Source: Enterovibrio sp. JCM 19048 | Lineage (GTDB): Bacteria > Pseudomonadota > Gammaproteobacteria > Enterobacterales > Vibrionaceae | Assembly: GCA_001310415.1 (NCBI GenBank) | Contig: BAXE01000002.1 | Location: 124,001-188,000, forward strand | Length of the DNA stretch: 64,000 bases | Direction: 5' to 3' | In this document: piece by piece, positions 1 to 64,000 of the stretch | Position numbering within the stretch: position 1 is the first letter of the stretch | Layout of the letters: each line of letters starts with the position of its first letter | The notes under the pieces: generated by a model | Told to the model about the DNA's origin: nothing | Databases searched by the model: none | The model's input: the letters and a program-made list of their open reading frames with translations, nothing else | Program-made: the position numbers and the translations under genes

Positions 1-602
1 TGGCCCAGCAGGTTTACTTCACGTACGCCTTGCTCTGCCAGTTGGGCGATTTCGTACAGCACGTCATCCAGCGGACGGCTAACTTCTTCACCGCGGGTGT
101 AAGGTACCACGCAGTAAGTACAGTATTTAGAGCAGCCTTCCATGATAGAAACGAACGCCGTTGGGCCTTCAGCGCGTGGCTCAGGCAGGCTGTCGAATTT
201 CTCGATTTCAGGGAAAGAGATATCCATCACGGGTGCATCGTTCTGCTGGGATTGTTTGATCATCTCAGGCAGGCGGTGCAGGGTTTGTGGGCCGAAGATA
301 ACGTCAACGTAAGGCGCACGCTCACGGATGTGATCACCTTCTTGGGTGGCAACACAGCCGCCAACACCAATCACCAGGCCAGGCTTCTGATCCTTGAGGT
401 TTTTCCAGCGACCCAGCTGGTGGAACACTTTTTCCTGAGCCTTTTCACGGATGGAACAGGTATTCAGAAGCAGTACGTCCGCCTCTTCCGGCTCCTCGGT
501 CAGCTCGTAGCCACCGGCTACGTTGAGCAGATCTGCCATTTTTGATGAATCGTATTCGTTCATCTGGCAGCCCCAGGTTTTGATCAGCAGTTTCTTAGCC
601 AT
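1..602 (-). CDS. miaB: tRNA-2-methylthio-N6-dimethylallyladenosine synthase MiaB (N-terminal part, cut by window edge)
   Basis: MiaB is a radical-SAM methylthiotransferase that converts i6A37 to ms2i6A37 in tRNAs reading UNN codons. The first ~200 residues are present. The start [19 protein letters not shown] is the typical family N-terminus, and C12, the Cys of NTCSIREKA near residue 50 and the Cys of GGCVA near 83 ligate the auxiliary cluster. The radical-SAM CxxxCxxC ([10 protein letters not shown]) lies near residues 157-164. The gene runs off the left edge, so the C-terminal TRAM domain is not visible. It is divergent from ubiF, as in E. coli. No frameshift is seen in the visible part. 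Confidence 0.96.
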
Positions 603-899
603 GTAACTCATTGCTCATAATTAACGTTTTACGTGTTCCGGCTGAGCAAAATAAAAGAGCAACCATGTAAAGGTTACCCATTGAAAAATCAGCCGAAAAT
701 CTTTGATCTTTTTGGCGCTGCGCCATGCGGCGCTAGGTCAGGCCAGCGATTAGCCGCGTATTGTACTGCGTAAGTCATTCTGTGACCAGTGCACCTTCTC
801 CCCAAATTTTTTGCAGGAATTGAGGGTGGGCGCGGCTTCAGGAGTCGCAATCGAGAGGGTTAACGGTAGAATAACCACAGCATTGTAAGAGATTGTGTT

Positions 900-2060
900 A
901 TGAAACAATTCGATATTATCGTCGTCGGCGGAGGCATGGTTGGCGCGGCCACGGCGCTGGGGCTGGCCAAACAGGGCAAACGTGTTGCCATGGTTGAACT
1001 TGCCGCACCGGCGCCGTTTGACCCTGAGCAGCCGATGGATCTGCGGGTATCCGCTATCTCGCCCGCATCTGTCGCCCTACTGAAATCCCTTAAAGTGTGG
1101 GACAGCGTGCTTGGCATGCGCCTTTGCCCGTATCGCCGACTGGAGACCTGGGAGCATCCAGAGTGCCGCATCCGCTTCAGTGCAGACAGCATGGATTTGT
1201 CTGAGCTAGGGTTTATCGTTGAAAACCGCGTGCTCCAACTCGCCTTGTGGCAAGCCTGTGAGGCACAGGAAAACCTCGAAGTGCTTTGCCCTGCCAACAT
1301 TCTGGCTATATTACCTGACAGCCAAGGGCATGCAGTGGAGCTGGATGACGGTACGATGTTGCACGGCCGCTGGCTGGTGGGCGCTGATGGCGCAAACTCC
1401 CGTGTGCGCGACTACGCCAAAATTGGCGTCACGGCCTGGGATTACCGCCAGCACTGTATGCTGGTGAATGTCAAAACCGAGTTGCCTCAGCAAGACATTA
1501 CTTGGCAATGGTTTACACCGGACGGCCCGCGCTCCTTCCTGCCGCTCCCGGGGCATCAAGGTTCATTGGTCTGGTACGACAGTCCCTCCCGCATCAAACA
1601 GCTTTGCGCAATGTCACCGCAATCGCTGCGAATCGAAATTCTCCAGCATTTTCCGAAAGAGTTAGGAGATATAGAAGTCATTCGCCAGGGTGCATTCCCA
1701 CTGACCCGCCGTCACGCCCAGCGTTACTTCAACAATGGCGTCGTGGTGTTGGGAGACGCTGCCCACACGATAAATCCATTGGCAGGGCAGGGCGTTAACC
1801 TCGGTTTTAAAGATGTGGATGCATTGCTGGATGTGGTGGCGGATGCGGGTATTGAATGGCTAAGCGATGATGTGCTGGCGGCCTACGAGCGTAAACGCAA
1901 GCCGGACAACCTTATCATGCAAACCGGGATGGACGTGTTCTATGGTGGCTTCAGTAATGAAATTGCGCCGCTTAAGTTGCTGCGTAATGTTGGATTGAAG
2001 CTGGCAGAGAATTCAGGCCCAATCAAAACTCAGGTGCTGAAATACGCCATGGGCCTTTGA
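900..2060 (+). CDS. ubiF: UbiF, ubiquinone-biosynthesis FAD monooxygenase
   Basis: UbiF hydroxylates 2-octaprenyl-3-methyl-6-methoxy-1,4-benzoquinol in ubiquinone synthesis at the inner membrane. The 386-residue product has the N-terminal FAD-binding GGGMVG motif (residues 10-15), the DGANSRVR motif near 160 that binds FAD and NAD(P)H in this class, and the second FAD motif GDAAHTINPLAGQGVNLG near 284-301. From memory of the family, the PYRRLETWE and QSGMD-like segments and the C-terminal YAMGL fit UbiF better than its paralogues UbiH and UbiI. Its position divergent to miaB matches E. coli. The gene is intact. Confidence 0.93.
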   Translation: MKQFDIIVVGGGMVGAATALGLAKQGKRVAMVELAAPAPFDPEQPMDLRVSAISPASVALLKSLKVWDSVLGMRLCPYRRLETWEHPECRIRFSADSMDLSELGFIVENRVLQLALWQACEAQENLEVLCPANILAILPDSQGHAVELDDGTMLHGRWLVGADGANSRVRDYAKIGVTAWDYRQHCMLVNVKTELPQQDITWQWFTPDGPRSFLPLPGHQGSLVWYDSPSRIKQLCAMSPQSLRIEILQHFPKELGDIEVIRQGAFPLTRRHAQRYFNNGVVVLGDAAHTINPLAGQGVNLGFKDVDALLDVVADAGIEWLSDDVLAAYERKRKPDNLIMQTGMDVFYGGFSNEIAPLKLLRNVGLKLAENSGPIKTQVLKYAMGL

Positions 2061-2110
2061 GGTATTTCTCCTTCTCTTTCAAGTATGCGAGAGAGGGATA
2101 TTGCTTTTCT

Positions 2111-2156
2111 AAGAGCCAAACCCAACCCTAGCCCTCCCCTTGGAAAGGGGAGGGGA
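2111..2156. repeat. Palindromic intergenic element between ubiF and selO
   Basis: The sequence has a 10-bp arm CCCTCCCCTT at 2132-2141, a 3-nt loop, and the exact complement at 2145-2154, preceded by a pyrimidine-rich CCCAACCCTAG stretch. It lies between the convergent 3' ends of ubiF and selO. There is no clear T-run, so it is more like a dispersed palindromic repeat (REP-like) than a standard terminator, although it may serve both genes. Whether it recurs in the genome cannot be seen here. Confidence 0.5.
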
Positions 2157-2160
2157 CATG

Positions 2161-3632
2161 TCAAGTACCGCAGAATGTTCTTAGCACACGTTCTTCCGGT
2201 GCTGGTGGCGTTTGCAAATCGCGGTTATCTTCGCTGACGGTATAAGGCGTTTTCAGTGCTTCTGCCAGTCGGTGGAATAGCGCAAAGTCGTTCCTTTCCA
2301 TTGCATCTTCTATCGCTTTTTCCACCTGATGGTTTCGGGCAATGAGTGCAGGGTTGGCTTTTCGCATCGCCGCCACTGTCTCTTCACTGTCATTTCTGAC
2401 CGACTTCCAATTAGCCAGCCAGGCCTCGCCGTTTTGCCGATGGGTGAACAGAGCGAGTAGCTCTGTTTCATTGTCTCCCTGAGCCATGCGTGTCAGCGCA
2501 TCGAAAAACTGGGTGAAGTCGATTTTCTCAGACTCCAAAAGCGGCAGAGTTTGGTTGACCAGATCGTCAGCGTCCTGAGTTGTTGCCGTGACCCCTAGCT
2601 TTTGCATCAAGCCATGATGAAATGCAGTTTGGAAGGTTGATATGTAAGTGCCGAGTTTCTCTTCTGCCAACGCGACAGCCTTGTCCGTGTCCTCATCAAA
2701 CAGTGGCAGCAAGGTTTCTGCAAAGCGTGAGAGGTTCCAGTAACCAATATTGGCTTGCTGATCCCAGGCATAGCGCCCGTCGCGGTCAATCGAGCTGAAC
2801 ACTTTGCCAGCTTTGAACTCATCCATAAAAGCGCAGGGCCGAAGTCGATGGTCTCGCCAACCAGCGACATATTGTCGGTGTTCATCACACCGTGGATAAA
2901 GCCAACCAGCATCCACTGCGAAATCAAGTTTGCCTGTCGGACAGCAATCGTTTCCAGTAGGGCGGGATATTTGTCATCACGTGCTGTGAGATTCTGGAAG
3001 TGATGTTCAATCAAGTGATCGGCAAGGGCTTTGACACCATGCTCGCCCAGCTTAGCATAGGCATACTGAAATGAGCCTACGCGGATGTGACTGCTTGCAG
3101 TTCTCACCTGAATACCACCCGGCACCATCTGGTATTCGCGCATCACTGATTCTCCAGTAGCGAGGATCGCAAGCGTTCTCGTCGTTGGAATACCAAGACC
3201 TGCCATGGCTTCACTGATAAGGTATTCGCGGATCACGGCTCCCACAGTGGCACGTCCATCACCGCCCCGTGAATAAGGGGTTCTGCCTGAGCCTTTAAGT
3301 TGCACATCCACATACTTGCCATCCGGCGTTGGTATCTGTCCCAGCATGTGAGCGCGGCCGTCACCCAAAAGTGGCGAGTAATAGCCAAACTGGTGACCAG
3401 CGTAGGCCATGGCGATGGGATTGGCATCGGGATAGTCACTGTTACCTGCCAGCGCATGGATACCTTCTGCGCTTTCAAACCAATCCGAATTGAGGCCGTA
3501 CTCATCTAGCAGATCATGATTGAGTGCCAACATTGCCGGGGCTTCGACCCTACGTGGTGCGAGCGGGGTATAGATATCTTCGGGGAGAGAAAGATAAATC
3601 TGGTGTTTTATCGGCGAGGTAAGGTTTGCCAT
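2161..3632 (-). CDS. selO: SelO (YdiU) protein adenylyltransferase, one frameshift
   Basis: SelO is a pseudokinase-fold enzyme that transfers AMP to protein Ser/Thr/Tyr residues and is linked to oxidative stress. The N-terminal frame carries the conserved blocks AYAGHQFGYYSPLLGDGRA and LKGSGRTPYSRGGDGRA, and later GVMNTDNMSLVGETIDFGP. The C-terminal frame continues with FMDEF, SSIDRDGRYAWDQQ and ends in TFCGT, the usual Cys-containing tail. The two frames join near 2838, where one base is missing between DFGP and (C)AF. Corrected length is about 490 residues, as expected for the family. The break looks like a sequencing error because both halves are otherwise well conserved. Confidence 0.93.
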
Positions 3633-3731
3633 GACTGCTCAATCCATTAGAGGCTTTACTCAAGCGTACAGGGATTGGCGCGGCTTTCAACCACGTAACC
3701 GTTGTGGGAAATTTATGGGGTTCAGAAACGA

Positions 3732-3757
3732 GGAAAGCCCGCTAAAAGCGAGCTTTC
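3732..3757 (-). terminator. Hairpin after the tRNA operon
   Basis: GAAAGC and GCTTTC arms with an inner CGC/GCG pair enclose a TAAAA loop immediately after the last tRNA-Gln of the minus-strand operon. The T-tract is weak, so this is either a poor intrinsic terminator or a 3'-end processing barrier. Confidence 0.5.
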
Positions 3758-3762
3758 AAATA

Positions 3763-3837
3763 TGGCTGGGGTACCTGGATTCGAACCAGGGAATGGCGGC
3801 ATCAAAAGCCGCTGCCTTACCGCTTGGCGATACCCCA
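3763..3837 (-). tRNA. tRNA-Gln (anticodon TTG), copy 1
   Basis: A 75-nt cloverleaf with TGGGGTA/TACCCCA acceptor stem, loop TTTTGAT giving anticodon TTG (codon CAA), TTCGAAT T-loop and an encoded CCA end. It is the last gene of a seven-tRNA operon. Confidence 0.97.
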
Positions 3838-3863
3838 ATTGTACTTTGCTATCAGCAAAGATT

Positions 3864-3950
3864 TGGTGCGAAGGGAGAGACTTGAACTCTCACGTCCGTA
3901 AGGACACTAACACCTGAAGCTAGCGCGTCTACCAATTCCGCCACCATCGC
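3864..3950 (-). tRNA. tRNA-Leu (anticodon CAG), copy 1
   Basis: An 87-nt class II tRNA with long variable arm, anticodon loop TTCAGGT (CAG, codon CUG), TTCAAGT T-loop and encoded CCA. It is identical to the other two Leu copies of the operon over its visible length. Confidence 0.97.
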
Positions 3951-4007
3951 AAACTGATTGTCTGTCAGTTTTTAACCTTGTCTGATTCTCTTTCGAGCAA
4001 GGAGGAT

Positions 4008-4094
4008 TGGTGCGAAGGGAGAGACTTGAACTCTCACGTCCGTAAGGACACTAACACCTGAAGCTAGCGCGTCTACCAATTCCGCCACCATCGC
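4008..4094 (-). tRNA. tRNA-Leu (anticodon CAG), copy 2
   Basis: An 87-nt class II tRNA with the same sequence as its neighbour at 3864-3950, anticodon CAG and encoded CCA. Two Leu genes in tandem here break the otherwise regular Met-Leu-Gln order. Confidence 0.97.
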
Positions 4095-4186
4095 ATTTGT
4101 TTTGTTTCCCAGATTGAAAGCCTTCGCTTTCCGAGATTTGGTAGTGTCTCTTATCTGGCCGAAAGTCTCAAGACTTTCAGTATTAG

Positions 4187-4263
4187 TGGTGGCTACGACG
4201 GGATTCGAACCTGTGACCCCATCATTATGAGTGATGTGCTCTAACCAACTGAGCTACGTAGCC
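4187..4263 (-). tRNA. tRNA-Met elongator (anticodon CAT), copy 1
   Basis: A 77-nt tRNA with GGCTACG acceptor stem, loop CTCATAA (anticodon CAT) and encoded CCA. The sequence matches, as I recall it, the enterobacterial elongator metT/metU tRNA, not the initiator or the lysidine-modified Ile2 type. Confidence 0.96.
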
Positions 4264-4274
4264 AACCTGAAATA

Positions 4275-4349
4275 TGGCTGGGGTACCTGGATTCGAACCA
4301 GGGAATGGCGGCATCAAAAGCCGCTGCCTTACCGCTTGGCGATACCCCA
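4275..4349 (-). tRNA. tRNA-Gln (anticodon TTG), copy 2
   Basis: A 75-nt tRNA with anticodon TTG, identical to the copy at 3763-3837. Its spacer to the upstream Leu gene is nearly the same as in the other Leu-Gln pair, which points to a segmental duplication. Confidence 0.97.
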
Positions 4350-4377
4350 ATTGTACTTTGCTTATTCAGCAAAGATT

Positions 4378-4464
4378 TGGTGCGAAGGGAGAGACTTGAA
4401 CTCTCACGTCCGTAAGGACACTAACACCTGAAGCTAGCGCGTCTACCAATTCCGCCACCATCGC
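4378..4464 (-). tRNA. tRNA-Leu (anticodon CAG), copy 3
   Basis: An 87-nt class II tRNA, anticodon CAG, encoded CCA. It is the second gene of the operon, directly after the first tRNA-Met. Confidence 0.97.
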
Positions 4465-4490
4465 ATCGCAATGCACTGGAAAGAAGAAGA

Positions 4491-4567
4491 TGGTGGCTAC
4501 GACGGGATTCGAACCTGTGACCCCATCATTATGAGTGATGTGCTCTAACCAACTGAGCTACGTAGCC
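4491..4567 (-). tRNA. tRNA-Met elongator (anticodon CAT), copy 2, first gene of operon
   Basis: A 77-nt tRNA, anticodon CAT, with the same sequence as the copy at 4187-4263. It is promoter-proximal: its 5' end is about 40 nt downstream of the -10 box. Confidence 0.96.
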
Positions 4568-4606
4568 ATCTTTTTTCTTTCGGGGTTATCCCTGAGTGCG
4601 GGGCGC

Positions 4607-4635
4607 ATTATGCGAAGAAGCATGGGGCGCGTCAA
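4607..4635 (-). promoter_or_regulatory. Strong sigma-70 promoter of the Met-Leu-Gln tRNA operon
   Basis: On the minus strand, TTGACG (-35, plus 4630-4635), an exact 17-bp spacer and CATAAT (-10, plus 4607-4612) are followed by a GC-rich GCGCCCCGC discriminator. A GC-rich discriminator is the mark of stringently (ppGpp/DksA) controlled stable-RNA promoters; that control is inferred here. Confidence 0.85.
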
Positions 4636-4751
4636 CCATTTTTCTGTGCTTTTTTTTCGATTTCGGTGTCTTCGCTGTCAATTTAATCATCTTGATGGGA
4701 TAAGCAACAGCTGGCTACCTGTAAGCCACGATTTTTCAACAATTAGATAAA

Positions 4752-4779
4752 ACAAAAGCTGGCATTAGCCAGCTTTTGT
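4752..4779. terminator. Rho-independent terminator downstream of ychF
   Basis: ACAAAAGCTGG and CCAGCTTTTGT arms around a 6-nt loop, with A and T tracts on both sides, lie just past the ychF stop codon and can act on the minus strand. Confidence 0.85.
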
Positions 4780-4800
4780 GGGGTTCAGCGCTTAACAGAA

Positions 4801-5892
4801 TTAAACGTTAAAGCGGAAGTGGATTACGTCGCCATCTTTAACGATGTACTCTTTACCTTCCAAACGCCATTTACCCGCTACTTTCGCGCCTGCTTCACCG
4901 TTGTTTTCGATGAAATCGTCAAAACCGATGATTTCTGCACGGATAAAGCCTTTTTCGAAGTCAGTGTGGATCTTACCTGCAGCTTGTGGCGCAGTGGCAC
5001 CTACAGGGATAGTCCACGCGCGAACTTCTTTCACACCCGCGGTGAAGTAAGTTTGCAGAGTCAGCAGATCGTAACCTGCGCGGATCACGCGGTTCAGACC
5101 AGGCTCTTCCAGACCCATCTCTTCCAGGAATACCGCTGCTTCATCCGCGTCCAGCTCAGACAGCTCGCCTTCGATTTCCGCACAAACGGCAACAACGGTT
5201 GCGCCTTCAGCTTCTGCGATTTCGCGAACGATATCCAGGTATGGGTTGTTTTCGAAGCCGTCATCGTTCACGTTCGCGATGTACATGGTTGGCTTCATGG
5301 TCAGGAAGTTCAGGTAATCAACCGCGGCTTTTTCTTCTTTGGTCAATTCAACAGAGCGCAGCATTTTGCCTTCTTCCAGAACTGGCAGCAGTTTTTCCAG
5401 AACCGCGATTTCGAATTTCGCATCACGGTCACCGCCTTTGGCTTTCTTTGCCTGACGCTGGATAGCGCGCTCACACGCTTCCAAGTCGGACAGAGCAAGC
5501 TCGGTGTTGATAACATCAATATCGTCTGCAGGGCTTACTTTGCCCGCAACGTGGATGATGTTGTCGTTTTCGAAACAACGTACAACGTGACCAATTGCGT
5601 CAGTTTCACGGATGTTAGCCAGGAACTTGTTGCCCAGACCTTCGCCTTTAGAAGCACCGGCAACCAGACCCGCGATGTCTACGAATTCCATGGTGGTTGG
5701 CAGGATACGTTGTGGGTTTACGATCTTCGCCAGCGCTTCCAGACGCAGATCGGGTACTGGTACCACACCTGTGTTTGGCTCGATAGTACAGAACGGGAAG
5801 TTTGCCGCTTCAATACCGGCTTTGGTCAGAGCGTTGAACAGAGTTGATTTGCCCACGTTTGGCAGACCAACGATACCGCATTTAAAACCCAT
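4801..5892 (-). CDS. ychF: YchF/EngD, Obg-like redox-regulated GTPase/ATPase
   Basis: YchF is a cytosolic ATPase/GTPase that binds ribosomes and down-regulates the oxidative stress response. The 363-residue product has the P-loop [14 protein letters not shown] from residue 9, the G3 motif [17 protein letters not shown], a non-canonical NVNDDG in place of NKxD (the basis of ATP preference in the family), and a C-terminal TGS domain (residues ~280-363, [18 protein letters not shown]). Its position directly downstream of pth, with about 50 bp between them, is conserved in gammaproteobacteria. The gene is intact and followed by a terminator. Confidence 0.96.
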
Positions 5893-5943
5893 GAGATGGT
5901 AACCTTTCGTTGTATAAGCAGTGAAAGCAGAACAAGACGAGTC

Positions 5944-6534
5944 TTATTGTGCCTTAAATGTATGCAGGCGATTTTGCGCCTTGGCCAGATCGTCTTTTAG
6001 CAAAATGTCGATGCAGCGAACGGCTTCATCAACGGCTTGCTCAATCTGGCTCTGTTCGGCAGCAGGGGCTTTAGTCAGCACGAATCCTGCCACTTTGTCT
6101 TTGTGACCCGGGTGTCCGATCCCGATACGCAGACGGTAAAATTCTTTGTTGTTGCCCATTTTACTGATGATGTCGCGAAGGCCATTGTGACCGCCGTGAC
6201 CACCACCTTTTTTGAATTTGGCAACACCCGGTGGCAAGTCCAGCTCATCGTGCGCGACCATGATTTCTTCCGGTTTGATCTGGAAGAATTTGGCCAGCGC
6301 GGCAACAGACTTACCTGACAGGTTCATAAAGGTGGTTGGCACCAGAAGGCGCAGCTCTTCACCACCCACATTGATTCTGGCAGTTAAACCGAAGTATTTT
6401 TTATCTTCTTTAAGCGACACGTTGTGGATACGTGCCAGCTCTTCCACTACCCAGGCGCCCGCATTGTGACGCGTTTTTGCATATTCTGGCCCTGGATTTG
6501 CCAGACCCACTAAAAGACGAATTTGATCGCTCAC
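5944..6534 (-). CDS. pth: Peptidyl-tRNA hydrolase
   Basis: Pth releases peptides from peptidyl-tRNA that has dropped off the ribosome. The frame is open further upstream, but the protein homologous to the family starts at the GTG at 6534 ([14 protein letters not shown]), giving 196 residues, the normal size. H23 in KTRHNAG corresponds to catalytic H20 of E. coli; N13, N71-region MNLSGKS and D96-region HDELDLPPG are also present. The pth-ychF pair is probably one transcript, separated from prs upstream by a terminator. Confidence 0.95.
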
Positions 6535-6632
6535 GGTGAGATTCTCATTGTTCTGTGTAAACAGTGTTACGCACAGTGGCGGAACCACCCCGTGCCAAAA
6601 GCGGCTTATCCTACCATTATCTGTGCAAAACA

Positions 6633-6664
6633 AAAACGCCCCGCAATAAGCGAGGCGTTTTTCC
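6633..6664. terminator. Terminator between prs and pth
   Basis: AAAACGCC and GGCGTTTT arms with an inner CGC/GCG pair and a short AATAA loop form an intrinsic terminator after prs on the minus strand. Confidence 0.8.
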
Positions 6665-6679
6665 TGCAAGGAAGGTCGA

Positions 6680-7668
<989 letters not shown>

Positions 7669-7671
7669 TCA

Positions 7672-8523
7672 TCAGTCTTGCGCATTCAGCGTGGTTAAAA
7701 GCGGTGAAGTGTTCACACCACGCGCAACAAAACCAGTGAGCCAGTCGGGCAATTTGTTAAAAGTGGAACGTGCATCTTGTTCATTTTCGAATTCAGCGAA
7801 AACGCAGGCACCTGTTCCGGTCAATCTTGACGGCGCGTATTCTAGCAGCCACGAAATAGCCTTATCAACCTCTGGGAACAACTCTCTGACTATCTTTTCG
7901 CAATCGTTTTCGTATTTTGATGCCAATAGCGCATTTAGTGTGCGCTTGGGTGTATCGCGAGTCAGATGAGGGTGACCAAAAATCTTGGCGGTAGCGATGC
8001 TAACGTCCGGTTTTGCAACTAAATACCATTTTTCTTCAGCGTCGGCTTTTTGAAGCTGTTCACCAACGCCTTCGGCAAAAGCCGTTGTACCACGTACAAA
8101 CACAGGAACATCCGCGCCCAGCGCCAGCCCCATGGCGGCCATCTCATCGACAGAAAGGCCGGTTTCCCAAAGGTGGTTCAATGCAACCAGCGTGGTGGCT
8201 GCGTTAGATGAACCACCACCCAGCCCACCGCCCATCGGCAGCACTTTTTCCACATGAATATGCGCGCCTTTCTCGCAGCCGGTTTTGGCTTTGATGGCCA
8301 TTGCAGCGCGGAAAATCAGGTTGTCTTCGACAGGGACGCCTTCAATTTCCGGTGAAAGGGTGATAACACCGCTGTCATTCGGGGTGATGGAGAGTGTGTC
8401 GCCATACTCCAGAAATTGAAAAAGGGTTTGCAGATCGTGATAGCCGTTGTCACGGCGGCCAGTGATGTAAAGGAAAAGGTTGAGTTTGGCCGGAGCTGGC
8501 CAAACTGAAGTGTTTTGCGTCAT
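7672..8523 (-). CDS. ispE: 4-diphosphocytidyl-2-C-methyl-D-erythritol kinase IspE
   Basis: IspE phosphorylates CDP-methylerythritol in the non-mevalonate isoprenoid pathway. I chose the ATG at 8523 because it overlaps the lolB stop in an ATGA, and the sequence from there ([19 protein letters not shown]) matches the family start. The GHMP-kinase motifs are visible: [10 protein letters not shown] near residue 11, the ATP-binding [14 protein letters not shown] near 92-105 and the C-terminal [12 protein letters not shown]. Length is 283 residues. It sits between lolB and prs, the standard gammaproteobacterial arrangement. The gene is intact. Confidence 0.96.
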
Positions 8524-9122
8524 TGCGGATAAACCCATTCAGAGATGACCAGATTCACTTTTTGCTGGTCCTGATTCATTTTAATTTTGGCCGGAAGCAG
8601 GCTCTTGGTGTCTGCATCGTAGGCGCTGTATTCAAGCTGCCAACCGGGCTGGTTGGTATCGGGAGCATTTTCACTGAGATAGGCCAAGCGGTTGTCAGCC
8701 CCCAAGGTGTACTGATTTTTCTCAGCAGGTAGGCCTTTCACCCATTGCATCATCTCATCCACTGGCAGGGCAATGCCGGTCAGTTTTTGTAAAAGGCTGG
8801 CCGCATTACGTCCCATATAGCGGTTGCCGTCGCCATCGACCAGCACCGCCATTTTGGGCGTCGCATCAAGCTTGAACAGGGTAGTTCCGAGGAAATTGGT
8901 CAGGCGAAGAGAGAGGTCGTCGCCGTTTTGCTCCCAGATAAAATTGGCAGACACCCGCTGCTCTGGGCTTATTAAAGCCACTTTGCCTTTGGCAGTGAAA
9001 TCTGTAATGGCAACGAGCGCGGCTTGATGTGCTTCCCACTCGGTTTGTGGTACCGGTGGAGGTGTCGCACAGCCGGAGAGAATGAGGACTAGTAGAAAGA
9101 GGACGTTGTAACGTCGAAACAT
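8520..9122 (-). CDS. lolB: Outer-membrane lipoprotein receptor LolB
   Basis: LolB takes lipoproteins from the periplasmic carrier LolA and inserts them into the outer membrane. The frame is open upstream, but the start is placed at 9122 because it yields a clean lipoprotein signal ([19 protein letters not shown]) with lipobox LSGC, Cys19. The mature part has the LolB-like [26 protein letters not shown] strand region and the conserved W-rich GW(Q)LEYSAYD. Length is 200 residues. Its stop overlaps the ispE start, so the two are translationally coupled. It is divergent from hemA, as in E. coli. Confidence 0.95.
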
Positions 9123-9415
9123 GGGCAAACTCCGTTTTTCATTCAACCCGGGTGAAGAATGGGGTCTAGTATATCCTCGACCCTGGGATAAATCTTGTTG
9201 CATGCGTGTCACGCTAACTTTCCATACTGCATGCTTTGAAAAAACGCATTGTTGAGCTGTTGAAAAATTGGACGAAAATGGTGTGATGAGGGTGAAATAA
9301 TCACACTTCTGCTTGTTAGCAGGATAGGGAGACTAATGTTATCTTTTATTCGACGGGCCCATAAAGTAAAATCCTCGGCTCGGATTTCACCTGGTGCTGT
9401 CGGTAACCCTGCTTA

Positions 9416-10675
9416 ATGAGCTTGTTAGTTCTCGGAATTAATCATAAGACCGCTACGGTCGACCTGCGTGAAAAAGTCGCTTTTTCACCTGAACAACTTC
9501 GCGATGCATTGCACCAGCTTAAAGAAAAGCAGGTAGTGCAGAGTGGAGTGATCGTGTCTACCTGTAACCGCACAGAAATCTATTGTGAAATCGACCAGCC
9601 AAGCCCGGGTGTGGTAGTGGACTGGTTACGCGAATTCCATAACCTTGACAGCGACGCATTAGTCCCCTGCCTTTATACCCACCATGATCAGGCAGCTGCC
9701 CAGCATTTGATGCGCGTAGCTTGTGGTCTGGATTCCCTGGTGTTGGGTGAGCCGCAAATATTGGGACAGGTCAAACAGGCCTATGCAGATTCTGTCGAGC
9801 AGGACGTGATCAGCGGTGCTCTGGAGCGCCTGTTCCACAAAACCTTTACCGTTGCCAAACGTGTCCGCACAGAAACCGATATTGGTGGTAATGCGGTGTC
9901 GGTGGCTTTTGCTGCCTGTTCACTCGCGCGCCAGATTTTTGAATCACTGGAAGACTCGACGGCGTTGCTGGTCGGTGCCGGTGAGACTATCGAATTGGTG
10001 GCCAAACACCTTTACGAACACAAGTGCAAAAACATCATTGTTGCCAACCGTACCCGTGAGCGTGCCAAGCCGTTTGCGGATGCCTTTGGTGCTGAGATTA
10101 TTTCGCTGGAAGAAATTCCGGAACACATGCACAAAGCCGACATTGTCATCAGTTCGACGGCTGCACCGCTGCCGATCATTGGCAAAGGCATGGTGGAAAA
10201 AGCGATTAAAGTGCGCCGCCATCAGCCAATGCTGCTGATCGATATTGCTGTTCCGCGTGATATTGAAGAAGAAGTCGGTGAGCTGAATGATGCTTACCTG
10301 TATACGGTGGACGATTTGCAGTCTATCGTAGAGCGTAACCGTGAGCAGCGTAAAGCGGCAGCAGTGCAGGCAGAAGCCATCATCGACGAAGAAAGCGACG
10401 GCTTTATGATTTGGATGCGTTCACGCAGTGCCGTGGACAGCATCAAGCAATACCGTGCTCAGTCAGAAGCACTGAAAGATGAATTACTCAGCAAGAGCTT
10501 ACAAGCCCTCGCCAGTGGCGCCGATCCACAAAAAGTGGTCGCCGAGCTGAGCAATCGACTAACCAACAAATTGATCCATGCGCCAACTCAGGCCATGCAG
10601 GAAGCTGCCAGAAATGGCGACGCACGTACACTGGAAACGCTGCGTCAGAGCTTAGGTCTGGATCCCCTGAAATAG
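9416..10675 (+). CDS. hemA: Glutamyl-tRNA reductase HemA
   Basis: HemA reduces glutamyl-tRNA(Glu) to glutamate-1-semialdehyde, the first committed step of tetrapyrrole synthesis. The 419-residue protein has catalytic Cys50 in [14 protein letters not shown], the substrate-binding [20 protein letters not shown], the NADPH-binding [14 protein letters not shown] and the C-terminal dimerisation helix. It starts the hemA-prfA-prmC-sirB-kdsA series. In the 293-bp gap to lolB an imperfect AAATCC/GGATTT hairpin lies 30-50 nt before the ATG and no strong Shine-Dalgarno is seen, so translation may be modest. The gene is intact. Confidence 0.97.
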
Positions 10676-10690
10676 TTTTTAAGACTCATT

Positions 10691-11779
10691 ATGAAACCAT
10701 CAATCATCGCCAAACTGGAAGCGCTCAGCGAGCGCTACGAAGAAGTGCAGCACCTGTTGGGCGACCCAGGCGTTATTTCTAACCAAGACCGTTTCCGCTC
10801 GCTGTCGAAAGAGTACAGCCAATTGGAAGAAGTGACCCAGTGTTTTTCGTCCTACCAGCAGGCTGTGGACGATCTGGAAGCTGCGCAGGAAATGGCGAAC
10901 GAAGACGATCCTGAAATGCGCGAAATGGCGCAGGAAGAAGTGAAAGCTGCGAAAGCGGAGATCGAGCGTCTGAGCGAAGAGCTTCAGGTTCTGTTGCTGC
11001 CAAAAGACCCAAACGACGAGCGTAACTGCTTCCTGGAAATCCGTGCCGGTGCGGGCGGTGACGAAGCGGCGATTTTCGCCGGTGATCTGTTCCGTATGTA
11101 CAGCCGTTTTGCTGAATCAAAAGGCTGGCGCGTGGAAGTGATCAACGCCAACCACGGTGAGCACGGTGGTTACAAAGAGATGATCGCCCGTGTCAGCGGT
11201 GAAGGCGCTTACGGCGTACTGAAGTTTGAGTCAGGCGGTCACCGCGTTCAGCGCGTTCCAGCAACGGAATCCCAGGGCCGCGTCCACACTTCAGCGTGTA
11301 CCGTAGCGATCCTGCCTGAGATCCCGGAAGCCGAAATCCCGGAAATTAACCCGGCAGATCTGAAAATTGACACCTTCCGCTCATCGGGCGCAGGCGGTCA
11401 GCACGTTAACACCACCGACTCTGCTATCCGTATTACCCACTTGCCAACCGGCACCGTGGTGGAATGTCAGGACGAGCGCTCACAGCATAAGAACAAAGCC
11501 AAAGCGATGGCCGTTCTGGCGGCGCGTCTTATCAAGGCTGAAGAAGAAAAGCGTGCGGCAGAGCAGGCAAGCACCCGTCGTAACCTGCTGGGTTCAGGTG
11601 ACCGTTCAGACCGCATCCGTACTTACAACTACCCACAAGGGCGCGTGTCTGATCACCGTATCACCCTGACGGTTTACCGACTGGATGAAGTGATGGAAGG
11701 CGATTTGGACTGTCTGATCCAGCCTATCATTCAGGAATTCCAGGCAGACCAACTGGCGGCGCTGGCTGAGCAACACTAA
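10691..11779 (+). CDS. prfA: Peptide chain release factor 1
   Basis: RF1 terminates translation at UAA and UAG. The 362-residue protein has the PCRF domain with [12 protein letters not shown] near residue 120 and the catalytic GGQ in [20 protein letters not shown], whose Gln is the substrate of PrmC encoded next. The PAT-type codon recognition region precedes it ([17 protein letters not shown]). The last base of the TAA stop is shared with the prmC start ATG (TAATG at 11777-11781), so the two are coupled. It lies 15 bp after hemA. The gene is intact. Confidence 0.97.
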
Positions 11780-12620
11780 TGCCCATCAGCATTGAACATG
11801 CGCTGCGTGATGCAGCGCTTTTGTTAGCCCAGCACCAAAGTCCCTCACCGAAGATTGATGCGTCGGTGTTGCTTTGTCATGTGCTCGACAAGCCAAGCAG
11901 CTATCTCTATACATGGTCGGATAAACTACTGACTGACGATGAAGAGGCAGCGTTTAATGCCCTGCTAGAGCGTCGCAAACTCGGTGAGCCTGTGGCTTAC
12001 ATCATCGGGTACCGTGACTTCTGGTCGCTGCGATTGAACGTCGAACCGAGCACCCTGATCCCACGCCCGGATACAGAAAGGTTGGTTGAACTGGCGCTGG
12101 AGCGTTTGCCGCAAGGCGAAGGTACAGTGCTGGATCTTGGTACCGGTACCGGCGCGATTGCACTGGCGATAGCCAGCGAGCGCAAGGATATTGCCGTCAC
12201 TGGCGTTGATCTCCGTGACGAGGCCGTTGCTTGGCGCAGCTTAACCAGCTTGCAAACGACATCAGCAACGCTGCATTTTTGCAAAGTAGCTGGTTCGACA
12301 ATGTGCCGGCGCAGCGTTTCACCATGATTGTCAGTAACCCGCCGTATATTGACCCTGAAGACCCTCACCTTTCACAGGGTGACGTGCGCTTTGAACCCAA
12401 ATCGGCACTGATCGCAGACGATCACGGTTTGGCAGATATTCGCCATATCTGTCAGCACAGTCCTGAATATCTGGCTGACGGCGGCTGGCTACTGATTGAA
12501 CATGGTTACGATCAGGGTGAACAGGCGAGAGCCATTTTTACCGACGCTGGTTTTTCTGACGTTGAAACCGTGCAGGATTACGCCGGACAAGACCGCGTCA
12601 CCCTGGGCGTTTTGCGCTAA
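11779..12620 (+). CDS. prmC: Release-factor glutamine methyltransferase PrmC (HemK), one frameshift
   Basis: PrmC methylates the GGQ glutamine of RF1 and RF2 using S-adenosylmethionine. The first frame has the N-terminal helical domain, the LIPRPDTE motif and the SAM-binding LDLGTGTGAIALAIA; the second frame has the NPPY catalytic motif (VSNPPYIDPEDPHL) and the C-terminus. They join near 12229, where GVDLRDEAVAL/AQLNQLA loses one base. The corrected product is about 280 residues, normal for the family. With the substrate gene prfA intact and PrmC needed for normal growth, a sequencing error is the best explanation. Confidence 0.94.
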
Positions 12621-12658
12621 CCGATATCCATCTAAAACAAAGAGAGACCCACGGAATT

Positions 12659-13042
12659 ATGTACGTTGCATTGAAGCATACTCACCTCCTTTTTATCGCA
12701 TTGAGTGTCAGCCTGTTTATTATCCGTTTCGTATGGAGCATGATGGGTAGCAAGATGATGGAGAAAAAGTGGGTGAAGGTTGTCCCTCACATTATCGACA
12801 CTGTCTTGCTGGCGTCTGGTGTGGCACTGGTGTTTATCACGGGCTTTATCCCGTTCACACCGGCGGCACTCTGGATGACAGAAAAACTGACCTGTGTGCT
12901 GGCTTACATCGCCCTTGGCTATGTGGCGCTGCATTACAGCCGTGGCATGGCGTTCAGACTCTTCGCATTCTTTGGTGCGTTGGGCTGGGTGTACGCCGCC
13001 GCAGATCTGGCTATCACTAAAACACCACAGCTGTTGGGGTAA
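12659..13042 (+). CDS. SirB2-family inner-membrane protein
   Basis: A 127-residue hydrophobic protein with four predicted transmembrane helices (roughly residues 5-25, 44-64, 72-92, 100-118) and the conserved HxxxxxxSLxxFxxR start typical of the SirB2/YchQ family, whose biochemical role is unknown. It lies between prmC and sirB1, the same order as in E. coli and Vibrio. It is 39 bp after prmC and 3 bp before the next gene, so it belongs to the operon. The gene is intact. Confidence 0.9.
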   Translation: MYVALKHTHLLFIALSVSLFIIRFVWSMMGSKMMEKKWVKVVPHIIDTVLLASGVALVFITGFIPFTPAALWMTEKLTCVLAYIALGYVALHYSRGMAFRLFAFFGALGWVYAAADLAITKTPQLLG

Positions 13043-13044
13043 CA

Positions 13045-14722
<1,678 letters not shown>

Positions 14723-14738
14723 GGATTCAGTGAAAAGT

Positions 14739-14766
14739 AAGCCGGCGCATGCGCCGGCTTTTTTGT
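14739..14766 (+). terminator. Terminator after kdsA
   Basis: A perfect AGCCGGCGC/GCGCCGGCT stem followed by TTTTTT marks the end of the hemA-prfA-prmC-sirB2-sirB1-kdsA transcript. Confidence 0.92.
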
Positions 14767-14894
14767 GCTTGTTACAGCCTGAAACGGTGAATTTCGTTAT
14801 TCAACTGGCGGGGCACTGTCAACAAGGTGACCATATGGATTGAGGTGGCTGTTATATTGATATTTTTATCGATTAAATAAGTTTTATTGATTAC

Positions 14895-14918
14895 GGCCGT
14901 TTAGACGTCTATTTGTTG
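14895..14918 (+). promoter_or_regulatory. MetJ operator (met boxes) upstream of metT
   Basis: A perfect consensus met box AGACGTCT occupies 14903-14910. It is preceded by the 5-of-8 box GGCCGTTT (14895-14902) and followed by a poor third box. MetJ with S-adenosylmethionine binds tandem 8-bp boxes, so the downstream carrier gene should be repressed when methionine is plentiful. The same core occurs upstream of metN at 43696-43703. Confidence 0.82.
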
Positions 14919-14964
14919 ACGTGTCGGAGGTTTGCCTTTAACCTGCGTCCACATCACAAAAAAT

Positions 14965-16317
14965 ATGCAACACAACATGACACAGAAGCAAACTAAAATA
15001 AATCCTTCAGCCATTGCGCTGCTGCCCTTTGGGCTTTTCCTGTGCCTGTTTATCGGCACCGGTATTTACTTTTCCACCCAGAATGTCGAGTTCGCGTTTT
15101 ACCAGCTGCCGGCGCCTATCGCGGTTCTGCCTGCGATTGTGCTTGCAGTATTGATGAGCAAAGACAAACTGAATGATGCCATCGGCCAGTTTATCGAGGG
15201 TGTTTCCCACCGCGATATCACGGCAATGTGCATGATCTATCTGCTGGCGGGCGCATTTTCCGCGGTTGCGAAAGCAACTGGTGGAGTCGATGCTACCGTA
15301 AACCTTGGTCTGGCCGTTCTCCCTTCCAGTTTCATTTTGCCGGGCCTGTTTTTGATTTCTGCCTTCATTGCAACCGCAATGGGTACCTCTATGGGTACCA
15401 TCGCTGCAGTCGCCCCTGTGGCACTGGGCATTGCAGACACCACGGGTATTGATGCAGCGTTGATGGCCGGCGTGGTACTGAGTGGTGCCATGTTCGGCGA
15501 CAACCTTTCAATTATCTCGGATACCACGATTGCGGCGACCCGCTCCCAGGGCTGTCACATGAAAGACAAATTCCGCGAGAACGTGAAAATTGCGGTTCCT
15601 GCCGCCGTAGTGGCACTGGCTATTTTCTTCATCTCGAACGAAGTTACTGTTGCGCCGGTTGCGGGCGATGTTGACTGGCTGGCAGTGTTGCCATACCTGA
15701 CCATTCTGGTGCTGGCAGTGTCAGGCATGAACGTATTTGTGGTACTGGCTATCGGTATCCTGTTTGCGGGCATCGTTGGCATGGTGCAAACCCCGGACTA
15801 CAGCTTGATGGTCTTTGGGCAGGACGTTTATAAAGGTTTTGGCAGCATGCAGGAAATCTTCCTGTTGTCACTCCTGATTGGTGGTCTGGCCGAGCTGATG
15901 CGCCAACAAGGCGGACTGGCTTTTGTGACGGACAAGCTCAGCACTCTGATCATGTCCCGTGCAGACAAAGATGCAGAAAAAGGTTCTCCCCGTGCGAGTG
16001 AAGCAGGTATCGCAGCGCTGGTGAGTATGACTAACCTCTGTACCGCGAATAACACGGTGGCCATTATTGTGGCTGGTGGCGTCGCGAAAGAGCTGTCTGT
16101 GCAGCACGATGTTGCGCCGAAACGCAGCGCAAGCCTGCTGGATATCTTCTCCTGCGTTATTCAGGGTGTGTTGCCATACGGTGCTCAGGCACTGCTTCTG
16201 GGCTCCATTTTCGAGCTGTCACCACTGAGTGTGGTCAGCCAGTCCTACTACTGCTTCCTGCTGGCAATTGCAGCCGCATTTGCCATTGCGCGATCAAAGG
16301 GTCAACACCCGGCCTGA
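14965..16317 (+). CDS. metT: NhaC-family carrier, predicted methionine transporter MetT
   Basis: A polytopic membrane protein of the NhaC Na+/H+ antiporter superfamily, about 450 residues with some 11-12 hydrophobic helices and the family motif AGVVLSGAMFGDNLSIISDTTIAA around residue 180-205. By sequence alone it would be called an Na+/H+ antiporter. A MetJ box 55-70 bp upstream makes it the methionine-regulated subgroup known from comparative genomics as MetT, probably a Na+-coupled methionine permease; the substrate is inferred. The start is uncertain: ATGs at 14965 and 14977 are in frame, and a GGAGG at 14926-14930 lies too close to an in-frame TTG at 14932. The gene is otherwise intact and is monocistronic, with a terminator behind it. 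Confidence 0.82.
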   Translation: MQHNMTQKQTKINPSAIALLPFGLFLCLFIGTGIYFSTQNVEFAFYQLPAPIAVLPAIVLAVLMSKDKLNDAIGQFIEGVSHRDITAMCMIYLLAGAFSAVAKATGGVDATVNLGLAVLPSSFILPGLFLISAFIATAMGTSMGTIAAVAPVALGIADTTGIDAALMAGVVLSGAMFGDNLSIISDTTIAATRSQGCHMKDKFRENVKIAVPAAVVALAIFFISNEVTVAPVAGDVDWLAVLPYLTILVLAVSGMNVFVVLAIGILFAGIVGMVQTPDYSLMVFGQDVYKGFGSMQEIFLLSLLIGGLAELMRQQGGLAFVTDKLSTLIMSRADKDAEKGSPRASEAGIAALVSMTNLCTANNTVAIIVAGGVAKELSVQHDVAPKRSASLLDIFSCVIQGVLPYGAQALLLGSIFELSPLSVVSQSYYCFLLAIAAAFAIARSKGQHPA

Positions 16318-16327
16318 TGTGAGCCTA

Positions 16328-16371
16328 ACACCTCAATTGCCAACGACATGTCGGCAGTTGAGGTGTTTTTC
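16328..16371 (+). terminator. Terminator after metT
   Basis: ACACCTCAATTGCC and GGCAGTTGAGGTGT arms (one mismatch) around an 11-nt loop, followed by TTTTT. Confidence 0.85.
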
Positions 16372-16522
16372 AGTGATCTACACGGCACTTTCTTGAAAGT
16401 CCCCTGTGCGAGCCAGAGTAACTATTTAGACTACTTCGTGAAAATGAAAAAGCAGTCTGGGTTAAACTCCGGCGGCGTGCGGACAAGGTTGTGCGCCGTC
16501 GAAAATCATAATAGGTATCACC

Positions 16523-18199
16523 ATGAAGGAACGCCTCTCTTTGAAAGCAGCCATCAGCGCTGCATTGCTTGCCACACTGGCAGGTTGCTCAACCACTAAC
16601 GAAACAACGGAATACGTTCCGGGCTGGCAACCGGATACCACGTATAAAGTGACAATCCTGCACACCAATGACCACCATGGCCGTTTCTGGCACAACAAGT
16701 ATGGCGAATACGGCATGGCGGCACGCAAAACCCTGATTGATAACCTGCGTGAGCAAGCAGAGGCGGATGGCGCATCTGTGCTGCTGCTTTCCGGCGGTGA
16801 CATCAACACCGGCGTGCCAGAGTCTGATTTGCAGGACGCTGAGCCAGATTTCAAAGGCATGACCATGATTGGTTACGATGCCATGGCGTTGGGTAACCAT
16901 GAATTCGACAACCCGTTGGAAGTGCTCGACCTTCAGATGCAGTGGGCGGATTTCCCAATGCTTTCTGCCAACATTTACGACAAAGCCACCGGCGAGCGTA
17001 AATATCAGGCGTATGAAATTTTTGAGCGTAACGGCCTGAAGATTGCTGTTATCGGTTTGACTACCGAAGACACGGCCAAGATTGGTAACCCAGAATTTAT
17101 CGGTGAGCTGGAATTCCGCGACCCGAAAGAAGAAGCCAAACGAGTTATCGCTGAGCTTGAAAAGACCGAAAAGCCCGACATCATAATTGCTGCGACCCAT
17201 ATGGGTCACTACGAAGATGGCAAGCGCGGTATCAACGCGCCGGGTGATGTAGCACTGGCCCGTTACCTGGACGAAGGCTCATTGGACATGATTGTGGGTG
17301 GTCACTCACAAGAGCCGGTCTGTATGGAATCGCCAAACGTCAGCGACAAAGGCTTCAAACCGGGTGATGAGTGTGTGCCGGATAACCAGAATGGCACCTG
17401 GATCGTTCAGGCACATGAGTGGGGCAAATATGTCGGCAAGGCAGATTTCGAGTTCCGTAACGGTGAGCTGAACCTGGTTTCCTACGATCTCATTCCGGTT
17501 AACCTTAAGAAGAAAGTGGAAGTCAACGGCGAGAAAAAACGCGTCTTTATCGAGGAAGAGATCCCGAAAGACAAAGCCATCTACGATTTCCTGAAACCTT
17601 ATCAGGAGAAAGGGCAGGGTCAACTGGGCGTGAAAATCGCGGAGACCAACGGCAAGCTGGAAGGTGACCGCAACGTGGTACGCTTCCAGCAAACCAACCT
17701 GGGCCGTTTGATCGCCGCCGCGCACAAAGATCGCGCCAAAGCCGATTTCGCCATCATGAACTCTGGCGGTGTGCGTGATTCCATCGAAGAAGGTGACGTA
17801 ACCTACAAACAGGTACTGACGGTGCAGCCATTTGCCAACATGGTAACGTACACCGACATGAGCGGCGCTGAAGTGCTGGATTACCTGAATGTTGTTGCGA
17901 CCAAGCCGGTTGATTCCGGTGCTTACGCGCAGTTTTACGGTATTTCCATGACGGTTTCACCGGATGGTGTCAGCGATGTTGTGATTGGCGGAGAGCCGCT
18001 TGATCCGAACAAAACCTACCGCTTCACTGTGCCAAGCTACAACGCGGCGGGTGGTGATGGATATCCGAAGATTTCTGATCACCCAGGCAACGTCAACACC
18101 GGTTTCGTAGATGCTGAGGTATTGAAAGATTACCTTGAGAAGCATTCGCCTATCGATGTGAATGAATATCAGCCAAACGGCGAAATCACTTACCAGTGA
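16523..18199 (+). CDS. nutA: UshA/NutA-type 5'-nucleotidase lipoprotein
   Basis: A 558-residue calcineurin-like 5'-nucleotidase that probably hydrolyses external nucleotides to nucleosides at the cell surface or periplasm. An N-terminal lipoprotein signal ends at LAGC (Cys22), as in the membrane-bound NutA of Vibrio parahaemolyticus rather than soluble UshA. Metal ligands are visible in HTNDHHGRFW (~residue 49), GGDINTG, ALGNHEFDNP and ATHMGHYED. The C-terminal substrate domain has FAIMNSGGVRDSIEEGDVTY and the aromatic sandwich region SYNAAGGDGYP. The gene is intact and monocistronic, with a terminator at 18241. Confidence 0.92.
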   Translation: MKERLSLKAAISAALLATLAGCSTTNETTEYVPGWQPDTTYKVTILHTNDHHGRFWHNKYGEYGMAARKTLIDNLREQAEADGASVLLLSGGDINTGVPESDLQDAEPDFKGMTMIGYDAMALGNHEFDNPLEVLDLQMQWADFPMLSANIYDKATGERKYQAYEIFERNGLKIAVIGLTTEDTAKIGNPEFIGELEFRDPKEEAKRVIAELEKTEKPDIIIAATHMGHYEDGKRGINAPGDVALARYLDEGSLDMIVGGHSQEPVCMESPNVSDKGFKPGDECVPDNQNGTWIVQAHEWGKYVGKADFEFRNGELNLVSYDLIPVNLKKKVEVNGEKKRVFIEEEIPKDKAIYDFLKPYQEKGQGQLGVKIAETNGKLEGDRNVVRFQQTNLGRLIAAAHKDRAKADFAIMNSGGVRDSIEEGDVTYKQVLTVQPFANMVTYTDMSGAEVLDYLNVVATKPVDSGAYAQFYGISMTVSPDGVSDVVIGGEPLDPNKTYRFTVPSYNAAGGDGYPKISDHPGNVNTGFVDAEVLKDYLEKHSPIDVNEYQPNGEITYQ

Positions 18200-18240
18200 T
18201 AACGCGGGTGTTTCGCTGAGAAAACTAAGATTGAAACGCG

Positions 18241-18270
18241 AAAAGGCACTGGAGACAGTGCCTTTTTTGT
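18241..18270 (+). terminator. Terminator after the 5'-nucleotidase gene
   Basis: AAAAGGCACTG/CAGTGCCTTTT stem with a GAGA tetraloop and a six-T tail. Confidence 0.92.
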
Positions 18271-18340
18271 GTCATTATCAGAAGCCTAGAGAGAGACACT
18301 GTATATGCAGTTTGTCGCGTAAGGATTCAGAGAGACGTTT

Positions 18341-18820
18341 ATGACACCGGCAATTATCCTGGCGGAAAAAGCAGGCATTACTTTTCACGTGCACAGCTAC
18401 GACCATGACCCTAAAAACACCAACTTCGGGCTGGAAGCAGCAAGCGTGCTCGGGCAAGAACCGGCGCGTGTGTTTAAAACGCTCCTTTTCGCCATGAATG
18501 GCGATCCGAAAAAGCTGGCTGTTGCGGTGGTTCCTGTATCCGGTCTGCTCGATTTAAAAGCCGCAGCAAAAGCAGCAGGCGCAAAAAAAGCAGAAATGGC
18601 TAATCCGGATATTGCGGAAAAGACCACAGGCTACGTGGTGGGTGGAATTAGCCCATTAGGACAGAAAAAACGTCTGCCGACATTTTTGGATAACAGTGCG
18701 CAAGCCTTTGATACGATTTACGTCAGTGCAGGAAAACGTGGCCTTGAAATTGAACTTTCACCTGCGGATTTACTCTCACTGACACAAGGAAAATTTGCCG
18801 CTGTCGGCAAGGAGGGCTAG
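18341..18820 (+). CDS. ybaK: Cys-tRNA(Pro)/Cys-tRNA(Cys) deacylase YbaK
   Basis: YbaK is a free-standing editing enzyme that removes Cys from mischarged tRNA-Pro. The 159-residue protein has the INS-like fold signature and the key Lys46 in RVFKTLLF, at the same position as in characterised YbaK proteins, plus [14 protein letters not shown] near 107-120. A tRNA-Pro array lies 2.4 kb downstream, probably by chance. The following lysozyme-inhibitor gene starts 3 bp after the stop, with its ribosome-binding site inside ybaK. The gene is intact. Confidence 0.93.
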
Positions 18821-18823
18821 TCG

Positions 18824-19245
18824 ATGCAAAAGCGTTGGTGGGTATTCGTGTTGTTCGGTTTACCGCTGACTGCCAGTGCAGGTGATAAAGAACATTCTGC
18901 GCTGATGAAATGTTATAAGGCACACGAGACACATGTTGAAGTGACGGCGTGCTTGATAATCACTGGCAGATCATGAAAGGCGAGCTTGGAAAGACGGAAG
19001 CGGCGTTGAAAGTGCATTTTATCGAGCTGGATTCTATTTCATCCGCATCTGATGCTGCGCCATTGACTGACAAAGCTTACGCGACATTTCGTGACTGGCG
19101 CGAAGCCCAGTGCAAAATGGTGGAAGCGAGTTACGCTTCCGGCTCAGGAAGTGGGCAGGGATACCTTAATTGCATGATTGAAATGACTAATGAGCAAATC
19201 AGCCGCCTGAACAGCCTGATGGGTGTGAAAGGGGGCGAAAAGTGA
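18824..19245 (+). CDS. LprI/DUF1311-like secreted protein, one frameshift
   Basis: The first frame (from ATG 18824, with GGAGGG 8-13 nt upstream) encodes a signal peptide ending near TASA and then MKCYKAH..TAC; the second frame continues LDNHWQIMKGELGK and ends with an FRDWREAQCKMVEASYASGSGSGQGYLNCMIE-type block. This Cys pattern and the WRxxRDxxC-like motif match the DUF1311/LprI lysozyme-inhibitor family. The frames join at about 18948, where one C is missing. The corrected product is 140 residues. The stop overlaps the GTG start of the LysE gene, so ybaK, this gene and lysE form an operon. Confidence 0.78.
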
Positions 19246-19855
19246 CCCTTACCGTTTGGTTGAGTCTGGCGTTGGTGTGTGCGTTGGGGGCGATGTCACC
19301 AGGTCCAAGTCTGGTTGTGATGGTGCGCCACAGTCTTGCTGGCGGCAGGTTGCATGGCATTGTCGCAGCATGGGCACATGCATTGGGCGTTGGGCTTTAT
19401 GCTGTGCTTACCTTGTTGGGTCTGGCCGTGATTTTAAAAGAGTCCCCAACAGTTTTCAGCTTCATTACCTATGCCGGTGCTGCCTATTTGGCGTGGTTGG
19501 GGGTGAAATCGCTGCGTGCCAAAGGAGGCGTGGCAGCCAAACTGGAAAAAGGGGAAAAAACAACACTGCTGGAAGCGGCGCGCGATGGTGCGATGATTTC
19601 CGTGTTGAACCGAAACTGGCACTGTTTTTCCTCGCCCTTTTTAGCCAGTTTGTTGCCATTGGCACTGACACCTTCAGCCGCAGCGTTATCGTTATCACCC
19701 CGTTTATTATCGACGGTTTGTGGTACACGCTGGTGGCTTTGATCCTTTCATCCAACCGGATGCTGGAAAAGCTAAAGCAAAAAGCAGTCTTGATTGACCG
19801 TTTATCGGGGATCGTATTGATCGGCCTTGCCGCGCGGGTCATTGTGACTTTGTAG
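19242..19855 (+). CDS. LysE/RhtB-family amino-acid exporter, one frameshift
   Basis: A membrane exporter of the LysE/RhtB family. The N-terminal frame has the signature GAMSPGPSLVVMVRHSLAGG with helix 1 and GLYAVLTLLGLAVIL; the C-terminal frame continues PKLALFFLALFSQFV and two further helices. One base is missing near 19611 at VLN/PKLALF, a hallmark junction of the family. Corrected size is about 204 residues with six expected helices. The GTG start overlaps the previous stop. The substrate cannot be told from sequence. Confidence 0.9.
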
Positions 19856-19873
19856 AGAGCAGCGCGAAAAAGA

Positions 19874-19906
19874 CAAAAACAGGAGCCGTGGGCTCCTGTT
19901 TTGTTT
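19874..19906. terminator. Bidirectional terminator between lysE and smrA
   Basis: ACAAAACAGGAGCC-type arms around GTG, flanked by A and T tracts, lie between two convergent genes. Confidence 0.85.
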
Positions 19907-19910
19907 GGCA

Positions 19911-20494
19911 CTATGCCCGGCGGTGAAGATGCCGCTCGCGGGTTTCCTGTTTTTTTCCTGACTCTTTTTGAGCATCACATACAAAGCGCCAGTACCGCCT
20001 TGATGGCGCTGGGCGGAATGAAAACATTGTACGTCGCTGATCTGCTCAAGCCATTGGCAAACAAAGCTTTTCATCTGCGCAGGTGGATTCGAGCGCTCAC
20101 CTTTGCCGTGCACAATAATCACTGAGCGGATATCCATGCGCTGGCATTGCTTCAGGAATCGCAGGATTTCGTCTCTGGCATCTTTCAGGCTGTATTTGTG
20201 CAAATCAAGTCGGGCGTGAATGTCATATTTACCCAGCCTGAGTTTGCGGAAAACGCCGTCCTGAACGCCCGGGCGTTTGAACGCCACGATATCATCAGGT
20301 TTCAGCATTCTGGCATATTCAAGGGAAAGGTATGCGGGATCACCCTCAGACAGTGATTGTGCGGCCAGCTGGCGCGCCAATTGGGCGTCGGTCGGTTGGT
20401 GGTTAGTGTTAACTTTCTCCACCGTGTCGTGTTTGATGGGGGCTACATCCGCCATCATTTCCCGAAATAAATCGAACTCGTTGTTACCGTTCAT
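19911..20494 (-). CDS. smrA: SmrA, Smr-domain DNA endonuclease, frameshift near the C-terminus
   Basis: A MutS2-type Smr domain protein. The Smr core LDLHKYSLKDARDEILRFL (near residue 95) and the glycine-containing VIIVHGKGERSNPPAQMKSFV loop are clear, followed by FHSAQRHQGGTGALYVMLK. In the deposited frame the protein runs on for 35 more residues through a terminator, which is unlikely. Adding one A to the seven-A run (plus 19950-19956) gives QEKKQETRERHLHRR and a stop at 19911, the usual C-terminus, for 194 residues. It is convergent with lysE. Confidence 0.88.
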
Positions 20495-20640
20495 GGTCTT
20501 TACGGGTTATTGAAGCATCGCCACAGTATAGCGACAAACCAAATCAAGGTCATCGTATGATGTTGCTGATGCTGTCGGGGGAGACGAGAAGAGGAAAGTA
20601 AAAAGGATTGGTAGAGACTGCTCGCGCTTAGCCGGAAAGA

Positions 20641-20670
20641 AAAAAAGCCAGGGTGCGATATCGACCTGGC
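20641..20670 (-). terminator. Terminator after the DUF3149 gene
   Basis: GCCAGG/CCTGGC arms followed on the minus strand by seven Ts. Confidence 0.75.
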
Positions 20671-20707
20671 GTAAGCAACCAAGTCAAAAACTGGTTTAAG
20701 GGAACTG

Positions 20708-20848
20708 TTACGCTTGGGGCGCTTTCATTGCCTGATAAACAAAAAATCCACCCATGGCACAGATCATGAGTAATGCACCAAAAATGACGATCATGGAAGA
20801 AAGGCCAATTGCGTTGCCGAACAGTAGGTTTAACCAAAACTCCATCAT
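20708..20848 (-). CDS. DUF3149-type single-span membrane miniprotein
   Basis: A 46-residue protein, MMEFWLNLLFGNAIGLSSM at its start, with one transmembrane helix (residues ~18-38) and a short charged tail. The FWLxLLFGNxIGLxSMxVI motif is that of the DUF3149 family, found in many marine gammaproteobacteria with no known role. An AAGGAG sits 5 nt before the first ATG at 20848, and a terminator follows the stop, so it is a stand-alone gene. The second in-frame ATG at 20845 is an alternative start. Confidence 0.75.
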   Translation of the reverse strand: MMEFWLNLLFGNAIGLSSMIVIFGALLMICAMGGFFVYQAMKAPQA

Positions 20849-21038
20849 TGTGCTCCTTGTATCTGTGAACGTTGCGCTAAGGTTGCCAATACGTGAAGGG
20901 TTGCGTGATGATCTGGATCAAGTGAATGGGGTGTTAGTGGCACGTAACAATTCAAGTGTGTGAGAGCACGCAAAATATACGCCACTGGTGATCCTTTGAC
21001 CGAACGGTTCGTATCACGCAAAAATCCTAATAAAACAC

Positions 21039-21066
21039 TTGAGTCTTATGCTCGGATGAGTATTAT
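21039..21066 (+). promoter_or_regulatory. Putative promoter of the tRNA-Pro array
   Basis: TTGAGT (21039-21044), a 16-bp spacer and TATTAT (21061-21066) lie upstream of the first tRNA-Pro unit. Transcription would start about 30 nt before a decayed tRNA-Pro copy and run through all functional copies. Confidence 0.55.
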
Positions 21067-21104
21067 TAGCCACCTCTGAGGCGCACAGCGAATCAGGCAA
21101 CAGT

Positions 21105-21172
21105 CGGTGAATGGCGCGGTTTAGTAACGCATCACGGCTTTTGGGAATAGCGGAGCAGAGGGTGACCCTCTG
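21105..21172 (+). pseudogene. Decayed tRNA-Pro copy 1 (5' half recognisable)
   Basis: Starts CGGTGAATGGCGCGGTTTAG, with about 25 of the first 29 bases matching the functional tRNA-Pro, then diverges: the anticodon stem is broken and the T-arm is lost, although CAGAGGGT remains. It is not expected to fold as a tRNA. Confidence 0.7.
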
Positions 21173-21202
21173 ATAGCGAAACCCAAAAAAGAAATACATG
21201 CT

Positions 21203-21279
<77 letters not shown>

Positions 21280-21316
21280 CTTATTTAAAACATCTTGAGA
21301 TAGTCAGGGTGTCGTG

Positions 21317-21384
21317 ACGGTGAGCCAGAGGCTCATGGGTCGGGTGCGGAAGGCCGCCCCGTTCTAATCCCTCTTCACCGCCCA
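21317..21384 (+). pseudogene. Decayed tRNA-Pro copy 2 (3' half recognisable)
   Basis: Keeps CGGTGA at the 5' side, GGGTCGGG in the middle and GTTCTAATCCCTCTTCACCG at the 3' side, so the acceptor stem could still pair. The D-arm and anticodon region are replaced and CCA is read as CCCA. Confidence 0.65.
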
Positions 21385-21423
21385 CTTATTCAAGACTTGA
21401 GCAATACGCTTGAGCAACATTGT

Positions 21424-21500
<77 letters not shown>

Positions 21501-21548
21501 CTTATTCAGGTTTACAGCCGCCTCTGTCATCAGAAAGTGTTGTGCAAT

Positions 21549-21625
<77 letters not shown>

Positions 21626-21629
21626 CCAT

Positions 21630-21660
21630 TAGAAAGCCTGCTCATTGAGCAGGCTTTCGT
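21630..21660 (+). terminator. Hairpin after tRNA-Pro copy 3
   Basis: GAAAGCCTGCTC/GAGCAGGCTTTC stem with an ATT loop. There is little T-tract, so termination may be leaky and is repeated 132 bp further on. Confidence 0.6.
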
Positions 21661-21687
21661 CGTTTAGGGTAATTAAAAATTCGTTCT

Positions 21688-21757
21688 CGGTCATGCTTTC
21701 TGCATGAAGGGTCGTGGTCTGGAAGGCCAGCCCCGTCGAATCCCTCTTCACCGACCA
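21688..21757 (+). pseudogene. tRNA-Pro-like block in the first 132-bp repeat
   Basis: A 70-nt block beginning CGGTCATG and ending with the exact tRNA-Pro 3' end TCGAATCCCTCTTCACCGACCA-type sequence. The middle carries GGTCTGGAAGGCCAG, a stem unlike the tRNA anticodon arm. Confidence 0.6.
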
Positions 21758-21891
21758 CCATTAGAAAGCCTGCTCATTGAGCAGGCTTTCGTCGTTTAGA
21801 GTAATTAATAATTCGTCTTCGTTCATGCTTTCAGAATGAAGAGTCGGGGTCTGGAAGGCCAGCCCATCGAATCACTCTCTAGCGACGACTA

Positions 21892-21926
21892 CTAGAAAGC
21901 CCACTCATCTGAGCGGGCTTTTTGCT
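21892..21926 (+). terminator. Final terminator of the tRNA-Pro transcript
   Basis: AGAAAGCCCACTC/GAGCGGGCTTT arms followed by TTTTTGCTTTTT. This third hairpin has the best T-tract of the three. Confidence 0.75.
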
Positions 21927-22012
21927 TTTTCATCCGGGAAATTTGCGCATCCATTCGCAACGGAATGAGGTAGAATGGCCGCAACATTCACATCCCGCAG
22001 TAAGGAAGAGGT

Positions 22013-22093
22013 ATGAGAAAGTCGTTCATCCTGTGGTTTATTTTGCTGTTTTTCGTTTCGATGATCGTCACCAAAGTAGTGATCAGCGGCTAA
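22013..22093 (+). CDS. Candidate 26-residue membrane peptide
   Basis: ATG at 22013 preceded by AAGGAAGAGG encodes a 26-residue peptide that is almost one hydrophobic helix: two basic residues at the N-terminus, then LWFILLFFVSMIVTKVVISG. It is downstream of the tRNA-Pro terminator and its stop overlaps the 3' end of the convergent TraB gene. The good ribosome-binding site and helix make it plausible, but at this length chance cannot be excluded, and no family is recognised. Confidence 0.45.
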   Translation: MRKSFILWFILLFFVSMIVTKVVISG

Positions 22094-22969
22094 ACCTACA
22101 AGGCTTATGGCAGTGCGGGAGTGTGCAGGTCGACCTTTTGCCCTGTGTTAAAGGCTTAACGTCAAACCCGGCTTTGCGTAGCAATGGCACCAGCCCCTGT
22201 TTTCCATAAAGGTGCAGCGCGCCGACCACCATCACGTAGTTTCCCTCAGTAAATCTCGATTTATCACTCATCGCTTTGAGCCAGTTGTGGTTGCGCTCCG
22301 CAATCAGCTTGTGTTCGAAGTCACTGGCAGTGCCATATCATCGACGATCGCGGTCAGCTTTTCTTCATCACCAGCCAGCCACGAATCAATCAGGCAGGGC
22401 ATGAAATCTTTTGAAAGCTCCCAGTATTTAAGGGTGTCAGTCAACAATTCCAGGCCATCATTTTCTGCCTTGGCCAAGAGGTCAATCTGCTGCTGCACAG
22501 TTTCAAGTGCGATAACCGGCTTATTCTTAGCGGTGGTTTGGGAAAGAAAGTAGAGGTCAACCCCCAGCAGCTGGTTCAAACCCATTGAGTTGACCTGCTG
22601 CATCTGCAAGGCCATGGCGACTTGCCAAGGAGGCAGGTTTAACAGGTTTTCAGTCGGTAGTCCTGCATCGGCAGCAACATTGGCGAGTACCTGCTTTTGC
22701 GAAGCATTAAGATGGGTGCGGGTTGGTTTGCTTTTTGGAAAGCGGACGTTGGTATCGTTGATGATATCGGCTTCAACAATCAGGGCATCGGCATTATTGA
22801 ACCGTGTGACGATGATCTCTGGCAGCGGGTAGAAATCGGGTCTGCCAGCATGGACAGATCCCATGATGGTGAAAGTGACACCCTCTTTTGAAGCCTGCCA
22901 CACCTGTGGTGTCGAAAAAGAAAATGAAGAGAAAAAGAGTGTGAAAATCAGGGTGATAAAGCGTGTCAT
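22083..22969 (-). CDS. TraB/GumN family protein, frameshifted
   Basis: A secreted or membrane-anchored TraB/GumN family protein (putative metallo-hydrolase related to the TIKI fold). The start at 22969 gives a signal peptide (MTRFITLIFTLFFSSFSFS), followed by the first motif IMGSVHAGRPDFYPLP and DALIVEADI. The second motif MVVGALHLYGKQGLVPLL lies in another frame; the frames join near 22328 at ALP/SDFEHKLIAERN with one base missing. The end is uncertain: the present frame stops at 22083, another at 22105. The corrected length is about 290 residues. Function unknown. Confidence 0.8.
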
Positions 22970-23024
22970 GAAGCTCCATACTTGTGCAGTAACAGTATGG
23001 AGGCTGAACGCATGATTGTCAGTC

Positions 23025-23459
23025 TTAGTTGTGCTTGTTAAACACCATGGTCATGCCGTTTTTGGAGAAACCAATCACTTCATACGGGTCTTTTTGATCG
23101 CCATATTCCATACCTGGTGAGCCAACAGGCATACCCGGTACTGCCAGACCTGCCAGTTTTTGGTTTCTTCTCTAGGAATGCTTTTACATCGCTCGCTGGA
23201 ATGTGGCCTTCAAACAGGTATCCATCAATAACAGTGGTGTGGCACGAGGCGAGCTGAGGTTTAATGCCCAGTTTCATTTTAATGGGGTTCATGTTGACGT
23301 GGTCTTCAACTGCCATTTCAAAGCCATTGTCTTCCATATGCTTTACCCACTCTTTACAGCAACCGCAGTACGGCGACTTGTAAGTAATGCCAGCAGATGC
23401 AAATACGCTCGTAGAAATCAGGCAAATGAAAGCGCCGCGAATTTAGGAAGTTTTTTCAT
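23025..23459 (-). CDS. DUF411 periplasmic metal-binding protein, frameshifted
   Basis: A DUF411 protein, a family of small periplasmic proteins often found with copper resistance genes. Reading across breaks gives a signal peptide (MKKLPKFA... ending FASA), then ITYKSPYCGCCKEWVKHME with the CxCC metal motif, PQLASCHTTVIDGYLFEGHIP, and finally PGMPVGSPGMEYG and a Met-rich NGMTMVF tail. Breaks occur near 23438 (signal peptide) and near 23158 (AAAA run; one extra or two missing As). The corrected product is about 145 residues. It is the last gene behind copA, so a copper-delivery or sensing role is likely but inferred. Confidence 0.82.
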
Positions 23460-23468
23460 AGCTTCTCC

Positions 23469-23768
23469 TCAGTGTTTTTTTATCTTGTTGCAGCAGTGGG
23501 GAACATGACTCGCCCCATCCCGCAAGTTGTTATCTTTGAAGTGATAGAGATGACGCTTTGCCCGTTGCCAGAAAGTACGGCTGAGCGTAACCCTCGCATC
23601 CTCTATCACCCGTGTTAAATCAACCAATCTGACATCGTAAACCAGCGATACGCATTTGCCGTCTATCCTGACGTTCTGTACGCCCGCATTTTGCAGCGCC
23701 TGTATCTGCCCTGAGGTGAGGGGCGCTGCAAGTTTTAGATGCCGTTGAACGGTATAAGCCTTTTCCAT
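23469..23768 (-). CDS. 99-residue HMA-like protein without CxxC, in copper operon
   Basis: No named family is recognised. Residues 4-58 have the order strand (AYTVQRHLKLA), helix (SGQIQALQNAG), strand (VQNVRIDG), strand (CVSLVYDV), helix (VDLTRVIEDA), which is the ferredoxin-like pattern of heavy-metal-associated (HMA) domains, but the CxxC loop is missing. The basic C-terminal part ends with HLYHF and SHVPHCCNKIKKH, a His/Cys-rich tail that could bind metal. It starts 10 bp after a small membrane peptide gene downstream of copA and is followed by DUF411. I infer a role in copper handling from context only. Confidence 0.6.
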   Translation of the reverse strand: MEKAYTVQRHLKLAAPLTSGQIQALQNAGVQNVRIDGKCVSLVYDVRLVDLTRVIEDARVTLSRTFWQRAKRHLYHFKDNNLRDGASHVPHCCNKIKKH

Positions 23769-23777
23769 TTCAGACTG

Positions 23778-23851
23778 TTATTTTTTCTTTGCCAGCCAAA
23801 ACCACCAGACAATGGCGGCAATCAAGGCAACGCGAGAATATTAACCAACAT
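23778..23851 (-). CDS. Small membrane peptide overlapping the copA 3' end, frameshifted
   Basis: ATG at 23851, preceded by AAAGGAG and overlapping the end of copA, reads MLVNILA; restoring one base (GG read as G near 23833) continues [17 protein letters not shown] and stops at 23778. The 24-residue product is a single transmembrane helix with a Trp-rich face and a basic tail. It lies between copA and the HMA-like gene in one operon. Small copper-operon membrane peptides exist in other systems, but I do not recognise this one. Confidence 0.5.
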
Positions 23852-26623
23852 GTTTGTCTCCTTTTTGGGGTTTGAACCAGCGCAGACGGTTTGCATTACT
23901 GACCACTGTGATGGAAGAAAGTGCCATTGCCGCACCTGCGACCACTGGCTTAACAACGCGCCGGTCAGCGGGAACAAAATACCTGCCGCAATAGGGATAC
24001 CCAGCGAGTTGTAGATAAACGCGCCAAACAGGTTCTCTTTCATGTTACGGAGTGTGGCCTTGGATAGGGTCAGTCCGTCAGTTGCGGCATCAATGGAATG
24101 ACGCATCAGGGTCATCTGTGCGCTCTCAATGGCCACGTCACTGCCGCTGCCAATCGCGATCCCCACTTCGGCTTTCGCCAGTGCAGGGGCATCGTTAATA
24201 CCATCACCAATCATCGCGACCTTGCGGCCTTCTGATTGCAAACGGGTAATGACGTCTGCTTTGCCGTCTGGCAATACGCCTGCCACCACTTCATCAATCC
24301 CGGCCAGTTTTGCAATCGCGTTAGCAGTGTCAGGGTGATCGCCTGTCAGCATCACAACGCGGTAGCCCAGGGATTTCAGCCTCGCCACTGCACTCGCAGA
24401 ATCTGCACGCAGTGGGTCACTAATACCAATCAGACCCAGCAGGGTTTCGCGTTTAGCCAGATACACAGCGGTTTCACCGCGGCTCGCCAGCACTTTGGCG
24501 GCATCGTTCCCTTCGCCAAGTGTTATGCCATTGTCTTCCATCAGACGGGCATTACCCAGAAGGTATGTTTCGCCATCGATAACCGCTTTCAGGCCTTTTC
24601 CGGGAATACCTTCAAACTGGCTGATGGCTGAAAGCGTCAGGGATTTAGCTTTTGCCGCTTCCAGTACCGCTTTCGCCAGCGGGTGTTCAGAACCTTGTTC
24701 CAGGCTGGCAGCCAGCTGTATCAAGGTATTTTCAGCCTGGGAAATACCCACGACAGATGTCACCTGTGGCTTGCCTTCAGTCAGGGTGCCGGTTTTATCC
24801 AATACGACGGTGTCGACATTCGCAGCATGTTGCAGCGCTTCAGCGTCTTTGATCAACACACCCAGCTCAGCCGCGCGGCCAACTCCGGTGGTCACCGACA
24901 TTGGTGTCGCCAGGCCTAGAGCACAAGGGCAGGCAATAATAAGCACAGTGGTTGCTGTGACCAACATAAAGCTGAGTTTTGGATCCGGGCCAAAGTTGTA
25001 CCAGACCAGCGCAGTCAGGATCGAAATGATCATGACAGTCGGAACAAAGATCGACGAAATGGTGTCCGCCATACGGGCCAGTGCCGGTTTACTGGTTTGT
25101 GCCTGGCGTACCAGGTGAATGATGCGCGACAGCATGGTACCACTGCCAATGCCGGTCGCTTTAAACAGCAGGCTACCATTCTGGTTTACCGTACCTGCAT
25201 GAAGCGCATCTCCCAGGTTTTTATGCACGGCCAGCGGTTCACCGGTCAGCATGGACTCGTCCACATAGCTTTCACCTTCTTCAACCACACCATCAACCGG
25301 GATTTTTGAACCAGGTTTAACGCGCAGCATCATGCCAGCTTTTACCTCTGCCAGCGGTACTTCACGCTCTTGCCCATTTTCCACAATCAGTGCTGTGGGC
25401 GGTTGCAGGTCAAGCAGGCGATCCAGCGCTTTTGACGTGGAAGCGCGCGCTTTCGCTTCAATGGCGTGGCCAAGGGTAACCAGACCCAGAATCATCGCTG
25501 TCGCTTCAAAGTAAACGTGGCGAGCCTGTTCAGGAAATACATGGGGTGCAACGACGACAGCTGCAGAGTAAAGCCACGCAGCACCTGTACCCAGTGCAAC
25601 CAGGGTATCCATGGTGGCTCGGTGGTGTTTGAATGCTTTAAATGCATTCACATAAAAGTGTTTACCGGCTGTGAAAAGCAGCGCCAATGTGGCCAGTGCG
25701 ACAATCCCCCAACCAATTTGGCTGGTGGTGCTTTGCACTGACATGGTGCCACCCAGCAAGCCCCACAGCATCAATGGTGCGCCCAGACCCAGCGACAACC
25801 AGGTGTTGCGTTTGTGTTCTGCCAGTTGTGAAGCATGCAAGTCGGCCTGACGCTGGCGGCGGGTTTCTTCGTTTTCACTCAGTTCAGCGCCATAGCCCGC
25901 GTTGGATACCGCGGTAATCAGGCTTTGGGTGTCTGCGCTGCCGGTGACCATAGCCGTACGTTCAGCCAGATTGACGCTTACGCCATCAACGCCAGGGACA
26001 CTTTTCAGTGCGCCTTCGACAGACAACACGCAGCTGGCGCAGGTCATGCCGGTCAGGATCAATTGCTGGGCGTTGTCAGCGTTTATGACAGCGTCAGGTG
26101 TTGATTCAGCCGGTGGCTCTTGTGCCTCATCAACAGCCTCTTGTACCGTATCGATGGCCTTCGGCGCCGGCTCTTCAGCTTCAGCTGTAGTTTCGGTAGT
26201 CGCCTCATCAGGAACCTGATAACCGGTTTGCTCAACAATGACGACAAGATCTTCACGTGAAAGTGAGGAGGTGACACGGGCACTGTTCTTTTCTACATCG
26301 GCAAGATAGACGCCTGGTGCGGCTTCAAATGCAGCTTTCAGTTTGGCAACACAGCGCCCACAACTTAATCCCGCCAGCGGCAGCGCAATGGTGTCAGCCA
26401 CTTTATAACCCAGACCTTCAACCGCTGAAATCACATCAGCCAGCGGCGCGTCGGCATTGATGGTGAGCGAGGTGGTATCTGCATTTGCCAAGGTTACACC
26501 GTCAAGCGGTTCGACCGCGGCCATTACTTTTCTGGCGCAGTTCATGCAATTTAGTCCGCTCAACGGGAGCGTAATAGTTGTCTCCGTGCTTTGCGGCGGA
26601 GTTCGGAGTTCGATGTCAGCCAT
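23841..26623 (-). CDS. copA: CopA, Cu(I)-exporting P1B ATPase with three HMA domains, one frameshift
   Basis: CopA pumps Cu(I) out of the cytoplasm. I place the start at ATG 26623 because the CueR promoter lies at 26677-26707. Three N-terminal HMA domains carry CMNC (~22), CGRC (~90) and CASC (~198), with an acidic Pro/Glu-rich linker before the third. The ATPase core has the TGE motif (MLTGEPLAV), the ion-binding CPC ([13 protein letters not shown]), DKTGTLT and [13 protein letters not shown]. The end of the last helix is shifted: near 23960 one base is missing at GALL(N)[12 protein letters not shown]. The corrected protein is about 927 residues. Confidence 0.96.
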
Positions 26624-26676
26624 AGCGTTACCTATTTTTTCTTGCAGTCTTGGTGTCAGACTGTTCATAATTCCGA

Positions 26677-26707
26677 AGAATAAACCTTCCAGCAACTGTA
26701 AGGTCAA
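26677..26707 (-). promoter_or_regulatory. CueR-type promoter of copA
   Basis: On the minus strand, TTGACC (-35) and TATTCT (-10) are separated by 19 bp, the overlong spacer of MerR-family promoters. The spacer carries an ACCTTACAG..CTGGAAGGT dyad almost identical to that of E. coli copA. CueR, encoded divergently 28 bp away, should untwist this promoter when Cu(I) is bound. Confidence 0.93.
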
Positions 26708-26734
26708 GCATGAATTTGAAACAGAGGTGATTGA

Positions 26735-27133
26735 ATGAAAATTAATGAGATCGCCCGTTTGACGGGACTGACGCCCAAGACCATCCGCTTCTACGAACAG
26801 AAAGGGATCATCAGCGAACCGGCGCGTGCCGAAAACGGTTACCGTGCTTACGGTCAAAAACACATTAATGAACTGCAGATGATTCGCCGCTCCCGTTTGG
26901 TGGGGTTCAGTCTGGATGAATGTCAGGCGTTGCTGGAAATGTCACGCAACCCAAACATGCGAAGTGCAGACGTGAAACGAAAGGCGTTGGAGAAAATTGC
27001 GGAGATTGACGAAAAAATCATGGAGCTTCAGGCGATGAAAACCTCGTTGCATACACTGGCGGATGCCTGCCCCGGTGATGACAGTGCCTGTTGCCCGATC
27101 ATTGATGCCCTTTCTGAAGGGGACGAAAAGTAA
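26735..27133 (+). CDS. cueR: CueR, Cu(I)-responsive MerR-family activator
   Basis: A 132-residue MerR-family regulator. The winged helix-turn-helix (residues 1-70, [20 protein letters not shown]) is followed by a dimerisation helix and a metal-binding loop with C112 and C120 ([11 protein letters not shown]), the two Cu(I) ligands of E. coli CueR; an extra Cys is present at 119. It is divergent from copA, and the shared gap contains the CueR promoter. A terminator follows at 27131. The gene is intact. Confidence 0.95.
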
Positions 27134-27161
27134 AAAAGCGCCGGAAAGGCGCTTTTTGCTC
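27131..27161. terminator. Bidirectional terminator between cueR and ybbN
   Basis: AAAAAGCGCC/GGCGCTTTTT arms around GGAAA, between convergent genes. Confidence 0.9.
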
Positions 27162-27178
27162 ATCTTGGATAGGATAAA

Positions 27179-28027
27179 TCAGTAGAGCAGTGAGTAAAGC
27201 TGACGACGGTAGCGTGCGGCGATTTCATTGCCCTGACCCAACGCAGCCAGGATATCCATCATGGTTTTCTTGGCTTCACCAAAGTTCATGTCTTTACGCA
27301 GGATACCCATCAGTAGCTCCAGCGCTTCTTCCTGACGGTTTACCTGACTGAATTGAACCGCAAGCTCAAACGCCAAATCATGGTTGTTTGGGTCTGCTTC
27401 AAACGCGTTTTGCAGCTCGCGTATTTCAGGGGTATCTGCCGCTTGCTTGTGCAGCTCTACTTTCGCTACCAGCGCTTTGTATTGCGCATCTTGATCTTGC
27501 ATTAGCACGGTAGCGAGCACCGCTTCAGCCAAATCAAATTGCTGGGTTTCAACAAAGCACTCAGCGATAGCCAGCTTGAACTGGCCATTTTCACCTAACG
27601 CTGCTTCAACAGATTTCAGCAAAGGCAACGCTTCAACATAGTTGCCTTCAGCCATCTGAGCCAGCGCATTCTTGAATACCATTTCATCCTGGCTTGGCAG
27701 GTGACGCACCAGCATTTCACGAACCGTGTCTTCGGTTTGTGGGCCAGCAATGCCATCCACAGGCTGACCGTTGCTGAACAGTGCAATGGTTGGCAGTGCG
27801 CGAACGCCAAACTGGGCAGCCAGCATTTGCTGTTGTTCACAATTGAGAAGGGCAAGGGTGAACGCGCCTGCATACTCGTGAGCGAGCTTCTCAAGTGCCG
27901 GGATAATTTCGGTGCTTTCCGGGCTCATTTGCGCCCAGAAATGGATAAGTACTGGCGTTTCTACAGAGCCTTCAAGGATCGGCTGAAAATTTTGCTCAGT
28001 CAGTTCAACAATATAATTCGGATGCAT
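27179..28027 (-). CDS. ybbN: YbbN/CnoX thioredoxin-fold chaperone
   Basis: A 282-residue protein with an N-terminal thioredoxin domain (residues 1-105) and C-terminal TPR-like repeats (115-282). In E. coli YbbN (CnoX) is a chaperone-holdase that hands substrates to GroEL and DnaK. The active-site segment here is WAQMSPES, so both redox cysteines of thioredoxin are lost, as expected for a redox-inactive chaperone; C-terminal EALPLLKSVEAALG and EEALELLMGILRKD are typical. It stands at the head of the ybbN-ybbO-tesA block. The gene is intact. Confidence 0.93.
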   Translation of the reverse strand: MHPNYIVELTEQNFQPILEGSVETPVLIHFWAQMSPESTEIIPALEKLAHEYAGAFTLALLNCEQQQMLAAQFGVRALPTIALFSNGQPVDGIAGPQTEDTVREMLVRHLPSQDEMVFKNALAQMAEGNYVEALPLLKSVEAALGENGQFKLAIAECFVETQQFDLAEAVLATVLMQDQDAQYKALVAKVELHKQAADTPEIRELQNAFEADPNNHDLAFELAVQFSQVNRQEEALELLMGILRKDMNFGEAKKTMMDILAALGQGNEIAARYRRQLYSLLY

Positions 28028-28176
28028 AACGTCGCCTGATCGTTAGGGGATGAGTGTGCTTGGGTATAAAGGTGGGGCGCGCGCTGAGAAAATTCAAGGC
28101 ATTATCCGTCAAAAGGCGCAGAAAACTTGGAGAGTTTGACGCGGGATCAACCGGAGGATCGTTTTTCCCAGCAACG

Positions 28177-28204
28177 AAAAAGGCCACTGATGATTCAGTG
28201 GCCT
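28177..28204 (-). terminator. Terminator of a small minus-strand gene
   Basis: AGGCCACTGA/TCAGTGGCCT arms around TGAT, followed on the minus strand by TTTTT. It lies 35 bp after the stop of the 21-residue reading frame. Confidence 0.8.
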
Positions 28205-28238
28205 CAATCTTTTGCGCTCGTCGATGTGAAACGCTGAC

Positions 28239-28304
28239 TTAAAACACAAGCAAAACTGCCAGCGTTACACTCAAACAGAGCCAGTTCAGTTGACTAAGGG
28301 ACAT
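28239..28304 (-). CDS. Candidate 21-residue membrane peptide gene
   Basis: ATG at 28304 encodes MSLSQLNWLCLSVTLAVLLV plus a Phe, a single hydrophobic helix. It has a good AAGGAG 8 nt upstream and its own intrinsic terminator at 28177-28204. This places it on a short independent transcript between ybbN and ybbO. The combination of ribosome-binding site, helix and terminator supports a real small membrane protein, though it may instead be a leader or the coding part of a small RNA. Confidence 0.55.
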   Translation of the reverse strand: MSLSQLNWLCLSVTLAVLLVF

Positions 28305-28493
28305 AGTCCGGCTCCTTTTGGGGGTATTTGTTCTTTTATTGTTTCCCCGTTCACTTCCTGTTCCGACATGCGTCACATCTGTGTGGCTGATGAGGCAGGT
28401 GTTTCACGGTACAAGGAGAAGCTTAGCCAAGGTTTATGACAGATTAATGAATACAAAACGGCTTTTTGCACTGTGTTTTTTGTGAGAACGGTC

Positions 28494-28543
28494 TATACCC
28501 AAACGACCTCTGAATGCGCGCATCATCAGGTTGTTTGGGTATA
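28494..28543. repeat. Compound 50-bp palindrome downstream of ybbO
   Basis: TATACCCAAACGACCT (28494-28509) pairs with AGGTTGTTTGGGTATA (28528-28543) with one mismatch, and the 18-nt loop contains its own palindrome ATGCGCGCAT (28514-28523). It sits immediately after the ybbO stop. The double symmetry suggests a dispersed palindromic repeat that may also protect or terminate the ybbO transcript. Confidence 0.65.
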
Positions 28544-28545
28544 CA

Positions 28546-29372
28546 TTAGCCACCTTTTGCTAACAAACGGTCTAACGTTTTGGCGGGCAAGAGCCTTTTA
28601 CACAGCGCCATGTACTGGGTGGGCTTGGTCACCCGGTAACGTATTTTGGGGTTGGCTGACGTCAGCGCGTGCACCAAAGGTTCAACAATCGCTTCGGCTG
28701 GTAGCGTGTATTTATTGGAAGAGTGCTCGCTTTCCAACCGCGCCTGTTGTGAGAGGTAATCGTTTTTAAAGCGGCTGCTTTCTGGGTTGATATAGCGGAA
28801 AAAAGCGTTCAATGCGTTGGCGCGAAAACGGCTCTCGATAGGGCCGGGCTCGATCAAACTGATCTTTATCGGTGTTCCTTCAAGCTCCAGGCGGATCGTA
28901 TCTGTCCAACCTTCAACAGCAAATTTACTGGCGTTATAAGCGCCGCGAAATTTCAGCGCTACAAATCCCAAGACCGAACTGTTTTGCACAATGCGTCCCT
29001 TTCCGTTTTCGCGCATCATCGGGATCACCGCCTGGGTCAGGGTGTGCCAGCCAAAGAAATTGGTTTCAAATTGTTTCCGCAGCGCATCAGTGGGCAAATC
29101 CTCCAGTGCGCCGGGTTGACCATAGGCTCCGTTGTTAAACAAACCAAACAGTTTGCCTCCGGTCAGACTTTTCACTTCTTCCACGGCTTTGAGAATGGAG
29201 GTTTCATCGGCCAGGTCGAGGTGTATACAAGTCAGCCCTTCTGCTTTCAGCTGCGCGACATCTTCCTGTTTTCGGCACGACGCAATCACGTTAAAGCCTG
29301 TTTTGCCAGCGCGTGGGCGCACACATAGCCGATGCCGGAGGAACAACCGGTCATCAATACGGCGTTGTTCAT
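28546..29372 (-). CDS. ybbO: YbbO-type short-chain dehydrogenase, one frameshift
   Basis: An NAD(P)H-dependent short-chain dehydrogenase, in E. coli an aldehyde reductase. From ATG 29372 the protein starts MNNAVLMTGCSSGIGYVCAH with the TGxxxGxG cofactor motif; after a break near 29301 (QGFNVIASCRK, GG read as G) it continues with NNGAYG, the catalytic Ser of NSSVLGFVALKFRGAYNASKFAVEG and its YxxxK. Length is about 275 residues. It lies 7 bp after the tesA stop, the usual tesA-ybbO coupling. Confidence 0.92.
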
Positions 29373-29379
29373 TGCGTTT

Positions 29380-29986
29380 TTATCCTTGTTCGTTCAGGTG
29401 CGGAAGCAGGTTCTCGGTCACATATTCAGCAATCCAAGGTTGGGCGACCGGTTTGGGATGCAGCCCGTCAGACATCATCCAGCCATCGGTCAGCACCACT
29501 TTTTCCATAAAAAAGGGCAGTAATGGAATTTGCATTTCTTTACTTAATGCTGGATAGATATCAGCAAAAGCCTTGCTGTATCGTTGACCATAGTTAGGTG
29601 GGATTTGGATCTGCATCAGGGCGACCTGAGCTCCACTTTCCTGACTTAAGTTGATCAATTTAGTGAGGTTCTGGCGTATCTGCTTGGGAGGGAAGCCCCG
29701 CAAGCCGTCGTTGGCACCCAACTCAATCAAAACCCATTCCGGCTGATGTTGTTCCAGCAGTTGTGGCAACCTATCCAGGCTGTTGCCTGTGGTATCGCCG
29801 GAAATACTGGCATTGACGACCCGGGTGATGTCACTCGATTGTGCCAGTTTCGGTTCAATTAACGTCGGCCAGCTTTTTTCTATGCCATTTGATAGCCCGC
29901 GCTCAGCTGTCGCCCAAGACCAAAAGCGTTTGCGAAGAAACGCTGAAACTCATCATCAAAAGACAGAAAGAAAGGATGCGAAACAT
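29380..29986 (-). CDS. tesA: TesA acyl-CoA thioesterase I / lysophospholipase L1, two frameshifts
   Basis: A periplasmic SGNH hydrolase cleaving acyl-CoA and lysophospholipid esters. From ATG 29986 a signal peptide (MFRILSFCLLMMSFSVSS) leads to block I GDSLSAGY, with a base missing at 29919, then WPTLIEPKLAQSSDITRVVNASISGDTT (block II Gly), with another missing near 29892. Block III is ELGANDGLRG and block V DGLHP. The corrected protein is about 200 residues. The start codon overlaps that of the divergent ybbA. Confidence 0.9.
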
Positions 29987-30662
29987 GACTACTCCAGTGA
30001 TCAGGGCCAGTAACGTGTCAAAAACCGTGAGGACAAATGCACAGTCTCTGACCATTCTGCAGGATGTTTCCCTTCAGGTCGAGCAAGGGGAAAGTATTGC
30101 TTTGGTTGGGGTTTCCGGCGCAGGCAAATCAACACTCATGACTTTACTTGCGGGTCTGGATACCCCAAGCGTGGGGGAAATCGAATTGCTGGGCAAACCG
30201 CTTAGTCAGTTGGATGATGATGCGCGCGCTGCGCTCAGGGCTGAATCTATCGGTTTTGTGTTCCAAAGTTTCCTGCTGGTGCCATCGCTCACGGCGCTGG
30301 AAAACGTATTGCTGCCTTGCACCATCCGTGGTGATGATGAAGACGAAGAAAGGGCAATGTCCCTGCTGGCATCCGTTGGCCTTAAAGGGCGTGAAACCCA
30401 TTTGCCGTCGCAGCTTTCCGGTGGTGAACAGCAGCGTGTTGCCATTGCTCGCGCCTTTATGACCAAACCCCGCGTGCTGTTTGCGGATGAGCCGACCGGA
30501 AACCTAGACCAACACACCGCGGCGACCATTATTGATCTGCTGTTTGCCCTCAACCGCGACCATGGGACGACGCTGATCCTTGTTACCCATGACCCAGCGC
30601 TGGCTGAGCGCTGTCACCGTACCTTGCATCTCAATGCGGGCGAATTGATGGGGGCAGCATGA
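29985..30662 (+). CDS. ybbA: YbbA, ABC transporter ATPase (LolD/MacB-like family)
   Basis: The ATPase of the YbbAP exporter-like system. I use ATG 29985 (MTTPVIRASNVSKT), preceded by GAAAGGA about 10 nt upstream; an open frame extends further but would run antisense through tesA. Walker A GVSGAGKST, signature LSGGEQQR and Walker B VLFADEPTGN are present in 225 residues, the size of LolD-type ATPases. Its stop overlaps the ATG of ybbP (ATGA). Such pairs are not importers; they use ATP to drive mechanical work on envelope substrates. The gene is intact. Confidence 0.93.
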   Translation: MTTPVIRASNVSKTVRTNAQSLTILQDVSLQVEQGESIALVGVSGAGKSTLMTLLAGLDTPSVGEIELLGKPLSQLDDDARAALRAESIGFVFQSFLLVPSLTALENVLLPCTIRGDDEDEERAMSLLASVGLKGRETHLPSQLSGGEQQRVAIARAFMTKPRVLFADEPTGNLDQHTAATIIDLLFALNRDHGTTLILVTHDPALAERCHRTLHLNAGELMGAA

Positions 30663-33075
30663 AGAACAACCTGACCTGGCGCTGGGCGTGGCGCGAACTC
30701 ACCCATGGACAGCTCTGGCCGGTTGTCGCAGCGCTGGCGCTCATTATTGCCTGTGTGTTTGCGCTTTCTGCGCTGGCGGGGCGGATTGAATCTGTGCTGA
30801 CCCAGCAGGGGCGTTCAATGCTTGCAGCGGATATGGTGCTGCGCAGCAACCAGCCAGTGAGCCCTGATACGGTCAGCACGTTAAGCCGTGATGGCGTGGA
30901 AAGCTCCAGCCAGACCCGCTTTGGCACCATGGCATTTAGCGAAAACGACATGCAGCTTATCAGCGTGAAGGCGGTGGAAAGCAACTACCCATTGCGTGGA
31001 GTGCTTGAACTGCAGAATGCGCAAGGCATTCAGAGTCAGGTCAAACCGGGAGAGCTTTGGCTGGAGGAACGCCTGTTTTCACTGCTCAACGTCAAACCAG
31101 GTGACAAAGTGGATGTGGGTGATCTGACCCTGACAGTCAGCGGAAAAATTGTCTCTGAGCCTGAGCTTTCCTTTAATCCGTTCAGCCAGATGCCAGCCGC
31201 CATGATGCACTTGAGTGATGTTGAAGCAGCAGGTGTGGTGCGCCCCGGCAGCCGGGTCAGCTACCGCTATTTCTTCCGTGGTGATGATGATGCTTTGGCG
31301 GCGGTTAAAGACACCTATTCGCTGCAAGAAGGCCAACGCTGGATAGATGAAAATACCGGGGATCGCACCGGCGATATGCTGGAGCGCAGCCGCGGTTATC
31401 TGTCTCTCACTGTGGTGCTTGTGATCATTATGGCGGCGGCAACCTGCTGTTGACCTGTCTGCATTATGTCGACAGCCGCACCCAGACCCTGGCAATGGTG
31501 AAAAGCCTCGGCGCACAGCGAAGCTGGGTTCGCCGCTGGCTTGGTCGACAGCTTGTTATGTTGATGCTGATGGCGACAGCGTTGGGGCTAGGCTTTGGTT
31601 TTATGCTCGAATACCTGTTGCGTCTGCCATTGGGCGATGTCCTGCCGTCACCTTTGCCGGGCTACGGTCTATTACCTTGGCTGCTTGGACCAATCGTTGC
31701 TTTGCTGGTCGCTCTGCCTGCACTCGGTATTCCGCTTATCCGCCTGATTGAAGCGCCTGCTATGAGCGTGCTGCAGGAGCAGACCTCTGTGAAGGCGCGG
31801 AAAAATCCATGGAGCTGGCTGCTGGCGGCCGTGCCTGTGCTGGCTTGATCGCCTGGTCTTACGATAACCGTTTGCTTTGGTTGGTATTGGCTACGCTGGT
31901 GATGATGCTGAGCCTGTTGGCGGCAATTGGAGTGATGGTGCTGCGCTTTGCACAAAAACGGGTTCGCCATCCAGCCTTTAAACTGGCGTTGAGCCGCATT
32001 ACGCGAAACCCGGCAGCCAGCGGAGCCCAACTTGGTGCGCTCGCCACTTCGTTCATGTTGCTCACTATTATCTGGCTTTTGCGCACCGATCTGTTGGAGG
32101 ACTGGCAGCAAACCCTGCCGCCGGACGCGCCGAATGTGTTTGCGCTTAATATCGCCAAAAGTGAGCTAGATGATTATGTCGGGCGACTGGACACCAATAG
32201 CCTTGAACGCTCGGAGGCCTACCCGATTGTGCGGGGACGTCTGGTGGCAAGCAACGGTGAGCACTACGCCGAGTTGACGCCGGACAGGCAAGAGCGCGAC
32301 GAAGCGCTGCGCCGTGAGCTGAACTTTACCTGGCGCGATAGCCTGCCAAGCCATAATGATTTGATCGCGGGGCAATGGCCGACGGAAGGGGGCGTGTCGG
32401 TGGAATCTGGCATTGCCGACAGACTGGGATTGAAGCTCGGGGATGTGCTGACCTTTTCGGTCAACAGCCAGGAATTTGATGCGACGGTCAATTCCATCCG
32501 GGATGTGGAATGGCGAAATATGAAGCCTAATTTCTACTTCATCTTCGACCCAGCGCTGGTGGAAAACCTACCAGCAAACTGGTTGGTGAGTTTCAGGCTG
32601 GAAGATGGGCAAAGCGAGATCCTTAACCAGCTGGGGCGGGATTTCCAGACCGTCACCTTGCTTGACCTTCGCACCATGAGTGGCCGCATTCAGGTGATCC
32701 TGCGCCAGGTGAGTTTGTCTTTATCTGTACTGGCGGGGCTGGCCGTTGTCAGTGGCCTGTTGCTTCTGCTGACTCTGCTGCGGATTACCCTGGCAGAAAG
32801 GCAGCGGGAAATCATGCTCTACCGGACGCTGGGCGCAAGCAAAAAACGCATCAACACCACGCTGTGGGCGGAATACGGCATCATGGCGCTGGTCTCGGGC
32901 TGTATGGCGGTGGGCGGTGCTGAGCTTGCGATGGCGGGGCTGCTGAAGTGGGGCGTTGAATTGCCGGTGCGGATCCATCCTGAAGTCTGGCTCAGCCTGC
33001 CAACACTGGCTGTCGGCTGGTGTTCGTGACGGTTGCTGGATGCTGCGGGGATTGCTGGAGCCGCTGAAACGCTGA
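30659..33075 (+). CDS. ybbP: YbbP, large FtsX-like permease, about four frameshifts
   Basis: The ~805-residue membrane partner of YbbA, with two FtsX domains. The first frame gives the N-terminal helix and periplasmic domain up to VVLVIIMAAAT; then single-base losses near 31443 (CCC read as CC), 31845 and in the last 60 bases (about 33019 and 33045) move the frame. Reassembled, it shows LLTCLHYVDSRTQTLAMVKSLGAQ, the second periplasmic domain, and the C-terminal FtsX block LLLLLTLLRITLAERQREIMLYRTLGASKKR. The end reads MLRGLLEPLKR. Order and overlap with ybbA match E. coli. Confidence 0.9.
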
Positions 33076-33096
33076 TTTCCCGCGATGACAGAAACG

Positions 33097-33131
33097 ACAA
33101 GGCCAGCCGAAAACGGCTGGCCTTTTTGTTG
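33097..33131. terminator. Bidirectional terminator between ybbP and the DUF1501 gene
   Basis: AAGGCCAGCC/GGCTGGCCTT arms around GAAAAC with flanking A/T tracts. Confidence 0.9.
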
Positions 33132-33133
33132 CT

Positions 33134-34465
33134 TTAACCGTTTCGGGTGAGGTCGAGCGGCGCAAAATTGGCGTGATTCGGGAAGGTCTCACGGATTGTT
33201 GCGTCAGACGCGCCCAACCAACGGGCGAGCGCAATATACACCTGATCAGCAGCGATGGTCGGCAGCAAGCGGCCGCGTTCAACAGCATCCGGCCCTTCCG
33301 GTCGGTAGTCAGGCCAGGTGCCGATAAACGCAGAGCCATCGATTGCCCCACCCATCACAATTTGGTGTCCGCCCCAGCCATGGTCTGTGCCTGTGCCGTT
33401 CGCCGGAATGCGGCGGCCAAAGTCGGAGTGGGTAACAGTGATGACATTGTCGTGCAGTCCCAAGAGTTTGAGGTGAGCATTGAAGGCCGCCATGGCATCA
33501 CTCAATTCCGCGTACTTCTCATTCAGGCACGGTTTTGATCAGCGTGGGTATCAAAACGCCAAGTTGCAGAAAGAATATCTGCGTGCCCTGATTCAGCTCT
33601 GTGCTTTTGCGGATCAAGCGCGACGTCATGCGAAACTGGGTACCAAGCCCCGTGTCCGGATAGAGCGGCATATCGTCTTCATCGGCAATGCTGTCAATCA
33701 CGTCCATCAAGGTGTTTGCAACGTGAATAGAATCCTTGCGACGGACGCCAGTGTTTGGTCAAAAGCGTCGCCATCCACCTCAGCAAAGTAGTCATCCAGC
33801 GCAGTAACAGTGTTGGCATTGGCATTCAGCTCGGTGATCTTTTTGCCCCGGATAATGTTCTGATTCAGCGTGTTTGCGCGCAGAAGCTGGGTTTCACCGG
33901 CATGGCTGTATAGCGGAGCAAGGTTGGTACCTGACAGATCCTGTTGCAGCACATCCATCAAACGTCCTGCCCAGCCCGTTGTCAGGCTGTAACCCACAGC
34001 GCCTTTTTCCCACTCGTTCTTTTGCGAGTTGTGGGAAAACAGAAATGGCGGTAACCGATAGCCCTGGGTGTCTGCTTCTTCCTTGGTCAGCGGTTCGCGA
34101 AGGATGCCGCTGTTGACGATGACACTGGCTTCCCGATTGGCAAAAACCTCGGCCAATTTGGTCATTTTCGGGTGCAGGCCGAGCGAAACCTCGAGATTGT
34201 CCCGGCAGCGTCCCGTTGCCGGAACAGGCAACAACTGTTCTTTAGCCAACGCAAGATCAGGGCGCACATCAAAATAGGTTTGGTAGTGCGTTTCGCTGGT
34301 GGGAACCACCATATTGGCGGCGTCATTCCCACCATCCAGCAGCACGCAAACCAGCGCTTTGCTGGCTCCTGTTGAGCCTGCAAAGCCCAGCGGCGCAGTC
34401 AGCACGGAAGGTGCAGCGACAGAAAGCACAGTGATGTTCTTTAGAAAGTCACGACGGGTAACCAT
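33134..34465 (-). CDS. DUF1501 protein with Tat signal, frameshifted
   Basis: DUF1501 proteins resemble the alkaline phosphatase/sulfatase fold and are exported. The start at 34465 gives a Tat signal (VTRRDFLKNITVLSVAAPSVL), then LDGGNDAANMVVPT, SLGLHPKM and a middle block; later frames carry FFLQLGGFDTHADQ, SDAMAAFNAHLKLLG, TVTHSDFGRRIPANGTGTDHGWGGHQIVMGG and the C-terminus. Breaks lie near 33712 and 33525-33545. The corrected length is about 445 residues. It is 2 bp downstream of the DUF1800 gene, a common pair in marine bacteria whose joint role is not established. Confidence 0.86.
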
Positions 34466-34467
34466 AT

Positions 34468-36195
34468 CTACCTCTGGATCAAAAATTCGGGACTAGTCAC
34501 CACCAGGGTGAGCGCAATGGCCGCTTTGTTCTGGTAAATCCGCTCTGAAGCAATGGCATTCATCATGGCGACACGGAGCGTATTGCTCATTGCTCCATCA
34601 AGAAAGCGTGCATTGATAAGATCAGGCAGGGCATTCTCATCCGCTGACTGTGCAGCAGTGAAATAGGCTGACAGATCCAGATAGATAGCGTTGTCACAGC
34701 GAACGGTATCCGGTTTGTACACCCTTGAAAAACGCGGACGCAGCGCATTCTGGTAACTGATAAATCCGGCCCATGGCATGATTTCAAATTCAGGTGCCTT
34801 CAGCCCGCTGTCGGAAAGCGGCCCGCTGGGGCTGAATTCCGGTGAATAAAAGTTAAAGACGGATGTGGCTGCCAGTGGTCCCTGTGCAATGGAATGGAAA
34901 ATTTCATTGGTATCAAGGGGAAGGGCATCCTTACCGCCATAGGTTTTCGCGTTGAGGATCCGGAACACTTCGGCGACAGCCAGGATTGGCTCTTTGAGTT
35001 TGGCTACCGGGTAGCGCTCAGGATCGCTTGAACCGTTTAGAGCCTCGTCATCCAGCCAAATTGCCGCGAACACACTTTCCATGTCGCCACGAATTCCCTG
35101 CCCGTTATCGTTAAACGCCTGGGCAACACGCTCGATGTAAGCCGGAGAAGGGTTTGACGTCACCAGACGCTGGATCAGGTGGCGCGCGACAAACGGCCCG
35201 GTGTTCGGGTGCTCGAAAAGAATATCCAACACATCCTGCACATCTTTCAGCGGTGTTTGACCGGCAGGGAGCGTATGGCCGAAAACGGTTTTTTCGCCAT
35301 CATCGTGCCAGCTTCCCCCATTTGTCAGAGCCCGGCATCATAGGCTGGATCAATCCTTTTCCATCCACCGGGCGGTTGGTTTCAGGGTCGAGTACGCGGT
35401 CGGAATAGGTCCAGCCACTGAATGCCCGCGCAATTTCTTCGACATCACCCTGGGTGTAGGTTTGGATTTTATTGCCCTGCTGTCCAGCTTGGGCGTGCCG
35501 TCCGTGTTCAGCTCGTACAAACCGATGGTAAAGAGCTGCATCACCTCCCGCGCATAGTTTTCATCCGGATAGGTGCCGCGTTTAGGGTTGTGCTTTTTGC
35601 TGTTCACCATGCTGAGGTAACTGCCCATGGCTGGGCTGAGCGTGACGGCTTCAAGCAGGTCGCGGTAATTGCCGAAAGCATGTTGTTGCAGGATATCGTA
35701 ATACGCAGCAAGGCTTTGTGGGTAACGGCCGATATAGGCAAAGCGGCGGCTGATAACCAGTATCTGGCTCAGGGCGAACGCTGCGCGCTGGCGAAGTTGG
35801 TCTTTCCCGTACAGCATCTGATCCCACCAGATTCCGTCACGGGCGGTGGTTGAGTTGGGGCGGACAAACCCGCAGTTGGACGGCGGTGCCATCGACGCGA
35901 TCGTTGGCAGGGCGGCCTCAAGCATCTTACGTTGAGAGGTGACGGGCAGGTTGAACTGCTGCTCCATCCAGTTGATGTACCCCATCCGGTTGAGATCTGC
36001 TGAAAGCGAGGCTGAGTTGCCTGCCGTCGCGCGTTCAATAAAGCTGTGTTGTTGCTGCTCAGAAAGGTAGGCAGGTGCGTTGTCCGGCAACCATGATGGC
36101 TGGTTTGGTACCGTTACGGACGGGCTTTCACTTTCGCCGTTGCAACCCAGTAAAAGTGGGAGCATTAAGGCGGCCAGCAGGGGGATTTTGTACAT
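34468..36195 (-). CDS. DUF1800 lipoprotein-like protein, frameshifted
   Basis: A ~575-residue DUF1800 protein. The start at 36195 gives a lipoprotein signal MYKIPLLAALMLPLLLGC, then the family blocks RMGYINWMEQQF, MLYGKDQLRQRAAFALSQIL, YPDENYAREVMQLFTIGLYELN and EEIARAFSGWTY (frame two, after a lost base near 35488). At least two more indels near 35280-35340 interrupt the HDDGEKTVFGHTLPAG region; the frame from 35241 then covers LDILFEHPNTGPFVARHLIQRLV and the C-terminus. It is upstream of the Tat-exported DUF1501 gene. Function unknown. Confidence 0.86.
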
Positions 36196-36417
36196 GCTTT
36201 CTCTCGGTGTATTGAGGTGCGGGGAATCTAGGCAGGGCTGTTAAATTGGTCAAGAAGAAAGGGAAATATTACGCACTAATGTCATATTTGTGAGATGTCG
36301 TTGAGGAATTTTTATCACATCCGCAGCGGGACAGCGGCAAGGCAAAAAAGACAGGGTGAAAGGGAGCGGATGAAAGCGCAGGGCTGGCTTGCTCTGCGCT
36401 CGTCATCGGGAAGGCTT

Positions 36418-37311
36418 TTATTGCAGCAGGTTGTCTAACGCTGGCGATAAATCGGGATATTCAAACCCGTACCCGCTGTTTTCCAGTGCCCGCGGCACAG
36501 CGCGCTGGCTGTCGAACAATAGCTGACCAGCTTCACCCAGCATCAATGAAATGACGAATTTCGGGGTGAACAGAAAGTGGGGACGGTGCAGGGACTTTGC
36601 CAGTGACTGGCTGAAGACTTTGTTGGTGACCGGCGTTGGCGCTGTGAGGTTAAACGGCCCGCGTGCGTCGGCATGGTTGAGTAAATGAATGATGCCACCC
36701 ACCATGTCATCAATATGGATCCAGGGGAAATACTGGTGTCCATCGCCAATCGGCCCGCCCAGTCCGAACTGGTAAGGCAGCAGCATTTTCTTCAAAGCCC
36801 CGCCTTTTTTGCTCAGCACGATGCCGGTACGCAGCAGGCATACCCGGGTCAAATCAGAATCAGCCCGCATGGCAATTTTTTCCCAGTTTGAGCAGACTGA
36901 GTGCGCAAAGTCCGAAGCGTCCACCACCAGAGACTCGTCAATGATCCTGTCACCCTGGTCGCTGTAATACCCGACCGCTGACCCGCTGATAAAGGTATGG
37001 GGCGGGGTGTCGGCCGCCTGGATCAAATCCACCAGTTTTTGGGTGATCCCCCAACGGCTGGAACAGATAATGCCCTTTTGGTTTTCCGTCCAACGCTGAT
37101 CCACGATGGGTTCCCCGGCGAGGTTTATCACCGCATCAATATGGTTCAGGCCCCCCAGTTGGCTGAGGTGGTTAATCAGGTGGACTTTCTCTGGTAGAAC
37201 ACGGCTGGCTTTTTCCGGCGAGCGGGTCAACACGGTGATCTCGTGGGAAGCGAGCCGGGGGATCAATGCCCGGCCAATCAATCCGGTGCCGCCGGTGATA
37301 AGGATATGCAT
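36418..37311 (-). CDS. yfcH: YfcH-type NAD(P)-dependent epimerase-like protein
   Basis: A 297-residue extended-SDR protein of the TIGR01777 group. The N-terminal ITGGTGLIGRALI binds NAD(P); NLAGEPI, SSRWGITQKL and SGSAVGYY follow at the expected spacing; the C-terminal half has PWIHIDDMVGGIIHLLNH and FNLTAPTPVTN. The substrate is unknown. It has about 220 bp of non-coding DNA upstream of the DUF1800 start and behind its own stop, with a weak GCGCAG/CTGCGC hairpin near 36376-36400. The gene is intact. Confidence 0.92.
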   Translation of the reverse strand: MHILITGGTGLIGRALIPRLASHEITVLTRSPEKASRVLPEKVHLINHLSQLGGLNHIDAVINLAGEPIVDQRWTENQKGIICSSRWGITQKLVDLIQAADTPPHTFISGSAVGYYSDQGDRIIDESLVVDASDFAHSVCSNWEKIAMRADSDLTRVCLLRTGIVLSKKGGALKKMLLPYQFGLGGPIGDGHQYFPWIHIDDMVGGIIHLLNHADARGPFNLTAPTPVTNKVFSQSLAKSLHRPHFLFTPKFVISLMLGEAGQLLFDSQRAVPRALENSGYGFEYPDLSPALDNLLQ

Positions 37312-37521
37312 GTGACAGTGTCCCTTAAGTGGTTATTAGAACCAGTATGCATTCAATTGGTTAATTGATCAGCCAGACAATGATCTTAATGCCGAAAATC
37401 GTGAGTCCCTTGTTAGCTGTATCACCCTATTGATATTGTGGATTGGCAATTTCGCTGACCTTGGCCCAGTTTTAAAGGCACAAATGTACTTTTCGCCCTA
37501 GTTTTGTTTTTCGGAGTATCA

Positions 37522-38256
37522 GTGAAGGGATTGACTGCATTACTCACCGCGATGTTAGGCAGCCTGAAAGACTTGCTGCCCATCATCCTCGTCATCGGTT
37601 TTTTCCAAATCATCGTTTTGCAACAACCTTTGCCAGACTGGATATCAATCATGGTCGGTTTGGTGCTGGTGGTCGTAGGGCTGACTTTCTTTGTTTTTGG
37701 CCTTGAAATGGGTTTGTTCCCCATCGGTGAATCCATGGCTCACTCCCTGGCGCGAAAGGGCAGTGTGTTCTGGCTGATTGTCTTTGCTTTCCTGCTTGGC
37801 TTTGGCACCACGATTGCAGAGCCTGCGCTAACTGCGGTAGCGGCGGAAGCAGCGCAAGTGGCGGCGGAAGGGGGCATGATAGGAATGACACCAGAAGCCC
37901 AGTCTTCCTATGCCAATGGCCTTAGGGTGACGGTGGCACTGTCTGTTGGGTTCGCCATTGTATTGGGGGTGCTCCGTATACTCAAAGGCTGGCCTATTCA
38001 CCGCATCATCATTGGCGGCTACATTCTGGTGGTGATCATGACTGCTTTTGCCCCGCGCTATATTATCGGGATCGCTTACGACTCGGGGGGTGTGACAACC
38101 TCCACGATCACTGTGCCTCTCGTGACGGCTTTGGGGGTGGGGCTGGCGACGGTCATCAAAGGCAGAAATCCCATGGTTGATGGCTTCGGCCTGATTGCCT
38201 TTGCATCACTCTCACCCATGATATTTGTGATGGTTTACGGGATGGTGGTGACATGA
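37522..38256 (+). CDS. DUF1538 membrane protein A (UmpA-like cation antiporter subunit)
   Basis: A ~244-residue membrane protein with about seven helices. I start at GTG 37522 because CGGAG lies 5 nt upstream. Family-typical segments are [31 protein letters not shown] and [21 protein letters not shown]; the charged or polar residues inside helices (E in TTIAEPA, D in AYDSGG) may form an ion path. DUF1538 pairs from halophiles have been reported as two-subunit Na+(Li+,K+)/H+ antiporters (UmpAB). Function here is inferred. The stop overlaps the next start (ATGA). The gene is intact. Confidence 0.82.
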
Positions 38257-39040
38257 CAGTCCTGCTAGATCTCATTCCTACTTTCGTTTCCACCCTGTTT
38301 TCCACGGTGGTGGACGTCATTCCTATTATCTGCATTCTCTTCGGCTTCCAGCTCGCAGTGCTGCGAAAACCGATTGTTAACCTGAAGCGGATCATCTTTG
38401 GTTTTGTTTACGTCATCCTTGGGTTATCGCTGTTTCTGATGGGATTGGAACTGGCACTGTTTCCTCTTGGTCAGTCAATGGCAGAGCAGCTCACCGCACC
38501 GGAATTTTTATTCGGTGAGGGGATGAGCATGCCCCAAACCGTTACCTGGCAGCACTATTACTGGGTTTACCTGTTTGCTGCAGCCATTGGCTTTAGTACC
38601 ACGGTGGCAGAGCCTTCCCTGATTGCGGTGGCGATCAAGGCCTCGCAAGTTTCCGGTGGCGCGATTAGCGTGAATGGGCTGAGGTTTTCAGTGGCACTGG
38701 GTGTGGCGATGGGGATCTCGCTCGGTTGTTACCGGATCGTGGCGGGTGACCCCATTCATTTTTACATCATTGCCGGTTACATCGTGGTGGTGATCCAAAC
38801 TTTCTATGCCCCGAAATTTATTGTGCCGCTGGCCTATGACTCCGGCGGCGTAACAACGTCAACCGTGACTGTACCTTGGTGACGGCGTTGGGATTGGGAC
38901 TGGCATCCACCGTGCCGGGAAGGAGTCCACTGATAGACGGCTTTGGTCTTATTGCCTTTGCCAGCCTTTTTCCCATGATTACAGTCATGGGATATGCGCA
39001 GTTAACCGAGTGGGCCGCCAAACGCGGACGCGCTCAATAA
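38253..39040 (+). CDS. DUF1538 membrane protein B (UmpB-like), one frameshift
   Basis: A second, homologous DUF1538 subunit of about 262 residues. It repeats the hallmarks of its neighbour: [34 protein letters not shown] and [15 protein letters not shown]. One base is lost near 38876, after which the frame continues [34 protein letters not shown] and stops at 39040. The two subunits are 4-bp overlapped, so equal amounts are likely. They are followed by PII-like and CBS genes in the same operon. Confidence 0.82.
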
Positions 39041-39056
39041 CCAAGAGGGATTAGCA

Positions 39057-39407
39057 ATGCGGTTCAAATTAATCGTGGCCTTCATTGAAGACTCTAAAAC
39101 CGATGCAGTACTGGATGCAGCGCGTGACGCGGGGGCAACAGGTGCGACGGTAATTAATAATGCGCGGGGCGAGGGGCTGACCAAACAGAAAACCTTTTTT
39201 GGCCTGACACTGGATGTTCAGCGTGACGTCATGCTGTTTGTGGTGGAAGAGCACCTTGCCCGTAGTGTGCTGGAAACCATCAACGAGGTTGGCGAGTTTG
39301 ATGCGACGTCTGGCAAGGGAATCGCTGTGCAACTGGATATTGAGGATGCCGTTGGGGTGGCACATCAGGTGCGCGAGTTAAGTAGCGTGATTGAGGAAGA
39401 ACTATGA
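39057..39407 (+). CDS. PII-like signalling protein of the DUF1538 operon
   Basis: A 116-residue protein with the start of the PII fold (RFKLIVAFIEDSKTDAVLDAARDAGATGATVI), a T-loop-like stretch with ARGEGLTKQKTFFGL and the second half DVMLFVVEEHLARSVLETINEVGEF. The uridylylated Tyr51 of GlnB/GlnK is not evident. It belongs with the PII-like proteins that sit beside transporters and regulate them by binding a nucleotide. Here it lies between the DUF1538 pair and a CBS protein, so control of the antiporter is the obvious idea; the ligand is unknown. The stop overlaps the next start. The gene is intact. Confidence 0.82.
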   Translation: MRFKLIVAFIEDSKTDAVLDAARDAGATGATVINNARGEGLTKQKTFFGLTLDVQRDVMLFVVEEHLARSVLETINEVGEFDATSGKGIAVQLDIEDAVGVAHQVRELSSVIEEEL

Positions 39408-39798
39408 AAACGACAAAAAAGTCAGGGAAGTCATGAAGCAGGATTTTGCGCTGATAGATGGATTGACCACGGTTTCTGAAGCGATCCGGATTGCGCGGGA
39501 TAAGGAAATCAAGGCGCTGATCGTGAAAAAGCGCGATGATCATGATGAATATGGACTGGTGTTAATGAATGACATCGCTAAAAAGGTGCTGTCACAAAAC
39601 CGTTCGCCGGAGCGGGTCAATGTTTATGAGATCATGACCAAACCTGCACTGGGTGTATCGCCGGACATGAATGTGAAATATTGCGCCCGCCTGTTTGAGC
39701 GCTTTGGTATCAGCCGGGCACCCGTCATTGAAAACGGTGAGGTGCTGGGTGTGGTGAGCTACAACAGCATAGTCATGTACGGCATGGTGTCGGATTAA
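39404..39798 (+). CDS. CBS-domain pair protein of the DUF1538 operon, one frameshift
   Basis: A ~131-residue protein composed of two CBS motifs (KVREVMKQDFALIDGLTTVSEAI, then VNVYEIMTKPALGVSPDMNVKYCARLFERFGISRAPVIE). The ATG at 39404 overlaps the PII-like stop (ATGA); reading MKTTKK and inserting one A in the A-run near 39419 joins it to the long frame. Tandem CBS domains bind adenine nucleotides, so with the PII-like protein they would make a two-input energy or nucleotide sensor for the DUF1538 carrier. This is inference. Confidence 0.8.
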
Positions 39799-39829
39799 AA
39801 CAGCATGCCGTTGCGGCGATCAGTGGCGG

Positions 39830-40096
39830 TCAATATGCCGAGATCGCGATCGGGGCAAAAACGTCCCGCACACGTTGTTTCAACACTTTGGCGTCGGGAA
39901 ACCCGCCATCGCGTTTGCGCTCCCAGATAAGCTCGCCATTGCAATGGATTTCAAACCGCCCGCCAGTGTCGGGATGGAGGGTCAAGCTAGCGACTTCCTC
40001 GCTGAAGGTCGAAAGCAGTTCCTGTGTCATCCAGGTTGCACGTAGCATCCAGTTGCACTGGCGACAGTAATAAATATCAATGGTGACTTTTTCCAT
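39830..40096 (-). CDS. SelT/SelW/SelH (Rdx) family thioredoxin-like protein
   Basis: An 88-residue protein whose start at 40096 (MEKVTIDIYYCRQCNWMLRA) overlaps the TAA of the upstream gene (TAATG). It has the Rdx-family CxxC (CRQC, residues 11-14) where eukaryotic SelW has CxxU, followed by the family's GGRFEIHCNGELIWERKRDGGFPDAKVLKQRVRD. Such proteins are thought to be small redox proteins; the client is unknown. Coupling to a TauE/SafE exporter may reflect sulfur chemistry. The gene is intact. Confidence 0.88.
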   Translation of the reverse strand: MEKVTIDIYYCRQCNWMLRATWMTQELLSTFSEEVASLTLHPDTGGRFEIHCNGELIWERKRDGGFPDAKVLKQRVRDVFAPIAISAY

Positions 40097-40856
40097 TAGA
40101 GCACTCCCCATAAAAGCTTCACCCCGACCGCAAAGGTTAGTAGTTCAAACGCAATCTTGATAAGACGGTTACTGTATTTATCCGCCATGTAGGCGCCAAG
40201 GTAGCCTCCCAGCATTGAGCCAAGCAACAAGGCCGGTATCCACGGCCAATAGATTTCAGCGCCAGCCCACGCCAGTGTCACTGCTCCCAAACCGTTCCAG
40301 AACAGGCCTACACTCACCAGTGTCAGTGCCACCGCCTGTTTGTAATCGAGCCCAAACCAGCGCACCAGAAACAAAGTAACGAATAGGCCAGTGCCTGCGG
40401 TAAGGGAGCCGTTCAGCAGCCCGATGGCGCTAAGGCCAAGGCAGCCGATGACAAGTCCAAAGGTGGTGCGGTTACGGGGTTCCGCTTCCTGACCGAGAGA
40501 TTTACGCGTTCGGGAATAAAGGCCAAGCAGGATGATAAATGCACCGAGCAGGCCTTCCGCGACAGGACCTGGCACAAACAAAATCAGGTTGGCGCCGATG
40601 ATCACCCCGGTCGCACCGGCAAGGGTGACATAGATGGTGAGCTTGGGGTCAAGGTTACCGCTGCGCCAGTGCTTGAGTGCCGCGCCCAGACCCAATGCGA
40701 CAGACGCTACTTTATGGGTGGCGAGTGCCACTGAAAAGGTGAGACCGAGAAACAGCAACAGGGCAACTGCAAAAGGCCAGAACCGCCGCCAGCCAAAGAG
40801 GCGAGGGTATTGGCAAACAGAGAGCCGATAAAAGCCCGAGTTGAGAGAAAGTCCAT
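40096..40856 (-). CDS. TauE/SafE-family sulfite/sulfonate exporter-like protein, one frameshift
   Basis: A membrane protein of the TauE/SafE (YfcA) family. From ATG 40856 it reads MDFLSTRAFIGSLFANTLA and SLAGGGSGLLQLPL, the conserved glycine-rich first loop, then breaks near 40766 (CCCC read as CCC) and continues LLFLGLTFSVALATHKVASVALGLGA and a second repeat with GLLNGSLTAGTGLFVTLFLV and FGLDYKQAVALTL. Corrected length is about 253 residues with eight likely helices. It is 4 genes away from metNIQ and coupled to the Rdx gene. The substrate is not known. Confidence 0.88.
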
Positions 40857-40911
40857 ATTCGCTCACGACAATCCAAAGTGAAAAAGCAGTGTAGCAGTTT
40901 GTCTGCAGGTA

Positions 40912-40944
40912 GAAAAAAGCCCGTGGAAATCACAGGCTTTTGAT
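40912..40944. terminator. Bidirectional terminator between metQ and the TauE gene
   Basis: AAAAAGCC(C)GTG and CACAGGCTTTT arms with flanking A/T tracts, placed behind metQ region on one side and before the TauE gene on the other. One mismatch in the stem. Confidence 0.65.
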
Positions 40945-40978
40945 TGGGAGCAACGGTGTGGATGGGTTGAAAGGCAGC

Positions 40979-41790
40979 TTACCAGCCTTTCACCGCGCCA
41001 CCGTCAAACAGCTCATCAGCCGCGCTGAATACTGCGTCAGTCTGATACGCCTGAACGAACTGCTGCACGTTCTGTGCCTTGACGTTGTCAGTACGTGCGA
41101 CAATCAGGTTCACGTATGGTGACTCTTTATCTTCAACGAAGATGCCATCTTTTGCAGGTGTCAGGTTGATTGCGTTTGCGTAGGTGTTGTTGATAACCGC
41201 AAGCGTCACGTCATCCAGAGAGCGTGGCAATTGCGCCGCTTCCAGTTCAATGATTTCCAGGTTTTTCGGGTTTGCCGTGATATCCAGAACGGTCGCTTTC
41301 AGGCCCGCTTCGTCTTTCACTTCAATCAGACCCTGCTTTTCAAGCAGCAGCAGTGAACGGCCAAGGTTAGTTGGGTCGTTAGGCACGGCGATTTGCGCAC
41401 CGTCTTCGATTTCCGCGACGGATTTCACCTTGCTGGAGTAACCGGCAATTGGATAAACCAGGGTGTTGCCCGCGATTTCGAACTTGTAGCCGCGGTCGGT
41501 GATTTGCTGATCCAGGTATGGCTTGTGCTGGAACGCGTTGGCGTCGATGGAGCCTCTTCCAGCGCTGCGTTTGGCGACACGTAATCGGTGAAGGTCACCA
41601 GCTCTACGTCCAGACCGTATTTTTCTTTGGCTACTTTTGCTGCAACTTCAGCTATTTGCTCTTCTGCACCGGCCATCACACCGATTTTTACTTTAGATAG
41701 ATCAACCGTCTCTTCCTGGCCACAACCGGTCAGTACCAGTGCCGATGCCAAACCTACAGCGGCTGCAATTTTCTTGAGCGTAAAAGTCAT
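40979..41790 (-). CDS. metQ: MetQ, methionine-binding lipoprotein, one frameshift
   Basis: The substrate-binding protein of the MetNIQ importer. The start at 41790 has GGAG upstream and gives a lipoprotein signal ending LVLTGC. The mature part has VDLSKVKIGVMAGAEEQIAEVAAKVAKEKYGLDVELVTFTDYVSPNAAL; one base is lost near 41550 (GGG-type run at LEEGSIDANAFQHKPYL), then it continues with PNDPTNLGRSLLLLEKQGLI and the family's VINNTYANAINLTPAKD. The corrected product is about 270 residues. It is the last gene of metNIQ. Confidence 0.95.
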
Positions 41791-41849
41791 CTTGTATCTC
41801 CTTGATTTTATTTTTTCCATTTATGACGGATGGCACAGCCACCCGTGTT

Positions 41850-42542
41850 TTATCTGTGGTCTACCCGTTTAACCAGGTAATCACCGAGTGATTGAATGAG
41901 CTGCACCAGAATGACCAGCATGACGACAGTGATCAGCATGACAGTGCCGTCAAAGCGCTGGTAACCGTAGCGGATGCCCACATCGCCCAGACCGCCGCCG
42001 CCAACAGCACCAGCCATGGCGGAGTAACTCACCAGCGTGACCAGGGTGATGGTCGCGCCGTTCAGAATGCCCGGCAGTGCTTCCGGCAGCAGTACTTTGC
42101 GGATAATTTGCAGTGGGGTTGCCCCCATTGCCTGCGCCGCCTCTACCAGACCTGCCGGTACTTCCAGCAGTGCGCCTTCAACCAGACGGGCGATAAACGG
42201 AATGGCGCCAACGGTCAGCGGCACAATCGCAGCGCTGGTACCGATAGAGCTGCCCACCACAAAGCGGGTGAACGGGATTATCGCCACCAGCAGGATAATG
42301 AAAGGGATAGAACGGCCAATGTTGACCACAGTGCCAAGAACCTTGTTGAGCAGAGCATTTTCCAACAGGCCGCGCGGTTTGCTCAGGTGCAGCAAGACGC
42401 CTACAGGAATGCCAAATAGAAAGCCAATCGCACCGGATACAAACACCATGGTGAGGGTTTGGCCGAGAGCATCAATCAGCAGGTTTACTAGGCGTTCGTT
42501 CTCTGCGAACCAACCTGAAACGGCAGCAATATTAAGCGACAT
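41850..42542 (-). CDS. metI: MetI, methionine ABC transporter permease
   Basis: A 230-residue permease with five transmembrane helices and the EAA loop [34 protein letters not shown] near residue 130-165. It overlaps the end of metN by 11 bp, so the two are translationally coupled. It imports L- and D-methionine together with MetN and MetQ. The gene is intact. Confidence 0.95.
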
Positions 42543-43566
42543 AGCCCAGCACCTCGATGTTTACATTGTGTTCCTTTAAAAATGTCAGCGCGCGGGCGAC
42601 GTTTTCTTCTTCTCCGAAAAACTCCGCCAGCATCAGGCCAAATTTCACGCCCCCGGCGTAATCCATGTCAGAGCTTAAGATGCTGACATCAATGTCGAAC
42701 TTTCGGGAAGCCTGACTGATGAGCGGGGCATCCACACTGGCGCCGGTAAACTCAAGGCGTACCAATGGCGGCAGGGTACCGTCGTTTTGCGGCTGCAGGC
42801 GCTCGGCGTAATCCTGCGGAATCGACAAATCCAGCGTCGAGCGGATAAAAGTGCGTGCCAGCTCGGTTTTCGGGTGGGCAAAGATGTCACCCACCGGGCC
42901 TTTCTCTACGAGTTCACCGTCACCGATGATGGCCACTTCATGACAGATGCGCTTCACCACATCCATTTCATGAGTGATGAGCAAAATGGTCAGTCCCAGT
43001 TTCTGGTTGATGGTTTGCAACAGGTTGAGGATGGCGTGGGTGGTCGCGGGATCCAGCGCACTGGTCGCTTCATCACACAGCAGCACTTTTGGCTCACTTG
43101 CCAGTGCGCGTGCAATCGCAACACGCTGCTTCTGGCCGCCACTGAGGTTGGACGGGTAGCTTTGGTGTTTGTCATTGAGGCCAACCAGATCCAAAAGCTC
43201 CGTCACTTTTCGTTGGATGTGCTGCTTGTCTTTGCCTGCCAACTCCAGTGGCAGCGATACGTTTTCGAACACAGTACGTGAAGAAAGCAGGTTGAAGTGC
43301 TGGAAGATCATGCCAATCTTCTGGCGCTCGCGCGTCAAATCAGACTGGGAGAGGGAAGTCAGCTCAACACCGTCGACAGACACCTGTCCGCGGGTTGGGC
43401 GTTCCAATAAATTCACAATGCGGATCAGAGTGCTTTTTCCGGCACCGGATGCGCCGATCACGCCAAAGATCCTGCCTTGGGGGATCTGGAGGTTAATATC
43501 GCGCAGGGCATGAATTGTTTGCGCGCCCTGTTTGAACTCCTTATTAACCTGTTTTATCTCGATCAT
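42532..43566 (-). CDS. metN: MetN, methionine ABC transporter ATPase
   Basis: A 344-residue ATPase with Walker [10 protein letters not shown], signature LSGGQKQR, Walker [13 protein letters not shown] and a C-terminal NIL domain (residues ~265-344) that binds methionine and causes trans-inhibition. It heads the metNIQ operon, whose promoter and MetJ boxes lie 85-145 bp upstream. The gene is intact. Confidence 0.96.
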
Positions 43567-43649
43567 ATGCCGTCCTGGACAAAATCCGTTTAAGAATCGA
43601 ATAAAAATGCAGCGATTGTTGTTGGATTATTGCTGCTATCTGGTTTTTG

Positions 43650-43678
43650 ATGCTATTTGCTGTTGCAACTTAAGTCAA
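43650..43678 (-). promoter_or_regulatory. Promoter of metNIQ
   Basis: On the minus strand TTGACT (plus 43673-43678), a 17-bp spacer and TAGCAT (plus 43650-43655) form a plausible sigma-70 promoter about 85 bp before metN, just downstream of the met boxes. Confidence 0.6.
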
Positions 43679-43687
43679 TGGATATTT

Positions 43688-43711
43688 TTACGGCTAGACG
43701 TCTAAACGTAT
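43688..43711 (-). promoter_or_regulatory. MetJ operator (met boxes) upstream of metN
   Basis: A perfect AGACGTCT at 43696-43703 is flanked by AAACGTAT (43704-43711, five of eight matches) and TTACGGCT on the other side, an array of two to three boxes. It ends about 10 bp upstream of the putative -35, so repression would be by MetJ bound at the promoter edge. Confidence 0.85.
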
Positions 43712-43925
43712 ATTTGATTTTGAAGAGAGGATAAAACGGGAAAATAGAAGGAGATAGGGGGTTGGCATTGTGTGCCTTTCACCCTAGAAATACCGAATCC
43801 CTCACGCTTTGTAACCTTATTTTTGCAGTTGCACATTTAACTGACTGCTTTTTGTACTGGCGCACTGATTCGGGATGTGGAATGCAATAAACTGACGTGC
43901 TTGGAATGGTAATAGGGACAGGGAT

Positions 43926-44293
43926 GTGAGGACGTCATTTAAAACAATGATGTTAGCGACAAGCGCCTTGAGTTGGCTGCTTGTCTCACTGATGCCTGTG
44001 ATCAATGCCCACGCAGTAACGCCGGTGTTTGGGAAACCCTGTGTACCGTTAACGGATTTAAGCTGGTCAAACTCGATACTGCTGACACTTTGCAGGGGAC
44101 GGGTAAGCACGATGGTAAACCCTGCCCATTCGCCCATTTTTCGACGTTTCACCACCTCACCCTGAACACCTCACAAACGTATGCTCAAACCCGCTTTGTT
44201 GGGCGCTTCGATTACTCTTTAATGGCTCGAAGAGTAAAGTTTGAATCGCCCATCCCCCGCGCACCGCCAGTGAGTATTCCGTCAATTGTTTAA
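43926..44293 (+). CDS. DUF2946-like secreted Cys protein, one frameshift
   Basis: A GTG at 43926 begins a signal-like segment (RTSFKTMMLATSALSWLLVSLMPVINAHA). After one lost base near 44011 the second frame gives SNAGVWETLCTVNGFKLVKLD, then KHDGKPCPFAHFST, which is the C...CPxC/H pattern of DUF2946 proteins, often near copper or metal genes. The corrected product is about 123 residues. No neighbour is on the same transcript. The assignment is tentative because the family is poorly conserved; an overlapping minus-strand open frame is not supported. Confidence 0.5.
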
Positions 44294-44624
44294 GTTATTC
44301 CAAGGTTCCTTTCATTTCCTTTCTCATTGCCTTCCTATTTTCCTTCTTCATTTTCCTGCACCCTCTGGCACATCGCTTATCGGCCACAGAGCACTTTTGC
44401 AATCAGATGGTTAAATAAACGACGGTCATTGTTTGACCGACTTCAAACTCCCTCGTGCTGAGGCTACTTGCTACGCCCCAGAATGAGTAAAGTTATTGCA
44501 ACATCTTATTAACTGCGCGTTGGTGGATGTGACAGGGACTTTTCAAGGCAACGCCCACCGTTATACCAATTGCCATTTCGTGTTGCCTTATCGATATCGC
44601 CATTCCGAGCAAGGAGACTGAAAC

Positions 44625-45735
44625 ATGTTAAAACGTCGTTCGTTTCTCGCTGCGACCACAATAGCACTGGGTGTGCTGCTGTCCGGTTGTGGAGAAGAGA
44701 AGCAGGAAGCTGCTGCACAGGCACAACCTGCTGAGCAGGAAAAAATTACCTGGAAAATGGTGACCACCTGGCCAAAGAACTTCCCCGGTTTGGGAACAGG
44801 GGCGAACAACCTCGCTGAGCTGATCACGGACATGAGCGATGGCCGCCTTGAAGTGAAAGTCTACGGTGCTGGCGAACTGGTCGGTGCGCTGGATGTGTTT
44901 GATGCGGTCTCGCGCGGAACGGCTGAAATGGGTCACGGTGCGGGTTACTACTGGAAAGGTAAAGCGCCTGCAGGACAGTTTTTCGCGGCGGTTCCTTTTG
45001 GCCTGACGGCGCAGGAAATGAATGGCTGGATTTACAGTGGCGGTGGCCTGGAGCTGTGGGCAGAAGCGTATGAACCGTTTGGTATCATCCCGATGCCTGC
45101 CGGTAACACCGGTGTGCAAATGGGCGGTTGGTTTAACAAGGAAATCAATAGCATTGACGATCTGCAAGGTCTGAAAATGCGTATTCCTGGCCTGGGTGGC
45201 GAAGTGCTGAAACGTGCGGGTGGTACGCCGGTACTGCTGCCGGGTGGCGAAATCTTCCCTGCGCTGCAATCAGGCGCGATTGATGCGACTGAGTGGGTAG
45301 GCCCCATATAACGATTTGGCGTTTGGCCTGCATAAAGCGGCAAAATACTACTACTACCCAGGCTGGCATGAGCCGGGCACAACCCTGGAAGCGCTGATTA
45401 ACAAAGAAGCGTTCGACAAACTGCCGAAAGACCTGCAATCCATTGTGCTGGCAGCTACCCGTGTTGCAAACGCAGACATGCTGGCGGAATTTACTGCGCG
45501 TAACAATGCAGCGCTGGAAAGTCTGGTGAACGAGCATAATGTGGATCTGCGTCCGTATCCGAAAGAAGTGCTGACCCAGCTGCAAACCCTGGCTGACGAA
45601 GTGGTGGCGGAGCAGGCTGAAGTGGATGCGATCAGTAAGAAAGTCTACGACTCTTACAAATCGTTCCGCGATCAGGCGATTGACTGGCATGCGATTTCCG
45701 AGCAAGCCATGTTGAACGCGCGTAACCCTCAATAA
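44625..45735 (+). CDS. dctP: DctP-type TRAP substrate-binding lipoprotein, one frameshift
   Basis: The periplasmic binding protein of a TRAP transporter. It has a lipoprotein signal ending LLSGC (Cys22) and the motif TTWPKNFPGLGTGANNLAELI seen in the 2-oxoacid (TakP-like) and lactate-binding group. The selectivity Arg region is GLKMRIPGLGGEVLKRAGGTPVLLPGGEIFPALQSGAIDATEWVGP. One extra C near 45305 (CCC read as CCCC) shifts the frame at WVGP/YNDLAFGLH, then it continues to YPGWHEPGTTLEAL and the end. The corrected length is about 370 residues. It precedes dctQ and dctM. The substrate is probably a 2-oxo or hydroxy acid (inferred). Confidence 0.92.
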
Positions 45736-45814
45736 GTTCGAAAGGCAGCACCCTGTGTGCTGCCGCTTTCGTTTCGAAATCCCCAAGCCTTTTGGCTGAA
45801 GTTAGAGTTGTCGT

Positions 45815-46380
45815 ATGGATACCGCCTCTCCTTTTCTTATATCCCTGATCAAGGGGATCAACCGATTCAGCGACTGGACCGGACGCCTTGTCTCTTGGTT
45901 TGTGTTGGCGATCGTGCTTATCACCTTTGTGGTGGTTGTGATGCGATACATTTTCAACACAGGCTCCGTGTTTATGCAGGAGTCGGTTCTTTATTTTCAC
46001 AACTACGTCATCATGTTGGGTGCGGCTTATGCCTTGTTGAAAGGCGCGCATGTCCGCGTAGACATTTTCTACCGCCCCATGTCAGACAAGAAAAAAGCTG
46101 GGTGGATTTGCTGGGTTTTGTCTTTCTTTTGCTGCCAACCTGCGGCTTTATTTTCTTTATAGGATGGGATTACGTGGCTGCGTCTTGGCATATTCTTGAA
46201 GGCTCGCAGGAAGCGGGTGGGGTGAATGCCCGTTATATCTTCAAAACCAGTATCTTGCTGATGCCTGCTCTGGTGATCCTGCAAGGCATTGCGGAGTCCC
46301 TGAAAGCGGTAATGACGCTGATGGGCTATCAGGATGCAGTCAAACAACTGGATGAACACGATGAGGAGCACGCACTATGA
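45815..46380 (+). CDS. dctQ: DctQ, small TRAP membrane subunit, one frameshift
   Basis: The four-helix small subunit of the TRAP transporter. The first frame has SWFVLAIVLITFVVVVMRYIF and the conserved QESVLYFHNYVIMLGAAYALLKGAHVRVDIFY; one base is lost near 46100 in an A/G run, and the second frame adds two helices and ends DEHDEEHAL. The corrected length is about 188 residues. Its stop overlaps the dctM start (ATGA). Confidence 0.9.
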
Positions 46381-47754
46381 CAGAGTTCCTCGCGCTGTTT
46401 CTTTTCCTGTTTACCTTCGGTGTACTGTTGTTGGGTTATCCAGTGGCTTTCTCTCTGGGGGGCTCGGCACTGCTGTTTTCCCTGATAGGCTGGCTGACAG
46501 GTACCTTTGATCCGGCTTTCCTTGAAGCAATCCCAAACCGCATTTCCGGCACACTGTCTAATGAGTTGCTGGTGGCTATTCCGCTTTTCGTCTTTATGGG
46601 CGTGATGCTGGAAAAATCCAAAATCGCAGAAGATCTCCTCGATACCATGGGGCAGGTCTTTGGCGGGCTCGCGGGTGGTCTTGGTATATCAGTCACCATC
46701 GTGGGCATGCTGTTGGCGGCGAGTACTGGCATTGTAGGCGCAACGGTTGTGACCATGGGTTTATTGTCCCTGCCTTCAATGATGAAGCGCGGCTACTGCC
46801 CGCGTATCGCCACGGGAACCATCTGTGCCTCGGGTACGCTTGCAGATTATTCCGCCGTCTATCGTGCTGGTGCTGTTGGGGGATGTTATCTCCTCAGCAT
46901 ACCAACAAGCGCAGCTTGATCAGGGGATTTACTCACCGGAAAGTGTCACTGTCGGCGACCTGTTTCTGGGCGCACTGGTGCCGGGGTTTGTGCTGGTCGG
47001 GCTCTATATTGTTTACCTGATTGCCATTGCGATCTTCCAGCCGCATCGCGTACCGCCGATCCCAGAGGAGGATCGCAAGGTCAGCAAAGAGCTTTACCTC
47101 CAAGTGCTGACGGTGCTGATCCCGCCGGTGCTGCTGATTGTATTGGTGCTGGGTTCTATCCTGACCGGTATTGCTACACCGACTGAAGCGGCTTCGGTTG
47201 GCTCTGTCGGTGCGATTGTGCTGGCTGCCAGCAAGCGCATGTTCAGCATACCTATCCTCAAGGAAGTGTTGCGCACCACCACGGAAGTGACGGCCATGGT
47301 GTTTATGATCCTTATCGGGGCATCGATTTTCGCACTGGTGTTCCGTGGCTTTGGCGGCGATGACATCGTGCGGGATTTCCTGCATAGCCTGCCGGGTGGT
47401 GTGTTTGGCGCTATGTTGCTGGTGATGCTGGTGCTGTTCCTGCTTGGTTTCTTCCTCGACTTTATCGAAATCACCTTTGTCGTGGTGCCTATCGTTGCAC
47501 CGATATTGCTGACAATGGGTGTTGATCCAGTTTGGCTCGGGATCATGATTGCACTGAACCTGCAAACCTCCTTCCTTACCCCGCCATTTGGCTTCTCGCT
47601 GTTTTATCTGCGCGGGGTAGCACCGGGCTCAATATCCACCGGTGATATTTACCGTGGCGTATTGCCGTTCATCGTGATCCAGCTAGTCGTATTGGCGCTG
47701 CTCGCCTACTGGCCGACAATGGCTACCTGGTTGCCGGAGTTGGTTTACGGCTAA
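46377..47754 (+). CDS. dctM: DctM, large TRAP membrane subunit, one frameshift
   Basis: The transport subunit, about 459 residues with some 12 helices. The N-terminal frame has VLLLGYPVAFSLGGSALLF, PLFVFMGVMLEKSKIAEDLL and GATVVTMGLLSLPSMMKRGY; the family motif SGTLGQIIPPSIVLVLLG is broken near 46843, where two bases (a GGG run) appear lost. The rest carries ATPTEAASVGSVGAIVLAA and the C-terminal TPPFGFSLFYLRG. It ends the operon; a terminator follows. Confidence 0.92.
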
Positions 47755-47761
47755 TGCGTAA

Positions 47762-47791
47762 AATGGCCTCCCGTCGTGGAGGCTATTTTTT
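47762..47791 (+). terminator. Terminator after dctM
   Basis: GGCCTCC/GGAGGCT arms around CGTCGT followed by TTTTTT. Confidence 0.8.
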
Positions 47792-47868
47792 CAACGTCAT
47801 ATTACTTGACGGCGACAAAGGCACGGTTTCTACTACGCTTCTTTTTGCTTGTTATGTCCGGAGTTTAA

Positions 47869-48498
47869 GTGACATCTGCAGTTGATATCGCCATGCTGGC
47901 GGTGTTTATCCCCACTTTCTTTTTTGTCTCTGTCACACCGGGTATGTGTATGACCCTGGCGATGACGTTGGGTATGAGTATTGGTGTTCGCCGCAGCCTC
48001 CACATGATGTGGGGTGAGCTGATTGGTGTTGGCCTGGTGTCGCTGGCGTCTGTCGTGGGTGTGGCGGCAATCATGCTGAACTATCCGGGGCTGTTCAGCG
48101 TGCTCAAATATGTTGGTGGCGCGTACCTGTTTTATCTCGGCGTACAGATGTGGTTGTCGAAGGGCAAAATGGCCATTCCGGACGACCTTTCTGCTAAAGG
48201 GAATACTTCCGCAATGACGCTGGCGATGCAGGGCTTTGTTACTGCGATTGCCAACGAAAGGGTGGGCGTTTATGGTTTCCCTGCTGCCGCCATTTATCAA
48301 TCCGCAGATGGCAATGGTGCCTCAGCTGTCGCTGCTAATCGGCATTATTCTGCTGACAGAATTTGGTTGTTTGCTGCTGTACGCAAGCGGCGGCCGTACG
48401 CTGCGCCATTTCCTGCAAAAAAGCGGAAATGTAAAGATGATGAACCGTATTGCCGGGTCGTTGATGATGGGTGTCGGTGTTTGGCTGGCAATGGCTAA
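47869..48498 (+). CDS. LysE/RhtB-family exporter 2, frameshifted
   Basis: A second LysE/RhtB-family exporter. The GTG at 47869 has CGGAG upstream and leads to FIPTFFFVSVTPGMCMTLAMTLGMSIG and YVGGAYLFYLGVQMWLSK. One base is missing near 48255 at TAIAN/PKGWAFMVSLLPPFINP; the second frame carries the last helices to GSLMMGVGVWLA. The true stop is unclear: the second frame runs into the convergent gene, while one more indel near 48490 would reach the TAA at 48496-48498, giving the usual ~205 residues. I use that end. Confidence 0.85.
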   Translation: MTSAVDIAMLAVFIPTFFFVSVTPGMCMTLAMTLGMSIGVRRSLHMMWGELIGVGLVSLASVVGVAAIMLNYPGLFSVLKYVGGAYLFYLGVQMWLSKGKMAIPDDLSAKGNTSAMTLAMQGFVTAIANERVGVYGFPAAAIYQSADGNGASAVAANRHYSADRIWLFAAVRKRRPYAAPFPAKKRKCKDDEPYCRVVDDGCRCLAGNG

Positions 48499-48508
48499 TC
48501 GCCCGGTT

Positions 48509-49607
48509 CTAGTCTTTGTAGGTCTCAGCAATGCGGATAAATTCGTGTTGGAGATCGAACATGATATCGACCAACAGGGGGTCGAAGTGCGATCCCCTGC
48601 CTTCGCGGATAATCGCAAACGCTTCGTCATTGGTCATCGCGGCTTTGTAAACCCGTTTACTCACCAGCGCATCAAACACGTCAGCCACCGCCATCAAGCG
48701 GGCGCTGAGGGGAATATCTTCCCCGGCTAAACCTTGCGGATAGCCAGAGCCATCCCACTTTTCATGGTGGCCATAAGCAATTTCTTTTGCCGCGTTCAAA
48801 AACGGGTAGTTCGCGCCTACTTCCTCTTCTGCTTTTACAATCGCATCGTATCCCAACTTGGCGTGGGTTTTCATGATGTCGAATTCCTCTGCCGTCAATT
48901 TGCCAGGCTTGAGCAAAATGGCATCCGGAATCCCTACTTTTCCGATGTCATGCAATGGCGCGGTTTTGAACACCATATTGATAAAGTCAGGTGTCACGAT
49001 ATCTGGGTATTTACCGCGAAGATAAAGCTGGTCGGCAAGGATTTTGACGTAGTACTGAGTGCGGACAATGTGGTTGCCGGTTTCCTGATCGCGGGTTTCT
49101 GCCAGACTTGCCAGCGCGTTAATGGTGACATCCTGGATGACGCTCAGCTCTTTGAGCCTGCGCTGTACTTCCGCTTCCAGAAACGCATTCTGATCGTGGA
49201 GGAAATCTTTGGAGCTTTGTTTTCGAGGTGAATACGGATTCGCGCCATGGTGATCGGTGGGCTGAGAGGCTTTTTGATGTAATCGGCGGCGCGACAGAAA
49301 AACCAAACTCCTGATCTTCGCCTTTGGATTTAGATGTGAGGAATATTACGGGAATGTCCTGACCGGTTTTTTTGGCTTTTATCTGGCGACACACTTCATA
49401 GCCGTCCATGCCCGGCATGACGACGTCTAACAAAATCAAGTCGATGGCAAACTTTTCAACGATTGCCAGCGCAGTCTGTCCATTGGTAGCCGCTTTCACT
49501 TCGTAGTCGTCTTTCAGCATTTCGCTGACAAACACAAGGTTTTCAGGGGTGTCGTCGACAACCAAGATTGTAGCGCGCTTTTTTCCCTTGTTTTGCGGTG
49601 ACACCAT
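48509..49607 (-). CDS. Response regulator with HD-GYP c-di-GMP phosphodiesterase domain, frameshifted
   Basis: An RpfG-type output protein. The start at 49607 gives a receiver domain with ILVVDDTPENL, phospho-acceptor LILLDVVMPGMDGYE and the Lys of VIFLTSKSK. Breaks near 49292 and 49220 disrupt the EFGFSCGAADYIKKP end and the linker. The HD-GYP domain (from ~residue 150) has the HDIGKVG metal site, GNHIVRTQYYVKILA and HHEKWDGSGYP, all expected for an active c-di-GMP hydrolase. Corrected length is about 365 residues. It is divergent from the hybrid kinase, which is the likely but unproven partner. Confidence 0.9.
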
Positions 49608-49791
49608 TAACCGGATCCTGATTCACTTTTCACTTATACAATCCTAGGTCTACTCTTACTAATGTTCCAATTGTGAGTCACATTATTTTAATTGAGACAT
49701 GCGGTTACGCGACACTGACGCTTTCACGAAAGAGGGAAGCCCGGTCTGTTGCGCTAATCCGGATGACTGAAGAGAGACCACAGGTGTCAGC

Positions 49792-52540
<2,749 letters not shown>

Positions 52541-52556
52541 GACGCAACAACGGAAA

Positions 52557-52590
52557 CAAAAAAGCCGATGCATTGCATCGGCTTTTGTCA
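52557..52590. terminator. Bidirectional terminator between the kinase gene and pta
   Basis: AAAAAGCCGATGC and GCATCGGCTTTT arms separated by ATT, between convergent genes. Confidence 0.9.
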
Positions 52591-52604
52591 TTTCAAAGCA
52601 GGAC

Positions 52605-54766
52605 TTAGATAGCCGCTGCTTCTGCGTCGTCAGCTTGTTTCGCCTGGATCGCAGTCAGTGCAACGGTGTAAACGATATCGTCTACCAGTGCACCGCGTGA
52701 CAGGTCGTTAACAGGCTTACGCATGCCTTGCAGCATTGGACCGATTGAAACCAGATCCGCTGAACGCTGTACCGCTTTGTAAGTGGTGTTACCAGTGTTC
52801 AGGTCTGGGAATACGAATACGGTCGCTTTACCTGCTACTGGAGAGTTTGGTGCTTTAGAAGCAGCAACGTTTTCCATGATAGCGGCGTCGTACTGCAGAG
52901 GACCGTCGATCATCAGATCAGGACGTTTCTGCTGAGCAATCAGTGTCGCTTCACGTACTTTCTCAACGTCTGCACCCTGACCAGAAGTACCGGTAGAGTA
53001 AGAGATCATTGCAACACGTGGCTCGATGCCGAATGCTTTCGCTGAATCTGCAGATTGGATGGCGATTTCAGCCAGTTGCTCTGCGTTTGGATCTGGGTTG
53101 ATCGCACAGTCACCGTAAACCAGAACCTGGTCAGGCAGCAGCATGAAGAACACAGAAGACACCAGAGACGCGTTTGGCGCAGTCTTGATGATTTGCAGTG
53201 GCGGACGGATGGTGTTTGCTGTGGTGTGAACCGCACCAGAAACCAGACCGTGAACTTCGTTCGCTTCCAACATCATAGTACCCAGTACTACGGTGTCTTC
53301 CAGTTGCTCACGCGCAACCACTTCGGTCATACCCTTGCTCTTACGCAGCTCAACCAGACGCGCAACGTATTGCTCGCGAACTGCAGCAGGATCGATGATA
53401 GTAACGCCAGCGCCAGAACCACGCCTTGTTGCTCAGCAACACGCTTGATTTCTTCTGGGTTACCCAGCAGCACACATTCCGCAATTTTACGCTCAGCACA
53501 GATTGCTGCCGCTTTAACGGTACGTGGCTCATCACCTTCAGGCAGAACGATACGCTTAGCCGCTTTACGTGCCAGCTCAGTCAGCTGGTAACGGAATGCT
53601 GGTGGGCTCAGGCGACGCTCACGCGCTGCACCTTCAGACAGAGACTCAACCCAGTTGCCATCAACGTTTGATGCAACGTGGTTTTGAACGAATTCAACAC
53701 GCTCTTTGTCGTCTGCAGGTACTTCCAGGCTGAAGCTTTGCAGGTTCAGGGAAGTCTGCCAAGTGTTACCTTGGGTAGTGAATACTGGCAGGCCAGATTC
53801 GAATGCGCGTTGGCACAGACCTTTCAGTTCTTCTGGAATGCTGTAGCCGCCAGTCAGCAGCAGGGCACCGATTTCCAGGCCGTTCATCGCTGCCAGACAG
53901 GCTGCAACGATAACGTCAGGACGGTCAGCAGAAGTTACCAGCAGAGAGCCTGCGCGGAAGTGTTCAACCATGTTAGGGATTGAACGCGCACAGAAAGTGA
54001 TGCTCTTGATACGACGGGTGTTAATTTCACCTTCGTTGATCACTTCAGCGTTCAGGTGCTTCGCCAGATCGCTCGCACGTGTTGCGATCAGCTCAATGCT
54101 CCATGGCACGCAACCCAGTACGCGGATAGGGCTGGAGTTGAAGATCTCCATCACTTCTACGTTGCTGGTTTTTGCTGCGTTCGCATCATCAAAGATGTCA
54201 GACAGGTCTGGACGGGTGCGGCCTTGCTCATCCACAGGCGCGCCGTGTTTGTTGATGATAACGCCAGCGATGTTCGGGTTCTTACTACCACCGAAGTTAG
54301 ATACTGCTACCTCAATGCGCTCTTTCAGTTGCGCTGGGTTGTCAGTACCTGGAGTGGTGACGAACACGATTTCCGCATCCAGAGTCTTCGCGATTTCGTA
54401 GTTGACTTGGTTCGCGAATGGGTGGTTGCGAGTAGGTACCAGACCTTCAATCAGCGCCACTTCTGCATCAGCAGTTGCGTCTTTAAAGCGGGCGATGATT
54501 TCTTCCATCAGCACGTCAGCTTGATCAGTACGGATCAGCGCTTCAGCGTTTGCCATGGTCAGTGGCTCTGCCACTTTCATGTCGCTGTTTGCTTCAATGA
54601 TGGTTGTAGTCAGGTCAGGCTGGTTACCGCCGTGGCGAGGCTGGGCGATAGGCTTGAAAAATGAGACGCGAAGGCCCTTTTGTTCCATCGCACGCAGTAC
54701 GCCAAGGCTGACGCTGGTCAGGCCGACACCGGTGCCGATTGGAATGAGCATAATAGTACGGGACAC
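52605..54766 (-). CDS. pta: Phosphate acetyltransferase (long, Pta type II), one frameshift
   Basis: Pta interconverts acetyl-CoA and acetyl phosphate in the acetate switch. The N-terminal ~390 residues form the P-loop-like regulatory domains ([20 protein letters not shown], then DRTGG-type DRTTP-like regions), and the C-terminal catalytic domain has the KxxP-like [33 protein letters not shown] and [36 protein letters not shown]. One G is lost near 53415 (GG read as G) at [15 protein letters not shown]. The corrected protein is about 720 residues. It follows ackA on the same strand with 144 bp between. Confidence 0.95.
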
Positions 54767-54862
54767 GCTTGATTCCTCTTTACTATGTAAGATGCAAAAC
54801 CCGCGCGAGCAGGTTTTGGTCAGTATTCAGTTTGGCTGTTAAGGGTATAACTTTGCCAAATT

Positions 54863-54891
54863 GAAACGGCTGATCTCATTGATCAGCCGCA
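54863..54891 (-). terminator. Hairpin between ackA and pta
   Basis: CGGCTGATC/GATCAGCCG arms around TCATT, with little T-tract. It may attenuate read-through from ackA to pta. Confidence 0.55.
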
Positions 54892-54910
54892 TGTTTGCAT
54901 CAAATGGCGA

Positions 54911-56107
54911 TTAGATTTCAGCCAGACGTGCAGTGTCTTGTGCGATAACCAGCTCTTCGTTAGTAGAGATAACCATCGCTGGAACACGGCTGTTATCAGT
55001 AGTGATAACGCCTTCGCCGCCGAAGCGAGCTTTCAGGTTGCGCTCTTGGTCAACTTCAACACCCAGCAGACCCAGACGGTTCAGAACCAGCTCACGGATT
55101 GGGCCAGAGTTCTCACCGATACCGCCAGTGAACACGATCGCGTCCAGACGGCCGTCCAGGCACGCAGTGTAACCAGCAACGTATTTCGCCAGACGGTGGC
55201 AGAATACGTCCATTGCGCGAGTCGCTTCTTCTTTAGAACCGTAGTTGTCTTCAACGAAACGACAGTCAGAAGTCACTTCAGTCAGACCCATCAGGCCAGA
55301 CTCTTTGGTCAGCATGTTGTTGATTTGCTCAACGCTGTAACCCAGTGCATCGTGCAGGTGGAAGATGATTGCTGGATCCAGGTCACCAGAACGGGTTCCC
55401 ATTACCAGACCTTCAAGCGGCGTCATACCCATAGAAGTGTCTACAGATTTACCGTTTTTGATTGCACATACAGATGCGCCGTTACCCAGGTGACAGTTGA
55501 TGATGTTCAGTTCTTCAACTGGCTTGCCAAGTTGTGCAGCTGCTTCTTGAGCGATGAAGTAGTGAGAAGTACCGTGCATGCCGTAACGACGGATACCGTT
55601 CTCTTTGTACAGCTTGTATGGCAGCGCGTACAGGAACGCTTCTTCAGGCATAGTCTGGTGGAACGCAGTGTCGAATACCGCTACGTTTTTCAGGTTAGGG
55701 AACGCAGCTTTAGCCGCTTCGATACCTACCAGGTGCGCAGGGTTGTGCAGAGGTGCGAAGCTAGAAGCGTCTTCGATACCTTTCAGTACTGTGTCACAGA
55801 TCAGTGCAGACTTAGTGAACTGCTCGCCGCCGTGAACTACACGGTGACCGATTGCGCCCAGGTTTTCTGCCAGTTCTGGTTTAGAAGCCAGAATGGTGTC
55901 AACGATGAAGCTCAGTGCTTCTTTGTGTGCAGCACCTTCGCCCAGTTGAGCTTCGTGTTTGCCGTCCATTTTCCACTTAATGCGAGCTTCTGGCAGGTGC
56001 AGACACTCAGCCAGACCAGACAGGTGCTCATCACCTGATTGTGCGTCGATGATAGCGAACTTCAGCGAAGAGCTGCCGCAGTTAAGAACAAGAACCAGCT
56101 TAGACAT
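54911..56107 (-). CDS. ackA: Acetate kinase
   Basis: AckA transfers phosphate between acetyl phosphate and ADP. The 398-residue protein begins [16 protein letters not shown] (ASKHA phosphate-1 motif) and contains [10 protein letters not shown], the catalytic Asp of [21 protein letters not shown] and [23 protein letters not shown]. It precedes pta, the usual order. About 500 bp of non-coding DNA lie upstream, enough for multiple promoters. The gene is intact. Confidence 0.97.
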
Positions 56108-56606
56108 TTGAGACTACCTATTCGTGTAAAGTAGATGGTGTTAACTAATCGGAGAAGGATAGTTGATGGAAATCACACTAACCGTCTCTTAAAAAGCATT
56201 TAGCAAAATTTGTCGCGGAATAGATACATCGCTCATCGGTCCATGATAGATACCAGCTCGTACGCCTTTCAGATTTCAAAAAATCTGTAACACGCCTGAT
56301 CGAATTCAGGTCATGTGTACGTAACCGGATATGCAACGAAAAACGCCAGACAGACTCACCTTCACGCAAGCCGACTAGGCGGTTTGTTGCGCTGCTGGCC
56401 ATCCATTTGGCGTTTCAGTGGTTGCGAGATAATCAAATCCGAGCAACAATTGATTTAGGTCGGCTAAGTCTAGCGATACTTGCGTCAGATAACAAAAATT
56501 TTTGAGTCATTCTTGATTTGAATTAATGTTTCTCAACTTTATTTTTAACAGTTGCAGCAAGTTTTTAGCCGATGATACAGTGACATCGCTGAGAGGTATG
56601 CGCCAT
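56108..56606. other. Long regulatory gap between ackA and yfbV
   Basis: About 500 bp with no convincing gene; the open frames here are short and lack ribosome-binding sites. It is AT-rich near 56490-56560. It should hold the divergent promoters of ackA and yfbV. The only recognisable site is an FNR-like dyad at 56513-56526. Confidence 0.6.
56513..56526. promoter_or_regulatory. FNR-like dyad upstream of yfbV/ackA
   Basis: TTGAT-N4-ATTAA matches the FNR consensus (TTGAT-N4-ATCAA) at nine of ten positions. ackA of enterobacteria is oxygen-regulated, but this site is about 400 bp from the ackA start and 80 bp from yfbV, so relevance is uncertain. Confidence 0.35.
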
Positions 56607-57056
56607 ATGAGTGATAAAAATATTTGGGATTCGTTCCGTGATGGGCAGAAGTACATGGCGGAATGGCCAGTGCGCAAAGAGCTCGCGGCAATGTTCCCTG
56701 AAAACCGTGTAATCCGTGCAACCCAGTTTGCGATTAAAGTGATGCCAGCTATCGCTGTGATCAGCGTGCTGATGCAAATGGCATTTAACAACCAATCTGG
56801 CTTGCCACAGGCGATGATCATCGCGCTGTTCGCACTTAGCCTTCCTTTGCAGGGGTTATGGTGGTTAGGCAAGCGACGCGATACCCAACTGCCTCCTGCG
56901 CTGGCTGGCTGGTATCGTGAACTGCATGAAAAGATCGTCAGCGAAGGCGGTGCCATGCAACCAGTGAAAAGCCGCCCGCGCTACAAAGAGCTGGCACAAA
57001 CACTGAACCGCGCTTTTAAACAGCTCGACAAAAGTTCTCTGGAACGCTGGTTTTAA
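56607..57056 (+). CDS. yfbV: YfbV-family (UPF0208) membrane protein
   Basis: A 149-residue inner-membrane protein with two helices (around residues 45-63 and 70-88) and the conserved [24 protein letters not shown] and [17 protein letters not shown] segments. In E. coli YfbV insulates the Ter macrodomain together with MatP. I chose ATG 56607 over 56598 because GAGAGG at 56591-56596 gives it a workable spacing. The ackA-yfbV divergent pair is conserved. A terminator follows. The gene is intact. Confidence 0.93.
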
Positions 57057-57073
57057 TTGCTGCACTGATAGAG

Positions 57074-57107
57074 AAACGCCCCGCAAATGCCGGGGCGTTT
57101 TGTTTTT
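57074..57107. terminator. Bidirectional terminator between yfbV and batD
   Basis: AAACGCCCCGC-type arm and its complement around AAATG, followed by TTTTG, between convergent genes. Confidence 0.85.
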
Positions 57108-57120
57108 CAGCCGTACCTAA

Positions 57121-58784
57121 TCAGGACAGTTCACGTAACCGCGTTTTGCGGCTATCGCTTTTCTTTACCTTTCCTGCCTGTGCCAGCAACTGCAACAACT
57201 TTGTGTTTTGCCAAGGTGTTGCAGACGGGCTGTAACGGCTTGCCATCATGGCAGCAACTTCCTGTTCAATCTCTTCGTTAAGCGCAGAGGGCAACAATGT
57301 CCTGTCCCATGCGCGAAGCGCTGCAGCCACTTTTACGGTGTCATTCGCTTTCACGGCATCAATCAATGCCTGAAGCGGATTCGACGTGGCTACCCTAGTA
57401 TGGTTTCCAGACGTAACCTCATTGGATGCTGGGCGCTTACGGATATACAGCACCAGCGTGCCCAGCCACAGCAGCGCAAATGCAGCGGTTGTCCAAGGCA
57501 GAATCCGGCATCAGAGACGACCGTGGTTGAGCCGTTTGTTGTGGCTGCAGATTCAGGCTTTACAGGTGTTGAAGCATCAGGTGTTGGCATGACTGGCGCT
57601 TGTGTCGCGCTGCCCGGTTTTACCGTCAAATCCAGTCCTGCCAGTTCACTGGTTTGTTGCTCGCCACTTTCCGTGTTGAACCAGTTAATGCTGAGTGCAG
57701 GCAACGTGATTTTTCCGGTTTCGCGCGGAATGATGACCTGTTTCACCGTCATGATGGTGTAATCACCATCACGGCTGTATACCGGTTTGTCGGCATACAC
57801 GCGTACACTTTGCGGATAGTCAATCGCCAGATCTGGCATCGCGCTTTGCTCAATATTCTTGATTTTCAGCGTGATCTCGCGGTTTATCGCTTCCCCGACT
57901 TCTACGTCAAGCGGCTCAGAAAGGCATCAGGCTGCCAGCTTTGGGCGAGTTCAAGCTTCGGCGTTGGTAACCAAAGTCCCTGATAACCTGCCGGTTTATC
58001 TTTGATGTTCAGGGTGACATTTTCTGCTTCCCGGCTGACAGGGACGCCAAGAGACGGGCCCCAGCCACTGCTGCCTTTCACTTCTGTACCGCTGAAAACC
58101 GCACCGTTAAGCGTCAATTCACCGGCCTTGGTCGGCGTGATTTGATACAAGCGGCTGATCACAATGTAGCGACGGCCATTCAGCACCGCTTCCGCCTGCA
58201 CATCTTCACCCACCTGTTTGACGTCCAGCCCTTCACCGGAGGGTGCTTTCAGGGTCGGGGAGTCAAGCTGGGTGCCTATCATCAGCCGGACACGGTAGTT
58301 GAATGTTTCACCGATATAGCCATCGTTGCGGTCAAGGGAGGCTGTGACTTTGACGGCACTGTCATCCAGCGCATTGCCTTTTTCCCCAGCATCCAGCACG
58401 CGGATGGAAATGGCTCGGTTTTCATTCCCTCAATATCAAGGCTTGGCAGGGTATAGGTGCCGGTTTTTTCGCTGCGACAGCGATACGCCAGACGGTGCTG
58501 CGGCTCATGCTGCCGTTGATGAAAGAGGTGTTGCTGCTGATACTTGGCCGTCCGTAGATAAAATCTTTGTCCAGCGGCGTTAAGTCCAAAGCATCGTTAC
58601 CGACACTGTCATCGACTGAGATGGTGAGCTGGAACGCATCGCCAACGGGCACCACATTTTGTGACACCGTTGCGACGGCAGACGCCGCGAGTGAGAGTCC
58701 GGAAACCAGCATCAGCGACAGGCCAAGCAGCACCGACACAGCGCGGCGCAAAACGGAAGTGGATGTTAAACGTGTCATTCTCAT
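57121..58784 (-). CDS. batD: BatD-like protein, about four frameshifts
   Basis: The last gene of the Bat operon, about 555 residues when reassembled. From ATG 58784 it has a signal peptide (LLGLSLMLVSGLSLAASA), then TVSQNVVPVGDAFQLTISVDD and the BatD DUF FIYGRPSISSNTSFINGSMS. Breaks near 58465 (A run), 58412, 57918 and 57506 separate further blocks: ALDDSAVKVTASLDRNDGYIGETFNYRVRLM, VEVGEAINREITLKIKNIEQ, VKQVIIPRETGKITLPALSINWFNTE, and a C-terminal helix (LLWLGTLVLYIRKR) with a cytoplasmic tail. The start lies 8 bp after the fused BatB/C gene. Confidence 0.85.
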
Positions 58785-58791
58785 TGTTCGT

Positions 58792-60745
<1,954 letters not shown>

Positions 60746-60753
<8 letters not shown>

Positions 60754-61711
60754 TGCGTCTCCTAATGACGGCAATCAGTGCCGACAACAACAGGGCTAAC
60801 GCCAGTGGATAGCGGAACATTTCATCGCGTGGACGCCAGGTTTGCTGAACGGTAGAGATAGGCTCCAGCTGATCGATGATCTGGTAAATTTTCTCAAGCT
60901 CCTCAGGATTACGGGCACGGAAATACTCGCCGCCCGTGGTTTTGGCGATGGCGGCCAGAGTGCGCTCATCCAGATCCTGTGATGGATTGACGATGCGTGA
61001 ACCAAACAGGCTGCGCTGGCGCATCTGCTCTGCACCCACGCCCACGGTGTAAATTGTCACACCGTATTCTTTGGCCAGTTTGGCCGCTTCCAGCGGATCA
61101 ATCACACCTGCAGTGTTGGCACCGTCGCTGAGCAAAATGATCACGCGCTGCGGCGCCTTGCTGTCGATAAAGGTTTTGGTCGCGACACCAAGCCCTTCAC
61201 CGATGGCCGTCTGCTGGCCAATCAAACCCAACACTGCACGCTCCAGTTGCTGCGATACAGTGTTCCTGTCGAGCGTCAGCGGCGTTTGCAGATAGCCGTG
61301 GTCGGCAAACAGCACCAGGCCGAGACGATCGCCTTCGCGCTTGCCGATAAAATCTGACAACACATGTTTGACTGCATCCAGACGGTTAATCGTTCCACCG
61401 CTAGGCAGTTGCATGTCTTCCATTTCCATTGAGCCGGAAAGGTCGACGGCCAACATCATGTCGCGGTGCTCAGGCTGGATTTGGATCGGGTCGCCATACC
61501 AGACTGGACGTGCCAGCGCAGTCACCAGACTTATCCAAAGCAGCACCATCAGGACATAGCGCACCTTGCTGCCAGTCTGTTTTCCGCCCAGTCCTTGTGG
61601 CAATTTCGGCAGGTGAATAGCAGCCGGGCGAGGAATCGGTCGCGCGAAACGCCAGACCAGCCAGGACAGTGGCAGCAGGGCAAACGCCCACCACCAGACA
61701 AACTCAAACAT
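60746..61711 (-). CDS. batA: BatA-like VWA membrane protein
   Basis: A 321-residue protein with two N-terminal helices (residues 3-22, 54-74), a VWA domain with full MIDAS (DLSGSMEMED near 90, the Thr of PLTLDRNT-region and SDGAN near 193), and a C-terminal helix (LALALLLSALIAVIRR). BatA/B proteins are thought to pair with MoxR ATPases as metal-dependent adhesion modules for envelope stress or protein maturation. Start and stop overlap the neighbours by 8 bp each. The gene is intact. Confidence 0.92.
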
Positions 61712-62212
61712 GGCGCGCCTCCGCTTTTGACGAAGACGGTAATGATTGGTTTTTTGCCGGAATGGCCTGTTTCAGCCAGAGAGATGCCATTGATTTCGCC
61801 TGCTCCAGTTCAGCATTGGTGTTAGGCACATTGGAAAACGCGCCGTTCAGCCAAAGCACTGATTCACTGCCAAAGCCTTGTTGCTCGGCAGGCAATTGGC
61901 TGTCGAGAAAAGCCAGCCAGCGCTCGCCGGTCAGTCCGGCTACCTGTTCACGCGGGTAATAGCTCAAGGCCGCGCGTTTCAGCAGGGCGTTGATGTCTGC
62001 CACCGAAGCGGCCGCATTCAATGCAGATAAGGCTTCCTGACGGGCAGCCAGACGGTAGTTTCTCAGGCGCAGCCACTGGACGGTGAGTAGCAGGGCGATA
62101 AGCACGGCGGCAATCACCAGCCACCATCCCCACGCCAGCGGCAGAGCCCCGGTGCCTGTTGAAGATGAATATCTGCCAGTGGCAGAGCAGGTGTAGACAC
62201 ACTGTTTGCCAT
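61704..62212 (-). CDS. DUF4381 membrane protein, one frameshift
   Basis: A ~169-residue DUF4381 protein, the usual third member of MoxR-Bat operons. From ATG 62212: MANSVSTPALPLADIHL, then after one lost base near 62152 (GGGG run) PLAWGWWLVIAAVLIALLLTVQWL (helix), and the conserved NALLKRAALSYYPREQVAGLTGERWLAFLD. Its stop overlaps the batA start by 8 bp and it lies 2 bp after the DUF58 gene. Function unknown; probably a scaffold of the membrane complex. Confidence 0.85.
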
Positions 62213-62214
62213 GG

Positions 62215-63165
62215 TTAATGCATCGCCTTCATTGATGTGGTTCCAAGTTGCTTCAGCAAAGGCTCAGCCGCATCGAGGCTGTGCAGCGGAATGGCGAGCG
62301 AACGTGCCATTTCGGCAATGAACCCTTGCTGTTGTTGGTATTGGTTTGCCAAACCGTCACGGGTTTTCTTTGCAGAAAAATCAAGCCAGGCGGTCTGGGT
62401 GTTGTCGGCCACCAGTTCGTGTCCACGGTACTCGGTTTGCCCCTGCTCCAGTGGATCAGAGACCCGCACAAACTGGATGCGGTTGTGCTGGCGAAGCTGG
62501 CTCAGGCGGCGTTTATCTGCCGGAGTCAGGGAATAGAAGTCGCTGATGATGACGATATCACTGCCTTTCGGACACAGGTGATGCAGGTGGCGCAACGCAG
62601 CCTGCCATCCGGCGCTGGTGGCGGGTGCAGTGTCTGACGCGAGCAATTCTTCATGGGCTTCCATCAGGGTATGGATAAGCCGCAGCGGCCCTTGCTGTCG
62701 GGCAGTCGGTTTGCATTCACGCAGTCGGATGCCGTTGTAAATCACCGCGCCAATGCGGTCTTGCTGGCTGACGGCCAGCCAGCTTAGCAGGCTGGCAAAA
62801 TGCGCCGCCTGCACGGACTTCAGCATCAACTGCGACCCAAACTTCATGCTGGCGCTGAGGTCAATCATCAGCATCACTGGCTGTTCCCGCTCTTCGGTGA
62901 ACAGCTTGGTGTGGGTTTTTCCGGTGCGTGCCGTTACCCGCCAGTCAATCGCGCGGATATCATCGCCGGGCTGGTAAGGGCGGACTTCAGAAAAGTTCAT
63001 CCCTCGGCCTTTGTGGCGGCTGGAGTGCTGGCCGCTCAACTGCGACCAGATACTCAGCGCCGGAGGTAGCCAGCGCACGGCCTGTTGGCGGTAATGGAGC
63101 AGCTCAGCTAACGACACATTGACGCCATCACTGTGTGGTGGCAATTCAATACGCATGTCGGTCAT
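62215..63165 (-). CDS. DUF58 protein of the MoxR-Bat operon
   Basis: A 316-residue DUF58/VWA-like protein without membrane helices. The signature HKGRGMNFSEVRPYQPGDDIRAIDWRVTARTGKTHTKLFTEEREQPVMLMIDLSASM carries both the DUF58 motif and a MIDAS-like DLSASM; SDIVIISDFYSL gives the later Asp. It overlaps the moxR stop by an ATGA, so MoxR and DUF58 are made together. The gene is intact. Confidence 0.92.
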   Translation of the reverse strand: MTDMRIELPPHSDGVNVSLAELLHYRQQAVRWLPPALSIWSQLSGQHSSRHKGRGMNFSEVRPYQPGDDIRAIDWRVTARTGKTHTKLFTEEREQPVMLMIDLSASMKFGSQLMLKSVQAAHFASLLSWLAVSQQDRIGAVIYNGIRLRECKPTARQQGPLRLIHTLMEAHEELLASDTAPATSAGWQAALRHLHHLCPKGSDIVIISDFYSLTPADKRRLSQLRQHNRIQFVRVSDPLEQGQTEYRGHELVADNTQTAWLDFSAKKTRDGLANQYQQQQGFIAEMARSLAIPLHSLDAAEPLLKQLGTTSMKAMH

Positions 63166-64000
63166 ACGCTGGCGACCTGCTCAATCAGGTGGGTAACAAC
63201 GGCGTCGGCGGCAATGCTTTCTGCCTGCGCTTCATAGCTCAACAGCAGGCGGTGGCGCAGCACCGGATAAGCCATGGCCTGCACGTCTTCCGGCGTCACA
63301 AAGTCACGGCCAGCCAGCCATGCATGGGCGCGGGCGCAGCGATCCAGTGCCAGCGTCGCTCGTGGGCTAACACCCATTTGCAGCCAGTTAGCCAGTTTGT
63401 CGCTGTATCGCTCAGGTTGGCGCGTCGCCATGATCAGGCGGATGATGTATTTCTCCACATCCTCAGCCATGTGGATACCCAGCACGGCTTTGCGTGCTTC
63501 AAAGATGCTTTCCTGTTTGATGAGCACAGGCTCGGCTTTTTCAAAGCCCTGCGCTTCGCCACGGTTCAGGCGCAGGATTTCCAGCTCGCTGCCTTCATCC
63601 GGGTATTCTACGTTCAGTTGCAGCAGGAAACGGTCAAGCTGGGCTTCCGGCAGGGGGTAAGTCCCTTCCTGTTCAATCGGGTTCTGTGTCGCCATGACCA
63701 GAAACAATTCCGGCAGTGGGTAGGTTTTGCGACCGGCGGTGATTTGTTTTTCTGCCATGGCTTCCAGCATGGCCGCCTGTACTTTGGCTGGTGCGCGGTT
63801 GATTTCGTCAGCGAGCAGCAGGGAATTGAATATCGGGCCCGGTTGGAAGGTAAATTCGCCGGTTTCCGGGCGGAAAATATCGGTACCTGTCAGGTCGGCA
63901 GGCAGTAAGTCCGGTGTGAACTGAATGCGATGGAAGTCACCCTCAATGCAGTCTGACAGCATTTTAACCGCGCGGGTTTTTGCGAGCCCAGGCGGGCCTT
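63162..64000 (-). CDS. MoxR-family AAA+ ATPase (C-terminal part, cut by window edge)
   Basis: The frame is open to the window edge, where Walker A reads GPPGLAKTRAVKM; the N-terminal ~40 residues are outside. Visible motifs are FTPDLLPADLTGTDIF, Walker B LLLADEINRAPAKVQAAMLEAM, sensor 1 MATQNPIEQEGTYPLPEAQLDRFLL and the lid GVSPRATLALDRCARAHAWL. MoxR ATPases act as chaperones that remodel or load metal into partner proteins, usually via VWA proteins such as those encoded next. The visible part is intact. Confidence 0.95.
   Translation of the reverse strand, partial: GPPGLAKTRAVKMLSDCIEGDFHRIQFTPDLLPADLTGTDIFRPETGEFTFQPGPIFNSLLLADEINRAPAKVQAAMLEAMAEKQITAGRKTYPLPELFLVMATQNPIEQEGTYPLPEAQLDRFLLQLNVEYPDEGSELEILRLNRGEAQGFEKAEPVLIKQESIFEARKAVLGIHMAEDVEKYIIRLIMATRQPERYSDKLANWLQMGVSPRATLALDRCARAHAWLAGRDFVTPEDVQAMAYPVLRHRLLLSYEAQAESIAADAVVTHLIEQVASV

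Follow-up and report, generated by a model that had tools for sequence, protein, structure and literature searches.

A DUF1538 membrane protein pair linked to PII-like and CBS genes in Enterovibrio: a candidate PII-gated transporter module

The window analyzed here, a 64,000-nucleotide stretch of contig BAXE01000002.1 (positions 124,001 to 188,000) of Enterovibrio sp. JCM 19048, contains a compact group of four genes which raises the question of why two homologous membrane proteins of the DUF1538 family should be encoded together with two small proteins of sensor families, a PII-like protein and a CBS protein. The initial annotation read the group as a cation antiporter gated by cellular energy through two sensor subunits. 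The reading favored here is that of a UmpAB-type cation/proton antiporter whose gating would fall to the PII-like protein encoded beside it, the CBS protein acting as a second sensor, probably of AMP; we put its probability at about 0.5.

The four-gene group and its DUF1538 pair

The positions of the genes and of their main features are listed in Table 1. The group of four coupled genes described in the initial annotation is real, and the ATGA at 38253, common to the umpA-like stop and the umpB-like start, is present, but the window holds neither an intact umpB frame nor an in-frame CBS ATG at 39404: the ATG of the ATGA at this second position, which had been taken as the CBS start, does not share the CBS reading frame in the window assembly and runs into stops. 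The two umpB pieces cover consecutive parts of the UmpB profile NF041628. An Rfam search of 36000-41000 returned nothing at gathering score. Immediately after the module, on the minus strand (39830-40866), come genes for an Rdx-family protein and a TauE/SafE-type transporter. The closest named isolates to the window UmpA are three Enterovibrio records, with 89-91% identity.

Table 1. Features of the DUF1538 module, in positions of the window.
Feature	Position	Strand	Evidence
umpA-like gene, DUF1538 membrane protein, 244 aa, GTG start	37522..38256	+	PF07556 and NF041627 profiles
Glu100 codon, TTIAEP motif of UmpA	37819..37821	+	kept in 99% of 141 DUF1538 halves
Asp187 codon, [11 protein letters not shown] motif of UmpA	38080..38082	+	kept in 99% of 141 halves
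Asp220 codon, DGFGLIA motif of UmpA	38179..38181	+	kept in 91% of 141 DUF1538 halves
umpB-like gene, first part, 209 aa then stop	38253..38882	+	PF07556 positions 1-168; NF041628 positions 2-198
umpB-like gene, remainder, 51 aa, other frame	38885..39040	+	PF07556 172-210; NF041628 202-250
PII-like gene, 116 aa, without GlnB Tyr segment	39057..39407	+	PF00543; PII fold
T-loop-like segment of PII-like protein, residues 37-53	39165..39215	+	low pLDDT; alignment
CBS gene, open frame from TTG 39391 or ATG 39433	39391..39798	+	open frame; CBS match

Against the Pfam DUF1538 family (PF07556, curated cut-off 22.6 bits), UmpA scored 236.3 bits and the two UmpB pieces 167.5 and 41.5 bits. UmpA reached 372.8 bits against the equivalog NF041627, under its cut-off of 490, and the first UmpB piece 250.6 bits against NF041628, under the cut-off of 500; the intact pair of a relative (L055) scored 373.9 and 335.3 bits, respectively, also under the cut-offs, and no UmpA above the equivalog cut-off was found in 369 genomes of the class. 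With these strong profile matches, homology of the pair to the experimentally tested UmpAB, and so its proposed relatedness to reported antiporters, was borne out. The TT-x-AEP and [11 protein letters not shown] motifs were likewise found in both membrane genes, as claimed. In an alignment of 141 DUF1538 halves, drawn from the window UmpA, 40 phylum loci, one in four of the 80 species-genome loci and some distant proteins, with short pieces dropped, Glu100 and Asp187 are each conserved in 99%, Arg152 in 95% and Asp220 in 91%; the conserved Glu and Asp residues would fit an ion or proton pathway. DUF1538 proteins also occur in fused form, with ~500-600 residues, and in L107 the first half is UmpA-like and the second half UmpB-like. 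The predicted structure of UmpA is all-helical (mean pLDDT 83.8). The best Foldseek match of this model among solved structures had an E-value of 1.1, with 140 matches at E ≤ 10 and none at E ≤ 0.001, and the best match of a UmpA profile search against solved structures was a nitrogenase iron protein (E 0.5); neither sequence nor fold comparison turned up a DUF1538 relative in the PDB. The fold could have been missed in this comparison, the model being that of a lone subunit without its partner.

Na+ or K+ as the cargo, a part of the favored reading which rests on a relative, is less sure because the window proteins score too low for either NCBIfam equivalog. UmpAB of Halomonas zhaodongensis was reported to be a DUF1538 heterodimer by co-immunoprecipitation and to exchange Na+ (Li+, K+) for H+ when co-expressed (PMC5484666). 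It is possible, if rather unlikely, that the module is a PII-controlled transporter of something other than Na+ or K+, such as an anion (inorganic or organic), ammonium or a different small metabolite, and that the antiport observed in E. coli is secondary. Such a substrate would agree with the PII-family partners named in a review, namely transporters of ammonium, nitrate/nitrite, urea or bicarbonate (PMC10710835), with the presence of DUF1538 in faecal and sludge Clostridia, beyond halophiles, and with the failure to find a relative in the PDB. The antiport itself comes from one selection in antiporter-deficient E. coli, and screens of this type also yielded a UPF0118 protein. These points are countered by the reported exchange of Na+, Li+ and K+ by co-expressed UmpAB and by the Glu and Asp residues conserved in nearly every half, which suit a cation or proton site.

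Linkage of DUF1538 and PII-like genes across genomes

In a set of 61 genomes, the 37 that encode DUF1538 are also the 37 that encode the PII-like protein. All 36 carriers other than the window genome display the order UmpA-UmpB-PII, followed by CBS in 35; L065 is the sole relative without it. Across 398 genomes of the phylum, 120 encode both families, six DUF1538 only, six PII only and 266 neither (Fisher p 8e-86, a value which ignores kinship), the calls having been made at different cut-offs, E ≤ 1e-3 for DUF1538 (126 genomes, 125 of them over the curated cut-off) and E ≤ 1e-8 for PII (126 genomes). DUF1538 was found in 0 of 14 control genomes. The linkage is beyond chance, and the lack of conserved linkage which the initial annotation had named as a refutation, to be checked by genomic co-occurrence, is clearly not what these genomes show. 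The six DUF1538-only genomes are 56-89% complete, so a PII gene may have been missed in them. Two of the six PII-only genomes are 75-76% complete and four 95-100% complete; a repeat search for DUF1538 in all six found none, and in one of the four near-complete genomes (G308) the match to PII is borderline at E 5.9e-9. A PII gene unaccompanied by DUF1538 is therefore a rare but genuine occurrence. At L231, L234 and L236, a related PII gene without DUF1538 stands beside a FAD-oxidoreductase-like gene (named by eye); at L116 a similar gene comes after a complete UmpAB-PII group, which suggests that the transporter was lost or relocated at the other three loci.

Gene neighborhoods were compared at 120 loci, 40 of them picked from the phylum sample so as to be diverse, the other 80 being the best among the matches listed in species genomes, a set which leans toward close relatives and overlaps the first 36; 13 loci with an incomplete pair or with <1 kb downstream were set aside. 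At the 107 loci left of the 40 diverse ones and the best 80 among the matches listed, PII adjoins the pair in 104, and CBS is present at 91 and absent near 16. The loci without an adjacent PII are L135, L136 and L137, and in the genomes of the latter two PII and CBS lie together on a contig separate from that of the pair (L232 and L233). L135 (genome G149) holds a complete DUF1538 pair with neither PII nor CBS nearby, and PII matches on other contigs. PII follows the pair in nine of ten further loci, with none in the ~0.7 kb after UmpB in the tenth (L257). The fused DUF1538 proteins also have PII next downstream, including four more distant ones (L227-L230) in which the PII match reaches just 39-47 bits. 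In L227 (4712-5435) and L230 (6148-6974), two separate PII-like genes were seen after the distant fused protein; the second gene of these loci is very divergent and had no Pfam match in L230, the one tested.

The linkage extends to plasmids. Seven of nine DUF1538 plasmid records, from Bacillota and Alphaproteobacteria, were examined, and PII lies beside the pair or the fused protein in 7/7: the five records with annotation call the neighbor a 'P-II family nitrogen regulator', and a PII match was obtained beside DUF1538 in the two without annotation. The broad profiles used held rows from five of these seven records, L244 and L245 being independent. In five Bacillota records, broad profiles detected two PII domains in tandem in one protein, and Pfam recognized two PII domains in one of three Bacillota tandem proteins submitted. 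No CBS match was obtained in the seven plasmid loci. CBS is a common but dispensable part of the module; as for the two sensor subunits proposed as a fixed design, the PII half is nearly constant, whereas the CBS half is missing near 16 of the 107 loci and from the seven plasmid loci.

The PII-like protein probably controls the DUF1538 transporter directly, since it accompanies the transporter across distant bacteria. A tree of 69 PII sequences over 116 columns, in which many forks were unresolved, placed the PII proteins encoded in fused modules (L107-L111) in one group with a support of 100/100. Locus L109 (genome G193) carries two modules back to back, a fused pair-PII-CBS and then a PII-UmpA-UmpB, with a different PII type in each; in the second, PII precedes the pair, contrary to the usual order. 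The first PII of G193 falls in the fused-module group and the second among the split-module PII, on a long branch, and the same division was found at lower support in G122 and G156. In the three genomes in which both types were observed, the phylogeny supports a tracking of transporter type by PII type within the genome. A strict one-to-one pairing is doubtful because G098 and G239 hold extra PII copies which are not beside a pair. The extra copy of G239, seen at L124 (9694-10125, plus strand), is on the opposite strand to the UmpAB-PII group and >3 kb from it, with no DUF1538 beside. An alternative in which PII and CBS are co-transcribed sensors of another target, such as an enzyme or a transcription factor, while the transporter merely sets the ion level that is sensed, would be in line with the 6/398 genomes encoding PII without DUF1538 and with the two genomes in which PII and CBS are on a different contig from the pair; it is improbable all the same, as near-perfect co-occurrence, adjacency and the tracking of transporter type by PII type are expected of physical partners.

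In the relatives, umpB is a single open frame (36/36), CBS opens in frame with a start codon in a 4-base overlap with the end of PII (35/35 of those with CBS), and the 4-base UmpA/UmpB overlap is found in 31/36. Short gaps relative to three relatives recur along the window, the assembly of which seems rich in small indels. A DUF1501 gene (33134-34465), a DUF1800 gene (34468-36195) and an NlpA/MetQ-like gene (40979-41820, minus strand) are each split over two frames. The breaks in umpB and at the CBS start are likely to be assembly errors and not biology, as the relatives are intact, nearby genes are also split and the gaps recur; a programmed frameshift in umpB was rejected in view of the single open frame of all 36 relatives and of the split neighbor genes. 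True mutations in umpB and at the CBS start, leaving the module dead in this strain, would explain the frames broken in the assembly but are very improbable, given three further genes split within 9 kb, recurrent short gaps which point to sequencing error and an assembly just 87.5% complete. In one relative, L074 (G029), the PII gene looks split by a frame break with stops.

Candidate signals of the two regulators

The PII-like protein matches the Pfam P-II family (PF00543) with 44.7 bits (cut-off 25). Its model has a mean pLDDT of 76.1 and is flexible at residues 37-53 (pLDDT <50 at 37-47 and 49-53), and its best Foldseek matches are GlnK1, PII and SbtB structures, one of them from a SbtA complex. 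With a best E-value of 2.7e-5 and TM-scores of about 0.5-0.6 against the best PII structures, the predicted match is one of fold and not of detail. The same genome encodes two canonical PII proteins besides. In GlnB and GlnK, the T-loop tyrosine is the residue that is uridylylated, and the B-loop Lys and the C-loop Arg-x-Arg contact the phosphates of ATP. Compared with the two canonical PII proteins of this genome, the segment carrying the T-loop tyrosine is absent from the PII-like protein, as the initial annotation had stated; the GDGKIF of canonical PII aligns with GKGIAV, the lysine being gone, and the RIRTG with GVAHQ, the arginines being gone, while the glycines of both nucleotide loops are retained. 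Because the Tyr segment and the Lys and Arg residues are missing, uridylylation and canonical ATP/2-oxoglutarate binding by the PII-like protein are unlikely. Another ligand would then be used, perhaps a smaller adenylate.

Pfam recognizes a single CBS domain (64-115) in the CBS protein, the nearest solved relative of which is CBS-CP12 of Microcystis (5NMU). CBS-CP12 was reported to bind AMP and is described with two CBS domains (PMC9406205). Positions 1-116 of the CBS profile align to 11-126 of CBS-CP12 (E 1.5e-30), over the whole CBS part; the tandem CBS arrangement asserted at first is represented in Pfam by one domain but is consistent with this span across a two-domain part. The claim that both regulators sense adenine nucleotides fared unevenly, being weakened for the PII-like protein, in which the phosphate-contact residues are missing, and helped for the CBS protein by a relative reported to bind AMP. 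Of the ligands suggested at the outset, c-di-AMP lost ground. The c-di-AMP cyclase domain PF02457 was found in 0/61 genomes, all 37 module carriers included, as against 11/14 positive controls, which makes c-di-AMP unlikely as the native ligand.

Proposed mechanism and comparison with known systems

In the proposed mechanism, secondary transport, most likely Na+(K+)/H+ antiport, would be carried out by a complex of two subunits, UmpA and UmpB, with each half supplying a conserved Glu together with two Asp residues that are likewise conserved. The PII-like protein dedicated to this transporter is presumably trimeric, like other members of its family; it may dock from the cytosol via its flexible T-loop segment and, on a small-molecule signal, slow or lock the transporter, as GlnK does on AmtB and SbtB on SbtA. 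Where a CBS gene is present it overlaps the PII gene, and its product would add a further input, most probably from AMP or some other adenylate. What the data show directly is which genes the group holds, their order and overlap, their co-occurrence across genomes and the fold class of the PII-like protein; that this protein binds and gates the transporter we infer as the best account. The main difficulty of the gating model is symmetry, as a PII trimer would have to act on a reported heterodimer.

At slightly less than even odds, the proposal may be extended to DUF1538 as a class of PII-gated secondary transporters, paired or fused, which are nearly always accompanied by a cognate PII-like regulator from Pseudomonadota to Bacillota; the Bacillota regulator would be a tandem PII chain, CBS would add an AMP input in many Gammaproteobacteria, and flux would follow metabolic state without nitrogen signaling. 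If so, a widespread transporter family would join the few known to be PII-controlled, DUF1538 would gain a regulatory logic, and a direct tie of Na+/H+ homeostasis to adenylate status would become testable. PII genes beside DUF1538 which are annotated 'P-II family nitrogen regulator' may not encode nitrogen regulators. No report of a DUF1538-PII pairing was found in a literature search, most subscription papers and preprints lying outside its reach.

Among the known systems, UmpAB of Halomonas shares with the window pair two homologous DUF1538 subunits encoded by overlapping genes, and differs in that the window pair falls under the equivalog cut-offs and in that, in the sections consulted, no PII or CBS gene was described on the fragment cloned in E. 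coli (PMC5484666). As UmpAB worked from that fragment, the regulators would not be needed for activity. UmpAB homologs were also mentioned as possible salt adaptations of cable bacteria (PMC12093952, PMC10030654). In the GlnK-AmtB system, in which cytosolic GlnK blocks AmtB transport by its T-loop (PMC10710835), a PII-family gene is likewise linked to its transporter gene. The PII-like protein studied here differs from GlnK in having neither the Tyr segment nor equivalents of K90, R101 and R103, and its partner belongs to another transporter family, is a reported heterodimer and is joined by an extra CBS gene. SbtB-SbtA, the cyanobacterial bicarbonate transporter system, is similar in that a PII-like regulator is dedicated to a Na+-linked transporter, and SbtB is among the best fold matches of the PII-like protein, but the transporter family is different. 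To our knowledge, the SbtB-SbtA system has no CBS gene. CzcABC is a metal exporter. It belongs to another family than DUF1538; its genes cluster with those of PII-NG, described as evolved from GlnB/GlnK (PMC7726332), so that here too a PII-family gene accompanies a proton/cation antiporter. CBS-CP12 resembles the window-type CBS protein in its CBS part, whereas the latter lacks the CP12 tail, and the partner of CBS-CP12 is phosphoribulokinase, whereas that of the protein described here is a transporter operon.
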